Positions 1 to 64,000 of a stretch of 64,000 nt of DNA are shown one piece after another. Within the stretch, counting starts at the first letter, position 1; the number at the start of each line of letters is the position of its first letter. The DNA is taken from positions 1-64,000 of the forward strand of contig NZ_JABVBB010000021.1 of assembly GCF_013346665.1 (NCBI RefSeq), in the 5' to 3' direction. The notes under the pieces are model-generated. The model was not told where the DNA came from. It ran no database searches and saw nothing but the letters and a program-made list of their open reading frames with translations. A program made the position numbers and the translations under genes. This stretch comes from Sulfitobacter maritimus (GTDB taxonomy: Bacteria; Pseudomonadota; Alphaproteobacteria; Rhodobacterales; Rhodobacteraceae).

Positions 1-38
1 TGGACCTGTCCCGCTTTCGTGCCGCCCCAAGTGCTCGT

Positions 39-896
39 TTAAGCCACTTTCCGTTCGAAGGCGACGGGGCTTTTCCAGCCCAGTGCTGAGTGGCGTCGCC
101 GTGGGTTGTAGAAGCCGTTGATGTATTCAAAGATCGCCATCTCAGCTTGCCGCCGTGTTTCCCATGACCTGCGCCAAATGAGTTCAGCTTTGATGGTTTT
201 GAAGAAGGTCTCGACGACAGCATTGTCGTAACAATTGCCCTTGCCAGACATCGACACCTTGAAGCCTTGCTGGCGCAGAAGTTTCTGGTAGTCGTGCGAA
301 CAATATTGCGACCCGCGATCCGTATGGTGGATGCAGCTCTTGGGCGGTGCCCTGAACGCAATTGCCATCTTCAAAGCCCGTATTGCCAAGTCTCGTTTCA
401 TACGGTTGCTGACCGCCCAGCCGATCACGCGCCTTGAATGCAGGTCGAGGATGACAGCCAAATACAGCCATCCCTCACGCGTCCAGACATAGCTGATGTC
501 ACCGGCCCATTTCTGGTTCGGTTGGTCAGCCATAAAATCCCGGTCCAGCAGGTTTGGCGCAATATTGAACTTGTGATCACTGTCTGTCGTCACCTTGTGT
601 TTACGGGTTCGCACCACGGATATGCCGTTCTGGCGCATCAAACGACCCACACGGCGGTGACCGATATTCAGGCCGATCTCCTTCAGTTCTTCTGTCATGC
701 GCGGCCTGCCATAGCTGCCCAGGCTGAGACGGGATTGTTCTTTGATGTGCGCCAAGGTGACCAGATCAGACCGCTGTCTGCGGCTGGCAGGACGGCTTCG
801 GAATGCTCGCAAACCGCGCGAACTGACACCGACAACGTGACACAAGCGGTTCACGGGGAAGTGGCTCCGGTGTTCCTCGACAAACCTAAATCTCAT
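39..896 (-). CDS. IS3-family transposase OrfB (DDE integrase domain)
   Basis: This 285-aa catalytic subunit carries an N-terminal HTH_21-like region (SLGSYGRPRMTEELKEIG, about residues 58-75) and an rve integrase core. The DDE triad is visible as Asp in GDISYV, Asp in HHTDRGSQY and Glu in VVETFFK. The C-terminus (YINGFYNPRRRHSALGWKSP) is also typical of the family. It is probably expressed mainly as the C-terminal half of a frameshifted OrfAB protein. No stop or deletion interrupts it. Confidence 0.92.
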   Translation of the reverse strand: MRFRFVEEHRSHFPVNRLCHVVGVSSRGLRAFRSRPASRRQRSDLVTLAHIKEQSRLSLGSYGRPRMTEELKEIGLNIGHRRVGRLMRQNGISVVRTRKHKVTTDSDHKFNIAPNLLDRDFMADQPNQKWAGDISYVWTREGWLYLAVILDLHSRRVIGWAVSNRMKRDLAIRALKMAIAFRAPPKSCIHHTDRGSQYCSHDYQKLLRQQGFKVSMSGKGNCYDNAVVETFFKTIKAELIWRRSWETRRQAEMAIFEYINGFYNPRRRHSALGWKSPVAFERKVA

Positions 897-1168
897 TGCT
901 TTAGGCCCGCAAAGAACTGGGTGGCCTTTTTTAGGATTTCCCTCTCCTCCTTGAGAAGACGGTTCTCGCGCCGAAGTCGCTCATTCTCTTGGGCGAGGCT
1001 CAAATCCTCTTTCGACACCACGTCTGTGCCTCGGTGCGCGGTGATCCATTTGTTAAGCGTCGACATGCCAACACCCAGATCGTCAGCCACCTGCTTGCGC
1101 GTCAGCCCACTCGTCAGTGCGATACGCACCGCATCCTGGCGGAATTCGTCCGTCCGTTTCAGTCCCAT
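893..1168 (-). CDS. IS3-family transposase OrfA (HTH protein)
   Basis: This 91-aa protein is the DNA-binding OrfA of the IS. Residues 1-50 form a helix-turn-helix of the HTH_Tnp_1 type (GLTRKQVADDLGVGMSTLNKW). Residues 58-85 are a heptad-rich leucine zipper (ENERLRRENRLLKEEREIL) used for multimerisation. Its 3' end overlaps orfB by four bases. The codons AAA AAG near its end form a slippery site, and the -1 frame is open from there straight into orfB, so the active product is probably an OrfAB fusion. The length is normal for the family. Confidence 0.9.
   Translation of the reverse strand: MGLKRTDEFRQDAVRIALTSGLTRKQVADDLGVGMSTLNKWITAHRGTDVVSKEDLSLAQENERLRRENRLLKEEREILKKATQFFAGLKQ
927..933 (-). 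other. A6G slippery heptamer for programmed -1 frameshift
   Basis: On the minus strand this reads AAAAAAG in the orfA phase A AAA AAG, the IS3-family slippery motif. From the slip point the -1 frame has no stop and runs through the orfB ATG at 896, as I checked codon by codon. The feature therefore explains how the OrfAB transposase would be made. Confidence 0.8.
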
Positions 1169-1413
1169 AGTTCATCTCCTTTGTTGCAGTAAATGCTATC
1201 AAAGGAGCGGCATCAAACTGCGACAGGTCCACTCTTATGCTGACCTACTCTATGGTTCTGCATTTTGTGCAGGAGAATGGAGCCCAATGAAGGGGCTGCT
1301 TAGGATTCATAGTCGTTATCAGGTCGGCCGCTAGGAAGTAACGTAGGCGAGGCGCGGTACGGCTCGCTACAGAACGGAGTAGCCGCTTGTGACTGTTTAT
1401 CGAAATTCTAGCT

Positions 1414-1461
1414 CAGGCAACGCGCTTGGCAGTCAGACAGGCAACGCGCTTGGCAGTCAGA
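1414..1461 (+). repeat. Two-copy 24-bp perfect tandem repeat
   Basis: Bases 1414-1437 and 1438-1461 are identical 24-mers, each containing GCAACGCGCTTGGCAGTCAG. Twenty-four bases is eight codons, so an overlapping short open frame is not broken by the duplication, but that frame (1389-1580) has no recognisable homology. The repeat sits in the scarred DNA right of the IS. It may be a duplication scar or a protein-binding iteron. Confidence 0.85.
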
Positions 1462-1722
1462 AAGGAGCCGAGCGGTGGCTAACAGAACCTACCATGGGTC
1501 TCGATATTCGGCGTCCGATTGGCCTCTTATCCACGCCAGCCGTCGAATCTGAAAGTGATGGACGCCTGAATAGCAGCTAGAGCGATGACTCTACAATCTA
1601 CGATGATCCGGCTTTCAAGTTGAATAAGTCCAATTCCCGCTAGTCCTGAAAGAAGACAAAGTAGGAGTTACGACTAACTTAGGAATGTGAGGGCCATCGT
1701 CTAAGGGAGGCTCTTCTTTTGG

Positions 1723-1813
1723 TGGTAGGAGCGGGCGGACTCGAACCGCCGCGCCAACAGTAATCTGCTGTCTGAAAGGGTTTATAAGTCCCGTTGCACA
1801 CCATGTCGCTCCC
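1723..1813 (-). tRNA. Class II tRNA-like sequence, probably degenerate
   Basis: Read on the minus strand, this 91-nt segment starts GGGAGCG and ends CGCTCCT-A-CCA, giving a 7-bp acceptor stem (one G-U pair) with encoded discriminator and CCA. The T arm is perfect (GGCGG-TTCGAGT-CCGCC). A long variable arm pairs CAGCAG with CTGTTG around ATTA, as in class II (Leu/Ser) tRNAs. The D arm is short and poor, and the anticodon stem is weak (three GC pairs). The loop CTTATAA would give anticodon UAU (Ile), unusual for a class II body. It may be a divergent island-borne tRNA, a tRNA pseudogene or a decoy. Confidence 0.4.
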
Positions 1814-1916
1814 AAGAATCCGGCTGAAAGGTCAGCTGGATATTCGGGAGCTCAGCAATATTGGTGCAGCATAGAACATGTGGTTACCGTCCATGATTTT
1901 TGCACCGGCGTCAATA

Positions 1917-2105
1917 TCAGACCGGAAAGCCAGCTTGTGCTTCTCGCAACATCCTCTCAATCTTCAAGCGTCCTTCTGCCGTGCCTGTGAGGTCGATTGG
2001 CCGCCGCCCTGCCAACAGGGGCGACTTGCGCGTCATCCACTCTACCGCCTTTTCGGCTGAGCCCATAACCTCAACGCAAAACGCCATCAATTCCGCTTCA
2101 CCCAT
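1917..2105 (-). CDS. Orphan MbcA/ParS/Xre-type antitoxin domain protein
   Basis: This 62-aa protein matches the C-terminal toxin-binding domain of Xre/MbcA/ParS antitoxins (DUF2384). The features are a VMGSAEKAVEWM segment, then LAGRRPIDLTGTAEGRLKIERML, the family's usual G-x-x-P-x-D-L and T-x-x-G pattern. A good ribosome binding site (GGAGG six bases before the ATG) supports this start, and an in-frame stop lies just upstream, so it is not a cut-off longer protein. It has no N-terminal HTH and no RES/MbcT toxin next to it, which makes it an orphan. The family assignment comes from motif reading only. Confidence 0.55.
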   Translation of the reverse strand: MGEAELMAFCVEVMGSAEKAVEWMTRKSPLLAGRRPIDLTGTAEGRLKIERMLREAQAGFPV

Positions 2106-2225
2106 CCATCACCTCCGACATTGATCTTAGGTTTCTAGAGCGCAGCCGCAAAGGGTTCAGAACTATGATCTCGGAATGCCTACGGGTCTGCACGCTAGGC
2201 CTCTTCACGAGATCCTTAACGCGAG

Positions 2226-2362
2226 ATCTCGATAACCTGCGCGTGGCTCGGATCCTGATCGAACGATGGAGGAACCACTGCAACACAAGCCGACCACACA
2301 GCGTCCTGCGCTACCCTCCATCGATTCCGGAAGCAGTCGTTTCGATGGATCAGCAGCCTTAA
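2226..2362 (+). pseudogene. Remnant of an IS3-type transposase C-terminus
   Basis: The frame reads RVARILIERWRNHCNTSRPHSVLRYPPSIPEAV. This matches the last part of IS3-family OrfB proteins, which typically show an LIE-WR-HYNT-RPHS-LGY-PPAPE pattern. Only this tail remains; the catalytic core is missing. The bases after it (ATTGAAACTGGGCCACCCC) resemble the right terminal repeat of such elements. It is a second, dead insertion separate from the intact element at 1-1231. Confidence 0.6.
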
Positions 2363-2718
2363 CTGCACTAGCATTGAAACTGGGCCACCCCGGGGTGGGG
2401 CTCCACAACCTTAAGGGCTGAGTTCAAAGAGTTAACTCCTCAGCCCCCGCCACACACTAGCTCTCAGGTGGTGAGCTGCTGCTGGTTCAAGCTGAAGCGA
2501 TAGACCTAACCCGGCTTTGGGTGCAAGATCGCAAACGGCTCAAGCCGGAGTTTCGGTTGGGCGTTTTCTACCCTCCCTCAGCTTTTTTTGCGAAGTCATT
2601 GGAAGAGGTCTGATCCATTCCCAACGTCATCATAGATGCTGGGTGGTGCGGTCGTCTGTACAATAATTCAGCATCCATCTACGGTCATCAAAAGATAAAA
2701 AACAGGCGGACGGAAGAA
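2363..2718. other. Non-coding gap between IS remnant and hsdM
   Basis: I see no supported gene here. The first 50 bases look like the right end of the transposase remnant (CACCCCGGGGTGGGG is a local palindrome). The last 100 bases should hold the hsd promoter, but no convincing -35/-10 pair stands out. Confidence 0.5.
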
Positions 2719-5022
2719 GTGTCTCAATCTACCAATAACCTAGCCTCTTACATCTGGTCCCTCGCTGATCTCCTTCGCGGGGATTTCAGGCAGAGCCAGT
2801 ATGGGCGAATAATCCTACCCTTTACTCTTCTGCGGCGCCTGGAGTGTGTATTGAAGGAAACTAAAGGCAAGGTTCTTGCAGAAGCTGAGCGGATTGAAAC
2901 ACTTGGATTGCCGGAGGAGGCCAAGGAGAAGCTGCTGTTGAGAGCCGCTGGGCTGTCTTTCTACAACACCTCTAAGATGGACCTCACGAGCCTTGGTGCA
3001 AATGGCATAAAGGACAACCTTGAAAGCTACATTCAGGCTTTTTCAAAGGACGCCCGAGAAATCTTTGAGCACTTCAAATTTGGAGAGTTCACCGCCCAAC
3101 TTGCTGATGCAAACCTCCTTTATAAGGCAGTGCAGCAAGTCAAAGGTGCAGACCTCAGCCCAGACGTCATTTCTAACCACGATATGGGTCTGGTTTTTGA
3201 AGAGCTCATCCGGCGATTTGCCGAAAGCTCCAATGATACGGCAGGGGAACACTTCACTCCGCGTGACATTGTCGATCTGACTACCTCACTGGTCTTCATG
3301 GAGGATGATGAGGCTTTAACGAAAGAAGGCGTCATCCGCACCATATACGACCCCACCGCAGGCACTGGTGGCTTTCTATCAGCTGGCATGGAGTATGTGC
3401 TTAAGCTCAACCCCGCTGCGGTCATGCGTGCCTTTGGACAAGAACTGAACCCCGAGAGTTACGCGATCTGCAAGGCTGACATGCTCATCAAGGGTCAGGA
3501 CGTGACTAACATCAAATTGGGCAACACGCTTTCTCAGGATCAGCTGGCAGCTGAGCGGTTTGACTACATGCTCGCCAACCCGCCGTTTGGAGTTGATTGG
3601 AAGAAGATCGAGAAAGACATTAAGGACGAGCATACGATCAAAGGCCATGATGGGCGCTTTGGGCCGGGCCTGCCACGAGTCTCTGACGGTTCGCTCCTCT
3701 TCCTGATGCACCTCATTTCGAAGCTTCGAGACATCGACAAGGGGGGTGGCCGTATTGGCATCATCCTGAATGGCTCGCCTCTCTTTACAGGGGGCGCAGG
3801 TTCAGGCGAAAGTGAGATCCGCCGCTACATCCTTGAGACTGACCTTCTTGAGGCTATCGTCGCCCTGCCAACCGATATGTTCTACAACACGGGCATCGCG
3901 ACCTACGTCTGGATTTTGACAAACAAGAAAGAACCTAGCCGCAAGGGAAAAGTACAGCTGATCAACGGAACCGAACTCTACAGCAAAATGCGTAAATCCC
4001 TCGGGTCCAAACGCAAGTGGATGGACGACAGTGACATTGCTACGATCACGCGCTGCTTTGGTGGTTTCGAGGCTATTGAAGCCAGACCACTCGATAAGCC
4101 TGCCGAAGGGAAAAAGAATCGAGGACGTCGGCCTGCAAGCCCCAAGGCTGAAATAGTCAGAACCTTCGCTGCGAAGATTTTTGACACCTATGAGTTCGGC
4201 TACCGCCGTCTGACAATCGAACGACCCTTGCGGGAGAGCTTTCAGTTCAGCGACGAACGAATTGAAACCCTGCGCTTTGCCCCCAAACCGCTGCACGCCA
4301 TTACACAGTGGATATACGAAACATATGGCAGGTCTTGGGATGAAGATGGCGCGAACTATGGCGTCTTAGAGGCGGACGAAATTGAAATCCGAGCTCACAT
4401 TAAAGCCGATTTCCCCGAACTGAAAGAAAAGCAGGTTAAGGAGGCGCTAGACCCGAGAACTTGGCGCAACCAGCTGGCCGTTCTGCAAAAGGCCCGTGCG
4501 TTGCAGGCGAACATTGGGAGAGACCAGTTCGACGATATGAATGGGTATGAAAAGATATTGAAGGCTACAGGCGTAGCGTTGGATGCATCGGCCAAGAAGC
4601 AGATAACTGCCGCCGTCAGCTGGAGGAACCCCGAGGCCGAGAAGGTTATCAAGAAGGTTCACAAGGAAGCTTCTGCCAATCCTCTTTACGGGCTCTTTGC
4701 GGTGGACGGGCAAACGATTGAATACAAACCGGATGGTGATTTGCGTGACAATGAGAACGTACCGCTGGACCCATCGCAGCCCGTAAATGCGGTGAACGAA
4801 GCCTACTTCAAGGCCGAGGTTCTACCCCATGTGCCCGACGCGTGGATCGACGCCCGCAAGGTAGATGCGATTGACGGAGAAATCGGCATCGTCGGCTATG
4901 AAATCGCGTTCAATAGGCATTTCTATACTTATCAACCACCCCGCGATCTGGCCGAGATTGATGCGGAGCTTGATGCCGTCAGCGCAGAGATCATGGCGCT
5001 ACTGCAAAAGGTGCACGTGTGA
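2719..5022 (+). CDS. hsdM: Type I restriction-modification system, methyltransferase subunit HsdM
   Basis: HsdM transfers a methyl group from S-adenosylmethionine to adenine N6 at the site chosen by HsdS, and it is needed for both modification and restriction. Residues 8-50 match the HsdM N-terminal domain ([16 protein letters not shown]). Motif I is [10 protein letters not shown] near residue 211 and catalytic motif IV is NPPFG near residue 287. At 767 aa it is longer than the common form of about 520 aa, with some 250 extra C-terminal residues, as in several HsdM subfamilies. It starts at GTG 2719 after a GGAAGAA stretch. Its stop overlaps the hsdS start (TGATG), so translation is coupled. 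Confidence 0.95.
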
Positions 5023-6328
5023 TGGGGGGGCGTTACCGGCGCCTTTCCGGATGCCAGTCCACAGGTGTCGAATGGCTCGGCAACATCCCGAAATCCTGGC
5101 AGGTAAAGCGCCTAAAACATCTTGCAAAAATCAGGAACGGGCAAGACTATAAAAACGTGGAAACTGAGGAAGGCATACCTGTCTATGGGTCAGGCGGTCC
5201 ATTCACCTTCGCATCTACATATTTGTATGACAAAGAATCGGTTTTGCTAGGCCGAAAAGGAACAATCAATAAGCCTCTTTTTGTTGACCACCCTTTTTGG
5301 ACAGTCGACACGATGTACTACACCGAGATCGACGAAGAGACACCTGCTAAGTTCTTATACTACTTGGCGACAACTATTCAATTTGGAAGGTACTCCACCA
5401 GCACCGCTCTGCCGAGTATGACGCAAGAGCACCTAGCAAATCACTCCTTTGCGCTTCCCAAAGATAAAAACGAACAAGCACAGATCGCGGCATTCCTGGA
5501 TCACGAGACAGCCAAAATTGATGAGCTAATTGCTAAGCAAGAGCGACTAATCGCGCTACTAGAGGAAAAGCGCCGAGCAGTGCTGCGCCATGCGGTGACC
5601 CGGGGCCTGAACCCAGACGCTCCCCTGCGTCCTTCTGGCATTGACTGGCTCGGTGATGTTCCGGCGCATTGGGAAATGAAGCCGCTGAAATACCTTTGCA
5701 GCTTCACCGGAGGTGGAACACCAAGCAAGGACGTGAAGATGTACTGGACCGACGGTTTGGTTCCTTGGGTTTCACCGAAAGACATGAAGACCTTTTACTT
5801 ATCAGATACTCAAGACCGAATTACACCAGCCGCTGTAGGCGGTTCATCGACCAACTATATTGAAGAAGGGGCTTTATTAATGGTCGTTCGCTCCGGAATT
5901 CTCCAGAGGACGATACCAATTGCGATCAATAAGGTCCGGGTGACACTCAACCAAGATATGAAGGCGCTAAGGTTTAGCGGCTTAGTAGATGTTGAGTATG
6001 CTGCCAACTACATCTTGGGGCACCAGGAAGTGCTGTTGCATGAATGGTCAAAGGAGGGTGCCACCGTAGAGAGCATTGAGCACGAGTATCTTTGCAATCA
6101 CCTTTTTCCAGTACCTCCCATTGAGGAGCAAACTCAAATAAGAAAATTTCTGGATCAACAGAAAGTGGACATGGACTCCCTTCTGGCGAAATCCAGATCT
6201 GCCATCACCCTACTCAAAGAACGTCGTACGGCCCTCATCTCAGCCGCTGTCACCGGTAAGATCGACATTCGCGGCTGGCAGCCTCCAAAAGATATTTTAG
6301 ATCAAGACACCGCACAGAAAGCATTTGC

Positions 6329-6332
<4 letters not shown>
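5022..6332 (+). CDS. hsdS: Type I restriction-modification system, specificity subunit HsdS
   Basis: HsdS recognises the split DNA target and bridges HsdM and HsdR. The 436-aa protein shows the expected pseudo-duplicate plan. TRD1 starts at GVEWLGNIPKSWQVKRL (about residue 15). A central helical spacer of EEKRRAVL type covers about 150-195. TRD2 starts at SGIDWLGDVPAHWEMKPL (about 205), and a second helical arm begins near 367. The two halves begin with the same G-x-(E/D)-W-L-G signature. I chose ATG 5022, which overlaps the hsdM stop; a GTG lies just upstream at 5019. The stop overlaps the hsdR start in ATGA. Confidence 0.95.
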
Positions 6333-9598
<3,266 letters not shown>

Positions 9599-10228
9599 CG
9601 TGCTGCGAAGCAGCTAATTGCTAAATTTAACTTGCTATGAATTTTGGGCGGGGGTGTTCAAGGCACTAAAGAACTGGCCTTCGCGGAGACTACCGTCCGC
9701 GTCTCGCGCCCGGTGGGAAAAGGTGAAACCGCTTCTTCTAGGTCCTATAGCGAGATGACGCGCCACGGATTGAGGGTTGATATTCAGGACGGCTTTGACG
9801 GCCTTAATGAACCATCTTCGTCGCATGCGCCTTCGACTGCTAGTTAAACCGCTCCAGCTGGGTCATCGTCTGGGAACCTGTGTAACATAAGGGCAAGGCT
9901 GCTAGGACGCTCTTTGTGCTGGAAGGTTCTGCTGAAACCCCGTTCAATTATTGCCACGGTAGTGGCGTAGCTGTGGAGTTTATAGCTTGCTATTGGGGTT
10001 TCTGACTAGTTCCGATTGAAGCCCAAGTCGCCGCACCATATTTGAGTGGCTCTGCGCCCTGAAAAAAGGGGCGGGTCAGGCCGTATGAAGCTGGATTTTG
10101 CGGCTACTCTTTCTTGGCTGGGAGAGGAGTGGAAACGCACGAAAGCAACGAAATTCATGGAGGCTCAGAAGATTCTCACTGAGTGCCCTCTCTGGGGCGA
10201 GAGCCAGATACGCTGAGACGCAAGAAAA
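9599..10228. other. 630-bp gap between convergent hsdR and GIY-YIG gene
   Basis: There is no strong gene here. A 43-codon frame at 10085-10216 (plus) starts MKLDFAATLSWLGEEWKRTK and looks protein-like, but it lacks a good ribosome binding site and I recognise no family. Another open frame at 9644-9847 shows no homology I know. The gap may be the eroded remains of further cargo genes. Confidence 0.45.
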
Positions 10229-11446
10229 TCAGTTCGATCTTCCTGCACGATCTCGCCGACGTGCATAGCCGGTACTAAAGTAGTACTCGGTTGCCTCTTC
10301 CGCAAAGGATCGACGCTCAGAAGCATTCTCAAAATCCAATCCTTGGCAGGCAATCCTCTCTAAAACACTTCGAGCAGGCAGCTTTCTTGACTGTTGTATT
10401 CTCTCAAAAATATTCTCACATGCCCATTCTAGATTTTGGTAATGAAAATCCCGCCTGCACTTTTCCAGATGGCTCTTGTATCCGTATATTTTGGGCTTCG
10501 GAACCGGAGCCATTAACCTTCTGATACTCCCTTGCCCGGCTCTGTCAGCCTCAAATTTTGACCTAATATCTTCTGCCCAAGAATTATACTTGAGATACTT
10601 TCCCATACGCAAATCCACGATAAATGGTTCTGCGAATTCAGCCCACTTGTTCGGCTGCTGCAAAAGTGGCTTAACCGTTCTTGGGTTGCCGAATAAGCCC
10701 TTTCTCCAACGCTCAGCGTAGAATCCTGTTGCACATTTGACTGCGTGGATCGCGTCCTTTGGGGGGCATTCGAAAGCTTCTCCTGCATATAGCTTTTCCT
10801 GTAATATCGCGTGCGCATCGTATTCGATCATTTCGTTCGCGGGATGCGCGATTGCGAAAACAATTTGATAGGGTAGGTGAACCGTATAAAAGCGATCTGT
10901 CATAAGATCCCTAACGCGCCGCGTTAGGTCGTTCGTCATACCTACCTTGCACAGTTCAGGGGTCGAAGGGCTACGAACCACATACACATACCCCGCTTTC
11001 TTCTCACGGAGCTTCTTCTTTTCCGCCTTTTTCCGTAGGGCGGTTGTGCCGTTACTATCCTCTATCTTGCAGATCGCATCTTCAACTGCTTGGAGGCGGT
11101 TGTTTAACGGTACAATCTTGAGGTTCAACTCGGAGATCTGATCGGTAGTCCGGTTGCTCCTGGCAGGGCTTTGCGTTTTTTTTAGTTCGTATAGTTCGCT
11201 TCGTCTTGCTCTTAACAACTTCAATTTTGCAGACAGTTCATCTCTTTCTGCCCTGAGCTTTCCCTCAATTCGTTGGTCGGGTATGATCTCCTCCTTGCCG
11301 ACATTCAACACGCCTTGGATGCCAACTGTATTATTGAGTGTGCTAGGACTATTATCGTTCTTAAAAAAACGTTTGAACAATTTTGTCCCCTTTCTAGCTC
11401 GTCTTCCTGTGAGGTCGCCACCTAGAGCGTTTCTGTGTGACGCCAT
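10229..11446 (-). CDS. GIY-YIG (T5orf172-like) nuclease-fold protein with coiled coil
   Basis: The core around residues 150-240 (GYVYVVRSPSTPELCKVGMTNDLTRR) is a GIY-YIG fold of the T5orf172/MUG113 type. GYVYVV stands for GIY, KVGMT for the YIG strand, R for the catalytic arginine, and a downstream Glu (YAGEAFE) follows. An N-terminal helical coiled coil lies at about residues 45-130 (ERDELSAKLKLLRARR). Such proteins are common in phages and mobile islands and are suspected DNA nucleases, but the role here is inferred from fold and neighbours only. The frame stays open to TTG 11548, which would add a possible membrane segment. I prefer ATG 11446, with modest confidence in the start. Confidence 0.75.
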   Translation of the reverse strand: MASHRNALGGDLTGRRARKGTKLFKRFFKNDNSPSTLNNTVGIQGVLNVGKEEIIPDQRIEGKLRAERDELSAKLKLLRARRSELYELKKTQSPARSNRTTDQISELNLKIVPLNNRLQAVEDAICKIEDSNGTTALRKKAEKKKLREKKAGYVYVVRSPSTPELCKVGMTNDLTRRVRDLMTDRFYTVHLPYQIVFAIAHPANEMIEYDAHAILQEKLYAGEAFECPPKDAIHAVKCATGFYAERWRKGLFGNPRTVKPLLQQPNKWAEFAEPFIVDLRMGKYLKYNSWAEDIRSKFEADRAGQGSIRRLMAPVPKPKIYGYKSHLEKCRRDFHYQNLEWACENIFERIQQSRKLPARSVLERIACQGLDFENASERRSFAEEATEYYFSTGYARRRDRAGRSN

Positions 11447-11780
11447 TCTACAGCTTAGGCTCAGCACACATATCCAATAGGTAGCGGTAGCGGCAAGAGC
11501 GATTGCTGAGAGGGAACACCTCCAAGCATAGGTCGTATCGGGCCACAACGCGACGCCCGTCCTATGTAGATCACCTTAGCTTACTACTAGCGCGATATCA
11601 CTTTGATAGGTTTTCCCAGAGAAAGCTATAAGGCTCACCGCTTTCATAGCCGTATGGTCGTGAGCAGTACAACTCTGGCTGTCTTTTAGCTTCCAGCCGA
11701 GAGACTACAACTAAATTTGAGCCAAGGATCCTAAACGTGCTGTTCAGCCCGCCTTCCGCTTACTGGTTCTCAACACATGA
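11447..11780. other. Non-coding stretch upstream of the GIY-YIG gene
   Basis: No gene is supported. This 334-bp span should hold the promoter of the GIY-YIG gene on the minus strand and the 3' flank of the hypothetical gene at 11781-12152. I see no clear terminator. Confidence 0.4.
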
Positions 11781-12152
11781 TTATCCAGAGGATGCGTTCC
11801 AAGTCTCTGACAAAGGTGAATTCCCGTAGACGTAATAACGTTCTTCTGTGACCAGCCCCCATTTCTCTAGAAGCAATGCATAGACACGGGGAACATGGGG
11901 CTCCTCCAAATAAAAAATGGATTGAGACCCGCGTCGTCCTCGCTTGGTCAGATACACAACGCGGCCAGAGAAAGAGGCGCTTTTCAACGATCCAGGAACA
12001 ATCAGGCCTTTTCGGAGGGCTAACGCTCCTTGCTTTTCTGACAATCTACCATACCACATTAAGTGAAAGGGAAGGAAAACGCCTGGGCGCGTGCTCTGTC
12101 GCGTCTGAAGAATAGCCTGCTCGGTCACGAATCGCTCCTGTTTTGGGAGCAT
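11781..12152 (-). CDS. Hypothetical protein, 123 aa
   Basis: I do not recognise this protein. It is basic and soluble, with a possible winged-helix-like middle (YLTKRGRRGSQSIFYLEEPHVPRVYALLLEKWGLV), and it lacks a signal peptide or membrane segment. It is transcribed away from the XRE regulator at 12202, so the two may share a regulated divergent promoter. The start at 12152 has only a weak ribosome binding site. It could also be a spurious frame. Confidence 0.4.
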   Translation of the reverse strand: MLPKQERFVTEQAILQTRQSTRPGVFLPFHLMWYGRLSEKQGALALRKGLIVPGSLKSASFSGRVVYLTKRGRRGSQSIFYLEEPHVPRVYALLLEKWGLVTEERYYVYGNSPLSETWNASSG

Positions 12153-12201
12153 CTTGTGACTCAGCTAAGGGTGCTTGTCGAGAGGTTTAGGGGCGAGCAC
12201 A

Positions 12202-12453
12202 TTGGCAGGCGCAGTTCATACAGATGCATACCGATTGCTACGGCAGGAATTGGTCGGGCTGCGACAGGCGGCGGGCATGTCGCAGGCTAAACTTGCGGAA
12301 GAACTCGGAAAGCCAGCATCCTATGTCGCGAAGTATGAACTCGGCGAGCGGCGGCTCGACGCTGTCGAACTCTGCGTTATACTAAGATTAACTCGTGCTG
12401 ACCCTCGTCAATTCTTCGTCAAGCTATACGACGCATCACCAGACAAATTGTGA
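12202..12453 (+). CDS. XRE-family helix-turn-helix regulator
   Basis: The protein is a single HTH_3/XRE DNA-binding domain. The pattern LRQELVGLRQAAGMSQAKLAEELGKPASYVAKYELGERRLDAVEL has the canonical SQ-LA recognition helix and the Y-E-GERRLD tail. It is typical of small regulators of mobile elements and restriction systems. I prefer TTG 12202, but the same frame is open to TTG 12175. It lies between the recombinase operon and the hypothetical gene, so it may control one of them; the sequence does not show which. Confidence 0.75.
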   Translation: MAGAVHTDAYRLLRQELVGLRQAAGMSQAKLAEELGKPASYVAKYELGERRLDAVELCVILRLTRADPRQFFVKLYDASPDKL

Positions 12454-12566
12454 CAACGGTAGTAAGCCGCGCGTGATTGTCGTGCTACGCAGGGTTGGAT
12501 TCCCTTGCTTCCTATCAACTCTACGAGGGGCGTAGATTGATACACCTGTCGATTTCAAGCTACCTT

Positions 12567-12998
12567 TCACCTTCTTGCGCGGTTAGATCTAGGGAGCGGC
12601 TTATTCAGCTGCTTGTTCAGGGCAACCATGTCGACATTGGGCATCATGTAGAGATTGTATTGCCACCGCGCGAATTGCTCGACGTACAGTTCCCGTTCGC
12701 GCTCCAAACGAGCGACTTGCGCTTTAAGCTTCTCAACTTCGGACAGGGCAGCTTCTAGAGTGTAATCGACGCTATAGGCGGAGTTCGTTGCCTTTGCGGA
12801 CTTCAGTTCCGCTTTTCGAGCACGGACTGCCTGAACAAGTTGAGGATAGCTTAGAAGCGTGTGCCTGGAGATGCTCGGTACGCCGATGATTTGAGCTACC
12901 ATTTTGCCAACAAGTGGCCAAGTTAACTTACCTTGCCAACCATCTAACTCTAGGAGGATACGAGACATTGCGTCTTCATTGATGAGTTTGGTCTTCAT
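12567..12998 (-). CDS. Small coiled-coil partner of the recombinase operon
   Basis: This 143-aa protein is the last gene of the four-gene recombinase operon. Its start lies directly after the stop of the third recombinase (TAA-G-ATG). Residues 1-60 look like a compact helical, possibly DNA-binding domain (WPLVGKMVAQIIGVPSISRHTLL). Residues 85-115 form a clear coiled coil (ALSEVEKLKAQVARLERERELY). This matches the plan of TnpC of Tn554 (about 125 aa), an accessory factor affecting excision and orientation of insertion. The comparison is by architecture and position, not by alignment. Confidence 0.6.
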   Translation of the reverse strand: MKTKLINEDAMSRILLELDGWQGKLTWPLVGKMVAQIIGVPSISRHTLLSYPQLVQAVRARKAELKSAKATNSAYSVDYTLEAALSEVEKLKAQVARLERERELYVEQFARWQYNLYMMPNVDMVALNKQLNKPLPRSNRARR

Positions 12999-12999
12999 C

Positions 13000-15147
13000 T
13001 TATGTTCCTAACAGCCCCCGCAAATAGTCATCGGATAGCTTCTCATCCGACAGATCAGCGGTGTCGGTTTCATACCCGGCGTTTTGGAGCGCCCTTTTAG
13101 TTTGGCTCGTATCGTATTCTTTGGGTACCCGGATTAATGTTCCCTTTGGCGTTTCTGGGTCTTCCAACTTCAGGCGCTGCGTTCTAATTAGCGCCAATCG
13201 ATAACCGAAGTGATCAACCCAGCGAGATGCCCCAAAATAATCTAAGCCCTCCGCCTCACGGGCTCGATTGAACTCGGCCTCGACCAGTTTTTCTTCGACC
13301 CGAATTTTTTCGAGATTGTCGGTCAGGCCCTTGATTACGCAGTGCTCTTTACATGTTAGACAGTTCCCGCCCTTAGTGCAGGGCTCCATAGCAAAGTCAT
13401 GTTCGCAAAAGCCCCACTTGGTTATTTCAGCGACTCCAAGCCTGCCTTTGTATCCAAGCGCTTCGTAGGACACTGGGCCATGCAGTTGTGCTTGCTGTAG
13501 AGCGTTTTGCGAAACTCGGGATAATTCGAGAACCTCTCGCTCTCTTTGTTCTCTCTCCGCTGGCGTTCTCAGATCATAGTGGCGGTTATCGTCGACCCGA
13601 AGCCTCCCAGCCCACTGAGCAAGTTCGAAGCTGTCCATGTTCCCGCGTTCTGCGTTTGTCGAAAGCCAAACTCTAAGTTGATGACTGGTCAACCTAATTT
13701 CAGATCCGTCTTCATTTTTCAGGCCGAAAGTACTAAAGATAGACGCGGTTCGACCTCCGCTTTTGTTTGGGCGGCTTGCTAGTGCATGGTTGACCAGTTC
13801 AGTACCCAGTGTTGGTACGGCTAGCTTATATGGCCTCGTATTAAATTGACGGTTGGCAGCGAACTCCCAAGTGAGGACCAGAGAATCTTGCAGTTTTATC
13901 TCCGTTCCTAAAACATTTGGAAAATTTTTTGGTAGTACCCGTCTGGCGAAATCACCAAGGTCATTATACGTAATGGTCTCTTTTCCATCGACGTGATCCC
14001 AAAATCTCTTGTTTAGCTCCGGTGAGCCCACATTTATTCCGAGAGCAATCCTTTTGGTGATACCTCTAGTGATTTTGAGCTGAGCATCAGAGGCCTTTGG
14101 ATTTGCCGTGAGGCCGAGGGCAGCGTGAATCTGATATCCGTTCAGGGGGGCGGTTTGCTCGAAACCCTCGGCAGTACAGCACCCTTGATGTACATAAAAG
14201 CCATCTTTTCTGTCATGGTAGAAAGCTGCTGCTCTCCTTGGCTCCTCGCTTATATCCCGAAGTCGCTTTACCGCTTCTTCAACTACGGGCTCCATAACTT
14301 TTGGCACCCATTTTATTGTTTCGCTAAAGCCTTTTGCTGAATGCCAACGGACACCCATGCGGCGCTTAGTTTCTCCACCGTCTTCGTACTCTTCCTCTGT
14401 TAAGCAGTCACGAGTTAGATAATTAAGTTCGGACACCCGACCGGGCGCAAAGATCAGCATGATAATCAAACTGGTCACATATCTATCCGGGGTTGTTTCT
14501 GCGCGATTGAAAGCGTCCATGATACACAACATTTCGTGCATGGAAGGGCATCGTTCTTCCTGCCATTTCTTATCTTTCTCTGAGGTGCCCATGGAGCGCT
14601 CGCGGGGCCGGTTCCAAGGGTTTCGCCATATCGGTAGGTCAATCAGGATCTTCTTATCTCTGATTTCATCGTACAATTTTTCAAGTGCTTGGCCAAATCG
14701 ATACAGAACGGCTGGGCTCATTCTGCCAGTCGTTTCGACGAGCTCGCGAACTTTGCCTTGAACGATGCCGTCCAATTCAAGAATGTCTGGCTTACCGTAC
14801 ACTTCAATTAATGCGGCATATACATAGCGCAGCCCATTGAGGGGTTTGCCAACCGTCGACGTCAACTTTCTTGTAAGATGTGTTCGAATATAGGCTTTAG
14901 CAAAATCCATAAATGGTTGCTCAAATGGTGTATGCTGTCGCTGACTTTGGTTGCGTCCTTGAAACTTCAATTGCGAAAACAAGACCACGGTTTTCGTAGA
15001 GCTAACTGAATACTCCCAACGATCCACTGAAAACCCACCTTGGTCTTCAAATAGTGTCAAGTTATCGCGAGCAAAGCTGATGAAGTCGCGGAGGTTGCGG
15101 ACACCATCAGTCTCATGCTGGGGTTGAAAGACGACAGTATTAACCAT
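13000..15147 (-). CDS. Tyrosine recombinase, large zinc-cysteine type (third of trio)
   Basis: This 715-aa protein has a phage-integrase catalytic domain. The first catalytic Arg is in FAPGRVSELNYL, the H-x-x-R box is SHQLRVWL, and the nucleophile Tyr is in DDNRHYDLRT. After it, residues 577-602 hold a cysteine/histidine cluster (FCEHDFAMEPC...CLTCKEHC) that probably binds zinc. The arrangement resembles TnpB of Tn554, also a long recombinase. Its start overlaps the end of the upstream recombinase by eight bases. The conserved active site suggests a working enzyme. Base composition is poorer in GC than the core genes. Confidence 0.8.
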   Translation of the reverse strand: MVNTVVFQPQHETDGVRNLRDFISFARDNLTLFEDQGGFSVDRWEYSVSSTKTVVLFSQLKFQGRNQSQRQHTPFEQPFMDFAKAYIRTHLTRKLTSTVGKPLNGLRYVYAALIEVYGKPDILELDGIVQGKVRELVETTGRMSPAVLYRFGQALEKLYDEIRDKKILIDLPIWRNPWNRPRERSMGTSEKDKKWQEERCPSMHEMLCIMDAFNRAETTPDRYVTSLIIMLIFAPGRVSELNYLTRDCLTEEEYEDGGETKRRMGVRWHSAKGFSETIKWVPKVMEPVVEEAVKRLRDISEEPRRAAAFYHDRKDGFYVHQGCCTAEGFEQTAPLNGYQIHAALGLTANPKASDAQLKITRGITKRIALGINVGSPELNKRFWDHVDGKETITYNDLGDFARRVLPKNFPNVLGTEIKLQDSLVLTWEFAANRQFNTRPYKLAVPTLGTELVNHALASRPNKSGGRTASIFSTFGLKNEDGSEIRLTSHQLRVWLSTNAERGNMDSFELAQWAGRLRVDDNRHYDLRTPAEREQREREVLELSRVSQNALQQAQLHGPVSYEALGYKGRLGVAEITKWGFCEHDFAMEPCTKGGNCLTCKEHCVIKGLTDNLEKIRVEEKLVEAEFNRAREAEGLDYFGASRWVDHFGYRLALIRTQRLKLEDPETPKGTLIRVPKEYDTSQTKRALQNAGYETDTADLSDEKLSDDYLRGLLGT

Positions 15148-16702
15148 TTTCAGACCTTAGCTGTTCGGCAGCAGTTTTGATCGCGAACGAACGGCTGATT
15201 TGCAAGTCGTACGATTGGAGTACGCCGTTACCGACATTATATTGCCTTAGTTCGTCACGCTCATCCAAGAGCTCAGTCAGCAGCTCGTCCCACGGCGCGT
15301 CTATCCAAGGTTGGAACTGAGTGCAGACAAGGCAAGACTTGATGCCGCCAGCACAGAAACCTTCGTTTCCGCAGTTTCCCATAGATGCCCCCCCGGCTTT
15401 ATGGATCCGGCTGTTCGGATCGTTGGCGCGGATCGCATCTCTTTCGGAATCGATAAGCATGCCTCTCGCTGCCATTGCTAGTGGGGCGAGGGCAGGGAGC
15501 ATCGCTTCATCGATCCGCTCGGCTACGTTGGGAGTGTTTTCAGTGTAAACTCCGATTTGCTGAGTATCGGAGTGGTCTAAAAGGTAAGCTAACTCTGTGC
15601 CGCCGATACCTTTTCGCCTGAGGTTAGTGGCCCGACTCCGTCTCATCCTTGTCTGGGTGATATGGATCGTGTCGCCAGTGCGTTCTGAAATAGCAGTGCA
15701 CATGTGCGACAGTTTTCCGACGATGGCGGCTGTCTGGCTGCTAGTGGCATGCAGAAAGTCCGGTGTTTCTCTAAGTATTTTGCTCAGAGCTTCAAGCGAC
15801 CCCAGTTGTTGAACGCGTGTGCGATCAGCAAAAATTGGCAGTTCTTGTAAAATTCCGACGGGCACAGCATCGGGGATGCATTCCTCAACCATGTTGGAAA
15901 CGATTAGACTTAGGTTCTTTAGAATAAGGTATAAATCTTCGCTAATTAGTACTTCACGAAACTGACTACGATAGGTTGCTGCACGTTGCTTTGATCGAGG
16001 TACGGCAAGCCAAAACTGACGAGCAGCAGTCTCGTTAGACGTTTTGAGGTCCTTTGCACGTAGAGCGCGAAGGTTTACGGAGCGCCTTCCGGTAACAAAC
16101 GAACAGTAAAACCAAGCATACTCCATAAGTGAGATATTTTCTTTATCAAACTCATTCGTTGCCCAATTCAATACTGCGGCCTGTTCGGTCGTGGTGTATG
16201 GGCCGCTGTGTGGGCAGCGGTGTGCTACTGCCGCACCCTTCCTGTTCCCCCGGAGGCTGAGGGTATCAAGATAGGGGATGACATCGTTTTCTAGCCCTTT
16301 CTGTCCGTAGTCAGATAAGGTACGCAAGAACCCCCTGAGATGCCCAAGTCGGTATTCGTTTTGACGATTGAGTGAAGAGCGAAAATTTTGGAGCTGAGTG
16401 GTTGTAATTGGTTCGCCCGTGAAATGCGGTGATCCAAGGAAACGCAGTGAATTATATAGGCAGCCGGAAGTGTAGCTAGAGGATGCTTCTACAGCCAATC
16501 TTCCGAGAGTGTATCTAATCGCTTCGCATAATTCGCCTTCATCCTCGAATATGTTTCCCAACGCAGAGAGATTCAGGCGATATCCGCCATCCAGCTGCCA
16601 GATATCCTTCGCAAAATCAAATTCATAACCAGCCTTCGATCGTAAAAATTTCGAAGGCCTGGATTTTCTTGCGGCGTCTTGCTGGTTTTTCGACGACTTC
16701 AC
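15140..16702 (-). CDS. Tyrosine recombinase with C-terminal cysteine cluster (second of trio)
   Basis: This 520-aa protein has a recognisable tyrosine-recombinase core. Arg I is in FVTGRRSVNLRALR, the second Arg box is TRMRRSRATNLRR, the His box is LLDHSDTQQ, and Tyr is in IGVYTENT. Residues 441-461 carry Cys-x2-Gly-x-Glu-x-x-Cys and Cys-x2-Cys pairs, probably a zinc site. Its ATG overlaps the stop of the first recombinase in an ATGA arrangement. It differs from both neighbours in length and C-terminal domain, so the trio is not a recent triplication. Confidence 0.78.
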   Translation of the reverse strand: MKSSKNQQDAARKSRPSKFLRSKAGYEFDFAKDIWQLDGGYRLNLSALGNIFEDEGELCEAIRYTLGRLAVEASSSYTSGCLYNSLRFLGSPHFTGEPITTTQLQNFRSSLNRQNEYRLGHLRGFLRTLSDYGQKGLENDVIPYLDTLSLRGNRKGAAVAHRCPHSGPYTTTEQAAVLNWATNEFDKENISLMEYAWFYCSFVTGRRSVNLRALRAKDLKTSNETAARQFWLAVPRSKQRAATYRSQFREVLISEDLYLILKNLSLIVSNMVEECIPDAVPVGILQELPIFADRTRVQQLGSLEALSKILRETPDFLHATSSQTAAIVGKLSHMCTAISERTGDTIHITQTRMRRSRATNLRRKGIGGTELAYLLDHSDTQQIGVYTENTPNVAERIDEAMLPALAPLAMAARGMLIDSERDAIRANDPNSRIHKAGGASMGNCGNEGFCAGGIKSCLVCTQFQPWIDAPWDELLTELLDERDELRQYNVGNGVLQSYDLQISRSFAIKTAAEQLRSENG

Positions 16703-18003
16703 AACTTCTGCCGCTTGTTTATGGAGATTTCATCCAACTGAACTTGCATTAGACGATCAGCCTTCTCTTTGATATGTCGCAAATTGTACGTTTCTGAGGT
16801 TCTTTCTGAGCGCCAGCGATTCAGATTCATACGTATTTGCATTTCTTCTTTTTGCGAGATTTGATTTGCCGAAGGGTCCTTGGCCGCACGGGCATTGTGC
16901 TCGTCAAACTTCTTTGAGAGTCGATAGTTGAAGTTGTGCCGAAAGCCGTGGCGTGTGATCTCGTTGAAAATTTCCGGTGTCTGATTAGATGCTGGTTTGG
17001 CAATTCTGGTTTTGAAGGTCGCGATGCCGACTGGCTGGCCATATCCAACTCCCTTCCGATGGTTCACGAATACATATGGATGAGATCTTGCTGCCTGAAT
17101 TTGAGAACGGTCTTCCATGATGTATCGGCGTAAGTCACGAGCCAGAGTTTCCGTAATGTAGACCTCACCTTCTTCAGTTTTCACCACGGGTTGATGTTTT
17201 CGGCTGTCGTGAACGTCATCATGGCGTCGAATGATTTTCAGCACCCGGCGAGACCAATCGACGTCCTCAATCCGAAGACCGAGAACTTCTCCTCCCCGGG
17301 CACCTGTCTCGTACATGATGTCGAACATCACTTGGTTGCGCAGTCTCACATTTTTGCGGAATGGATTATCCGGATTATCGACCCGGACCAAGCGAATGGC
17401 CTCAGAGTAAACTTCCGGTGGAGCGGAGCGGTAGTTTGGATCGCCTTGTAATCCCGAATTCCGAGCTACTCTTGGCGCCTTCGCTTTCATGAATTCAGCC
17501 ATTTCATCGAAACGCGCATACAGTTCTGTACGATTGGCGGTACCACGGTGTATGGTCTTTCCGACAAAAACCAAAAAAGATGCAGCTACACTCATTCGGT
17601 ATTTTTGAAGCCCGGCGCTAACTGTCTCAAGGGGCGACAGACTATGCGGGTGATGGACTTGCAACGAGACCACATCTTTAAATTTCTTGATTTTCTGCGT
17701 TCTTTCGACTTCAGCACGCTTAAGTGTGAAGTGGTCGTATAGCGCATCGATGTCTGAGGAGGACAAGAGCTTTTTCGCTCCGAACTCCGAGATTAAATCT
17801 CTATCGTTCACTTGCTCCCAGAGTTTCAAGTGACGAAGTGCCGTGAGAACACTTAGGATCGTATTCTGAGTAGACTTGTAACGCAGTTCAACTGTGACAA
17901 AGAGTGTTGACCAATAATCTGGTAATCCATCCGTCTCAAGGTAGCTGAATCGTTCGCCGCTGGCAAAGATAACATTGCGTTGGGTTAGCACACGATTCCT
18001 CAA
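16699..18003 (-). CDS. Site-specific tyrosine recombinase (first of trio)
   Basis: This 434-aa integrase has Arg I in TGARGGEVLGLR, the H-x-x-R box in RHGFRHNFN and the nucleophile Tyr in TSETYNLRHIK, so the catalytic set is complete. It opens the operon that faces ssb, in the position of TnpA in Tn554. The frame starts at TTG 18003; GTG 17991, preceded by GAGGA, is a reasonable alternative. The 140-bp upstream region holds two copies of a 15-bp repeat flanking a TTGACA hexamer, suggesting autoregulation or an attachment region. Confidence 0.85.
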   Translation of the reverse strand: MRNRVLTQRNVIFASGERFSYLETDGLPDYWSTLFVTVELRYKSTQNTILSVLTALRHLKLWEQVNDRDLISEFGAKKLLSSSDIDALYDHFTLKRAEVERTQKIKKFKDVVSLQVHHPHSLSPLETVSAGLQKYRMSVAASFLVFVGKTIHRGTANRTELYARFDEMAEFMKAKAPRVARNSGLQGDPNYRSAPPEVYSEAIRLVRVDNPDNPFRKNVRLRNQVMFDIMYETGARGGEVLGLRIEDVDWSRRVLKIIRRHDDVHDSRKHQPVVKTEEGEVYITETLARDLRRYIMEDRSQIQAARSHPYVFVNHRKGVGYGQPVGIATFKTRIAKPASNQTPEIFNEITRHGFRHNFNYRLSKKFDEHNARAAKDPSANQISQKEEMQIRMNLNRWRSERTSETYNLRHIKEKADRLMQVQLDEISINKRQKL

Positions 18004-18007
18004 CCAG

Positions 18008-18022
18008 TCAAAAATCTACACT
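18008..18022. repeat. 15-bp direct repeat, copy 1, upstream of recombinase operon
   Basis: TCAAAAATCTACACT here recurs exactly at 18059-18073. Both copies are preceded by TCAACC, with two extra bases in this copy. On the minus strand this copy lies between the presumed promoter and the recombinase start. It is a candidate binding site for the recombinases or a repressor. Confidence 0.75.
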
Positions 18023-18058
18023 TTTGATTAGTTTCGAAACCGTGTGCCTGTGTCAACC

Positions 18059-18073
18059 TCAAAAATCTACACT
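18059..18073. repeat. 15-bp direct repeat, copy 2, upstream of recombinase operon
   Basis: This is identical to 18008-18022, with a start-to-start distance of 51 bp. On the minus strand it sits just upstream of a TTGACA hexamer (18056-18051), so the two copies flank the likely promoter. Between them lies a perfect 10-bp palindrome, GTTTCGAAAC, at 18031-18040. Confidence 0.75.
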
Positions 18074-18143
18074 AGAGGGGCACATCTATCTTATTTTTAA
18101 AGAGTTGAGGTAGATAAATCGACTCTCTTATATTTTGTTACTC

Positions 18144-18665
18144 TCAGAACGGAATCTCATCATCAAGATCACGGCTGCCGCCACCACCGCCGCCGTAGTT
18201 GCCGCCGCCGCCTTGGGAGGAGGGGCCGCTGTCATAGCCGCCGCCGTAGTCATTGCCACCGCCGCCGCCGCCATAGCCGCCTTGGCCACCGCCACCACCG
18301 CCGGAGCCGCCACCGGGGCCGTCAAGCATGGTCAGCGTGCCGCCGAAGCCTTGCAGCACGACTTCAGTCGAATAGCGGTCTGCGCCGGATTGGTCTTGCC
18401 ATTTGCGGGTCTGCAACTGGCCTTCGATGTAAACCTTAGAGCCCTTTTTTAGGTACTGTTCGGCCACCCGCACCAGACCTTCTTGGAAGATCGCCACCGA
18501 ATGCCATTCGGTCTTTTCGCGGCGCTCGCCGGTGTTGCGGTCTTTCCAGGTCTCCGAGGTGGCAATGCGCAAGTTGCACACTTTGCCGCCGTTCTGGAAC
18601 GACCGCACCTCGGGGTCGCGCCCGAGGTTGCCGATTAGGATCACTTTGTTCACTGAGCCGGCCAT
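18144..18665 (-). CDS. ssb: Single-stranded DNA-binding protein
   Basis: SSB coats single-stranded DNA in replication, repair and recombination. Residues 1-110 form the OB fold, starting [22 protein letters not shown] long Gly/Ser-rich linker follows, then the acidic tip DLDDEIPF that recruits partner proteins. At 173 aa it is a normal size. The glycine-rich linker is encoded by GCC/GGC repeats that also open spurious alanine-rich frames. The recombinase island lies only 140 bp beyond its stop, and no terminator follows, as if the island had landed directly at the 3' end of ssb. Confidence 0.97.
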
Positions 18666-18857
18666 CTTGCCCCCTCGTTTGTCATTTCATGTCAGGTCGG
18701 GGCGCGAATCCGATCGCACCCGGTCCGGCAGGTTATACCGCGCTTGGCTGGCAGAGAACACCGACTTTCCCACCCAAAAGGCCGCGTAAATCATCGCTGG
18801 CTTGGGCGGCGCAGTTTGGTATAGTCGCGCCAATGCAACGGCACGGGGCAGGGACAG

Positions 18858-19454
18858 ATGCAAAGAACGAAAGTTGTGGCCGGTCTGGCCGCGGTCGGCT
18901 TGATTGTAGCGCTTACGCCCCCAGCGGCGGCTGAAATGTTTTCCTCGAAAAACCGGCGCGCCTTGTTTTCTTCGCAAAAGAACATCCTCGATAACCGGGC
19001 GGCCAAGCAGTATTCGGCCTCTGTCGGTTTGCAGCCGCCCAAGGTTGTGACCCCGACGAAATGGGACGTGCCGAAATACGGCGGTTCTTACAAAGGGGCC
19101 TATCTGACCATTGCGCGGGAGGCCGCGACGCGCCATGGCATCCCGGTTGATCTGTTTTTGCGGCTGGTGCAGCAGGAAAGCGGCTGGAATCCCAAGGCTG
19201 TGTCGCACAAAGGGGCGTTGGGGTTGGCGCAGTTGATGCCGCAGACTGCGCGCGTGCTGCGTGTTGATCCCACCGATCCGGCACAGAACCTCGAAGGCGG
19301 GGCGCGTTATCTTAAGCTGCAATACCGCACCTTTGGCACATGGGAGCTGGCGCTTGCGGCCTATAATGCGGGGCCGGGGGCGGTGAAGAAATACGGCGGC
19401 GTGCCTCCCTATAAAGAAACGCGCAATTATGTTAGAGTGATTACCGGCAGCTAA
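18858..19454 (+). CDS. Lytic transglycosylase, SLT domain
   Basis: This 198-aa exported enzyme cleaves peptidoglycan glycan strands to give 1,6-anhydromuropeptides. A signal peptide is clear ([25 protein letters not shown], cut before EMFSS). The SLT/goose-lysozyme-like domain begins near residue 85, with catalytic Glu in [13 protein letters not shown] and the [10 protein letters not shown] and [10 protein letters not shown] motifs. ATG 18858 is preceded by GGGGCAGGGA. It stands alone, divergent from ssb. Confidence 0.92.
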
Positions 19455-19601
19455 AGCGATGGGTGGATGGGCGACAATCGTCCTATCCGCCGTCTTTGGC
19501 ATGTGCACACAGGAACCTTATTGGTCCTGATGGTGTTCTTTGTCCAGAACCACCTGCGAAGGATTGGCCTTCAGCGGGGAAAGATAAACTGGAGTTAGAA
19601 C

Positions 19602-20129
19602 ATGCTCACAACGATCAAAAAACTCGCGCTGGCAGCCGGTGTCAGCACCATTGCATTGACCAGCGCTGCACAGGCTCAGGACGAGCTGCGCATTTCCGAA
19701 ATCGCAGTTGAATCTTCGGTCGCCGCTGCGGCTGATAGCAATGGTCTTGAATTCTATCCCGATCTGGCCGAGGACATTCGCGCCGAAGTGGCGGAACGTG
19801 TCGCATTGAGCAGCGATGGTGCCGATCCGCAAATCCGCATCGACCTGCGCAAGATCGCCTTGAATGGCGCAACCATGCTGCCGGAGTCTAGAGAATTCAA
19901 CCAGTTAGAAGGCGTTGTTGATATCACCAACCCAACCGGCGAAAATGCTGGCTATAGCTTCCCCGTCAAGGTGACAGCCGAAAGCGGCGACGGCATCGTG
20001 CCTGAGGGCTATGTCACCGTGCCGCCGTCGGACCAAGAATTCTATGTAGCACTTGTGTCGACCTTTGCAGATGTTGTTGCCGAAGGTCTGAAGAACGTGA
20101 ACACAGCCGGCGGTAAAGTTGATCCCTAA
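19602..20129 (+). CDS. Secreted hypothetical protein, 175 aa
   Basis: I do not recognise a named family. The N-terminus is a clear signal peptide (MLTTIKKLALAAGVSTIALTSAAQA, cut before QDEL). The mature part of about 150 residues is acidic and looks like a mixed alpha/beta periplasmic domain. It has no cysteine pair and no lipobox. It is followed by a strong terminator at 20184, so it forms a single-gene unit. Confidence 0.7.
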   Translation: MLTTIKKLALAAGVSTIALTSAAQAQDELRISEIAVESSVAAAADSNGLEFYPDLAEDIRAEVAERVALSSDGADPQIRIDLRKIALNGATMLPESREFNQLEGVVDITNPTGENAGYSFPVKVTAESGDGIVPEGYVTVPPSDQEFYVALVSTFADVVAEGLKNVNTAGGKVDP

Positions 20130-20183
20130 GGCTTATTAGACCTCTCTTCGGGCTGTCTTTCCCCGAAATTGCCCGAAGACAGC

Positions 20184-20218
20184 GGCGCGGATCCTCCCCT
20201 GATCCGCGCCATTTTTTT
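20184..20218 (+). terminator. Rho-independent terminator after the secreted protein gene
   Basis: A perfect 10-bp stem GGCGCGGATC / GATCCGCGCC with loop CTCCCCT is followed by A and seven T residues. It ends the 19602-20129 transcript and insulates it from the convergent miaA. Confidence 0.92.
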
Positions 20219-20234
20219 GCGCGACGCGGAGGTG

Positions 20235-21125
20235 CTAGTTCGGTGTCACGCGCTGCCAATCCGACATCTTGCTGCGCATCCATGTGCGTTGGCGTTTCGC
20301 AAAGCGCCGGGTGGCGATGATGGCGGCTTCGCGGGCGTCCTCAAGCGCCCATTCGCGATCGATGTAGCGGATCAATTCCGGCACGCCGATGGCGCGATGC
20401 GCGGGCAGGCTGGGATCATAGCGCGGGCGCAGGGCGGCGACCTCGTCCAGCGCGCCCTGTTCCAGCATCAGGTCAAAGCGGCGTTCGATGCGCGCATTAA
20501 GCCAATCGCGCTCGACATCGAAGACAACAGGCAGACAGTCCTTAAGCGGCAAAAGCGGCGCACCGGTGTCGCGCTGCCATTCGGATAGACCCCGTCCGGT
20601 GGCGGTCCAGACCTCCCATGCCCGCTGGACACGTGCGCGGTTGCGTTGGTCGATCCCTGCGGCAGTCTCGGGGTCGAGTTCCGCCAGCAGCGTTTCCAAG
20701 GTCATGTCGTCGCCTGCTGCACGAACCTCTGGCGGCGTAGGCGGAATTTCCGCCAGCCCTTGGGTCAGCGCGGAGAAGTAAAGGCCGGTGCCGCCAGTGA
20801 TGATCGGGCGTTGGCTCCCATGCAGCAGGGGGGGCACTTCGCGCAGCCAATGGCCGGTGGAATAGGGCGCATCCTCTGGCAGGTGGCCATAAAGCGCATG
20901 GGGCGCGCGGGCTTCTTCTTCGGGCGATGGCCGGGCGCTGATGATGCGAAAGCAATCATAGACCTGACTGGCATCAGCATTGACGATCACGCCGCCCTGC
21001 GCGTCGGCAATGGCCAGCGCGAGGGCGGATTTGCCGCTGGCGGTCGGCCCGGCGATCAGCACCGGGCGGTCGGGGGCGAGGCCACCGAGCAGCGCGTCCA
21101 ACTGGGCTTGCGGAATATCCGGCAT
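20235..21125 (-). CDS. miaA: tRNA dimethylallyltransferase MiaA
   Basis: MiaA adds a dimethylallyl group from DMAPP to N6 of A37 in tRNAs reading UNN codons. The P-loop GPTASGKS is at residues 26-33. The substrate loop [13 protein letters not shown] follows, and TGGTGLYF is the conserved middle motif. The frame is open upstream to 21287, but ATG 21125 (MPDIPQAQL) gives the normal 296 aa and leaves a 131-bp divergent promoter region towards pyrH. Confidence 0.95.
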
Positions 21126-21256
21126 TTCTTTGCGTCTTCCTCTCGTCCCGCATTGAACCTTGGGCGTATTTGCGACATTTTGGCGCGAAATGAAAACCCT
21201 TCCCTTTCTGCGCGAGTCCCTCGCCCCGGAAAGGTGAGCGAAAAAGGTGCTCCCCC

Positions 21257-21997
21257 ATGTCCTTAGACACTCCGCAAGACAGCCCACAAGTGACCTTTAA
21301 CCGCGTCATGCTCAAGATTTCGGGGGAGGCGCTGATGGGGGATCAAAGCTACGGCCTGCATCCGCCGACCGTGGAACGGATCGCCCGCGAAGTGCAATCG
21401 GTACACGACCTAGGCGTTGAGATTTGTATGGTCATCGGTGGCGGCAATATCTTCCGCGGGCTGCAGGGCTCGGCGCAGGGGATGGAGCGGACCACGGCAG
21501 ACTACATGGGTATGCTCGCTACTGTGATGAACGCGCTGGCGATGCAATCGGCGCTTGAGGGTCTGGGCATCCACACCCGCGTGATCTCAGCCATCACCAT
21601 GAACGAAGTGGCGGAGCCTTACATTCGCCGCCGCGCCGTGCGCCACCTCGAAAAGAAACGGGTTTGCATCTTTGCCGCGGGCACCGGCAACCCCTATTTT
21701 ACCACCGACACCGCCGCGACCCTGCGCGCCAATGAGATGTCCTGCGAGGCGATCTTTAAAGGCACCAAGGTGGATGGTGTCTATGACAAAGACCCCGCCA
21801 AGTTCCCGGATGCGAAGCGCTATGAGACCGTGAGCTATGATGACGTGCTGCAAAAGCGTTTGGGTGTGATGGACGCCTCGGCCATTGCCTTGGCCCGCGA
21901 CAACAACCTGCCGATCATCGTCTTCTCGCTGGATGAGCCGGATGGGTTCAAAGGCATCTTGGCCGGTCAAGGCACCCATACGCGGGTGCAGGGCTGA
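21257..21997 (+). CDS. pyrH: Uridylate kinase PyrH
   Basis: UMP kinase phosphorylates UMP to UDP in pyrimidine nucleotide synthesis and is typically hexameric and GTP-activated. The amino-acid-kinase fold is shown by [10 protein letters not shown] at the start, GGGNIFRG for phosphate binding, and the [12 protein letters not shown] and [11 protein letters not shown] motifs near the end. At 246 aa it is of standard length. It precedes frr, the widely conserved pyrH-frr-uppS-cdsA-dxr order, and starts the long plus-strand envelope gene run. Confidence 0.97.
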
Positions 21998-22134
21998 GGT
22001 TGCACTTGTGCGGCGCAGGGCATCTTCGCGCCGCGCTTGTCAATGTGCGCTGGTCATTCGACCCGTCGATGTTTTATACCCGCAGCAAAGCCGTGCCTTG
22101 GCACGACCACAGTCAGACCACAGGATGAGACCCC

Positions 22135-22701
22135 ATGTCAGATGAATTCATGCTCGATACCGATGATCTTGAACGGCGGATGAACGGCGCGATTGCCTCT
22201 TTGCGGACGGAATTCGCCTCTCTGCGCACGGGCCGGGGTTCGGCCTCTATGCTAGAGCCGGTGATGGTGGAAGCCTACGGTCAGATGACACCGGTCAACC
22301 AAGTTGGCACCGTAAACGTGCCAGAGCCGCGCATGGTGACGATCAATGTCTGGGACAAAGGTCTTGTCGGCAAAGTCGAAAAGGCGATCCGCGAGAGCGG
22401 GTTGGGTATTAACCCGCAGCTGAACGGCACGATCATCATGCTGCCGATCCCTGAACTGAACGAAGAGCGCCGCACGCAGCTGACCAAAGTGGCCGGGCAA
22501 TATGCCGAAAGCGCCCGCGTTTCGATCCGTAACATCCGCCGTGACGGGATGGACCAGATCAAAAAGGCCAAGAACGACGGTCAGATGTCTGAGGACGACC
22601 AGAAAATCTGGGAAGACGAAGTGCAGGCTCTGACCAACCGGTTTATCACAACGATTGATGAGCAGCTTGAGACGAAACAGGCCGAGATCATGCAAGTCTG
22701 A
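22135..22701 (+). CDS. frr: Ribosome recycling factor
   Basis: RRF splits the post-termination ribosome together with EF-G. The 188-aa protein shows the RRF signatures [14 protein letters not shown] near residue 28, [20 protein letters not shown], and [17 protein letters not shown] in the long three-helix bundle. It is separated from pyrH by 137 bp and followed 54 bp later by uppS. Confidence 0.97.
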
Positions 22702-22755
22702 TGCCTTGCCCGCCACGGCGGGGAGAGGCGCAAACTTGAAGGAGAAGGTCAGACG

Positions 22756-23493
22756 ATGAGCACCGCCGAAATCCAAACAGAAACGATTCCCGGTGGGCCG
22801 CGTCATGTCGCGATCATCATGGACGGCAATGGCCGTTGGGCCACCCAACGCGGGCGGCCCCGGCTCTTTGGGCATCACGCTGGCGCCAAACGCGTGCGCG
22901 AAATCGTTGAGGCCTGCCCGGATGTCGGGGTCGAATATTTGACGATCTTTGCCTTCTCGACCGAGAATTGGAAACGCACACAGGTCGAAGTGGCAGGGCT
23001 TATGTCGCTGTTTCGGCGCTATATTTCCAAGGAAATGCGCAGCTTAAGCGAATATGGCGCGCGCGTGCGCTTTATCGGGGACCGTGACCGGCTGGATAAC
23101 AAGCTCATCAAACTGATGGGCGAGCTTGAAGCAACGACTGCCCATAACACCCGCATTAACCTGACCATCGCGCTGAACTACGGCGGCCGCGATGAGGTCG
23201 CGCGGGCGACGCACCGTTTGGCCCAAGATGTGGCACACGGCAGGCTTGATCCGGACTCAGTGGACGAAGAGACCCTGCCGCGCTACCTCGACACCCATGT
23301 CCTGCCGGACCCTGATCTGGTGATCCGCACCAGCGGGGAGGCACGGATTTCGAATTTTCTGCTCTGGCAATCGGCCTATGCGGAATATGAATTTATTGAC
23401 ACGCTCTGGCCGGACTTCACGCGCGAGGAGTTCACCAAGCTCTGCGCCGCTTACGGCGGTCGTGACAGGCGGTTCGGTGCGGTCAAGACCTGA
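22756..23493 (+). CDS. uppS: Undecaprenyl diphosphate synthase (cis-prenyltransferase)
   Basis: UppS condenses isopentenyl diphosphate units onto farnesyl diphosphate to make the C55 lipid carrier for peptidoglycan and O-antigen. The signature HVAIIMDGNGRWA contains the catalytic Asp23. TIFAFSTENWKR and the C-terminal DLVIRTSGEARISNFLLWQSAYAE motif bind substrate. Its 245 aa is normal. An AAGGAGAAGGTC ribosome binding site precedes ATG 22756. It overlaps no neighbour but is clearly in the frr-cdsA-dxr operon. Confidence 0.97.
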   Translation: MSTAEIQTETIPGGPRHVAIIMDGNGRWATQRGRPRLFGHHAGAKRVREIVEACPDVGVEYLTIFAFSTENWKRTQVEVAGLMSLFRRYISKEMRSLSEYGARVRFIGDRDRLDNKLIKLMGELEATTAHNTRINLTIALNYGGRDEVARATHRLAQDVAHGRLDPDSVDEETLPRYLDTHVLPDPDLVIRTSGEARISNFLLWQSAYAEYEFIDTLWPDFTREEFTKLCAAYGGRDRRFGAVKT

Positions 23494-23504
23494 GGAGAGC
23501 TGCC

Positions 23505-24296
23505 ATGAAATCACCTGAACAATGGTCCGACCTACGGGCGCGGATGCTCTCAGCCACAGCGATGATCCTTGTGGGGCTCTTGGGTATCTGGTTTGGCGGC
23601 GTGGTGTTTCACCTGTTGGTGGCGCTCATTTGCGGCATGATGGTGTGGGAACTCGTCAGCATGTTGCGCGGGCCGGGGCAGGCGGAATCCTGGCAGTTGG
23701 GTTTGGTGACTGGCGTGGCTGTTTTGGCGTCGGTCTATTTGCCGGTGGGCTTTGGCCTGCCGTTGTTGCTGGCACCGGCGCTGTTGGGCTTCGCGTTGCT
23801 GAGCGGTAACCGCACGATCTACATGAGTTTCACTGCGCTGATCCTGCTTGCCGGTTTTGGTTTGATCCAACTGCGCGATGACATGGGCTTTGGCTGGCTC
23901 ATGTGGCTGGTGTTGGTGGTGGTCGTGACCGATGTAGTAGGCTATTTCGCGGGCCGTGCGATTGGCGGGCCGAAGTTTTGGCCCAAGGTCAGCCCCAAGA
24001 AAACTTGGTCCGGCACGGCGTCGGGCTGGATTGGTGCCGCGCTGGTAGGCCTGATCTTTAGCTTCAACACCGGGTTCGGGATGCAGCTGGTGGGCATTTC
24101 CATCGCGCTGTCGATGGCCTCGCAGATGGGCGATATGGCGGAATCAGGCATGAAACGCAAAATGGGCGTCAAGGACAGCTCGGCGCTGATCCCCGGCCAC
24201 GGCGGGCTGCTAGACCGCTTTGACGGAATGCTGGGGGCGGCAGTGTTCTTGCTGATGGTCGGCCCGATGATCGGCTTTCCGCCGGGGCTGAACTAA
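23505..24296 (+). CDS. cdsA: Phosphatidate cytidylyltransferase CdsA
   Basis: CdsA makes CDP-diacylglycerol from phosphatidate and CTP, the branch point for all phospholipids. The 263-aa polytopic membrane protein has several hydrophobic helices from residue 20 on and the signature KRKMGVKDSSALIPGHGGLLDRFDGMLGA near the C-terminus, whose acidic residues bind metal and CTP. A PKFWPKVSPKKTWSG segment lies before it. It follows uppS by 11 bp and precedes dxr by 6 bp. Confidence 0.95.
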   Translation: MKSPEQWSDLRARMLSATAMILVGLLGIWFGGVVFHLLVALICGMMVWELVSMLRGPGQAESWQLGLVTGVAVLASVYLPVGFGLPLLLAPALLGFALLSGNRTIYMSFTALILLAGFGLIQLRDDMGFGWLMWLVLVVVVTDVVGYFAGRAIGGPKFWPKVSPKKTWSGTASGWIGAALVGLIFSFNTGFGMQLVGISIALSMASQMGDMAESGMKRKMGVKDSSALIPGHGGLLDRFDGMLGAAVFLLMVGPMIGFPPGLN

Positions 24297-24302
24297 GCTC
24301 TT

Positions 24303-25484
24303 ATGTCGCGCAAAATCTCGATACTAGGTGCCACCGGGTCCATCGGTCAGAACACGATTGATCTGATCCGTCGTGATCCTGCGGGCTATGATGTGGTGGC
24401 GCTGACCGGGGCGGGCAATATCGCGCAGCTGGCTGAGGATGCGATCGCGCTAAAGGCCGATGTGGCCGTAACCGCGCGCGAAGACCTGTTGGACGATCTG
24501 CGCGATGCGCTTGCAGGCAGCGGCGTTGAGGCGGCTGCGGGGGCCGAGGCGATCACCGAGGCTTCGACCCGCCCCGCCGATTGGGTCATGTCGGCCATCG
24601 TCGGGGCTGCGGGCTTAGCACCCGGACTCGCAGCGCTGCAACAGGGCGGCACACTGGCCTTGGCAAATAAGGAATCTTTGGTCTGCGCAGGTGCCTTGAT
24701 GCTGGGCGAGGCCGAGCGGCACGGGGCCACGATCCTGCCCGTCGACAGCGAACATTCCGCCGTCTTTCAGGCGCTGGTGGGTGAAGACATAGCCGCTGTT
24801 GAGCGCATCATTATCACCGCCAGTGGTGGGGCCTTTCGCGATTGGCCGCTCGAAGACCTGCCGAATGCGACGCTCGATCAGGCGTCGAACCATCCCAATT
24901 GGGACATGGGCCAGCGCATTACGATCGACTCGGCGTCGATGTTTAACAAAGCGATGGAAGTCATTGAAACGCGGGAGTTTTTCGGCGTCTCGCCTGAAAG
25001 CATCGAAGTGCTGGTGCATCCGCAGTCCATGATCCACGCGCTGGTGGGCTTTTGCGATGGCGGGCTGATGGCCCATGTCGGCCCGCCCGATATGCGCCAT
25101 GCGATTGGCTATGCGCTGCACCACCCGCAACGCGCGCATTTGCCGGTCGAACGGCTTGATCTGGCCCGCATCGGCCAGTTGGATTTCACCGCGCCGGATG
25201 ACGCCCGCTGGCCCGCGCTGCGGCTGGCGCGTGAGGTCATGGCGGCGGGTGGTTTGATGGGCGCTGTGTTTAACGCGGCCAAAGAAGTGGCGCTGGACGG
25301 GTTCATTGCCGGACAGTTGCGCTTTACCCAGATGGCCGAGATCGTCGAAGAGGTGCTCGACGCCCGCGCTGAAGAGGCCGCACAGGGGCGGGGGCGCGAC
25401 GCTATGACACTTGATCTGGTGGCGCAGGCAGACCATCTCGCACGCAAGGCCGCTTGGGCCGCAATTCAAAAAAGGGCAGGGTAG
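24303..25484 (+). CDS. dxr: 1-deoxy-D-xylulose 5-phosphate reductoisomerase
   Basis: Dxr is the second enzyme of the MEP pathway and converts DXP to MEP with NADPH, supplying the isoprenoids used by the neighbouring uppS. The Rossmann motif GATGSIGQNT is at residues 9-18. LANKESLVCAG, PVDSEHSAVFQ and ITASGGAFRDWP hold the metal and substrate residues, and NHPNWDMGQRITIDSASMFNK completes the active site. Length 393 aa is typical. Confidence 0.97.
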   Translation: MSRKISILGATGSIGQNTIDLIRRDPAGYDVVALTGAGNIAQLAEDAIALKADVAVTAREDLLDDLRDALAGSGVEAAAGAEAITEASTRPADWVMSAIVGAAGLAPGLAALQQGGTLALANKESLVCAGALMLGEAERHGATILPVDSEHSAVFQALVGEDIAAVERIIITASGGAFRDWPLEDLPNATLDQASNHPNWDMGQRITIDSASMFNKAMEVIETREFFGVSPESIEVLVHPQSMIHALVGFCDGGLMAHVGPPDMRHAIGYALHHPQRAHLPVERLDLARIGQLDFTAPDDARWPALRLAREVMAAGGLMGAVFNAAKEVALDGFIAGQLRFTQMAEIVEEVLDARAEEAAQGRGRDAMTLDLVAQADHLARKAAWAAIQKRAG

Positions 25485-25488
25485 TAGC

Positions 25489-26841
25489 TTGGACATTATG
25501 GGGTTTTTGCCGGAGTTCGGCGGGCTGATCTGGACGATACTGGCCTTTGTCGTGGCGCTGTCGGTGATCGTGGCGGTGCATGAGTACGGGCATTATATCG
25601 TGGGGCGCTGGACCGGGATCAAGGCCGATGTGTTCAGTCTGGGCTTTGGCCCGGTGCTGTTTTCACGGGTCGACAGGCGCGGCACGCGCTGGCAGTTCGC
25701 GCTGCTGCCTTTTGGCGGCTACGTCAAATTTGCAGGCGATTCCAACGCGGCCTCGGGCAAGGATGAAACCGCGATGGAGGCCTTGGCCGAAGACCCTGAA
25801 GCGCTGCGCCACACGATGCATGGCGCGCCGCTCTATGCCCGCGCGCTGACCGTGGCGGCGGGGCCGGTGTTTAACTTTGTCATGTCGATCCTAATTTTCT
25901 TTGCCGTCGCCATGACGGCAGGCACCGCGCGCGATCCGTTGACCGTGGGCGAGATGCGCGATCTGCCGGGGGCCGCTTTTGAGCTGCAAGAGGGCGACGT
26001 GCTGCGCGCAGTCGAAGGCACACCGGTGCCGTCTTTTGCCGAACCGGGCGCCTATGACAGCTTTGTTAGCGCTTTGCCGCAGGAGCCGGTGCTGGAATAT
26101 GACGTGACCCGCGACGACACTGACCTGACCGTTGATGGCCCCTATCTGCTGCCCGCTTTGGTGAGCAGCGTGGTGCCGCAATCGGCGGCGCAGACGGCAG
26201 GGCTGCGCGGGGGCGACGTGATCACGGCCATTGATGGGCGCGAGGTTTTCGCCTTTGGTCAGTTAAAAGAAGCCGTTGAAGCCTCTGACGGCGCGGCTTT
26301 GTTGCTCACCGTATGGCGGCAGGGCGAAACGCTGGAGTTTACGCTGATCCCGAAAGCCACGGATGAGCCACAGCCAGATGGCAGCTTTAAGCGCAACCTG
26401 CGGATTGGCATCGTGGGCGGCATGGCCTTCACCCCGGCAACGGATACGCCGGGCGTGGGCGAAGCCTTTGGCGCCGGGTTGGACAACACTTGGCGCATCA
26501 TCACCGGCTCAATCTCGGGTCTGCGTGAGATGATCGTGGGCAATATCAGCACCTGTAACCTGAGCGGCCCGGTGGGCATCGCCCAGACCTCGGGCGCGAT
26601 GGCGAGCCAAGGGGCGCAGTCGTTCATCTATTTCATCGCGGTGCTGAGCACGGCGGTGGGGCTGTTGAACCTCTTCCCGATCCCGGCGCTGGATGGGGGG
26701 CATCTGGTGTTCTATGCCTATGAGGCCGTGACAGGTAAGCCGCCAAGCGATGGGGCGCTACGGGTATTAATGACCATCGGGATCGCTATGGTGCTGACCC
26801 TGATGCTCTTTGCCCTTGGGAATGATCTGTTCTGTCCGTAA
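25489..26841 (+). CDS. rseP: RIP metalloprotease RseP (site-2 protease)
   Basis: RseP cleaves membrane-embedded anti-sigma factors and signal peptide remnants. The zinc motif HEYGH is at about residues 31-35 in the first membrane helix, and the distal metal ligand is in NLFPIPALDGGHL. Periplasmic PDZ segments lie between them (TAGLRGGDVITAIDG). I chose TTG 25489, which gives the N-terminus MDIMGFLPEFGG and a GGGCAGGG ribosome binding site; ATG 25498 is the alternative. It begins four bases after dxr. Confidence 0.95.
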   Translation: MDIMGFLPEFGGLIWTILAFVVALSVIVAVHEYGHYIVGRWTGIKADVFSLGFGPVLFSRVDRRGTRWQFALLPFGGYVKFAGDSNAASGKDETAMEALAEDPEALRHTMHGAPLYARALTVAAGPVFNFVMSILIFFAVAMTAGTARDPLTVGEMRDLPGAAFELQEGDVLRAVEGTPVPSFAEPGAYDSFVSALPQEPVLEYDVTRDDTDLTVDGPYLLPALVSSVVPQSAAQTAGLRGGDVITAIDGREVFAFGQLKEAVEASDGAALLLTVWRQGETLEFTLIPKATDEPQPDGSFKRNLRIGIVGGMAFTPATDTPGVGEAFGAGLDNTWRIITGSISGLREMIVGNISTCNLSGPVGIAQTSGAMASQGAQSFIYFIAVLSTAVGLLNLFPIPALDGGHLVFYAYEAVTGKPPSDGALRVLMTIGIAMVLTLMLFALGNDLFCP

Positions 26842-26852
26842 GGATGAAAACG

Positions 26853-26881
26853 GGGGGCGTTTGATTGGATCTGACGCCCCC
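26853..26881 (+). terminator. GC-rich hairpin after rseP (possible attenuator)
   Basis: An 8-bp stem GGGGGCGT / ACGCCCCC with a 13-base loop lies just after the rseP stop. No T-run follows, so it may be a stability hairpin or partial terminator rather than a strong one. Confidence 0.45.
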
Positions 26882-26982
26882 GCCGTGCGCTTGGGGTTGA
26901 TTGCCCGCAAAAAGCCACATTCTAACAAAATTGCGCCGCATTCATCCCGCATACTGCTGTTTTCTATGGTGAGGAGGCAGTC

Positions 26983-27108
26983 ATGCACGCACTTCAAGGA
27001 TCATACCGTGGGCTTGGCCTGTTGCTGGACCTGAACTGGGACCGTGGGTTCTTTGTTCTGGCGATTGCAGCGGCGCTGTCTGCCGGAGCGTTCGTCGCTT
27101 CCCTCTAA
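26983..27108 (+). CDS. Small membrane protein, 41 aa
   Basis: This short frame between rseP and bamA encodes MHALQGSYRGLGLLLDLNW followed by a hydrophobic segment (FFVLAIAAALSAGAFVASL) that makes one membrane helix. A strong ribosome binding site (GAGGAGG, seven bases before ATG) supports translation. The amphipathic start followed by one helix is typical of conserved tiny inner-membrane proteins. I cannot name a function. Its position suggests a link with envelope assembly. Confidence 0.65.
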   Translation: MHALQGSYRGLGLLLDLNWDRGFFVLAIAAALSAGAFVASL

Positions 27109-27268
27109 GCTGGTTCGCGGCAAGCTATAGTCAGGCTTGCCGTATCTTGTCATGCTGGCGCCCGTTACCGCATGATATCGTGTAAATTTCCCCCCGTTGC
27201 TTTTGACAAACCCTATTAACCTGCGTAGTCAGGTTGGCAATCAATGTCGTAAAAAACGGGTCGGTGTC

Positions 27269-29653
27269 ATGGGACTGAGGAACGAGGGCAGAAAGCCCAT
27301 CGAGTGGGCGCAGCGCAGCAACGTTAGCAAGACCCTGCGGGGGGCATCGCTGTGTGTGATGCTGTCGGTGGCTTGGCTGGTGCCGGGCAGCGAGACGGTG
27401 GCGCAGCAATATCAGTTCAACACGGTGGTCATCGAAGGCAATCAGCGCATCAATGACGGCGCGATCCTGACGCGGGCTGGCATCGGACGGGGGCAGCCGG
27501 TTTCGGGCGGTCAGTTGAACGATGCCTATCAGAACCTGCAAAACTCCGGCCTGTTTGAATCCGTGGCGATTGAGCCGCGTGGCGGCACGCTGGTCATCAC
27601 CGTGGTCGAGCTGCCGACGCTGAACCGGGTGAGCTTTGAGGGCAACCGCCGCATCAAGGACGAGATGCTGGCGGAGTTGATCGGCTCGACTGAACGGCGG
27701 GTGTTCAACCCCAACCAAGCCGAGCAAGACGCCGCCGCCATTGCCGAAGCCTATAGCAACGAAGGCCGCCTGTCGGCCCGCGTGCAGCCGCGCATCATTC
27801 GGCGCGATCAGAACCGTGTCGATCTGGTGTTTGAAATCTTTGAAGGCGACAACGTTGAAGTTGAGCGTCTGAGCTTCGTCGGCAACCGCGTCTATTCGGA
27901 CCGCCGTTTGCGCCGTGTGCTTGGCACCAAACAGGCGGGGCTGTTCCGCCGCCTGATCAAGCGCGACACTTTTGTTGAGGGCCGGGTCGAAGCCGACAAG
28001 CAGATGCTGCGCGATTTCTACCTGTCCCGCGGCTATATCGACATGCGCACCGAGGCGGTGAACGCCGAGCTGACCCGCGAGCGTGACGGTGTTTTCGTGG
28101 CCTATAACATCACCGAAGGCCAACAATTCCGCTTTGGCCAAGTTTCACTGGAATCCCAGATTCCCGGTCTGAACGCAGCGGCTTACCGCGAGATCCTCAA
28201 GATCCGTCCGGGGGTGATCTATTCGCCCACGCTGATCGAGAACGACATCGCCCGTCTGGAGCGCCAAGCCATCCGTGACGGCATCGACTTCCTGCGCGTT
28301 GAGCCGGTGATCGACCGCAACGAGCGTGATCTGTCGCTGAACGTGACCTATAAGCTGACCCGCGGTGAGCGTATCTTTGTCGAACGGATCGACATTGAGG
28401 GCAACACCACCACGCTCGACCGCGTGATCCGGCGCGAGTTCGACAGTGTTGAGGGCGACCCTTTCAACCCGCGTGAAATTCGTCAGGCGGCGGAACGCAT
28501 CCGCGCCTTGGGCTATTTTGAAACTGCCGAGGTCAATGCCCGCCAAGGGTCGAGCCCGGAGCAGGTCATTGTCGATGTGGATGTGGTCGAACAGCCTACC
28601 GGCTCGCTGAACTTTGGTGGCTCGTTCTCCAACAACGATGGCATCGGTGTTGCGGTGAGCTTTCAGGAAAACAACTTCCTTGGGCGCGGGCAGAAGCTGA
28701 ACCTGTCCATCTCCACCGCTGAGGACGCAACGCGCTACGGGTTGAACTTTGTCGAGCCGCGCTTTTTGGGCCGTGATGTGGCGCTTGGGCTGAAGCTGGA
28801 CTATGCCGAGACGAACTCCTCCTATTCCAGCTATGACACCGAACGGCTCGTCTTCCAGCCCAGCCTGCGTTTCCCGGTAAGTGAGAATGGCCGGATGGCT
28901 GTGCGCTATACGCTCGAAGGCATTGAGATGCTGGAGCGGGATGAGCCTACAGGCACCCCGCCAACCACACCTCAGACCAATAGTGCCACGATCCAGAACG
29001 AGATCAACGCCGGCGCGTTGTTCTCCTCTTCCATCGGGTACACCTACACCTATGACACCCGCCGCACCGGGTTGGACCCGACGCAGGGGATGCTGTTTGA
29101 ATTTGGTCAGGACTTCGCGGGTCTTGGCGGCGACAACAAATTCATCAAGACTTCGGCAAAGATTGCCGGTGAAAAACGCCTGTTCAACGAGGATGTGGTT
29201 CTGCGTGCCACGCTTGAGGGCGGGGCACTGGCGTGGAACAGCGGCACCAACCGTGCGGTGGACCGGTTCATACTCAGCCCGTCGATCATGCGCGGCTTTG
29301 AGCCGGGCGGCATTGGCCCGCGTGATACGAGCAACGGAGCCGACGACCCGCTGGGCGGCAACTTCTTTGCCGTGGCGCGGTTTGAGGCGGAGTTCCCGCT
29401 GGGTCTGCCCGAAGAATACGGGATTTCGGGTGGCGTCTTTTATGACGTAGGCAACCTGTGGGATCTGAGCGATGTGGACACCTCCGGCGGCACCATCGTC
29501 GGCGAAGATGGCTCGTTCCGCCACGTGGTTGGCGTCTCGCTCTTCTGGGACACGCCGCTGGGGCCGTTGCAGTTCAACGTCTCTGACGCGCTCAAGAAAG
29601 AGAGCTTCGACAAGGAGCAGAGCTTTGAGATCACCCTGCGCACGACGTTCTAA
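27269..29653 (+). CDS. bamA: Outer membrane protein assembly factor BamA
   Basis: BamA folds and inserts beta-barrel proteins into the outer membrane. After an N-terminal region with a signal sequence (SLCVMLSVAWLVPGSETVAQ) come five POTRA repeats, the first at YQFNTVVIEGNQRINDGAIL and the last at IFVERIDIEGNTTTLDRVIRREF. The Bac_surface_Ag barrel follows, with GFEPGGIGPR as the conserved RGF-like lid loop. The frame is open to 27197; ATG 27269 is chosen because it leaves a normal signal peptide (794 aa). Confidence 0.96.
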   Translation: MGLRNEGRKPIEWAQRSNVSKTLRGASLCVMLSVAWLVPGSETVAQQYQFNTVVIEGNQRINDGAILTRAGIGRGQPVSGGQLNDAYQNLQNSGLFESVAIEPRGGTLVITVVELPTLNRVSFEGNRRIKDEMLAELIGSTERRVFNPNQAEQDAAAIAEAYSNEGRLSARVQPRIIRRDQNRVDLVFEIFEGDNVEVERLSFVGNRVYSDRRLRRVLGTKQAGLFRRLIKRDTFVEGRVEADKQMLRDFYLSRGYIDMRTEAVNAELTRERDGVFVAYNITEGQQFRFGQVSLESQIPGLNAAAYREILKIRPGVIYSPTLIENDIARLERQAIRDGIDFLRVEPVIDRNERDLSLNVTYKLTRGERIFVERIDIEGNTTTLDRVIRREFDSVEGDPFNPREIRQAAERIRALGYFETAEVNARQGSSPEQVIVDVDVVEQPTGSLNFGGSFSNNDGIGVAVSFQENNFLGRGQKLNLSISTAEDATRYGLNFVEPRFLGRDVALGLKLDYAETNSSYSSYDTERLVFQPSLRFPVSENGRMAVRYTLEGIEMLERDEPTGTPPTTPQTNSATIQNEINAGALFSSSIGYTYTYDTRRTGLDPTQGMLFEFGQDFAGLGGDNKFIKTSAKIAGEKRLFNEDVVLRATLEGGALAWNSGTNRAVDRFILSPSIMRGFEPGGIGPRDTSNGADDPLGGNFFAVARFEAEFPLGLPEEYGISGGVFYDVGNLWDLSDVDTSGGTIVGEDGSFRHVVGVSLFWDTPLGPLQFNVSDALKKESFDKEQSFEITLRTTF

Positions 29654-29657
29654 ACCA

Positions 29658-30233
29658 ATGCGCGGGACGGTTGCCGCTCTCGCATTTTTGCTGGCCGGGG
29701 TCACCCCCGGCCACACCCAGCCCGCTCCTGTTAATGACGGCGCGCCTGCGGCCCCTATGGCGGTGCAGAGCCCGGTCCTGACCATTGATTCTGAACGCAT
29801 GTTCCGCGAAAGCGCCTTTGGCCAGCGCGTGAACCGCGAGATTGACGCGCAAAGCGCTGAATTGGCGGCAGAAAACCGTGAGATTGAGGCCCGTTTGGAG
29901 GCCGAAGAACGCGCTTTGACCGAAAAGCGTGCAACGCTTGAGCCAAAAGAGTTCCGCGCCTTGGCGGATGCCTTTGACCAAAAGGTCCAGCGCACCCGCA
30001 GTGAGCAGGCCGCGAAAAACCGCGCGTTGGGCGACCGTCTCGACCGCGCCCGCGAAGATTTTCTCGAAGCGGCGGTTCCGGTTTTGGAACAGTTGATGCG
30101 CAACTCTGATGCGGCCGTGATCCTTGAGCGGCGGCGGGTTTTCGTGTCATCCACGGCCATCGAAGTGACGGATGAGGCGATTACCCTGTTGGATGAGACC
30201 ATCGGCAGTGGTCTGTCGGAAAACGCGGATTGA
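29658..30233 (+). CDS. skp: OmpH/Skp-family periplasmic chaperone
   Basis: Skp holds unfolded outer-membrane proteins on their way to BamA. The protein has a signal peptide (MRGTVAALAFLLAGVTPGHTQ) and a long helical coiled coil from about residue 55 (NREIDAQSAELAAENREIEARLEAEERALTEKR shortened) typical of the tentacles, ending in a conserved hydrophobic tail. ATG 29658 lies four bases after the bamA stop, so the pair is co-translated. At 191 aa it is slightly longer than E. coli Skp. Confidence 0.85.
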   Translation: MRGTVAALAFLLAGVTPGHTQPAPVNDGAPAAPMAVQSPVLTIDSERMFRESAFGQRVNREIDAQSAELAAENREIEARLEAEERALTEKRATLEPKEFRALADAFDQKVQRTRSEQAAKNRALGDRLDRAREDFLEAAVPVLEQLMRNSDAAVILERRRVFVSSTAIEVTDEAITLLDETIGSGLSENAD

Positions 30234-30318
30234 GCGGCGGGGTGATCTTGTCGCACGCTTGCTCCTTTGCGCGTGAATTGGTAGCCATCCCGTTAGCCCC
30301 TGAGACAAAGGACACCCC

Positions 30319-30789
30319 ATGACCGAAGAGTTGCTGCGTGCCGACATTCAACTGATCCAGCGCATTCTGCCGCATCGTTATCCATTTTTGCTGGTGGATA
30401 AGGTAGAAGAGATCAACGGCACCACCTCGGCTGTTGGCTATAAAAACGTCACCATGAACGAGCCGCATTTTCAGGGCCACTTCCCCGGCACGCCAATCAT
30501 GCCGGGGGTGACCATTGTCGAGGCGATGGCCCAGACCGCAGGTGTCATGGTCGGTGCGGCTCTTGGCATGGAAGACCGCAACATGCTGATTTACTTCATG
30601 TCGATCGATAAATGTAAGTTCCGCCGCAAGGTCGGCCCCGGCGATGTGCTGCGGATGGATTTGCAAACCCTGCGCGGCAAGCCGGGCGCGAAGATTTGGA
30701 AATTTGGCGGTGTTGCCACCGTCGAAGGTGAAATGGCCGCCGAGGCTGAGTTCATGGCGATGATGGACCTACCACAGGACGCGGCATGA
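30319..30789 (+). CDS. fabZ: 3-hydroxyacyl-ACP dehydratase FabZ
   Basis: FabZ removes water from beta-hydroxyacyl-ACP in fatty acid elongation. The hot-dog fold carries catalytic His54 in [13 protein letters not shown] and Glu68 in VTIVEAMAQ, and the N-terminal [13 protein letters not shown] motif is canonical. Length 156 aa. Its stop overlaps the lpxA start (ATGA), linking the hydroxyacyl-ACP pool to lipid A synthesis. lpxD, which often lies just before fabZ, is absent here. Confidence 0.97.
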
Positions 30790-31568
30790 GCAATATCCAC
30801 CCCAGTGCCGTGATCGAAGAGGGGGCGCAGATCGACCCTTCGGCAAAGGTTGGTCCCTTTTGCATGGTCGGGCCGAATGTCGTGCTTGGCGCGGATGTGG
30901 AGTTGAAATCGCATGTTGTCGTGACAGGCCGGACCGAGGTCGGCGCAGGCACGGTGATCTTTCCTTTCGCGGTGATTGGCGAAATCCCGCAAGATTTGAA
31001 GTTTAAGGGTGAGGCAAGCCGTCTGGTCATCGGACAGCGCAACCGAATCCGCGAGCATGTCACGATGAACTGCGGCACCGAAGGTGGCGGCGGGGTGACC
31101 CGTGTGGGCGATGACGGGCTCTTTATGGCCGGCTGTCACATCGCCCATGACGCGATTGTCGGCGACCGGGTGATTGTGGTGAACAATGCCGCCGTGGCAG
31201 GGCATTGCGTGCTTGAGGATGATGTCATCATCGGCGGGCTCTCGGGCATTCACCAATGGGTGCGCATCGGGCAGGGCGCGATCATTGGCGCGGTGACCAT
31301 GGTGACCAATGACGTGATCCCCTACGGTCTTGTGCAGGCGCCCCGGGGGGATCTCGATGGGTTGAACCTTGTCGGCCTCAAACGTGCCGGCGTGTCGCGC
31401 AGTGACATCACCGCGCTCCGGGCGGCGTTTCAGATGCTGGCGCAGGGCGAGGGGACATTCTCGGACCGAGCGAAACGTTTGGCGGATGAGACCCAGAGCG
31501 ATTATGTGCGCCAGATCACCGATTTCGTCATGGCCGACACGGGTCGCCATTTCTTGACGCCGAAATGA
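30786..31568 (+). CDS. lpxA: UDP-N-acetylglucosamine acyltransferase LpxA
   Basis: LpxA transfers a 3-hydroxyacyl chain from ACP to UDP-GlcNAc, the first step of lipid A synthesis. The left-handed beta-helix is visible as hexapeptide repeats ([26 protein letters not shown] shortened). The catalytic His is in the [15 protein letters not shown] stretch, and a helical C-terminal domain completes the 260 aa. It overlaps fabZ and lpxI by four bases each. Confidence 0.97.
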
Positions 31569-32362
31569 CCCTCGCGCTGATCGCCGGGCGCGGGTCTTTG
31601 CCCGCGCGGGTGGCGGCGGCGCAGGCCGAGCCGCCTTTGGTTTGTGTCTATGAGGGCTGCGCGCCGGAGGGGTTGAAGGCGGATCTGACCTTTCGGCTTG
31701 AGACTTTGGGCAGCCTGCTGGCGCATTTGCAGGCGGCGGGGATCGATCAGGTCTGTCTCTGTGGCGCCATCGACCGGCCCGATCTGGACCCGGCGCAGCT
31801 GGACTCGCGCACCGCGCCGCTGGTGCCGCAGTTCCAACAGGCGCTGGCGGCGGGCGACAATAGCGCGCTTGAGGTGATCAAGACGATTTTCGAAGAGCAT
31901 GGGCTCACGGTGATCGGCGCCGATGCGCTGGTGCCGGGGCTGGTGGTCACCGAAGGCGTGCTCTCTGCCACCCAGCCCGACGATCAGATGCGCCGGGACG
32001 CCGCCCGCGGGGCGGCGGTGCTGGCCGGGCTGGCGGCGCTCGACATCGGACAGGGCTGTGTGATCGGCGGTGAGCAGGTCTATGGGGTCGAGACCATCGG
32101 CGGCACCGATCACCTGTTGGCGAGCCTGCCAGAGCGCGTGCGCGGGGCGCGGGCGGTGCTGTGCAAAGGGCCAAAGACCGGCCAGCTGCGCGAGATTGAC
32201 CTGCCGACCATCGGGCCGGATACCTTGCAGGCGGCGCATCAGGCCGGGCTTGCCGGGGTGGTGGTCGCCGCCGAGGGGGTCATCGTCTTGGAACAAGAGC
32301 GTTGCGCGGCGCTGGCAGATGAATTTGAGCTGGTGCTTTGGGTGCGGGGAGATGACGCATGA
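31565..32362 (+). CDS. lpxI: UDP-2,3-diacylglucosamine pyrophosphatase LpxI
   Basis: LpxI hydrolyses UDP-2,3-diacylglucosamine to lipid X, replacing LpxH in most alphaproteobacteria. The 265-aa protein starts [20 protein letters not shown] and contains the DUF1009 signatures NSALEVIKTIFEEHGL, GCVIGGEQVYGVETIGGTD, and the conserved KGPKTGQLREIDLPTIGPDT near the end. It sits between lpxA and lpxB with four-base overlaps on both sides, the standard alphaproteobacterial order. Confidence 0.95.
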   Translation: MTLALIAGRGSLPARVAAAQAEPPLVCVYEGCAPEGLKADLTFRLETLGSLLAHLQAAGIDQVCLCGAIDRPDLDPAQLDSRTAPLVPQFQQALAAGDNSALEVIKTIFEEHGLTVIGADALVPGLVVTEGVLSATQPDDQMRRDAARGAAVLAGLAALDIGQGCVIGGEQVYGVETIGGTDHLLASLPERVRGARAVLCKGPKTGQLREIDLPTIGPDTLQAAHQAGLAGVVVAAEGVIVLEQERCAALADEFELVLWVRGDDA

Positions 32363-33510
32363 AGGTGTTTATCCTTGCCGGGGAGCCTTCGGGCGACCGT
32401 TTGGGCGGGGCGCTGATGGCCGGGCTGAAAGCGCTTCGGCCCGATGTGTCCTTCGACGGGATCGGCGGGCCGCAGATGATGGCGCAGGGGCTGCAAAGCC
32501 GCTTTGACATGGATGAGTTGAGCGTCATGGGGCTGGCCGAAATCCTGCCCAAATACCGCGCGCTGATGGCCCGGATCAATGAGACCGCGCAGGCGGTGGT
32601 GGAGACCGCGCCGGATGTGCTGATCACCATCGACAGCCCCGATTTCTCGCTCCGCGTGGCGCGGAAGGTGAAAGAGAAATCCAACATCAGAACAGTGCAT
32701 TACGTGGCCCCCACCGTCTGGGCCTGGCGCCCCGGACGGGCGGAGAAAATGGCGCGATGGGTGGACCATGTGCTGGCGCTGTTCCCCTTTGAGCCGCCCT
32801 ATATGGAAGCTGCGGGCATGGCCTGTGATTTTGTCGGGCATCCGGTGGTGGCTGAACCCTTGGCTGATGATTCCGAGGCTGCGGCCTTTCGCGCTGAGCA
32901 TCATCTGAGCGACGCGCCCCTGCTGCTGGTCCTGCCGGGATCGCGGCGGGGAGAGGTCACCCGTCTTGCGCCGGTTTTCCAACAGGTCGTGGCGCGTTTG
33001 GTGGAGGCCGAGCCTTCGCTGCGTGTGGTGGTGCCTGCCGCAGCACCGGTGGCCGCGCTGGTCAAGCAGGCGACGCGGAATTGGTCAGGCACGCCCGTTG
33101 TGCTGGACCCACGCGGACAGGAGGCGGAGGCTTTTGCTGGCAGCAAGCGGGCAGCCTTCCGGGCCGCGGATGTGGCGCTGGCAGCGTCCGGTACGGTTTC
33201 GCTGGAACTGGCCGCCGCCAGCACGCCAATGGTCATCGCCTATGACATGAGCTGGATCAGCCGTCAGATCATCGGGCGGATGCTGCGGGTGGATACGGTG
33301 ACACTGGTCAATCTGGTCTCGGAAAGCCGCACGGTGCCAGAGTTCATCGGCGCGAACTGTCGGCCCGGCCCGATTGCGGAAGGTATTTTGCAAGTGCTGC
33401 GCGCGCCTGACGCGCAGAAAGAAGCGATGGCGCTCACGATGGCGCGTTTGGGCAAAGGCGGTGAAGCGCCCGGGCTGCGCGCAGCGCGGGCGGTCTTGGC
33501 GCGGATGTAG
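32359..33510 (+). CDS. lpxB: Lipid-A-disaccharide synthase LpxB
   Basis: LpxB condenses UDP-2,3-diacylglucosamine with lipid X to form the lipid A disaccharide at the inner membrane. The 383-aa GT-B glycosyltransferase starts KVFILAGEPSGDRLGGALM. It contains FDGIGGPQMMAQG, HYVAPTVWAWRPGRA and LVLPGSRRGEVTRLAPVF, all characteristic. It ends the envelope operon six bases before the convergent mnmA. Confidence 0.97.
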   Translation: MKVFILAGEPSGDRLGGALMAGLKALRPDVSFDGIGGPQMMAQGLQSRFDMDELSVMGLAEILPKYRALMARINETAQAVVETAPDVLITIDSPDFSLRVARKVKEKSNIRTVHYVAPTVWAWRPGRAEKMARWVDHVLALFPFEPPYMEAAGMACDFVGHPVVAEPLADDSEAAAFRAEHHLSDAPLLLVLPGSRRGEVTRLAPVFQQVVARLVEAEPSLRVVVPAAAPVAALVKQATRNWSGTPVVLDPRGQEAEAFAGSKRAAFRAADVALAASGTVSLELAAASTPMVIAYDMSWISRQIIGRMLRVDTVTLVNLVSESRTVPEFIGANCRPGPIAEGILQVLRAPDAQKEAMALTMARLGKGGEAPGLRAARAVLARM

Positions 33511-33516
33511 GCGGGG

Positions 33517-34659
33517 TTAGCCCCGGTGGATCCAGCCGCCACCGAAAATGCGTGTGCTTTCAGGGTCATAGAACACGCAGGCCTGACCGGGGGAGACGCC
33601 TTCTTCCGCGGTCAGCAGTTCGACTTCAGCTTCTGTCTCACTGATCGGACGCAGGATTGCATCGCGGGGCGGACGGGTGGAACGCACGCGCACGGCGATG
33701 GGCCATTCGGCCTGTGAGGTTAGCGGCGCGTCGCCCAGCCAGTTGATCTCGCGCACCGGAATTTTGCGGGTGGCGAGCATGGATTTCGGGCCGACGACGA
33801 CTTCTTTGCGCTCGGCATCCAGTTTCACCACATAAAGCGGATCGGCCAAACCGCCGATGCCCAAACCCCGGCGCTGGCCGATGGTGTAATGAATCACGCC
33901 CTCATGCGTCGCCAGCACATTGCCTTGCGTGTCGACGATATTGCCCGGATCAGCGGCCTCAGGGCGCAGTTTGCGGATCACGGCGGCATAGTCACCGTTT
34001 GGCACAAAACAGATGTCCTGACTGTCAGGTTTGTCGGCCACGACCAGCCCGTATTTCGCGGCAAGCGCACGGGTGTCGTCTTTGCTCGGCAGATGGCCCA
34101 GCGGGAAACGCAGGTAGGAAAGCTGCTCTTCGGTGGTCGAAAAGAGGAAATAGCTCTGATCGCGATTGCCATCGGCAGCGGCATGCAGTTCTGGGCCGTT
34201 CTTGCCCATCTTGCGCTGAATGTAGTGGCCCGTCGCCATGCAATCAGCCTCAAGATCCTTGGCGGTCTCCAACAGGTCTTTAAACTTCACACGCTCGTTG
34301 CAGCGGATGCAGGGAACGGGGGTCGCGCCACCAAGGTAGCTGTCGGCGAATTCGTCGATCACAGCGTCTTTGAAGACGTTTTCATAGTCCAGCACGTAGT
34401 GCGGAAAGCCCATTTCCTCGGCCACGCGGCGCGCGTCTTGAATATCGACACCGGCACAACAGGCACCTTTTTTCGCCAGCGCCGCGCCATGGTCGTAAAG
34501 CTGTAGGGTCACGCCCACGACATCATAGCCTTCGTCGGCCAACATCGCAGCCACGACTGAGCTGTCCACACCACCAGACATGGCCACGACCACCCGCGTG
34601 TCAGCGGGGGCTTTGGCGAATCCAAGCGAATTGAGCGGCGGGGTCTGGTCGAGGGGCAT
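33517..34659 (-). CDS. mnmA: tRNA-specific 2-thiouridylase MnmA
   Basis: MnmA thiolates U34 of tRNA Lys, Glu and Gln. The PP-loop motif is [17 protein letters not shown] near residue 24. The catalytic cysteines lie in [13 protein letters not shown] and [12 protein letters not shown], and the [14 protein letters not shown] region is conserved. Length 380 aa. It is convergent with lpxB and divergent from sciP. Confidence 0.97.
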
Positions 34660-34764
34660 GGCGGTCTCCGGGGTTTGTGGGGAGATATATGAAAATGTGA
34701 GTTATTCACAAGGGTCAGCTTCACCCCCCGTTAAGGCAGATGGGCGCATTTAGACGCCAAAGCA

Positions 34765-35058
34765 ATGGCGGATAATGTGATGTACCTTAAAAAAGTTGAC
34801 GGCCCTCGGTCCGTTACATTGGCCGATGGAAGCGTCATGTCGCGCGCCGATCTGCCTGATCCTGACACGCGCCGCTGGGTGGCTTCGCGCAAGGCGGCGG
34901 TGGTGCGAGGGGTGGTCTATGGGCTGATCACACAGGCTGAAGCGCTGGAGCGGTATGGGATCAGCGAAGACGAATTCTTGGAATGGCTTCAAGCAGTTAC
35001 CGAACATGGGGAGGCGGCGCTAAAGGCGACAGCCTTGCAAAAGTATAGACAACTTTAG
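34765..35058 (+). CDS. sciP: SciP-like CtrA inhibitor (DUF1153)
   Basis: DUF1153 is the family of Caulobacter SciP, which binds CtrA and blocks its transcription activation. The 97-aa protein shows the helix-turn-helix core LPDPDTRRWVASRKAAVVRGVVYGLITQAEALERYGISEDEFLEWL (given in part). It lies 94 bp before ctrA on the same strand, which supports functional coupling. Family membership is strong; activity in this organism is inferred from Caulobacter. Confidence 0.88.
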   Translation: MADNVMYLKKVDGPRSVTLADGSVMSRADLPDPDTRRWVASRKAAVVRGVVYGLITQAEALERYGISEDEFLEWLQAVTEHGEAALKATALQKYRQL

Positions 35059-35085
35059 GTTGTTGTGCTATGCGGTCTAGTATCG

Positions 35086-35100
35086 GTAACGGGTAGTTAA
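35086..35100. promoter_or_regulatory. Candidate CtrA box upstream of ctrA
   Basis: GTAA-N7-TTAA at 35086-35100, followed by the half-site TTAACC, matches the CtrA consensus TTAA-N7-TTAA with one mismatch. It lies 53 bp before the ctrA start, which fits autoregulation. The evidence is motif similarity only. Confidence 0.4.
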
Positions 35101-35152
35101 CCTTTTTTACGCAGGATTACATCAATCGCCCTCAGGAGCCGGAGAGACAAAG

Positions 35153-35860
35153 ATGCGTGTATTGCTAGTTGAAGATGACCCTACAACCTCGCGCAGCATT
35201 GAGCTGATGCTGACCCACGCGAATCTTAACGTCTATGCCACCGACCTTGGGGAAGAGGGGATCGATCTGGCGAAGCTCTATGACTATGATTTGATCCTTT
35301 TGGACCTCGATTTGCCCGATATGAATGGGCATGAGGTGCTACGCCAGCTCCGCCTCAGTCGGATTGAGACGCCGATTCTGATCCTGTCGGGCGCGGATGA
35401 TACCGAAAACAAGATTCGCGGCTTTGGTTTCGGCGCTGATGACTACCTCACCAAGCCGTTCCACCGGGAGGAATTGGTCGCTCGCATCCATGCGATCATT
35501 CGTCGTTCCAAAGGCCATTCGCAATCGGTGATCGAGACTGGCCAGATCGCGGTGAACCTTGATGCCAAAACGGTGAGCGTCAACGACAACCCGGTTCATC
35601 TGACCGGGAAAGAATATCAGATGTTAGAACTACTGAGTCTGCGCAAAGGGACGACGCTGACCAAGGAAATGTTTCTCAACCATCTTTATGGCGGCATGGA
35701 TGAGCCGGAGTTGAAGATCATCGATGTCTTTATCTGCAAATTGCGCAAGAAACTAAGCCTCGCCACCGGGGGAGAGAATTATATTGAGACCGTCTGGGGC
35801 CGTGGCTATGTGCTGCGCGATCCGGAGCCAGCGACGATGAGCTTGGTCGCCAACGGCTGA
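35153..35860 (+). CDS. ctrA: Cell-cycle response regulator CtrA
   Basis: CtrA is the OmpR-type master regulator that in roseobacters controls motility, gene transfer agent and cell-cycle functions. The receiver domain (residues 1-115) has acidic residues EDD, the phospho-acceptor Asp51 in [11 protein letters not shown] and Lys in TKPF. The C-terminal winged helix contains [13 protein letters not shown] and [17 protein letters not shown] 35153 follows GGAGCCGGAGAGAC. At 235 aa it is a normal length. Confidence 0.95.
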
Positions 35861-35905
35861 ACCACCTGAAATCGCTAGACCTGCCCCGGATGGCCACCTA
35901 TCTAA

Positions 35906-40143
<4,238 letters not shown>

Positions 40144-40171
40144 CGATTTTCCCGCCTTTTTGTTCGCTAAT

Positions 40172-40186
40172 GTTCTCAAAAAGTTC
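40172..40186 (+). promoter_or_regulatory. LexA (SOS) box, GTTC-N7-GTTC
   Basis: GTTCTCAAAAAGTTC matches the alphaproteobacterial LexA operator GTTC-N7-GTTC exactly. It lies 59 bp before the start of a 41-aa membrane protein gene. A second inverted pair, TGTTCTC (40171-40177) and GAGAACA (40208-40214), brackets the presumed promoter. Confidence 0.65.
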
Positions 40187-40244
40187 TTTACTTGAAGCGC
40201 TGTAAGTGAGAACAAAGGAGCAACAAAGAAGAGGAGGGTTGATG

Positions 40245-40370
40245 ATGACATATCGCACATTCAAGTCCATCGCGGCACGGTCGCAAGATACATTGCTTCA
40301 AGACGCCGCCGGTGCGGCAGCTTTGATTGTGATGCTGGTTGTGGGATTACATCTGCCCGCCTTCGTCTGA
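40245..40370 (+). CDS. Small membrane protein, 41 aa, behind a LexA box
   Basis: The frame encodes MTYRTFKSIAARSQDTLLQD, then one hydrophobic helix (AAGAAALIVMLVVGLHLPAFV). GAGGAGGG six bases before ATG 40245 is a strong ribosome binding site; ATG 40242 is directly upstream in frame. The size, single membrane span and LexA operator resemble SidA of Caulobacter, an SOS-induced division inhibitor, but no homology is claimed. It is followed by a strong terminator at 40491, so it forms an independent unit. Confidence 0.65.
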   Translation: MTYRTFKSIAARSQDTLLQDAAGAAALIVMLVVGLHLPAFV

Positions 40371-40490
40371 GTTGCCTCAGGCTCTCATGCCGCGCTGTTG
40401 GATGCATCCGTCCCAATTTGATGCAGTGACTGACATGCCTGTCCGCTGGTCTTGCCAGCAGCGCGGGTCCCACATGAGTTACGCCGACTG

Positions 40491-40526
40491 ACGCCGCCAT
40501 CCTGTTGGATGTGCGGCGTTTTTTTT
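40491..40526 (+). terminator. Rho-independent terminator
   Basis: The stem ACGCCGC-CATCC / GGATG-T-GCGGCGT, with a TGTT loop and one bulge, is followed by eight T residues. It ends the small SOS-linked transcript on the plus strand. The 120 bp between that gene and this hairpin hold no visible gene. Confidence 0.88.
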
Positions 40527-40582
40527 ATGGGGGGGAGAGAGTTGGGGGCCGATGTCACTTCGATACAGCGGCGTGCAACCTG

Positions 40583-41026
40583 CTACTGGGTTTCAGCCTG
40601 CTGCATGGCTTCTTGCAACGCATCAAGGCTTAGCATGATGGAAGCATGGCGATTTTTATAAGCGGTCGCCGGGGTAAGCACTTCAAGCCCGTCAAAAGGC
40701 GCCTCGGGGGGCGGACCGTCTTCTTTCAACATGGCCCGCAGTTGATCGCGTGCGCGGGTAACCTCTTCGACGGTGCTGCCCAAGGCCGCTGCACCAACCA
40801 CTGCCGCTGCGGCTTGGCCCAACGCGCAAGCTTTCACATCTTGCTTCATCTCGGACAGTTGCCCGTTTGCCATGCGCACGTCCACAGTGATGGTCGAGCC
40901 ACATAGGGGCGAGCGGCGTTTCACGCTGGCTTGCGGATTCTCCAGACGGCCCAGATGCGGAATATCCGCCGCCAGGGCCAGAATGCGGGCGGAGTAGAGC
41001 TTGATGAGGTCCGTCTCATCCGACAT
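40583..41026 (-). CDS. IscU/SufU-like iron-sulfur scaffold protein
   Basis: The protein (147 aa from ATG 41026) belongs to the NifU-N/IscU scaffold fold. SPLCGSTITVDVRM holds the first cysteine and KQDVKACALGQAAAAV the second, as in SufU-type proteins. The usual third cysteine of the site is not evident, so classical cluster assembly is uncertain. It is divergent from hisI. The frame is open upstream to 41386 but antisense to hisI, so the shorter start is right. Confidence 0.8.
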   Translation of the reverse strand: MSDETDLIKLYSARILALAADIPHLGRLENPQASVKRRSPLCGSTITVDVRMANGQLSEMKQDVKACALGQAAAAVVGAAALGSTVEEVTRARDQLRAMLKEDGPPPEAPFDGLEVLTPATAYKNRHASIMLSLDALQEAMQQAETQ

Positions 41027-41101
41027 GGCTGTTCCTTTTTTTATCAAAGCCCTACATAAGCGCCGCAGACGCAGATGCAAATCTTTCCATTGAGGTGCCT
41101 G

Positions 41102-41461
41102 ATGACATTCGATCCAGCAAGTCTTGAATTCAACGACGCGGGCCTTGTTCCGGCTATTGCGCAGGATGCCAAGACCCATGAGGTGCTCATGTTGGCTTGG
41201 ATGAGCGCAGAAAGCATCGCGCGGACATTGCAAAGCGGCAAGGTCACCTATTGGAGCCGGTCGCGGCAGGCGTTCTGGGTCAAGGGCGAGACCAGCGGCA
41301 ATGTGCAGGAACTGGTCGAAATGCGGGTCGATTGCGACCGCGATTGCCTGCTGCTGTTGGTGAACCAGTCTGGGCCCGCCTGCCACACAGGGCGGCGAAG
41401 CTGTTTCTACACGGGGGTCGAGGGCGGCGAAGAAGTGGAATTGATGGAGCCACAGCTTTAA
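41102..41461 (+). CDS. hisI: Phosphoribosyl-AMP cyclohydrolase HisI
   Basis: HisI opens the adenine ring of PR-AMP in histidine synthesis, using zinc and magnesium. The signature VLMLAWMSAESI, then TYWSRSRQAFWVKGETSGN, and the metal cysteines in VDCDRDCLLLLV and PACHTGRRSCFY are all present. ATG 41102 gives 119 aa, the size of monofunctional HisI. No other his gene is adjacent. Confidence 0.95.
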   Translation: MTFDPASLEFNDAGLVPAIAQDAKTHEVLMLAWMSAESIARTLQSGKVTYWSRSRQAFWVKGETSGNVQELVEMRVDCDRDCLLLLVNQSGPACHTGRRSCFYTGVEGGEEVELMEPQL

Positions 41462-41470
41462 GAGAACCGT

Positions 41471-42328
41471 CTAAAGCCCTACCATCGCTCGTAAATCCTC
41501 AGGTGAGACTCCATTCTCGCGGTAGAGCGCAATGGCCCGTGCGTCGTCGCGTTTTGCCAGTCGCTTGCCTGCATCATCGCGGATCAGGCGGTGGTGGTGG
41601 TAGCGCGGTACGGGCAGGTCGAGCAGCGCTTGCAGGAGGCGGTGAATATAGGTGGCCTCGAAAAGATCGCGGCCCCTAACCACATGGCTTACCGATTGCG
41701 CCGCATCGTCCAAGACGACGGCCAGATGATACGACGTTCCCATGTCGCGGCGGGCGAGGACCACATCCCCTACATGCCGGGTGAGATACGCAGGCTGCAC
41801 AGCAATTTCGCCGGTTTCATTCTCTGGCCCGATCCCATCTTCGAAAAAGGACAGGGGCGGATATCCGAGCCATTGCAACGCTTTAGACATATCCAACCGC
41901 AAGGCGCCCGCATCGCGCGCATGGCCCGCGTGGCGGCAGGTGCCGGGGTAGATAATACCGTCAGGCCCAATGGGAGGTTCAGCGCCTTCCTGCGGTGCGG
42001 CGGTAGCGGCGAGGATATCGCGGCGGTTGCACGTGCAGGCATAGAGCAAGCCTTGGTGCCAAAGCCGGTCTAAGGTCTGCTGATAGTGCGCAAACCGGTC
42101 GGACTGTCGCATCACCGGCTCAGGCCAGCTAAGGCCCAACCATGCAAGATCGCGGTAAATCTGTGCCTCCCAGCGAGGACGCGCACGGGATTGGTCTATA
42201 TCCTCTATCCGAAGCAAAAATTGACCGCCCTGCGCCTGCGCCATGTCATAGGCCAGTGCTGCAGAATAGGCGTGGCCTAGGTGCAGAGGGCCGGTTGGGG
42301 ATGGGGCAAATCGGGTCGTGAAGGTCAA
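41471..42328 (-). CDS. gluQRS: Glutamyl-Q tRNA(Asp) synthetase
   Basis: GluQRS attaches glutamate to queuosine in tRNA(Asp). The 285-aa protein has only the catalytic half of a GluRS. RFAPSPTGPLHLGHAYSA holds the HIGH-type motif, RIEDIDQSR binds substrate, and GKRLAKRDD is the KMSKS counterpart. The anticodon-binding domain is missing, as is normal for this family. It overlaps the upstream methyltransferase by four bases. Confidence 0.93.
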   Translation of the reverse strand: MTFTTRFAPSPTGPLHLGHAYSAALAYDMAQAQGGQFLLRIEDIDQSRARPRWEAQIYRDLAWLGLSWPEPVMRQSDRFAHYQQTLDRLWHQGLLYACTCNRRDILAATAAPQEGAEPPIGPDGIIYPGTCRHAGHARDAGALRLDMSKALQWLGYPPLSFFEDGIGPENETGEIAVQPAYLTRHVGDVVLARRDMGTSYHLAVVLDDAAQSVSHVVRGRDLFEATYIHRLLQALLDLPVPRYHHHRLIRDDAGKRLAKRDDARAIALYRENGVSPEDLRAMVGL

Positions 42329-42939
42329 GACTTTTCAATAAGATATAGGGTGGCGTTCAAGTCCAGCCCCGGCAGGTGGGGGCCATCCTCGGCCATGAGC
42401 AAGACGGCTGCGCCGCAGTCAGTCCATTCATGGATCATGCCCAGAGTGCCGCTGTCAACGACGGCATGATCATTTAGCGAAAACAGAAGCTTACCGCCCT
42501 TATTTAATTTATGCATCACCGCGTCGAACAAAGAAATTGGCGCAGCACCCGGACCGATAACACCAATCGCTGTAATCGTCTGATAAGCACCGCTGGAAAA
42601 CGGCAGTTCCGCATGAGGATCGATCTTTAACAGGTTGCGATATATGTCCTTTTTCCGCGTTTCCTCCAGCATTGCTTCAGAGGGGTCGGCCCCGTCAATC
42701 GTGGTGAAGCCCGCCGCTTTGAACGCGGCGCCGGAAAGCCCGGTGCCGCAGCCGATGTCCAAGATTGGTTGGTCTTTGTCCGATATGAATTCGGTCAAGG
42801 CCACTGCCGCGCGTTCGGGTGTGGCATAGCCCTGTTCTTGGACATCTTTTTCGTAGGTTGATGCCCATTCGTCGTAGATCTGGCGGATCTCATCAGGATC
42901 ACGCGCCGCGTAGGCTCTGTCGATATGTCGCTCTGTCAT
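42325..42939 (-). CDS. SAM-dependent methyltransferase, class I
   Basis: A 204-aa enzyme with a class I Rossmann fold: motif I is ILDIGCGTGLSGAAF near residue 60, the acidic residue of motif II is in GADPSEAML, and the start YDEWASTYEKDVQEQGY is typical of Methyltransf_25-like proteins. The substrate is unknown. It is co-translated with gluQRS (four-base overlap), which hints at but does not prove a tRNA-related role. Confidence 0.85.
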   Translation of the reverse strand: MTERHIDRAYAARDPDEIRQIYDEWASTYEKDVQEQGYATPERAAVALTEFISDKDQPILDIGCGTGLSGAAFKAAGFTTIDGADPSEAMLEETRKKDIYRNLLKIDPHAELPFSSGAYQTITAIGVIGPGAAPISLFDAVMHKLNKGGKLLFSLNDHAVVDSGTLGMIHEWTDCGAAVLLMAEDGPHLPGLDLNATLYLIEKS

Positions 42940-42977
42940 GTTTCCAGCCTATGTGGGTTAGAAAGGAGCGTCCAGCA

Positions 42978-44318
42978 TTAACCCTGGTTAAGCCAGTCCT
43001 GCCATGCTGCCTTGGCGCGGTCGGTATAAGCTTTGTAACGATCCTTGCGGCCCCGACGACCGGATTTCAGCCCCTCCACCGGGGGAAATAGGCCAAAGTT
43101 CACGTTCATCGGTTGAAAAGTCTTAGCCTCTGCGCCGCCGGTGATGTGGGTGATCAGCGCGCCGGTGGCGGTGCTGTCGGGCGGGGTGGGCAGGCTGCCG
43201 CCTTTGATCTCTGCGGCGGCCATGCGTCCAGCGAGCAGGCCCATGGCGGCGCTTTCGACATAGCCTTCGACGCCGGTGATCTGTCCCGCAAAGCGGATAT
43301 TGTCGCGGCTGCGCAGGCGCATTTGATCGTCAAGCAGTGTCGGTGAGTTGATAAAGGAGTTGCGGTGGATGCCGCCAAGACGCGCAAATCGTGCGTTCTC
43401 GAGGCCAGGAATGCGTTTGAAAACATCGGTTTGTGCGCCGTACTTCATCTTGGTTTGGAAGCCGACGATGTTATAGAGCGTGCCAAGCTTGTTGTCGCGG
43501 CGCAGTTGTACCACGGCGTGGGCTTTGACAGCCGGCTGGTGCGGATTGGTCAGGCCCACGGGTTTCATTGGCCCGTGGCGCAGGGTCTCGCGGCCGCGTT
43601 CGGCCATGACTTCGATGGGCAGGCAGCCGTCAAAGTAGCCTGCGGTTTCGCCCTCGCGGAACTCGGTTTTCTCGGCTTCCAACAGCGCGTCGATGAAATC
43701 GTCGTATTGCTGTTTGTCCATCGGGCAGTTGAGGTAGGCGGTGCGCTCCTCCTCGGTCTCGCCCTTGTCGTAACGCGACTGCATCCACGCTTTCGACATG
43801 TCGATGCTGTCGAAATAGACGATGGGGGCGATGGCGTCGAAAAAGGCGAGCGCTTCGGCGCCGGTTTCCGCTGCAATCGCTTCGGCCAGCGCGCCAGAGG
43901 TGAGCGGGCCGGTGGCGATGATCCACTTGCCCTCGCGGGGAAGCTCGGTGATCTCGCCATATTCAACGGAGACGTTGGGGTGGGCGAGAAGCGTATCAGT
44001 GACGGTCTGTGCGAAGGGATCGCGGTCCACCGCCAATGCGCCACCAGCAGGCAGGCGGTTTTTGTCGGCGCTGGCCATGATGAGGCCGTTCGCTGCACGC
44101 ATTTCCCAATGGAGCAGGCCCACGGCGTTTTGCTCGTCATCGTCCGAACGGAAGGAGTTGGAGCAAACCATCTCGCCCAGAAGCCCGGTTTGATGGGCGA
44201 AGGTCTCGACCTTGGGGCGCATTTCGTGGATGACCACTTGGACGCCCGCGTTTGCGGCCTGCCAAGCAGCCTCTGATCCGGCCATGCCGCCGCCGATGAT
44301 GTGCAATGTATCTGTCAT
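42978..44318 (-). CDS. trmFO: Folate-dependent tRNA m5U54 methyltransferase TrmFO
   Basis: TrmFO methylates U54 in the T loop of tRNA using methylene-THF and [21 protein letters not shown] is the FAD-binding Rossmann motif. [21 protein letters not shown] and [12 protein letters not shown] are family signatures. The true start is ATG 44318 (446 aa); the open frame reaches 44471 with unlikely arginine-rich sequence. The start region lies beside a large palindrome at 44386-44464. Confidence 0.95.
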
Positions 44319-44385
44319 GGGGGCGATGTAGGACAGGGCAGCCCGGCGCGCAACCGGCAAGAGCGGACGGTATGTGGGAGAATGG

Positions 44386-44464
44386 TTTTGGGGTCGCCGC
44401 TGCGGGGATGGTCGGTCAGTGAGAGGCTGACCCGGAGGGACCTTCCGCCCACGGCGACCCAAAA
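44386..44464. repeat. 79-nt long imperfect palindrome / structured RNA candidate
   Basis: The ends TTTTGGGGTCGCCG (44386-44399) and CGGCGACCCAAAA (44452-44464) pair almost perfectly. Inside, GCGG/CCGC, GGTC/GACC and GGTCAG/CTGACC stems continue the hairpin to a TGAGAGG loop, leaving small bulges. No T-run follows on either strand, so it is not a plain terminator. It could be a 5' UTR element of trmFO, a small RNA or a mobile palindromic repeat. Confidence 0.6.
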
Positions 44465-44558
44465 GCATCAAGCCTGTGGCCTTGTCCTATCTTTGCCCCA
44501 ATTATGCCAGAATTGCCAGTAGTCAATTTGCAACAGTGCGCTGCTTTTTTGGAAACAA

Positions 44559-45344
44559 TCACTGGGACCAATCTGGGGGACGCTTTTGCAAGAAGGCGTC
44601 GATCCCCTCGCGGGTGTTGGCGTCGAGCATATTGCGGACCATGACATCGCCGGTGAAGGCATAGGCGTCAGCCGTGGGCAGGGATAGTTGCTTATAGAAA
44701 GCGGCTTTGCCGTGGGTGACGGCAGAACCGAGTTTGGCGGCGATCTTTTCGGCGAGGGCTTGGGTTTCAGTTTCGAGTTGGTCGGACGGCACCGCGCGAT
44801 TGATGAGGCCCAGCTCAGCCGCGCGGGGGGCGGGGATGAACTCCCCGGTGGTGAGCATCTCAAGCGCCTGTTTGCGCGGGATGTTGCGGGTGAGCGCGAC
44901 CATGGGGGTCGAGCAAAAGAGGCCAATGTTCACGCCGTTGACGCCGAAGCGCGTATCCTCGGCGGCGATGGCCAGATCGCAGGTGGCGACCAATTGGCAG
45001 CCTGCGGCGGTGGCGATGCCGTGGACTTGGGCGATGACAGGCTGCGGCAGGCTTTGGATGCGGGCCATGAGGGCGGCGCAGCGGTCGAAGAGGTCTTTGA
45101 AGGCAGCGGCTCCGCCGTCTTCGGCTTGGCGCATGGCGGTCATCTGGCGCAGGTCGTGGCCAGCGCAGAAGGCTTTGCCGGCGCCGGATAGGATGATGAC
45201 GCGGGTATCGCGGTCTTCGGCGAGCGCGTCGAGTTGGCTGTGCAAGGCGGCGATCATTTCGTCTGACAGCGCGTTTAGCCGTTCGGGCGCGTTCATGCGC
45301 AGATGGGTGATCGGCCCCTGTGCCGTAACGTCAAGAATTGTCAC
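44559..45344 (-). CDS. Enoyl-CoA hydratase/isomerase family protein
   Basis: The 261-aa crotonase-fold enzyme starts MTILDVTAQGPITHLRMNAP. The oxyanion hole is formed by SGAGKAFCAGHDLRQM and CDLAIAAEDTRFGVNG. The acidic position corresponds to the GVNIGLFCSTP region, and the end resembles short-chain enoyl-CoA hydratases. The exact substrate cannot be read from sequence. It is divergent from the thioesterase at 45403, and the pair may act in acyl-CoA turnover. Confidence 0.9.
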   Translation of the reverse strand: MTILDVTAQGPITHLRMNAPERLNALSDEMIAALHSQLDALAEDRDTRVIILSGAGKAFCAGHDLRQMTAMRQAEDGGAAAFKDLFDRCAALMARIQSLPQPVIAQVHGIATAAGCQLVATCDLAIAAEDTRFGVNGVNIGLFCSTPMVALTRNIPRKQALEMLTTGEFIPAPRAAELGLINRAVPSDQLETETQALAEKIAAKLGSAVTHGKAAFYKQLSLPTADAYAFTGDVMVRNMLDANTREGIDAFLQKRPPDWSQ

Positions 45345-45402
45345 CTTGCCCTCCCAAGCTGGTCACGCCAACGTTACGCCGAGGCAAGCAGGGAGAACAA
45401 GT

Positions 45403-45828
45403 ATGGCCGTCAAGATGGATGCTAAGGCATTGGAAGCGTTCATGCGCGAGGTCTTTGATCAGGTGGCGGATGATTTCGCGGTGGATCATGTGGCGGAGAA
45501 TGAGATCACCATGCGTTTGTTGACGGGTCGGCGACATCTGCGGCCGGGGGGGACGGTGTCGGGTCCGTCGATGTTCGCGCTGGCGGATGTGGCGGCTTAT
45601 CTCGTGACGCTGGCGATGATCGGGCCGCAGGCCTTGGCGGTGACGACGAATTGCTCGATTGATTTCATGCGCAAGCCGCTGGCGGATGTGCATTTGATTG
45701 CCAAGGCGAAGCTGCTGAAGCTGGGGCGGCAATTGTCGGTGACGGATGTGCTGATCTATTCGGAAGGGTCGGATAAGCCGGTGGCGCGGGCGAGCCTGAC
45801 CTATGCGATTCCGCCGGTGAAGGGGTAG
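45403..45828 (+). CDS. PaaI-family hot-dog thioesterase
   Basis: This 141-aa hot-dog protein resembles PaaI/COG2050 thioesterases. LRPGGTVSGPSMFALADVAAYL is the central helix with the conserved Asp. NCSIDFMRKPLADVHLIAKAKLLKLGRQLSVTD (shown in part) forms the strands. ATG 45403 has a GGGAGA site. The frame is open far upstream, but that part is antisense to the hydratase gene. It probably hydrolyses small acyl-CoA esters. Confidence 0.88.
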   Translation: MAVKMDAKALEAFMREVFDQVADDFAVDHVAENEITMRLLTGRRHLRPGGTVSGPSMFALADVAAYLVTLAMIGPQALAVTTNCSIDFMRKPLADVHLIAKAKLLKLGRQLSVTDVLIYSEGSDKPVARASLTYAIPPVKG

Positions 45829-46007
45829 GACTCAGGGCCATCGGCTGCCCGTGGGGTGGCGATCGCAACGGTGATCTGTGCCACTTTATGGTGCAGCGCA
45901 TACACGACCCCTAAAGCTTGCGTTCAGCCTCACCAAATCGCCAGCCCGCCGGGACGGGCAGGCGATGGCCCGGCGCCTGCGGCTTGATTCCGGGCGCAAG
46001 AAAGCCA

Positions 46008-46036
46008 CAAAAAAAGGGCCGGGGAAAACCCGGCCC
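46008..46036 (-). terminator. Rho-independent terminator of the DUF1127 gene
   Basis: On the minus strand, GGGCCGGG-TTTT-CCCCGGCCC is followed by a run of T residues. It sits about 30 bp after the DUF1127 stop. On the plus strand the 170 bp from the thioesterase to this hairpin hold no gene. Confidence 0.88.
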
Positions 46037-46067
46037 AGGAAGAGGTCTGGCCTACGCCACAGGGAAG

Positions 46068-46298
46068 CTACGCCTGCCAGAACACACGGGACGCCTCCTC
46101 AGAGGCCTGTTCCGGTGTTAGTCCCGCGTCCTGCAACTGCCACGGCTCAAGCGATGCGAGCGTGCGGCGGGTGCGACGGCGGGTCGCCCATGTCGTCATG
46201 ACAGCCGCAAAGCGCAGCGCGATCACCGCAGGGACCGGCAGGGCGCGGTATGTCATCAATGTCATCGCATCGGCGCTCAAGGGGCGTGCCTGTGTCAT
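46068..46298 (-). CDS. DUF1127 small protein
   Basis: The 76-aa protein ends in the DUF1127 motif (AVMTTWATRRRTRRTLASLEPWQLQDAGLTPEQA shown in part), an Arg-rich helix with the W-R-x-x-x-L-x-L-x-x-LGL-like pattern. Such proteins are implicated in RNA or phosphate/stress regulation in Rhodobacter and Agrobacterium. The start is ATG 46298 with AGGAG upstream. It is divergent from the MocR regulator across a palindrome-rich 93-bp region. Confidence 0.82.
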   Translation of the reverse strand: MTQARPLSADAMTLMTYRALPVPAVIALRFAAVMTTWATRRRTRRTLASLEPWQLQDAGLTPEQASEEASRVFWQA

Positions 46299-46311
46299 GG
46301 GGAATCTCCTA

Positions 46312-46371
46312 ATTGTATTGACACAATGTGTAGAATGTCTACAGTTACTAAGGTACAAAGAGCGATACAAT
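46312..46371. promoter_or_regulatory. Divergent operator region between DUF1127 and MocR genes
   Basis: It contains a perfect palindrome TGTAGA-ATG-TCTACA (46329-46343) and an outer inverted pair ATTGTAT (46312-46318) / ATACAAT (46365-46371). Such repeats between a MocR regulator and its divergent neighbour are typical operators. Confidence 0.5.
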
Positions 46372-46391
46372 TTGACCATAGGAATATTGTA

Positions 46392-47807
46392 ATGGGTACA
46401 ATCTGGCAGCCAAAGCTCGCCGAAGGGCAGGGGCCGAAGTATAAATTGGTCGCTCAGACGATCCGGGACGGGATCGCTTCTGACGCGCTGGCCGTGGGGG
46501 ACAAGCTGCCTCCGGTCCGGGAATTGGCCTATCAGTTGGGCATCACGCCCGGCACGGTGGCGCGGGCCTATACGATCCTCACCGACGAAGGGCTGTTAGA
46601 GGCCGAAGTAGGGCGCGGCACCTTTGTTGCGCCGCCTCAGATCGCTATCCGTGAAGATGTCTGGAATCGCGAACAGGGCAACTGGATTAAAGAGTTAGAA
46701 GTCGCTGAGACCAATGCCGTAAGTCTGTTTAGCCCGCGACTGCCGGACATGGGGCAGATCGCGGTGATCCGCAACGCGCTGCGGCAGGTGGCGGATGGGC
46801 CGGGCGAAGACTTTATGAACTACCCGACACGCGACGCCTATGCCCCGGTGCGGCAAGCGGTGATCGACTGGTTGGCGCATCTGTCGTTAGGTCCGGTGCA
46901 TGAGCGCGACGTTGTGCTGTCGCATGGCGGGCAAAGCGGAATTGTATTGGTCCTGCAAGCCATCCTTTCAGGGCCAAAACCCGTGATGTTGGTTGAAGAC
47001 CTGTCCTACGCCGGGTTTCGCCGGGCGGCGGAGGTCTTGCGCGCTGAGGTGGTCGGCGTGGCAATGGACGAAGAAGGCGTGATCCCCGAAGCGTTGGACA
47101 AGGCCGCGCGGGACAGTGGCGCTCAGGTCTTTTGCACCACGCCTGAGGTTCACAATCCAACCGGCAGCCACACCAGCCTTGCCCGGCGCCGCGATCTGCT
47201 AGAGGTGGCCCGGCGGCACGGGTTGGAGATACTGGAGGACGATTGCTACCGCATGGGCACGGCCCGCGCGCCGAGTTACCGCTCGCTGTGGCCTGAGCAT
47301 GTCTGGCATGTGTCTTCGATTTCAAAAGAGCTAACACCTGCGCTGCGGGTGGGCTTTGCACTTGCCCCGGTGGGACGTTCGGCGGACCTGCGGAGAGTGG
47401 CGGAATATGGCTACTTTGGCCTTGCCCGCCCCTTGGCCGAAGCCACGCGTATCCTGCTGACCGATCCGCGTATGAAAACGATCTGCGCCGAGATCCGCGA
47501 ACGGTTGGCGGAATATGTGCAGATCGCGGTGAATCACCTTGGCGGGCATGACCTGCGCTACTCGCGTGATGTGCCGTTTCTGTGGCTGCACTTGCCGCCG
47601 GGGTGGCGCGCCGCAGGCTTTTGCCGCGCGGCAGAAGCACAAGGGGTGCAAATCCGCTCCGCCGATGAATTCGCCCTGCGCGATGGCCGCGCCCCCCATG
47701 CGGTGCGGATTGCGGTGAACGCGCATGTCTCGCTCAAGTCCTTTGAAGCGGCGATGCAGCGGCTGCGCTGCTTATTGGACAACCCGCCCGAGCAAATCAG
47801 CGTGTAA
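46392..47807 (+). CDS. MocR-type GntR/aminotransferase-like regulator
   Basis: Residues 1-85 are a GntR winged helix (KLVAQTIRDGIASDALAVGDKLPPVRELAYQLGITPGTVARAY in part). The rest is an aspartate-aminotransferase fold that binds PLP. The Schiff-base Lys is in SSISKELTPALRVGFAL, and HNPTG and DDCYRM are PLP contacts. The effector is unknown. It is divergent from the DUF1127 gene, its most likely target, and its own 5' region carries the palindromes. Length 471 aa. Confidence 0.92.
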   Translation: MGTIWQPKLAEGQGPKYKLVAQTIRDGIASDALAVGDKLPPVRELAYQLGITPGTVARAYTILTDEGLLEAEVGRGTFVAPPQIAIREDVWNREQGNWIKELEVAETNAVSLFSPRLPDMGQIAVIRNALRQVADGPGEDFMNYPTRDAYAPVRQAVIDWLAHLSLGPVHERDVVLSHGGQSGIVLVLQAILSGPKPVMLVEDLSYAGFRRAAEVLRAEVVGVAMDEEGVIPEALDKAARDSGAQVFCTTPEVHNPTGSHTSLARRRDLLEVARRHGLEILEDDCYRMGTARAPSYRSLWPEHVWHVSSISKELTPALRVGFALAPVGRSADLRRVAEYGYFGLARPLAEATRILLTDPRMKTICAEIRERLAEYVQIAVNHLGGHDLRYSRDVPFLWLHLPPGWRAAGFCRAAEAQGVQIRSADEFALRDGRAPHAVRIAVNAHVSLKSFEAAMQRLRCLLDNPPEQISV

Positions 47808-47877
47808 ATTTGTGGGGTATTATTATACCTAAATCACAAGGCGTTGTTTTCGCCCGATTAATCCTATCTTGCTGCGC

Positions 47878-47905
47878 TTGACCCGGCATTGCGCATCTAT
47901 ATAAC
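47878..47905 (+). promoter_or_regulatory. Sigma-70 promoter of rplM-rpsI
   Basis: A TTGACC -35 hexamer (47878-47883), a 16-bp spacer and TATAAC -10 (47900-47905) lie about 60 bp before rplM, as expected for a strong ribosomal-protein promoter. Confidence 0.6.
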
Positions 47906-47967
47906 CCCTCCATCAGATAGCGGGCGGGGGAATCCTCGTTCGACCAACCTCAAACGGGAATTCATCC

Positions 47968-48429
47968 ATGAAAACCTTTTCTGCGACACCGGCAGATATC
48001 GAAAAGAAATGGATCATCATTGACGCCGAAGGCGTCGTGCTGGGCCGTCTCGCCTCGATCATCGCCACGCGCCTGCGCGGCAAACACAAGCCGTCCTTCA
48101 CACCGCATATGGATTGCGGTGACAATGTGATCGTCATCAACGCCGAGAAGGTGCAGATGACCGGCAAGAAGCGCGAAGAGCACTTCTACTGGCACACCGG
48201 CCACCCCGGCGGGATCAAATCGCGCACCAAGGAGCAGATCCTTGAAGGCGCGCATCCTAAGCGTGTTGTGACCCAAGCGGTCAAGCGCATGCTGCCCGGC
48301 AACCGCCTGAGCCGCCAGATCATGACCAACCTGCGCGTCTATGCAGGTAGCGAACACCCCCATGAGGCGCAGAGCCCCGAAGTTCTGGACGTTAAGTCCA
48401 TGAACAAGAAAAACACGCGGAGTGCATGA
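47968..48429 (+). CDS. rplM: 50S ribosomal protein L13
   Basis: L13 is an early-assembly 50S protein bound to 23S rRNA. The N-terminus [20 protein letters not shown] is typical for alphaproteobacteria, followed by [20 protein letters not shown] and the signature [12 protein letters not shown]. Length 153 aa. Its stop overlaps the rpsI start, the universal L13-S9 pairing. Confidence 0.98.
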
Positions 48430-48932
48430 GCATGGCTGACGAAATCAAAACACTTGAAGGTCTCGAAGCTGCTGTGACCGAGAACATCGGCGGCGTGCAG
48501 GGCACCGAAACCGAAATGACCCCACGTGAGCCGGTTCGTGACGAACTGGGCCGCGCCTATGCCACCGGCAAACGTAAAGACGCGGTCGCCCGCGTTTGGA
48601 TCAAGCCCGGTTCCGGCAAGGTTGTCGTCAACGGCAAGCCGCAGAACGAATACTTTGCACGCCCCGTGCAGCAGTTGATCCTCGCCCAGCCTTTCGGCAT
48701 CACCAACACCGAAGGCCAGTTCGACGTCTTCGCAACGGTCAAAGGCGGCGGTCTGTCTGGTCAAGCGGGTGCGGTTAAGCACGGTATCTCCAAGGCCCTG
48801 CAGCTTTACGATCCCTCCCTGCGCGGTGCGCTGAAAGCGGCAGGCTTCCTGACCCGCGACAGCCGCGTCGTAGAGCGGAAGAAATACGGTAAGGCCAAAG
48901 CGCGTCGGAGCTTCCAGTTCTCCAAGCGTTAA
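48426..48932 (+). CDS. rpsI: 30S ribosomal protein S9
   Basis: S9 contacts tRNA at the P site with its basic C-terminal tail, here ending [34 protein letters not shown] is the S9 signature. The protein carries an acidic N-terminal extension of about 40 residues, common in alphaproteobacteria (168 aa). The start is ATG 48426, with a second in-frame ATG at 48432. Confidence 0.97.
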
Positions 48933-48955
48933 GCTTACCAAGAGAGTTTGCGAAA

Positions 48956-48982
48956 GGGCCGCCCGATTGGGTGGCCCTTTTT
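48956..48982 (+). terminator. Rho-independent terminator of rplM-rpsI
   Basis: GGGCCGCCC / GGGTGGCCC, with a GATT loop and one G-U pair, is followed by five T residues. It closes the ribosomal-protein operon. Confidence 0.92.
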
Positions 48983-49110
48983 CGTTTGGGAGCCGTGTCC
49001 GGCGCATCGCCCTGCCTATTCTGAAAAGCACAGCGCAGGGCGGCTTTGGCATTGCTTAGGTATTTGCCTAACTAAGTTGACCGATCGAGCTTTGCAGGTT
49101 AGTTAGGAGC

Positions 49111-49446
49111 ATGTCTAAGTTTCACCTGGATCTTTGCTTTTCGGCCCTCGGCGACCCAACGCGGCGGCTCATCCTTCAGCGCCTCGCACGTGGGGAGGCG
49201 ACAACGAGTGAACTGGCGGAACCGCATGATATGGCTCTGCCATCCTTCATGGCGCATTTACAAAAGCTTGAAGCGGCCGGATTCATCTCAACTGAGAAAA
49301 AAGGTCGAACCCGCATCTGCCGCTTGGCGCCGGACGCATTCAAACCCGTGCAAGATTGGCTGTCAGAACAAAACGCCATCTGGGAAGGTCGGCTTGACCA
49401 GTTTGACGACTATATCACCAACCTCATGCAGGAGCGCGATAAATGA
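49111..49446 (+). CDS. ArsR-family winged-helix repressor
   Basis: The 111-aa protein is an ArsR/HTH_20 regulator (FSALGDPTRRLILQRLARGEATTSELAEPHDMALPSFMAHLQKLEAAGFI in part). No metal cysteine pair of the CxC type lies in the recognition helix, so it is not an obvious metal sensor. It is followed with a four-base overlap by an SRPBCC protein, a pair seen widely in bacteria. It may sense an organic ligand. Confidence 0.9.
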   Translation: MSKFHLDLCFSALGDPTRRLILQRLARGEATTSELAEPHDMALPSFMAHLQKLEAAGFISTEKKGRTRICRLAPDAFKPVQDWLSEQNAIWEGRLDQFDDYITNLMQERDK

Positions 49447-49910
49447 ACCTTGATCCGAAAACTGATCTTACGTTTACCCGAACGATCCATGCACCTCGTT
49501 CAGTCTTGTGGGAATGCTGGACCACCCCCGAGCACATCAAGCACTTCTTTGTGCCTAAGCCGCATAGGATTGAGACATGCGAGATCGACCTGCGTGTGGG
49601 CGGCAAGTTCAACACCACGATGAATGTCGAAGGCAATTTGATGGAGAATGAGGGCGTATATCTGGAGATTGTGGACGGCAAGAAGCTCGTATTTACGGAC
49701 ACTTACCGCGAGGGCTGGAAGCCTGCCGCTGATCCGTTCATGACCGCTATCATCGAATTTGAAGACGATGGAAATGGCGGCACGACCTATACTGTAACCG
49801 CGCGACATCGCTCGCCAGAAGCCCGGCAGAGCCATGAAGACATGGGCTTTTTTGACGGTTGGGGGACTGTCGCGACGCAATTGGAAGCATACGCCCAATC
49901 TATCACCTGA
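49443..49910 (+). CDS. SRPBCC (AHSA1-like) domain protein
   Basis: The 155-aa protein is an AHSA1/START-like ligand-binding fold. RTIHAPRSVLWECWTTPEHIKHFF starts the domain, YLEIVDGKKLVFTDTYREGW follows, and HRSPEARQSHEDMGFFDGW is a family end motif. It binds a hydrophobic or organic ligand in a deep cavity. It is co-translated with the ArsR regulator. Confidence 0.88.
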   Translation: MNLDPKTDLTFTRTIHAPRSVLWECWTTPEHIKHFFVPKPHRIETCEIDLRVGGKFNTTMNVEGNLMENEGVYLEIVDGKKLVFTDTYREGWKPAADPFMTAIIEFEDDGNGGTTYTVTARHRSPEARQSHEDMGFFDGWGTVATQLEAYAQSIT

Positions 49911-49959
49911 TCGAAAGCGGGCGCTGCGTGTCGAAATGCCCGCAGCGTAGCACACCCTA

Positions 49960-49993
49960 CAAGAAAGGCCGCAGCGGGTAATCCGCAACGGCC
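49960..49993 (-). terminator. Rho-independent terminator of the outer-membrane protein gene
   Basis: On the minus strand, GGCCGTTGCGG / CCGCTGCGGCC with loop ATTAC is followed by TTTCTT. It lies 25 bp after the stop of the gene at 50018. Confidence 0.8.
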
Positions 49994-50017
49994 CTGTGTT
50001 TCGCTTGTAAGGTTAGC

Positions 50018-50692
50018 TTAGTTGCCGATCTCGTAGCTGACGGTCAGGCCCAGCACGCCGTCGCTGTCGTTGGTGTCTTCATAGATCGCCTCAAACGCCA
50101 TACCGTTGCCCATGTCATAGACAACGCCGGCCTCGGCATAGAGGTTGTCGTCGCGGTCAGAGTTGCCAACCAGACCGACAAGGGACCACTGCTCGGTCAG
50201 AGGCGCCGCAAAGGCGAACTCCTGATCGCTGTCGCCGGTGTCGGGGTCGAGGATCACTGCCACAGCACCTGTTACGTCGCGGCCGATGGGGAAGCCCAAC
50301 GTGCCGGTGATCTCTTCGCTGTGGTCTTTGGAGCCGTCGAGCCATGCATAGGAATAGCTCAGGTCCCAGCTCATGTCTTGGCCGAAGTCTTCGCCGTAGC
50401 CGAGATCGAGTTCAAGCTCTACATCGTTGACCGGGTCGTCATGGATCGACGTCGCGCTGAACCCGCTGTGAAACCCGCCAAAGGACATTTCCACATAGGC
50501 TTCGACTTCATGGTCAAGGTGGTGGAACCTGTCGGGGTCAATGTCCACCGAGCTGGACACGCCCGCAGACCAACCCATCGGCGCGGTCTCAAGCACCGGG
50601 TCAAAGCCAGTGGCGATATTGTCCTGCGCAGAGGCGGCGGTGGAAAGAAGCGCAGCCGAAAGGCTAACCCCCAGAAGAATTTTAGATGTCAT
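50018..50692 (-). CDS. Outer-membrane beta-barrel protein, 224 aa
   Basis: A signal peptide (MTSKILLGVSLSAALLSTAASA, cut before QDN) is followed by an acidic mature protein of alternating strands (DLGYGEDFGQDMSWDLSYSYAWLDG) ending in YEIGN. The alternating hydrophobic pattern and aromatic girdle residues suggest a small porin-like barrel. No exact family is recognised. Its gene ends in a clear terminator at 49960. Confidence 0.72.
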   Translation of the reverse strand: MTSKILLGVSLSAALLSTAASAQDNIATGFDPVLETAPMGWSAGVSSSVDIDPDRFHHLDHEVEAYVEMSFGGFHSGFSATSIHDDPVNDVELELDLGYGEDFGQDMSWDLSYSYAWLDGSKDHSEEITGTLGFPIGRDVTGAVAVILDPDTGDSDQEFAFAAPLTEQWSLVGLVGNSDRDDNLYAEAGVVYDMGNGMAFEAIYEDTNDSDGVLGLTVSYEIGN

Positions 50693-50919
50693 GGCCGTTG
50701 CCTTGATTGCGACCCGACACAACTGCCGGGTAGGATTGAAAACGCTTTGCGGATAGGCCTGCAATCAAGGGGCATCAATGGTTTAATGCGCATAGCGGCC
50801 ATGCATCCGCGCATTTTTATGTTATGCAAGAAACGGTGCGAACGTATCTCTTTTTCGTTCCTGTGCGGTTCCGAAGTGCCGCCCCTGCGCTTATATGTGA
50901 CAGAACACAGGAGACCCCC

Positions 50920-51915
50920 ATGCAGTATTCCGTTCTTGACCTCGCCCCGGTGCCTGAAGGGGCCGATGCCAGCACAGCGATCCGCAATTCCGTGGCCTTA
51001 GCCCAATTGGCCGAAGCTAAGAGCTATCACCGGTTTTGGATGGCGGAACATCATAATATGCCGGGGATCGCATCGGCCGCGACCTCAGTGCTTTTGGGCC
51101 ATGTGGCGGATCACACCAAACATATTCGCGTTGGCGCGGGCGGGGTCATGCTGCCCAACCACGCGCCGCTGGCGATTGCCGAACAATTTGGCACGCTGGC
51201 CGCGATCCATGGGGACCGGATTGATCTGGGGCTGGGCCGTGCGCCGGGGGGCGACCAAGCGGTGATGCGGGCGCTCCGGCGCGGGATGAGCGGTGCGGAT
51301 CACTTCCCCGATGATGTGGCAGAACTGATGTCCTATCTCGGTGCGCCGAACCCAAGCGCACCGGTGCGGGCGCATCCCGGGGAGGGGACGCATGTGCCGA
51401 TCTGGATACTGGGCTCTTCGCTTTACGGCGCGCAACTCGCGGCGCATTTTGGGCTGCCCTATGCCTTTGCTTCGCATTTCGCGCCGGATGCGTTGGAGGA
51501 AGCGACCGCGATCTACCGCCGTGATTTTAAGCCGTCCGAAGCCTGCGCCGCCCCGCGCTTTATGTTGGCTGTGAACGTCTTTGCGGCAGAGACTGACGCA
51601 CAAGGCGCATACCTGCGCACCTCTATGCAGCAAGCCTTTGCCCGCCTGCGCACGGGCCGCCCCGGCAAACTCCCGCGCCCGGTGGATGACATCGACGCTG
51701 AAATCGGGGCCGCACTGCGGCAAGGGGTCGATCATGCGCTGCGCGTCACCGCGGTGGGCAGCCCGGAGACGGTGAAACGTCAGCTTGAGACGCTGATCGC
51801 GCAGTACCGACCAGATGAGCTGATCTTGACCGGCCAAATCCACGATCACGGGGCGCGGTTGCGCTCGTTTGAGATTGCGGCGGATGTTTTGCAGGCCATG
51901 AAGCTGGCGGTGTAA
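50920..51915 (+). CDS. LLM-class flavin-dependent oxidoreductase
   Basis: The 331-aa protein is a luciferase-like TIM barrel. [52 protein letters not shown] and [15 protein letters not shown]-type motifs (here [14 protein letters not shown]) are canonical for the MsnO8-like subgroup. FMN or F420 use cannot be told from sequence. The start is ATG 50920, after GGAGACCCCC. Confidence 0.9.
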
Positions 51916-51921
51916 AGAAAC

Positions 51922-51944
51922 GGGCCGGAAATATCATCCGGCCC
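51922..51944 (-). terminator. Hairpin terminator of the 66-aa hypothetical gene
   Basis: GGGCCGG / CCGGCCC around a nine-base loop lies between the convergent genes. On the minus strand GTTTCTTT follows, so it serves the gene at 51953. Confidence 0.65.
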
Positions 51945-51952
51945 TCAGACAG

Positions 51953-52153
51953 CTACAGTAAGACGTGCCAATCTCCATCGATCCTTATTATTTCAGGGTC
52001 TTCTGCGTGATCAAACGCATCATAGCTTAAGGTAATGTGGTCAACTATGGTTATCCGCTTGCCGCAGTTCATCAGTGTGATCTCCGTTCCAGCCCTCAAG
52101 CTTTGTCCGAACGATAACTCGGACGGTGACTGCAATTTGGTTAAGATCCGCAT
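51953..52153 (-). CDS. Hypothetical protein, 66 aa
   Basis: I do not recognise the family. It is a small soluble protein of strand-like segments (GTEITLMNCGKRITIVDHITLSY, DPEIIRIDGDWHVLL). AGGAAG upstream of ATG 52153 and a downstream hairpin support it as a real gene. Confidence 0.5.
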   Translation of the reverse strand: MRILTKLQSPSELSFGQSLRAGTEITLMNCGKRITIVDHITLSYDAFDHAEDPEIIRIDGDWHVLL

Positions 52154-52221
52154 TTCTTATCTTCCTATGGGTGAGGGCAGGAGATTAGAGATGTGGACAA
52201 TACCTATGCGGCGAAACTGTC

Positions 52222-52839
52222 TCACTCGTCCGGGCTAACCAGCCCCAATCCGCGCAGGTAAATCCCGATTCCCGTCTCTAGCAGATCATCTGCCGGAAAA
52301 GGCGAGGCGCGGCCCGGTGAGTTGCGTGCGAAAAGCTCAACCACGCCGTGGCTCATCGCCCAGATATGGGCCGAGAACATGGAGGCAGGCGGACGTTTGT
52401 CTGCGGGGATGTGTTGGCTCAGGTCTGCTGCGGCACGTTCCAACACGCCATTGGCACGGTTGGCGGCATGGGCCAGTTCCGGCGTGCGGTTGACCGAGAT
52501 GCCGGATTCGAACATGGCGATGTAATGACCGGGATGTTTGCGCGCAAAGGCGAGGTAGGCGCGGCCTGTGGCTTCAAATGCCTTCAGCGCCGAGGGTTGG
52601 CCCGATTCATAGGCGACCTCCATCAACTCCGCAAAGATATCATAGCCCTGATGCGCGGCCTCTGCGATGAGATCTTCGCGGCCCTCAAAGTGACGGTACA
52701 CGGCAGCCGGGGTCACGCCCGCGCGTTTGGCGGCCTCTGACAGGGTAAACCCGGTCGGCCCGCGCTGCTCGATCAACTCAAGCGCGGCGTCAATCAGCGC
52801 TTGGCGCAGGTTGCCGTGATGATAGCCGCGTTTAGGCAT
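52222..52839 (-). CDS. TetR-family transcriptional regulator
   Basis: Residues 10-57 hold the TetR HTH (RQALIDAALELIEQRGPTGFTLSEAAKRAGVTPAAVYRHF in part), followed by a helical WHG-type ligand domain (TetR_C_33-like). The start is ATG 52839; its first eight bases overlap the end of ppk2, so the two are translationally coupled. The target genes are unknown. Confidence 0.9.
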   Translation of the reverse strand: MPKRGYHHGNLRQALIDAALELIEQRGPTGFTLSEAAKRAGVTPAAVYRHFEGREDLIAEAAHQGYDIFAELMEVAYESGQPSALKAFEATGRAYLAFARKHPGHYIAMFESGISVNRTPELAHAANRANGVLERAAADLSQHIPADKRPPASMFSAHIWAMSHGVVELFARNSPGRASPFPADDLLETGIGIYLRGLGLVSPDE

Positions 52840-53701
52840 CCCAAAGATCCGGCCCGCCACAGATCGTGGGGTCAATCGCGCCGATCGCCTTTGCATCCTT
52901 TTGTGGGTAGTCAAAGGAATGGAGCACATGGCGCATCGCGGCCAAACGGGCGCGGCGTTTGTCGTCAGAGCGAATGATGGTCCAAGGCGTCTCAGCGGTG
53001 TGGCTGCGGGCCAGTGTGTCGGCGATGGCTGCGGAATATTCGTCCCATTTGGACAGTCCCTGCACGTCGATCTTGCTCAGTTTCCACTGCTTCAGCGGAT
53101 CGTGTTCACGCGACAGCATCCGGCGGAGCTGCTCGGCCCGTCCGACGTTGAGCCAGAATTTGAACAGGTGGATGCCGTCTTCGACCAGCATCTGCTCGAA
53201 GGGCGTGACTTGTTGGAAAAAATGTTCACGCTGGCCGGGGGTGCAAAAGCCAAAAACCGGCTCGACCACGCCGCGGTTGTACCACGAACGGTCATAGAAC
53301 ACCATTTCGCCTGCGGTAGGCAGGTGTTTGATATAACGCTGAAAATACCACTCACCGCGCTCTTTCTCGGTGGGTTTGGAGAGGGCCACAACCCGCGCTG
53401 CACGCTGGTTAAGATTGTCGCGCATCCGGCGGATTGTGCCGCCTTTGCCTGCGGCATCGCGGCCTTCGAACACCAGCGCCACGCGCGCGCCACTTTCGCG
53501 TACCCAAGATTGCAGCTTCACCATTTCGATCTGCAAACGGTCATAGTCGCGCTCATAGGTCTTGCGCGACAGGCGTTCGGCGTGCGGGTAGGACGGCGAC
53601 AGGATATCGTCCCTGTCAGCACGGCGGATTGCTTGGCGGACATCCTCAGGGGCGTCATTCTCGAAAAAGGCGCTGATTGCGCCGTTAAAAGGCAGATCCA
53701 T
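52832..53701 (-). CDS. ppk2: Polyphosphate kinase 2
   Basis: PPK2 makes nucleoside di/triphosphates from polyphosphate (or the reverse). The 289-aa one-domain form has Walker A VFEGRDAAGKGGTIRRM, the lid-loop RYIKHLP and Walker B MVFYDRSWYNRGVVEPVFGFC. The start is ATG 53701 (MDLPFNGA); the longer frame is antisense to the hydrolase gene region. It is co-translated with the TetR regulator, which may control it. Confidence 0.95.
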   Translation of the reverse strand: MDLPFNGAISAFFENDAPEDVRQAIRRADRDDILSPSYPHAERLSRKTYERDYDRLQIEMVKLQSWVRESGARVALVFEGRDAAGKGGTIRRMRDNLNQRAARVVALSKPTEKERGEWYFQRYIKHLPTAGEMVFYDRSWYNRGVVEPVFGFCTPGQREHFFQQVTPFEQMLVEDGIHLFKFWLNVGRAEQLRRMLSREHDPLKQWKLSKIDVQGLSKWDEYSAAIADTLARSHTAETPWTIIRSDDKRRARLAAMRHVLHSFDYPQKDAKAIGAIDPTICGGPDLWDA

Positions 53702-53750
53702 GGGCGCTCCTGTCGGGCTGTTCTTGTTGTAATATGGGATGTTAAGCGCC

Positions 53751-54725
53751 TTAACGCAAACCCGCACGTGCGGCGGCGCGGTCAATGGCGTCCACCACCG
53801 CCTGTGGGTCGGCATGATGGGGCATATGGCCCATGCCATGCAAACGGGTGAGGGTGCCATTGGGGAGGTCTTTGACCAATTCTTCGGCGTGAATATGCAT
53901 CGGGACGATGGTGTCGGCATCACCGTGGATGATCTCTACCGGAAGGGTGAGACGATTATATTGCGTCGCCATTTCAACCACATGCGGGCGCAACTGGTGC
54001 ACCTGCTGCGCATTGGCGCGGCTGCTGCGGCGGCGCAGGGTGAGGCCCGCGCCGATGTGCTCGGCGTAACCTTCCGGCGGGGTTTGCGGGGCGAAGATGG
54101 CCTCAATGCTGCCGTCGACGACGCGTTCGGGTACAAAGGCGGTCACGGCGGGGATAAACAGCGCACCGCCAAGCCGCGAGGCGGTGACATTGTAAAGCCA
54201 GCCCAAGCCGCCGGGCCAAGGCTCGGACACGGCAGAGACCAGCACCAGTGCGGCGGTCTGATCGGGTCGCGCCAAGCCCCATGCCAGCGCCACGGCACCG
54301 CCGAAGCTATGGCCCATGACGATAGGGTTTTCGACGCCCAGTTGATCGGCGGCCTGTTGCAGCAAAGCAGCCTGTTCCTGTGGCGATTCTCCCAGCGGGT
54401 TCCATGCGCCGCGCTTGCCGGGCAGGCGCGCGGTATAGCCCATGCCGGGGCGGTCAAACAGGATGACGCGGTAGCGGTCGCTCAGACGTTCGGCGAAACC
54501 CATGGTAAAATCGCGCAGGTTGCCGCTGGCGCCGTGGATCAGCACCAGATCAGGGCCGCTGCCGATGATCTTGGCATGGACCGCAAGGCCATCCACGTCG
54601 ATGATCTGGCCCTCGGGCGGATGGCGGGCTTCGGCTGCGGCCTCCTGCGTCCGCGCCCGCCATTGGGTGACGCCAACGAGAAGCACCACGGCTACTGTTA
54701 GGAATATCAAAAGCTTAACGGCCAA
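53751..54725 (-). CDS. Alpha/beta hydrolase with N-terminal membrane anchor
   Basis: One N-terminal hydrophobic helix ([19 protein letters not shown]) is followed by an alpha/beta hydrolase domain. The oxyanion region is [14 protein letters not shown], the nucleophile elbow GHSFGG holds the catalytic Ser, and GDADTIVP and HGMGHMPHH supply the acid and His. It is probably an envelope-anchored esterase. The start overlaps the metAA stop by 11 bases. Confidence 0.88.
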
Positions 54726-55632
54726 TCTCGTTCATATCGAAGGGGGTCGTCTGATAGATCTCATTGATCCAATTGCCATAGAGCAGATGGGCATGGCTGC
54801 GCCAACGGTTGACCGGGGTGCGGCTGGGATCGTCGTCGGGGTAGTAGTTGCAAGGCACGTTGATTGGCACGCCGTTTTCGACATCGCGGTCATACTCTTG
54901 CTTGAGCGTGTCGCGGTCATACTCAAAGTGATTAAACACATAGAGTGCGCGGTGCGCCGGATCTTCGATCAAACAGGGGCCGACTTCGTCACTGCCCAAG
55001 AGGGTGGTTAGGTCGGAGTGCGCGTCAACTTCCTCCTGCCGGATTTCGGTCCAGCGCGAGACAGGCACGGTGCAATCATCCGAAAAGCCGCGCAGATAGG
55101 GCGAGGCGGGCGCGAGGTTTTGGTGGCGGAAGCACCCGAAGGCTTTTTCGGAAAGCATGTGTTTCTTGACGCCGTGGAAGTGGTTGATCATCGCCATCCC
55201 ACCCCAGCAGACGCCAAAGGTGGAATGAACATTGGTCTGCGTCCATTCCATGACCTCACGCAGTTCCTGCCAATAGGTCACCTCGTCAAAGTTGAGGTGC
55301 TCAATCGGTGCGCCGGTGATGATGAGACCGTCGAATTTCTCGTCCTTCATCTCCTCAAATGGTCGGTAAAAGCTTTCCATATGTTCAGCGGCCGTATTGC
55401 GGGCTTGGTGGTCGGACATGCGGATGAGGCTCAACTCAATCTGCAAAGGCGTTGCGCCGATCAGACGGGCGAATTGGTTCTCCGTCTGAATCTTTTTCGG
55501 CATCAGGTTCAGCAGTGCGATGCGCAGAGGCCGGATGTCCTGCCGTGCGGCCAGTTCCTCGTCCAGCACCATGACACCTTCGTTGCGCAGAACGTCAAAG
55601 GCAGGCAGGCGGGCGGGGATTTTAATGGGCAT
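54715..55632 (-). CDS. metAA: Homoserine O-acetyltransferase MetAA
   Basis: This enzyme acylates homoserine in methionine synthesis. The 305-aa protein has catalytic Cys142 in [12 protein letters not shown], His in the YVFNHFEYD motif and Glu nearby. The residue corresponding to position 111 is Glu ([10 protein letters not shown]); in the B. cereus enzyme Glu111 selects acetyl-CoA, while E. coli has Gly and uses succinyl-CoA. The acetyl form is therefore inferred. No SAM riboswitch is visible upstream. Confidence 0.93.
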
Positions 55633-55687
55633 GGGACAGGTCTTTCTGGCGGACTAGAGCAGTCAGATAATATCAGGCCGGCGCGGT

Positions 55688-56548
55688 TCAACCACCACCG
55701 GGCAGACGCTGGGCGACGAGGTCGGTGAAGTCTTGCGGCGCGTGCAACGCGTCAATGTCGGCGGGCGTGATGGTGACACCCCATTTCGCCATCGCCGCGT
55801 AGCGCGGCTGGCGGTGCGACAGGGCGGCGGCATAGGTCCAGCGGATGAAGTCGTCAGGGTTCACGGCGTCTTCGGTGAGGTTCTTTTCCGCAAGGTAATC
55901 GGCCCAAGCGCGGGCGAGGAAGTCAGGCTGATAGGCCATCGGTTTGGGCGCTTTGTCAAAGCGGCGGATGAGTTCTTGGGTATGGGCCTCGTCGCCTTTG
56001 ATCCAGACCAGCAGACATTCCTCCGCAAGCTGGCGCAGCAGCGGGTCATCTGGGTCTTCTGGATCGACCCATTCGCAGATCGAGCCGCCAGTGTCGCAGA
56101 TGAAATGCGGGTAGCCATAAAGCTGCTCGGCCCGGTTGGCGAAATAGGCGGTGTCTTGCAGCGCGTTGATCTCGGCCCGGCGAAAAGCCTCTTGGCGTTT
56201 GGCGTATTCGGCCATGGGCAAGCCGCCCCGGTCAGGGTCACCGGGTTTGCCGAGCCATGTGGCGACGGGCGAGAGATTGTCGAAGGTGATATTGGAGCCG
56301 ATGTAGATGCTGTCACTCAGCAGCAGGTCGCGCAGGAACGGCACTTTCATCGCCTCTGCCTTGGCATTATCGGCAATGAGCTCGCCCAGATAGCGGGTGC
56401 CGATGCGGTAATCGATGGAGTAGTGGAACCAGTCACCGCTGTCGCGCAACATGCTGGCCAGATGGGTCTTGCCCAGACCCGACATGCCAAAGATCAGCAC
56501 CTTGCGGCGCGGGGCAGCGCGCCAGTCTTCAGCCGTAGGATAGAGCAT
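55688..56548 (-). CDS. P-loop ATPase of unknown role
   Basis: The 286-aa protein begins MLYPTAEDWRAAPRRKVLIFG, with a Walker A motif FGMSGLGKTHLA near residue 25 that is close to the N-terminus. FICDTGGSICEW is a possible Walker B-like strand. It is soluble. It is followed on the same strand by metAA with a 55-bp gap, which suggests an operon, but no methionine link is known to me. The family occurs in Rhodobacteraceae genomes as an uncharacterised ATPase (from memory). Confidence 0.7.
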   Translation of the reverse strand: MLYPTAEDWRAAPRRKVLIFGMSGLGKTHLASMLRDSGDWFHYSIDYRIGTRYLGELIADNAKAEAMKVPFLRDLLLSDSIYIGSNITFDNLSPVATWLGKPGDPDRGGLPMAEYAKRQEAFRRAEINALQDTAYFANRAEQLYGYPHFICDTGGSICEWVDPEDPDDPLLRQLAEECLLVWIKGDEAHTQELIRRFDKAPKPMAYQPDFLARAWADYLAEKNLTEDAVNPDDFIRWTYAAALSHRQPRYAAMAKWGVTITPADIDALHAPQDFTDLVAQRLPGGG

Positions 56549-56561
56549 AGATCACCGAGGG

Positions 56562-57494
56562 TTACGAGGTTCGTTTCCCCTGATTACCCCAGCCTTTCAC
56601 CAGACGCCAGATGCGGCCATCAAGCACCAGCAGACCAAGCGCCAGCAGCACAAAGCCGGCATAGGCGGCGGGGCGCAGGGTTTCATCGCGCAGCCATGCG
56701 CCAAGCAGGATCGCCACGGGGGCAACCAGCAACGTGACCAGCATCAGATTGCTGCTGCCCGCCATCGCCAGCACGCGGTAATAGAGCAGATAGGCCAACG
56801 CCGTGGCAGCCAGCGCGTAATAGGCAATGGCGGCGAGCGTGGCGGGGGCGAGGTCGAGCGTCAGCGGGCCTTCGACAACCCATGCAAGCGGCAGCATGAT
56901 CAGCGTCGCCCCGGTGAGCATCCCGGCAGAGGCGAGTTGCGGCGGCTGGCCCGCAAAATGTTTCCGCGCCCAAACACCCGCCATGGCATAGGACATCGCG
57001 CCGCCCAGCACGGCAAGCTGCGCAAGGCTGCCGATGTCAAAATTCTTGAGGTTTTCGAGACCAATCGCCGTGGTGACCCCGGCAAAGCCAAGGCAAACGC
57101 CAAGCGCTTTGCGCGGGGTGATGCGCTCGTCCGCCAGAAAGACCGCCGCCGCGAGCACGCCAAAGATCGCCGTTGCGGCGTTGAGGATGGATGTGAGACC
57201 CGAGGGGATGTGCAACTGCCCCCATGCCATGAGTGAGAAGGGGATCACATTGTTCAACAGTCCCATGACTAGAAAAGCCGCCCAAATGCGCGGCTCTCGC
57301 GGCAGCGGCAGGCGCATCAGCAGCACTGCGCCCCAGAGCACCAGCATCGCCCAGAAAACGCGGTGCGCGACCGAGGTTAGCGGCCCGATCTCGTCCAGCG
57401 CCACGCGCACGGCGACGAATGACGCGCCCCAGAGAAGGGCCAGCAGCCCCATTTCAAGCCAAGCGCGGGGGGAGATGGTCTTTTGTATGATCAT
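56562..57494 (-). CDS. EamA/DMT-family transporter
   Basis: The 310-aa protein has about ten membrane helices in two EamA halves (WLEMGLLALLWGASFVAVRVAL start, and AFVLMGLLNNVIPFSLMAWGQ-like signatures, here FLVMGLLNNVIPFSLM). Such transporters export metabolites or amino acids; the substrate is unknown. It lies upstream of the ATPase-metAA group on the same strand. Confidence 0.9.
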   Translation of the reverse strand: MIIQKTISPRAWLEMGLLALLWGASFVAVRVALDEIGPLTSVAHRVFWAMLVLWGAVLLMRLPLPREPRIWAAFLVMGLLNNVIPFSLMAWGQLHIPSGLTSILNAATAIFGVLAAAVFLADERITPRKALGVCLGFAGVTTAIGLENLKNFDIGSLAQLAVLGGAMSYAMAGVWARKHFAGQPPQLASAGMLTGATLIMLPLAWVVEGPLTLDLAPATLAAIAYYALAATALAYLLYYRVLAMAGSSNLMLVTLLVAPVAILLGAWLRDETLRPAAYAGFVLLALGLLVLDGRIWRLVKGWGNQGKRTS

Positions 57495-57548
57495 GGGGGT
57501 GGTGTAGGCGCATTCCGTGCCTCAGGCGACCCGAAAGATGCGCATGCA

Positions 57549-57581
57549 CAAAAAACGCCGCCCGAAGTGGTTCGGGCGGCG
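57549..57581 (-). terminator. Rho-independent terminator of the FadL-type gene
   Basis: A perfect 11-bp stem CGCCGCCCGAA / TTCGGGCGGCG with GTGG loop is followed, on the minus strand, by T7. On the plus strand GGGGTTTTCG follows, so some bidirectional effect is possible. Confidence 0.9.
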
Positions 57582-57604
57582 GGGTTTTCGCGATCGTAAT
57601 CGGT

Positions 57605-58747
57605 TTAGAAGGTGAAGCCGACCTTGACGCCAAAGGCAACGGCGTCGTTGTCTTCGAAATCAGCGGAGGCGTTTGCCCCGTTCAGCGTGGTTTGCGCGTC
57701 GCCGATGTTCACATAGCGGATGCCCGAGGTGATCTTCATATTGTCGCGGGTATAGATCGCCGCCAGCGCGAGGCTCTTGTTGCCATCGGTCGGGCCGAGG
57801 TTGGAAGCGAAACCACCGTTGGATTTCTCATAGCCAACGGAGGCCGAGACGGACCATGTGTCGCTGAGCTTGCGGCCAACGCCAAGCGAGTAGGTGAAGA
57901 CATCGTCATCATAGCTGACCAGCGAACCGCCGCGAGTTAGCGTGCCGTAGTTCGCGGGCGAAATGTCGAAGTTCGACCAATCGACCCAGCGGACCCCGCC
58001 AAAGAGCAGCGTGTCAGCGGCGATGCCAGTCTGGAATGCTAGGTTCACCGATTGCGGCGTCTCGATATCGGTGGTCGACCGGTTGGGGCCGCCAAGAACC
58101 GAGTTTTCGACGGTATCAACATCGTGCTTGATCTTCGAGTTGTAGGTCAGTGAGACCCGCATCGCGATTTCAGGCTTTTCGTAAGCGAAGCCAACAGCAT
58201 AGCCGACCCCGGTATCGCGGTCGCCGTCAACACGATACGGCGCTCCGGCGAACGGACCGGTGGTTCCGGTAACGAATGGAACAGTCGCGGTGGCTTCGAT
58301 GGTCTGGATGCGGATGCCGCCATGAACGCTGAAGTTGTTCGGCAGCTTGTAGCGCAGCAGCCCGGTCAGCGCGTGGCTGTCAAGATCGGCCTGCGCCCCC
58401 TGCGCGTAATAGCCGGTGCCGTTTGGGTAATCTACATCCGCGCCAAAGGGTTGGTCATAGATGATGGCATAGGAAAGGCGTTCGTTGATGTCGGCCTTGT
58501 AGGCCGCGCCAAACTGCAGGTAGCTCGACGTCATGTCACCAGAATTGGCACCAGCACCGAAAGGCGGTGGCACTGCGGCTGTGGAGGTGCCGCTCGTGTC
58601 GGGCGAAATCGCGCCAAAAGTGAACTCGGCGTAGCGCCCGCTTTCAAACAACGCGCTGATGGATTGGCCAGAGCGGTCGATACCGCCGGCTTGGACCATG
58701 GCAGTCGACGCCAAAAGCGCCGGAATGGCCAAGAAATGCGTTTTCAT
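57605..58747 (-). CDS. OmpP1/FadL-family outer-membrane transporter
   Basis: A signal peptide (MKTHFLAIPALLASTAMVQA, cut before GGIDRSGQ) precedes a FadL-like barrel with the N-terminal hatch sequence GIDRSGQSISALFESG and strands ending in GVKVGFTF, the usual aromatic C-terminus recognised by BamA. It probably imports hydrophobic compounds. Length 380 aa from ATG 58747. Confidence 0.88.
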   Translation of the reverse strand: MKTHFLAIPALLASTAMVQAGGIDRSGQSISALFESGRYAEFTFGAISPDTSGTSTAAVPPPFGAGANSGDMTSSYLQFGAAYKADINERLSYAIIYDQPFGADVDYPNGTGYYAQGAQADLDSHALTGLLRYKLPNNFSVHGGIRIQTIEATATVPFVTGTTGPFAGAPYRVDGDRDTGVGYAVGFAYEKPEIAMRVSLTYNSKIKHDVDTVENSVLGGPNRSTTDIETPQSVNLAFQTGIAADTLLFGGVRWVDWSNFDISPANYGTLTRGGSLVSYDDDVFTYSLGVGRKLSDTWSVSASVGYEKSNGGFASNLGPTDGNKSLALAAIYTRDNMKITSGIRYVNIGDAQTTLNGANASADFEDNDAVAFGVKVGFTF

Positions 58748-58854
58748 ATGTATTCTCCCAAGACTTCTGCGCAGACCCTCCTCCGCACAGGTTGAGTGCA
58801 TGTAAGCAACAGGGGATGCGCCCGGTCAATTCCTGACCTTGGGTCACGCGGGGT

Positions 58855-59730
58855 TCAGGGAGCGGACGGAGCTTTGTTGCGTGTTTCATGCCACAGATTG
58901 AGATAATTCCCGGTAAAGATCACCGCCGCGCCGACGAAAACCCAGACGTCGAGCGCTTCGGCGTAGAGCAACATGCCGATGATTGCGATGACCGGCAGGC
59001 GCACGAAATCAATCGGGACTACTACCGTCGCGGGAGCGAGGCTCAGCGCGTTGGTCAGGCAATAATGCGCCAGCAGGCCGCAGACACCCACCAGCGCAAG
59101 GAAGGGCAGACTGGCCGCGTCGGGCAGGGCAATATCCCCGTCGTATCCGGCGGTTAGCAGGCCAAAGACCAGTTGCGTGGTGGTGAGGTAAAACAGAATT
59201 GTGGTGATGCCCTGCGTGCGGGTTAGACGTTTGGTCAGCACATTGGTCAGGGCAAAGAACACCGCACAACTGGCTGCAGCGATAATGCCAAGATTCAGGT
59301 TGCCGATGTCAGGGCGTGCGACGATCAATATGCCGACAAAGCCCATAAGCGCCGCCAATGCCCGCATCGCAGTCAGCCGCTCACCCAGCAGAAAGATCGA
59401 CAAGACGACCACCCACAGCGGCGAGGTGAACTCCATCGCAAAGACCTGCGCAAGGGGGATCAGCGTCACCGCCAGAAACCACAGATTCTGCCCGGTGAAA
59501 TGCGCCATATTGCGCAGCAGTTGCAGCCCAAGGTTGCGTCTGTTGATCTGCCGCCAGGCCCCGGTCGCCCAAGCGATCGACAGGACCACAATGACGCCAA
59601 AGGCGCTGCGGTACATCATGATCTCAAAAGTATCGTAGCGGCCCGACAATTCGCGCCCCGCCACCGCCATTGCCGAAAAAGAGGCGATTGAGCCAATCAT
59701 CCAAAGAGCAGCGCGGAAGGTCGGTGTCAT
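58855..59730 (-). CDS. EamA/DMT-family transporter
   Basis: The 291-aa protein has two EamA repeats with ten predicted helices (AALWMIGSIASFSAMAVAGREL, GEFTSPLWVVVLSIFLLGERLTAMRALAALMGFVGILIVARP-like, read here as FTSPLWVVVLSIFLLGERL). It differs in sequence from the transporter at 56562. The start overlaps the stop of the monooxygenase-like gene by four bases. The substrate is unknown. Confidence 0.9.
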   Translation of the reverse strand: MTPTFRAALWMIGSIASFSAMAVAGRELSGRYDTFEIMMYRSAFGVIVVLSIAWATGAWRQINRRNLGLQLLRNMAHFTGQNLWFLAVTLIPLAQVFAMEFTSPLWVVVLSIFLLGERLTAMRALAALMGFVGILIVARPDIGNLNLGIIAAASCAVFFALTNVLTKRLTRTQGITTILFYLTTTQLVFGLLTAGYDGDIALPDAASLPFLALVGVCGLLAHYCLTNALSLAPATVVVPIDFVRLPVIAIIGMLLYAEALDVWVFVGAAVIFTGNYLNLWHETRNKAPSAP

Positions 59731-60005
59731 GGGATTACCGTAATGTTATACGCGCGTGTGATCCCAGCGGTAAGCCTCGCCCAGTCAGAGGCCCCGGCGC
59801 GGGTTTGGTGGGCGTCAAAGGCCGCGCGGTTGACGAAGAGTTCAGAGACGCGCCAGACCAGTGGATCGTCCGTTGGCGTGACGTCGAACCTCAGGCAGCC
59901 CGGGTCGGCACGGGTCAACCGCAGATGCGTCTCAAGCCCGGCGCGTACCCGGTCCGCTTCAGCCCGGGAGGCGCCGCGAAGGTGGCCGGTTAGGGCCACC
60001 TTCAT
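59727..60005 (-). CDS. Antibiotic biosynthesis monooxygenase (ABM) domain protein
   Basis: The 92-aa protein has the ABM ferredoxin-like fold: an opening strand MKVALTGHLRG, helix EADRVRAGLETHLRLTRADPGCLRFDV, WRVSELFVNRAAFDAHQT and end strand NITVIP. Members act as small monooxygenases or stress-related dimers. ATG 60005 starts three bases after the guaA stop, so it is in the guaA transcript. Confidence 0.82.
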   Translation of the reverse strand: MKVALTGHLRGASRAEADRVRAGLETHLRLTRADPGCLRFDVTPTDDPLVWRVSELFVNRAAFDAHQTRAGASDWARLTAGITRAYNITVIP

Positions 60006-60007
60006 GG

Positions 60008-61570
60008 TTATTCCCACTCGATGGTGCCCGGAGGTTTCGAGGTGATGTCATAGGTGACGCGGTTAATGCCCGGCACTTCGTTGATGATCCGCGTGGCGGT
60101 CTCACCAAGGAATTCATGGGTGAAGGGGTAGTAATCCGCTGTCATCCCATCCACCGACGTCACCGCACGCAGAGCACAGGCGAAGTCGTATGTACGGCCA
60201 TCGCCCATCACACCCACCGTGCGCACGGGCAAGATCGCGACGAAGGCCTGCCAGATATCGTCATAAAGACCATGGCGGCGGATCTGGTCGATATAGACCG
60301 CATCGGCTTCGCGCAGGATGTCGAGTTTCTCGCGGGTGATCTCACCGGGGCAGCGGATCGCAAGACCCGGACCGGGGAAGGGGTGGCGACCGATAAAGGA
60401 CGGCGGCAGGCCCAACTCGCGACCCAATTCGCGCACTTCGTCTTTGAAGAGTTCGCGCAGCGGCTCGACCAGTTTAAGGCCCATCTTCTCGGGCAGGCCG
60501 CCGACGTTGTGATGGCTCTTGATGGTGACCGAAGGCCCGCCGGAGAAGGAGACGCTTTCAATCACATCCGGGTAGAGGGTGCCTTGTGCAAGGAAGGTGG
60601 CATCGCCCACTTCCTTGGCGTGTTTCTGGAACACGTCGATAAAGAGCTTGCCGATGATCTTGCGCTTGGTTTCGGGGTCCGACACGCCGTCGAGTTCACC
60701 AAGGAACAGCTCCTGCTCGTCGGCATGAATGAGCGGCATATTGTAGTGGTCGCGGAACATAGTGACGACCTCTTCGGCCTCACCCTTGCGCAGCAAGCCG
60801 TGGTCGACGAAGACGCAAGTGAGTTGGTCACCGATCGCCTCATGGATCAGCACCGCGGCGACGGAGGAGTCGACGCCACCCGAAAGACCACAGATCACCT
60901 TTTGGTCGCCAACCTGCTCACGGATCGCGGCGATGGCTTCCTCGCGGTAGGCGCTCATGGTCCAGTCGCCCTTGAACCCGGCAAGCCGCACGAAGTTCTC
61001 ATAAAGACGCGGGCCGTTGGGGGTGTGGTGTACCTCGGGGTGGAACTGCACCGCGTAGAAGTTGCGCGACACATCCCCGGTGATGGCGAATGGCGCGTTG
61101 GGGGAGGTGCCGTAGACCTCAAACCCCGGTGCGATCTTGCTGACGTGGTCGCCGTGGCTCATCCAGACTTGCTCGCGGTCGGTGGCAAACCAGCCTTCGA
61201 GCAGGTCAAGCTGCTGGCCTGTGGGGGTCACGAAGGCCCGGCCAAACTCGGCGGTGCCGTGACCGCGTTCCACATGACCGCCAAGGCAATGCATCATCAC
61301 CTGTTGGCCATAGCAGATGCCAAGCATCGGCACGCCCAGTTCGAAAACGGCTTGCGGCGGCATTGGCGCGCCTTCGGCAAACACAGAGGACGGGCCACCC
61401 GACAGGATCACCGCCTTGGGCGCGAATTCCTTGAGGAAGGCTTCGTCCACCGTGTTGAACGGGTGGATTTCGCAAAAGACGTTCAGCTCTCGCAGGCGAC
61501 GCGCGATAAGCTGCGTGACCTGGCTGCCAAAGTCGATGATGAGAAGGCGGTCATGGGTGATATCTGTCAT
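60008..61570 (-). CDS. guaA: GMP synthase (glutamine-hydrolysing)
   Basis: GuaA converts XMP to GMP with ammonia from glutamine. The N-terminal class I amidotransferase domain has the nucleophile Cys86 in GICYGQQ and the HPEVHHT His/Glu pair. The ATP-pyrophosphatase domain has [14 protein letters not shown], and the C-terminal dimer domain ends [18 protein letters not shown]. At 520 aa from ATG 61570 it is standard. An antisense frame of similar length is a shadow. Confidence 0.97.
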
Positions 61571-61767
61571 GGGGGTGTGATTAGGCCCGAGAGGCCGCGC
61601 TGGCAAGCCTCAAGGGCGTTCTGGGCAGAGGCTGCGGCGAATATTCACGTCCTCTGGCGGTTCGCGCGGTTGCGATGTCGCTTTTTGCCGCGGAGGGGCG
61701 TTATCCGCGCGAAGGGGGTGTTGGGAATGGGGTAGTGACGGGCAAGACTTGCGGGAAGGATAGAGCA

Positions 61768-63306
61768 ATGGCGGAATCAGCACGGCGGACGCGCGGCGGT
61801 GGCGGAGCAGCACGGCGGGCGGCACGCTCGGCGGTGTCATTTGAGACAGCACGCTATATCGAGCGTAACATCCCGAACTTCGAAGTGCTGACCGAAGAAG
61901 CGCTGGAGATCATTGAGCATAACGCCGATACGGTGCTCGAAGAGATCGGCGTGAACTTCCCCGATAACCCCGATGCATTGGCTTTGTGGCGTGAGGCCGG
62001 TGCCGATGTGCAAGGGGATCGGGTGCGTATCCCACGTGGGCTGGCGCGCAATCTCTGCGCTACGGCACCGTCGACGATCACCCAGGTGGCGCGGAACCGC
62101 GAGCGTGACGTGGTGATCGGGGGCAAAAGCCTCGTCCTCGCCCCCGTTTATGGCCCGCCCTTTGTGCGCGATGCTGTTGGCGGGCGACGCTATGCCACGA
62201 TGACGGACTTCGAGAAGTTCGTGAAGCTCGGCTATATGTCCAAATGGTTGCACCACTCGGGGGGGACGGTCTGTGAGCCGACGGATATCCCGGTGAACAA
62301 ACGCCACCTCGATATGCTGCGTGCGCATATGACGCTGAGCGACAAGCCGTTCATGGGATCGGTGACCGAACCCTCGCGGGCGCAGGACTCAGTCGATATG
62401 TGCGGTATCCTTTTCGGTAAGGAGTTCGTGCAGGACAACACGGTGATGACCTCGCTCATCAACATCAACTCGCCGATGACATTCGACGATGTGATGATGG
62501 GTGCGCTCAAGGTCTATGCCGAGAACAATCAAGCCTGCATCATCTCGCCCTTTATCGTTGGCGGTGCCATGGCCCCGGTAAGCGTTGCGGGGACATTGAC
62601 ACAGGTGCTCGCCGAGACGCTTGCGGGCATCGCCTATAGCCAATTAGTCCGCCCCGGTGCGCCTGTCATTATGGGCGCCTTCGTGACCTCCATCGACATG
62701 AACAGCGGTGCGCCGACCTTTGGCACGCCGGAGGCTGCACATATCACCTATGGCGCTGGGCAATTGGCGCGGCGGTTGAACCTGCCTTACCGCAGCGCCG
62801 GGTCGTTCAACGGCTCCAAACTGCCCGATGCACAGGCGGCGTACGAGTCGTCCAACAGTCTCAACATGGGGCTGCTGTCCGGCGTGAACTTTATGTTGCA
62901 CGCCTGTGGTTGGCTAGAAGGCGGGCTTGTATCCTCATTCGAGAAATTCGTTATGGATGCCGACCAGCTTGGCACGTTGCATCACCTCGCCCGTGGGGTA
63001 GAAATGGACGAGAACGCGCAAGCCATGGACGCGATCCGCGAAGTCGGGCCGGGGGGGCATTACCTCGGCTGTGCTCATACGCAAAACAACTTCCGCGATG
63101 CGTTTTGGAAGTCGGACCTGCTGGACTACAAACCTTTTGAGACCTGGTCCGACGAAGGTGAGCGGGATACGCAAACCCTGGCGACGGCGCGGGTCGAAAA
63201 GATGCTGGCCGATTACCAGCAACCCGCACTTGATCCGGCCATCCGCGAAGCGCTTGACGCTTTTGTGGCAGAGCGCAAAGCGGCAGAACCCGATAGCTTT
63301 ACCTAA
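61768..63306 (+). CDS. MttB-like (non-pyrrolysine) corrinoid methyltransferase
   Basis: The 512-aa protein belongs to the trimethylamine methyltransferase (COG5598) family, TIM-barrel enzymes that pass methyl groups from quaternary or tertiary amines to a corrinoid protein. It has no in-frame amber codon, so it is a non-pyrrolysine member related to glycine betaine methyltransferase MtgB; these are frequent in roseobacters. Motifs seen include PVYGPPFVRDAVGGRRYATM and GAPTFGTPEAAHITYGAGQL. No corrinoid protein gene is adjacent. The start is ATG 61768. Confidence 0.88.
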   Translation: MAESARRTRGGGGAARRAARSAVSFETARYIERNIPNFEVLTEEALEIIEHNADTVLEEIGVNFPDNPDALALWREAGADVQGDRVRIPRGLARNLCATAPSTITQVARNRERDVVIGGKSLVLAPVYGPPFVRDAVGGRRYATMTDFEKFVKLGYMSKWLHHSGGTVCEPTDIPVNKRHLDMLRAHMTLSDKPFMGSVTEPSRAQDSVDMCGILFGKEFVQDNTVMTSLININSPMTFDDVMMGALKVYAENNQACIISPFIVGGAMAPVSVAGTLTQVLAETLAGIAYSQLVRPGAPVIMGAFVTSIDMNSGAPTFGTPEAAHITYGAGQLARRLNLPYRSAGSFNGSKLPDAQAAYESSNSLNMGLLSGVNFMLHACGWLEGGLVSSFEKFVMDADQLGTLHHLARGVEMDENAQAMDAIREVGPGGHYLGCAHTQNNFRDAFWKSDLLDYKPFETWSDEGERDTQTLATARVEKMLADYQQPALDPAIREALDAFVAERKAAEPDSFT

Positions 63307-63330
63307 GCGCTGGGCTGGATGGGCGGCATA

Positions 63331-63633
63331 TTACTCAGCCAGAGTGAGGTCCGTTGCGGATTTTAGGAAACGGGCTTCACCCACCATCGCGATGAGCACA
63401 TCGACGTGGCGCAATAGGCTGTAGCTCGCATCACCTGACTTGCGCTGGGTGTTGAGCTCGGCCTCCAGTTCTATCAGTTTAAGCAACGCGGTTGCATGAC
63501 GCGGCAGCACGCCAAAGCCAAGGAGTCGCGGCAGATGGGTCGCACGACCGTACTCGTCGGCGCCGATCTTGGCGGCACGCATTAGCAGGCGTGGGCGGTG
63601 CAGTTTGTTGAGCATCGTTAGCAGATCTTGCAT
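63331..63633 (-). CDS. DUF6477 family protein
   Basis: The 100-aa protein (MQDLLTMLNKLHRPRLLMRA, then DASYSLLRHVDVLIAMVGEARFL) matches, from memory, the DUF6477 family of Rhodobacteraceae. It is helical and of unknown function. It lies divergent from a DUF6456-like gene at 63880, an arrangement I recall as conserved in the family. Confidence 0.7.
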   Translation of the reverse strand: MQDLLTMLNKLHRPRLLMRAAKIGADEYGRATHLPRLLGFGVLPRHATALLKLIELEAELNTQRKSGDASYSLLRHVDVLIAMVGEARFLKSATDLTLAE

Positions 63634-63785
63634 GGCAAATAGTCCTTTTCAGCGAGGTGGAGAATCACCACCGTCGCCAAAGTCTTTCACAACTTTACCG
63701 GGTGTTGCGTGAACTGCATTCGCGCCGTACGGCGGTTTCACCGCTGTTTATCTTTTGGAAACAATGCTGCTCAAACCGAACAATT

Positions 63786-63800
63786 TTAACGAACGGGTAA
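63786..63800. promoter_or_regulatory. Candidate CtrA-like box between DUF6477 and DUF6456 genes
   Basis: TTAA-N7-GTAA matches the CtrA consensus with one mismatch, the same pattern in mirror form as the site before ctrA. It lies in a 246-bp divergent intergenic region that otherwise has no gene. Confidence 0.3.
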
Positions 63801-63879
63801 CCAAAGGATTCATACTCTGTGAATATCTCTGGGGATAACTCCCCGGTTTGGGCCCGCCGAACATGGAAGTGGCAGTCAA

Positions 63880-64000
63880 TTGAAGGCGCAACATCAAACC
63901 GAACAGACCTTATTGCCGGAATGGGTACCGGATGGGGCGCTGCACTATCTTGCGCATACTGAAGCAGGCGCTCCCATTCGGGCGCTGGCCCGCAAGGCGG
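63880..64000 (+). CDS. DUF6456-like HTH protein, 5' part (cut by window end)
   Basis: The last 121 bases encode LKAQHQTEQTLLPEWVPDGALHY, then LAHTEAGAPIRALARKA, open to the end. LPEWVPDGALHYLAHTEAG with the following RALARKA resembles the N-terminal HTH of Rhodobacteraceae DUF6456 regulators, from memory. The start is taken as TTG 63880; an in-frame TGA lies upstream near 63820. Only 40 residues are visible. Confidence 0.5.
   Translation, partial: MKAQHQTEQTLLPEWVPDGALHYLAHTEAGAPIRALARKA

Follow-up and report, generated by a model that had tools for sequence, protein, structure and literature searches.

The window, i.e., the whole stretch of 64,000 nucleotides analysed here, very probably contains a GInt, a mobile island with the genes ginABCD, integrated into the 3′ end of ssb on the chromosome. 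We found the gin module, its target, both junctions and the cargo, and a search of other genomes in the genus did not find the element. Comparison of its ends with those of related insertions suggests how the target may be chosen, and that a small trace of origin may be kept. GInts (the Tn6571 family) were described in 2017, together with the function of ginABCD and gin operons in Alphaproteobacteria (Bardaji et al., PMC5385486, cited throughout from part of its text). Defence-carrying GInts have been reported in E. coli (Hochhauser et al. 2023, PMC10121019), likewise with defence systems as cargo, in a different host. Our assignment follows the published GInt description, i.e., gene order and ssb target, with P. 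stutzeri DSM 4166 as the type; excision as a circle that requires all four genes also belongs to the description of GInts. The original prediction of a little-described mobile system does not hold against these two papers: the element belongs to a kind already described, to which it adds a GInt with defence genes on the chromosome of an alphaproteobacterium.

All four ORFs of the predicted adjacent genes were recovered on the minus strand. The genes ginA (16699..18003, TTG start, 434 aa) and ginB (15140..16702, GTG start, 520 aa) code for tyrosine recombinases. The PF00589 Phage_integrase profile matched GinA with an E value of 2.2e-14 and GinB with 3.7e-6 (27.3 bits, barely above the cut-off of 27.1), and GinB is also a member of NCBIfam NF041502, “site-specific integrase” (450.6 bits, cut-off 350). 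A large divergent tyrosine recombinase, identified by alignment, is encoded by ginC (13000..15147, ATG start, 715 aa), and a small protein with a predicted helical N terminus and a coiled coil by ginD (12567..12998, ATG start, 143 aa); neither GinC nor GinD had a family above cut-off in the family profile searches. By ORF coordinates, ginA and ginB overlap by 4 nt and ginB and ginC by 8 nt, and 1 nt separates ginC from ginD, junctions that point to one operon, as had been proposed. Three tyrosine recombinases and one small protein, encoded with tight spacing by ginABCD in that order and with cargo after ginD, are also what the published GInts contain (PMC5385486). All four recur in Shimia thalassica, with 72 to 78% identity and lengths of 436, 520, 715 and 143 aa; these near-equal lengths and the identical overlaps argue that the module is not a product of chance.

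Alignments located the catalytic Arg and Tyr in all three recombinases, in agreement with the prediction of three different enzymes and a small coiled-coil partner. The residues are R236, K275, H352, R355, W397 and Y406 in GinA; R207, K238, R354, H377 and Y386 in GinB, where the box-II His is substituted; and R237, K272, H489, R492 and Y524 in GinC, where the third His is replaced by R515 (box assignment, W397 and the equivalence of R515 with His are our reading of the alignments). By alignment, GinC thus appears to retain R, K, H, R and Y, against two papers: in the cited part of the 2017 description the first catalytic Arg is said to be missing from GinC (PMC5385486), whereas R237 is present here. 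The predicted structure of GinC was unusable (pLDDT 38.8), and its catalytic residues therefore rest on the alignment. Cys clusters, also part of the original prediction, lie at the C termini of GinB (C457 and C460 invariant, C444 in at least 90% of the 14 aligned rows) and GinC (C581 and C590 invariant, C596 and C599 in at least 90% of the 15 rows). The model of GinD was fair (pLDDT 79.4) and had no match in the PDB at E ≤0.001; on our own reading its N terminus may be HTH-like. The GinC alignment left out 13 of the 28 gin loci: L007 and L011, near-copies of L009; L030, which has no gin match; L033 (internal stop), L037 (cut by the contig end) and L041 (ginC in two ORFs); and L035, L040, L043, L044, L046, L047 and L048, unneeded or more divergent. 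The GinB and GinA alignments were also made without L038, and that of GinA without L006, in which ginA is cut.

Within the genus, GinC was found in 1 of the 62 genomes searched, the source genome alone, which speaks for the original prediction. Profile searches for GinC gave matches in 4 of 385 genomes at class level and in 18 of 398 at phylum level, the source genome being counted both times. The order ginA-B-C was found in all 19 distinct genomes with a profile match, and where we read the neighbouring genes, i.e., in plasmid loci and in Shimia, the cargo beside gin is varied. The predicted recurrence of the gene set in fixed order with varied cargo thus stood for these features, but ginD was detected in only 12 of the 19. 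An ssb gene adjoins the gin genes in eight of these genomes, the other 11 having no neighbouring ssb match. The 715-aa GinC matched 109 plasmid records at E 1e-3, of which 46 cover at least 80% of the query. Among 10 plasmid loci that we fetched, a non-random sample of our choice, ssb is directly upstream of ginA in nine; the remaining locus is truncated where its record begins. In Shimia, ssb is likewise upstream of gin, with other cargo. The GinC search of viral contigs gave two loci, one with all four genes (L029) and one with none by profile (L030); the GinB query found no locus in viral contigs, and phage records had no match to GinC.

The original prediction was incomplete on two points, the adjacent ssb as target and the location of the other end on another contig. 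This ssb gene (18144..18665, minus strand; NF004972, TIGR00621) codes for the host single-stranded-DNA-binding protein, whose product ends in DDEIPF, and the element boundary falls exactly at its 3′ end, a frequent GInt target but not the sole one (PMC5385486). The attL core hexamer, CCGTTC (18147..18152, minus strand), encodes the Pro-Phe at the tip of SSB, and its attR counterpart, CCATTC, adjoins the aroB flank on contig C25. The two sites are imperfect direct repeats, TTCCGTTCTGA at attL and AACCATTCTAA at attR. Among 11 relatives, the hexamer at the site is CCGTTC in 10, CCGTTT in 1 and CCATTC in none. Since the host side after the attR hexamer starts with TAAGCC, as in relatives, the ssb stop TGA (18144-18146) is probably supplied by the element, so that the SSB would still end in IPF. 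The left end with the ginA leader (18004..18143, minus strand) has an AT content of 0.64 and contains TGTAGATTTTTGA twice (by eye). The last 150 bp of the right (3′) end are only mildly AT-rich, with 0.57 versus 0.40 in positions 19000 to 64000 of the window; a short AT-rich 3′ end is a described feature of GInts (PMC5385486). Short imperfect direct repeats, a preference for the end of ssb and RM cargo are shared with the published GInts, to which our comparison adds the identity of the core hexamer with Pro-Phe codons and the polarity of attL and attR (PMC5385486). Why very different GInts have ssb as a common target was left open in the cited part of the 2017 paper; a possible answer is that the core coincides with the ssb codons for a conserved protein tip.

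On the window side, the cargo comprises an HTH_3 regulator found by family profile search (12175..12453, plus strand, 92 aa), a 439-aa T5orf172 protein (10229..11548, minus strand; profile searches), which is PADLOC candidate PDC-S57 and which we take to be GIY-YIG-like, and the type I subunits HsdR (restriction; 6329..9598), HsdS (specificity; 5019..6332) and HsdM (methyltransferase; 2719..5022), all on the plus strand. HsdS was assigned by profile searches, and the HsdR and HsdM matches lie below the NCBIfam cut-offs. The contig ends in an IS3-family element (1..1231, minus strand), of which the genome has 10 full copies, this one included. The island probably continues on contig C25 (L028, 1348-8094) with an ATPase and its partner as further cargo, followed by attR. 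It would measure about 23.7 kb if contigs C25 and C14 join via one IS3 copy; with 10 full copies this join is not unique, and the island could therefore be larger. The defence cargo would consist of the type I RM system, the presumed GIY-YIG-like protein and the ATPase with its partner, in line with the mobile, defence-carrying module that had been predicted. An IS3 copy within the inferred island could mean that it is an immobile remnant, split by this copy, whose module is intact by sequence and no longer mobile. We consider this improbable, because all four gin genes are open and retain their catalytic residues, both junctions can be recognised, and 61 of the 62 genomes of the genus lack GinC. 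In the genes read, the cargo after ginD differs between the window and Shimia, and the operon lies at one island end. Rfam gave no match within the window at gathering scores.

We compared the hexamers at filled and empty sites. Eight of nine plasmid GInts could be paired with an empty plasmid, and the attL hexamer equalled that of attB in all eight; pEC0430-1, for which no matching empty ssb was found, is outside this count. Five of the eight junctions are uninformative for polarity, among them pSJ_82 and pETN48, which carry the same element type. The host hexamer lay at attL and a different one at attR in 6/6 informative insertions, the IncN and IncC insertions among them representing one lineage. 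The attB site was seen directly for Xanthomonas pCuR, IncN and IncC, and deduced from relatives for the window, G505 and G746. The attR hexamer of G505, CCCTTT, departs from the CCRTTY pattern. The G746 insertion is a composite that we inspected visually, and here we disregarded another hexamer in the viewed stretch, CCGTTT, that also fits CCRTTY. The IncN and IncC copies are near-identical: across the three colinear blocks compared (11,647 bp), the only 2 substitutions lie in the hexamers at the ends; a search for further copies found the right end of this element in only three plasmid records. Resolution as in the 2017 study, in which repair of a heteroduplex at the 6-nt core can go in either direction, would make the observed polarity a matter of chance. 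In the pGInt0 assays of that study, 50% of 22 cloned attI sequences matched the input, and the others carried 6 nt like those of attB (PMC5385486). This explanation appears rather unlikely to us: six cases in one direction have a one-sided p of 1/64 under 50:50, given independent cases, and the IncN/IncC pair is a matched hexamer swap.

In the mechanism that we propose instead, GinA, GinB, GinC and GinD would act jointly on a core of 6 bp, in most cases CCRTTY, that encodes Pro-Phe of the conserved SSB tip in the target. The target's own hexamer would remain at attL, that of the circular form would end up at attR, and the sequence just inside the left end would provide a new stop for ssb. We give about even chances to the combined proposal that GInts move by a strand-biased route like strand-biased circularizing elements (SEs) and Tn554, that each attR holds the hexamer of the previous site, and that on IncN, IncC and pCT14-type plasmids, whose SSB runs past the tip, insertion removes the tail and exposes the canonical SSB tip. 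If true, the CCATTC of the window would indicate that the donor ssb differed from the ssb of the 11 relatives, the hexamer record could allow the origin of an island to be traced, and the element would edit the SSB of its plasmid host. Whether GInts move like SEs and Tn554 was called elusive in a 2023 paper on SEs (PMC10214605, also cited from part of its text); the hexamer polarity makes this testable from genome data alone. The Pro-Phe core, the polarity, the element-supplied stop and the GinC residues were not found in the GInt and SE literature cited here, and ssb has no occurrence in the main texts of PMC10121019 and PMC10214605.

An attL with the 6 bp of the host and an attR with those carried by the element, as described for SEs and Tn554 (PMC10214605), are a shared trait and not a mark of membership. 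Together with the use of two or three tyrosine recombinases, mostly with a small helper protein, this trait would also fit another multi-recombinase group, i.e., an SE, a RIT element, a gamma-mobile-trio (GMT) island or a relative of Tn554, but such an identity is very improbable. A divergent integrase in third place, a small protein in fourth and an ssb target are as stated for GInts (PMC5385486). SEs share the four-protein logic and differ in protein clusters and gene order: their order is intA-tfp-intB-srap, whereas the large divergent protein is third here, not second; GinC and Tfp cluster separately by similarity, and the cited part of the SE study found no Tfp or Srap homologues in Alphaproteobacteria (PMC10214605). 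The RIT archetype has three recombinases of 315 to 410 aa in three coding regions (PMC10214605), against 434, 520 and 715 aa plus 143 aa here. The sole match to GMT families was GmtY, at 24.2 bits versus a cut-off of 340. The predicted kinship in logic to Tn554 is borne out by its recombinases with the small TnpC and its reported 6-bp footprint; Tn554 differs in having two recombinases, and is described as lacking a Tfp counterpart (PMC10214605).

Separately, we considered whether the ssb promoter drives gin, on plasmids and on entry. This idea was weakened by a terminator-like hairpin that our own scan placed just after ssb at 11 of 17 ssb-linked left ends, several of them closely related, versus 2 of 12 empty sites, the scan starting some bases off at several of the five chromosomal ones. 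The same scan found no hairpin after ssb in the window or in Shimia. A promoter scan gave no site on the gin strand and one site directed towards ssb.

The four adjacent minus-strand ORFs of the original prediction were confirmed. They encode proteins of 434, 520, 715 and 143 aa (18003-16699, 16702-15140, 15147-13000 and 12998-12567), with a 4-nt overlap, an 8-nt overlap and a 1-nt gap between neighbors. In curated family searches, Phage_integrase matched two of the four proteins and the 520-aa protein was assigned to NF041502; the 715-aa and 143-aa proteins matched no family at curated cut-offs, and the former had no match in 50,697 phage records. The next gene upstream is ssb (18144-18665, minus strand), identified by a family match. 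This arrangement resembles that of GInts, mobile islands defined by ginABCD, i.e., three integrases and a small protein that are all required for excision and integration; several of them are located at the end of ssb, and restriction-modification (RM) genes are among their cargo (PMC5385486). In E. coli, GInts, there named the Tn6571 family, are reported to carry defense systems (PMC10121019). Judged against these published descriptions, the element in the window fits a GInt, and we refer to its genes as ginA to ginD.

Scanning genome contigs with GinC identified a single locus, in Shimia thalassica (Rhodobacterales, Roseobacteraceae), where the same four genes (72-78% identity) are found in the same order directly 3' of ssb, followed by different cargo. 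Directly after ginD, the Shimia locus L002 also codes for a second small protein of 155 aa (12592-13059), with a weak match to DUF6262 (25.7 bits, cut-off 29). Among 72,556 plasmid records, 109 matched GinC at an E value of 1e-3, 46 of them over at least 80% of its length; the weakest matches are short and may include other recombinases. In ten plasmid loci, hand-picked rather than sampled at random, ssb directly precedes the first integrase gene in nine, and the tenth ends at the record start. GinC was detected in one of 60 relatives by protein search and in one of 62 genomes of the genus, the positive being the window's own genome in both cases and the 61 other genomes of the genus lacking it. 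Counting that genome each time, GinB was found in 3 of 295 genomes of the family, and the GinC profile matched 4/385 genomes of the class and 18/398 of the phylum. The order ginA-ginB-ginC is kept in all 19 distinct genomes with a match, with ginC split in one and cut by a contig end in another. ginD was detected in 12 of the 19, in one of them about 2 kb away; ssb adjoins the gin genes in 8, three loci being at a contig edge. The conserved order and the sparse distribution among the genomes searched indicate that the gin genes travel as a set and are not a fixed feature of relatives. The proposal that they recur as a module next to varied cargo was thus borne out, as the cargo differs in Shimia and the plasmids. 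All four genes were also present, at low identity, in a contig from a viral collection (L029, 3976-8759), with no ssb match within the stretch examined.

Both catalytic Arg residues and the Tyr are kept in every aligned sequence of GinA (n = 13), GinB (n = 14) and GinC (n = 15). In GinC, the alignment places R515 at the position of the third His, and R237, K272, H489, R492 and Y524 are kept in 15/15 sequences. This differs from the published descriptions of GInts, in which GinC is reported to lack the first Arg (PMC5385486) or the RHRY motif (PMC10214605). An HMM alignment of GinC with XerA (4a8e; E value 0.0054) supported the C-terminal boxes, with box I aligned weakly (1.7 bits). Searched singly, five of 15 GinC sequences matched PF00589, the window's GinC not being one of them. 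The Cys clusters of GinB and GinC may bind metal. The predicted structure of GinD has a helical N terminus followed by a long coiled coil.

Empty relatives were sought for nine plasmid GInts, and a match was obtained for eight. In all eight, the core hexamer at the left end (attL) is that of the empty target site (attB). This hexamer, CCGTTC or CCATTC at the matched plasmid sites, codes for the Pro-Phe with which the SSB tip (D-D-x-I-P-F) ends, and the ssb frame closes with Pro-Phe codons in the 17 ssb-linked loci checked (CCGTTC in 15, CCATTC in one and CCGTTT in one). The SSB tip probably has to be terminal to bind its partners. Relatives of the IncN, IncC and PS1793 plasmids with an empty site encode an SSB that extends beyond the tip (APVTLPFPNHAIHAL, MRLHHLAGG and MDPYRFTWMMQ, respectively); with a GInt inserted, it ends at IPF and the element supplies the stop codon. 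The choice of ssb by unrelated GInts was noted in 2017 without a cause being given (PMC5385486). The location of the core in conserved SSB-tip codons could explain this shared target.

When attL and the right end, attR, differ, the host hexamer is at attL and a different one at attR in 6/6 cases, a small set whose members are not fully independent. Direct comparison with attB established this for Xanthomonas pCuR, IncN and IncC; the remaining five of the eight matched plasmid cases are uninformative for polarity. For the window's element, attL is CCGTTC and attR CCATTC, and the relatives have CCGTTC (10/11) or CCGTTT (1/11), never CCATTC (0/11). The alphaproteobacterial genome G505 has CCGTTC at attL and CCCTTT, outside the usual CCRTTY, at attR, with CCGTTC in the four relatives examined. 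In genome G746, a composite locus examined by eye, attL is CCGTTT, as in two of three relatives, and attR is CCGTTC. Beyond attR, at about 1343 on the reverse strand of that locus (L073), a second GInt-like left end is found, as might remain if a previous GInt at this ssb had been lost except for its end. The IncN and IncC copies, carried by plasmids from two isolates of Klebsiella oxytoca, were compared over three colinear blocks, which span 11,647 bp in the IncN copy; the intervening IS copies, whose number and orientation are not the same, were excluded. The blocks show 10 single-base gap columns and two substitutions. Both substitutions are in the end hexamers, where the third base is A/G in the left hexamer and G/A in the right one. 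The same polarity has been described for strand-biased circularizing elements (SEs) and Tn554, with strand bias in GInts called elusive (PMC10214605); we did not find it for attL and attR in the passages of PMC5385486 consulted.

In relatives with listed ORFs, the gene after ssb at the empty site is aroB (L013 and L016), or aroB comes one gene later, identified by eye (L019). In the source genome, aroB is on another contig, C25, followed by attR (AACCATTCTAAGCC, ssb strand), cargo and, where the contig ends, an IS3 copy to which the first 1231 bp of the window are 100% identical. Joining the contigs through one IS copy gives an island of 23,668 bp. As the genome contains 10 full copies of this IS, the island may include additional IS-bounded DNA and be larger. 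The AT content of the island is 0.50-0.51, versus 0.40 for window positions 19000-64000. By eye, short ORFs at 1878-2408 resemble remnants of another IS transposase. Positions 45834-45995 have a 77% match to sequence located 3' of ssb in L016. No Rfam family reached its gathering score anywhere in the window.

The island cargo includes a type I RM system (PADLOC matches; HsdM and HsdR are below NCBIfam's own cut-offs), a T5orf172 protein, presumably GIY-YIG-like, an HTH regulator and ORFs without assignment. The part on C25 encodes an ATPase (PDC-M38A, E value 7.8e-54) and its partner (PDC-M38B, E value 3e-7; Pfam DUF3226), which we take to be TOPRIM-like. HsdM and HsdR match those of the pCuR GInt at 41%, which gives no indication of recent sharing. 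Record annotations place defense or restriction genes after the gin module in six of the ten inspected plasmids: avs4 and an AbiGi-family protein in three E. coli plasmids, a type I RM system in Xanthomonas pCuR, a type ISP RM system in Pseudomonas aeruginosa PS1793 p3 and an anti-phage dGTPase in a Citrobacter plasmid. Of the others, a Pasteurella plasmid carries metal-resistance genes, pPAD8 a large unnamed protein, and two Klebsiella plasmids mostly IS elements.
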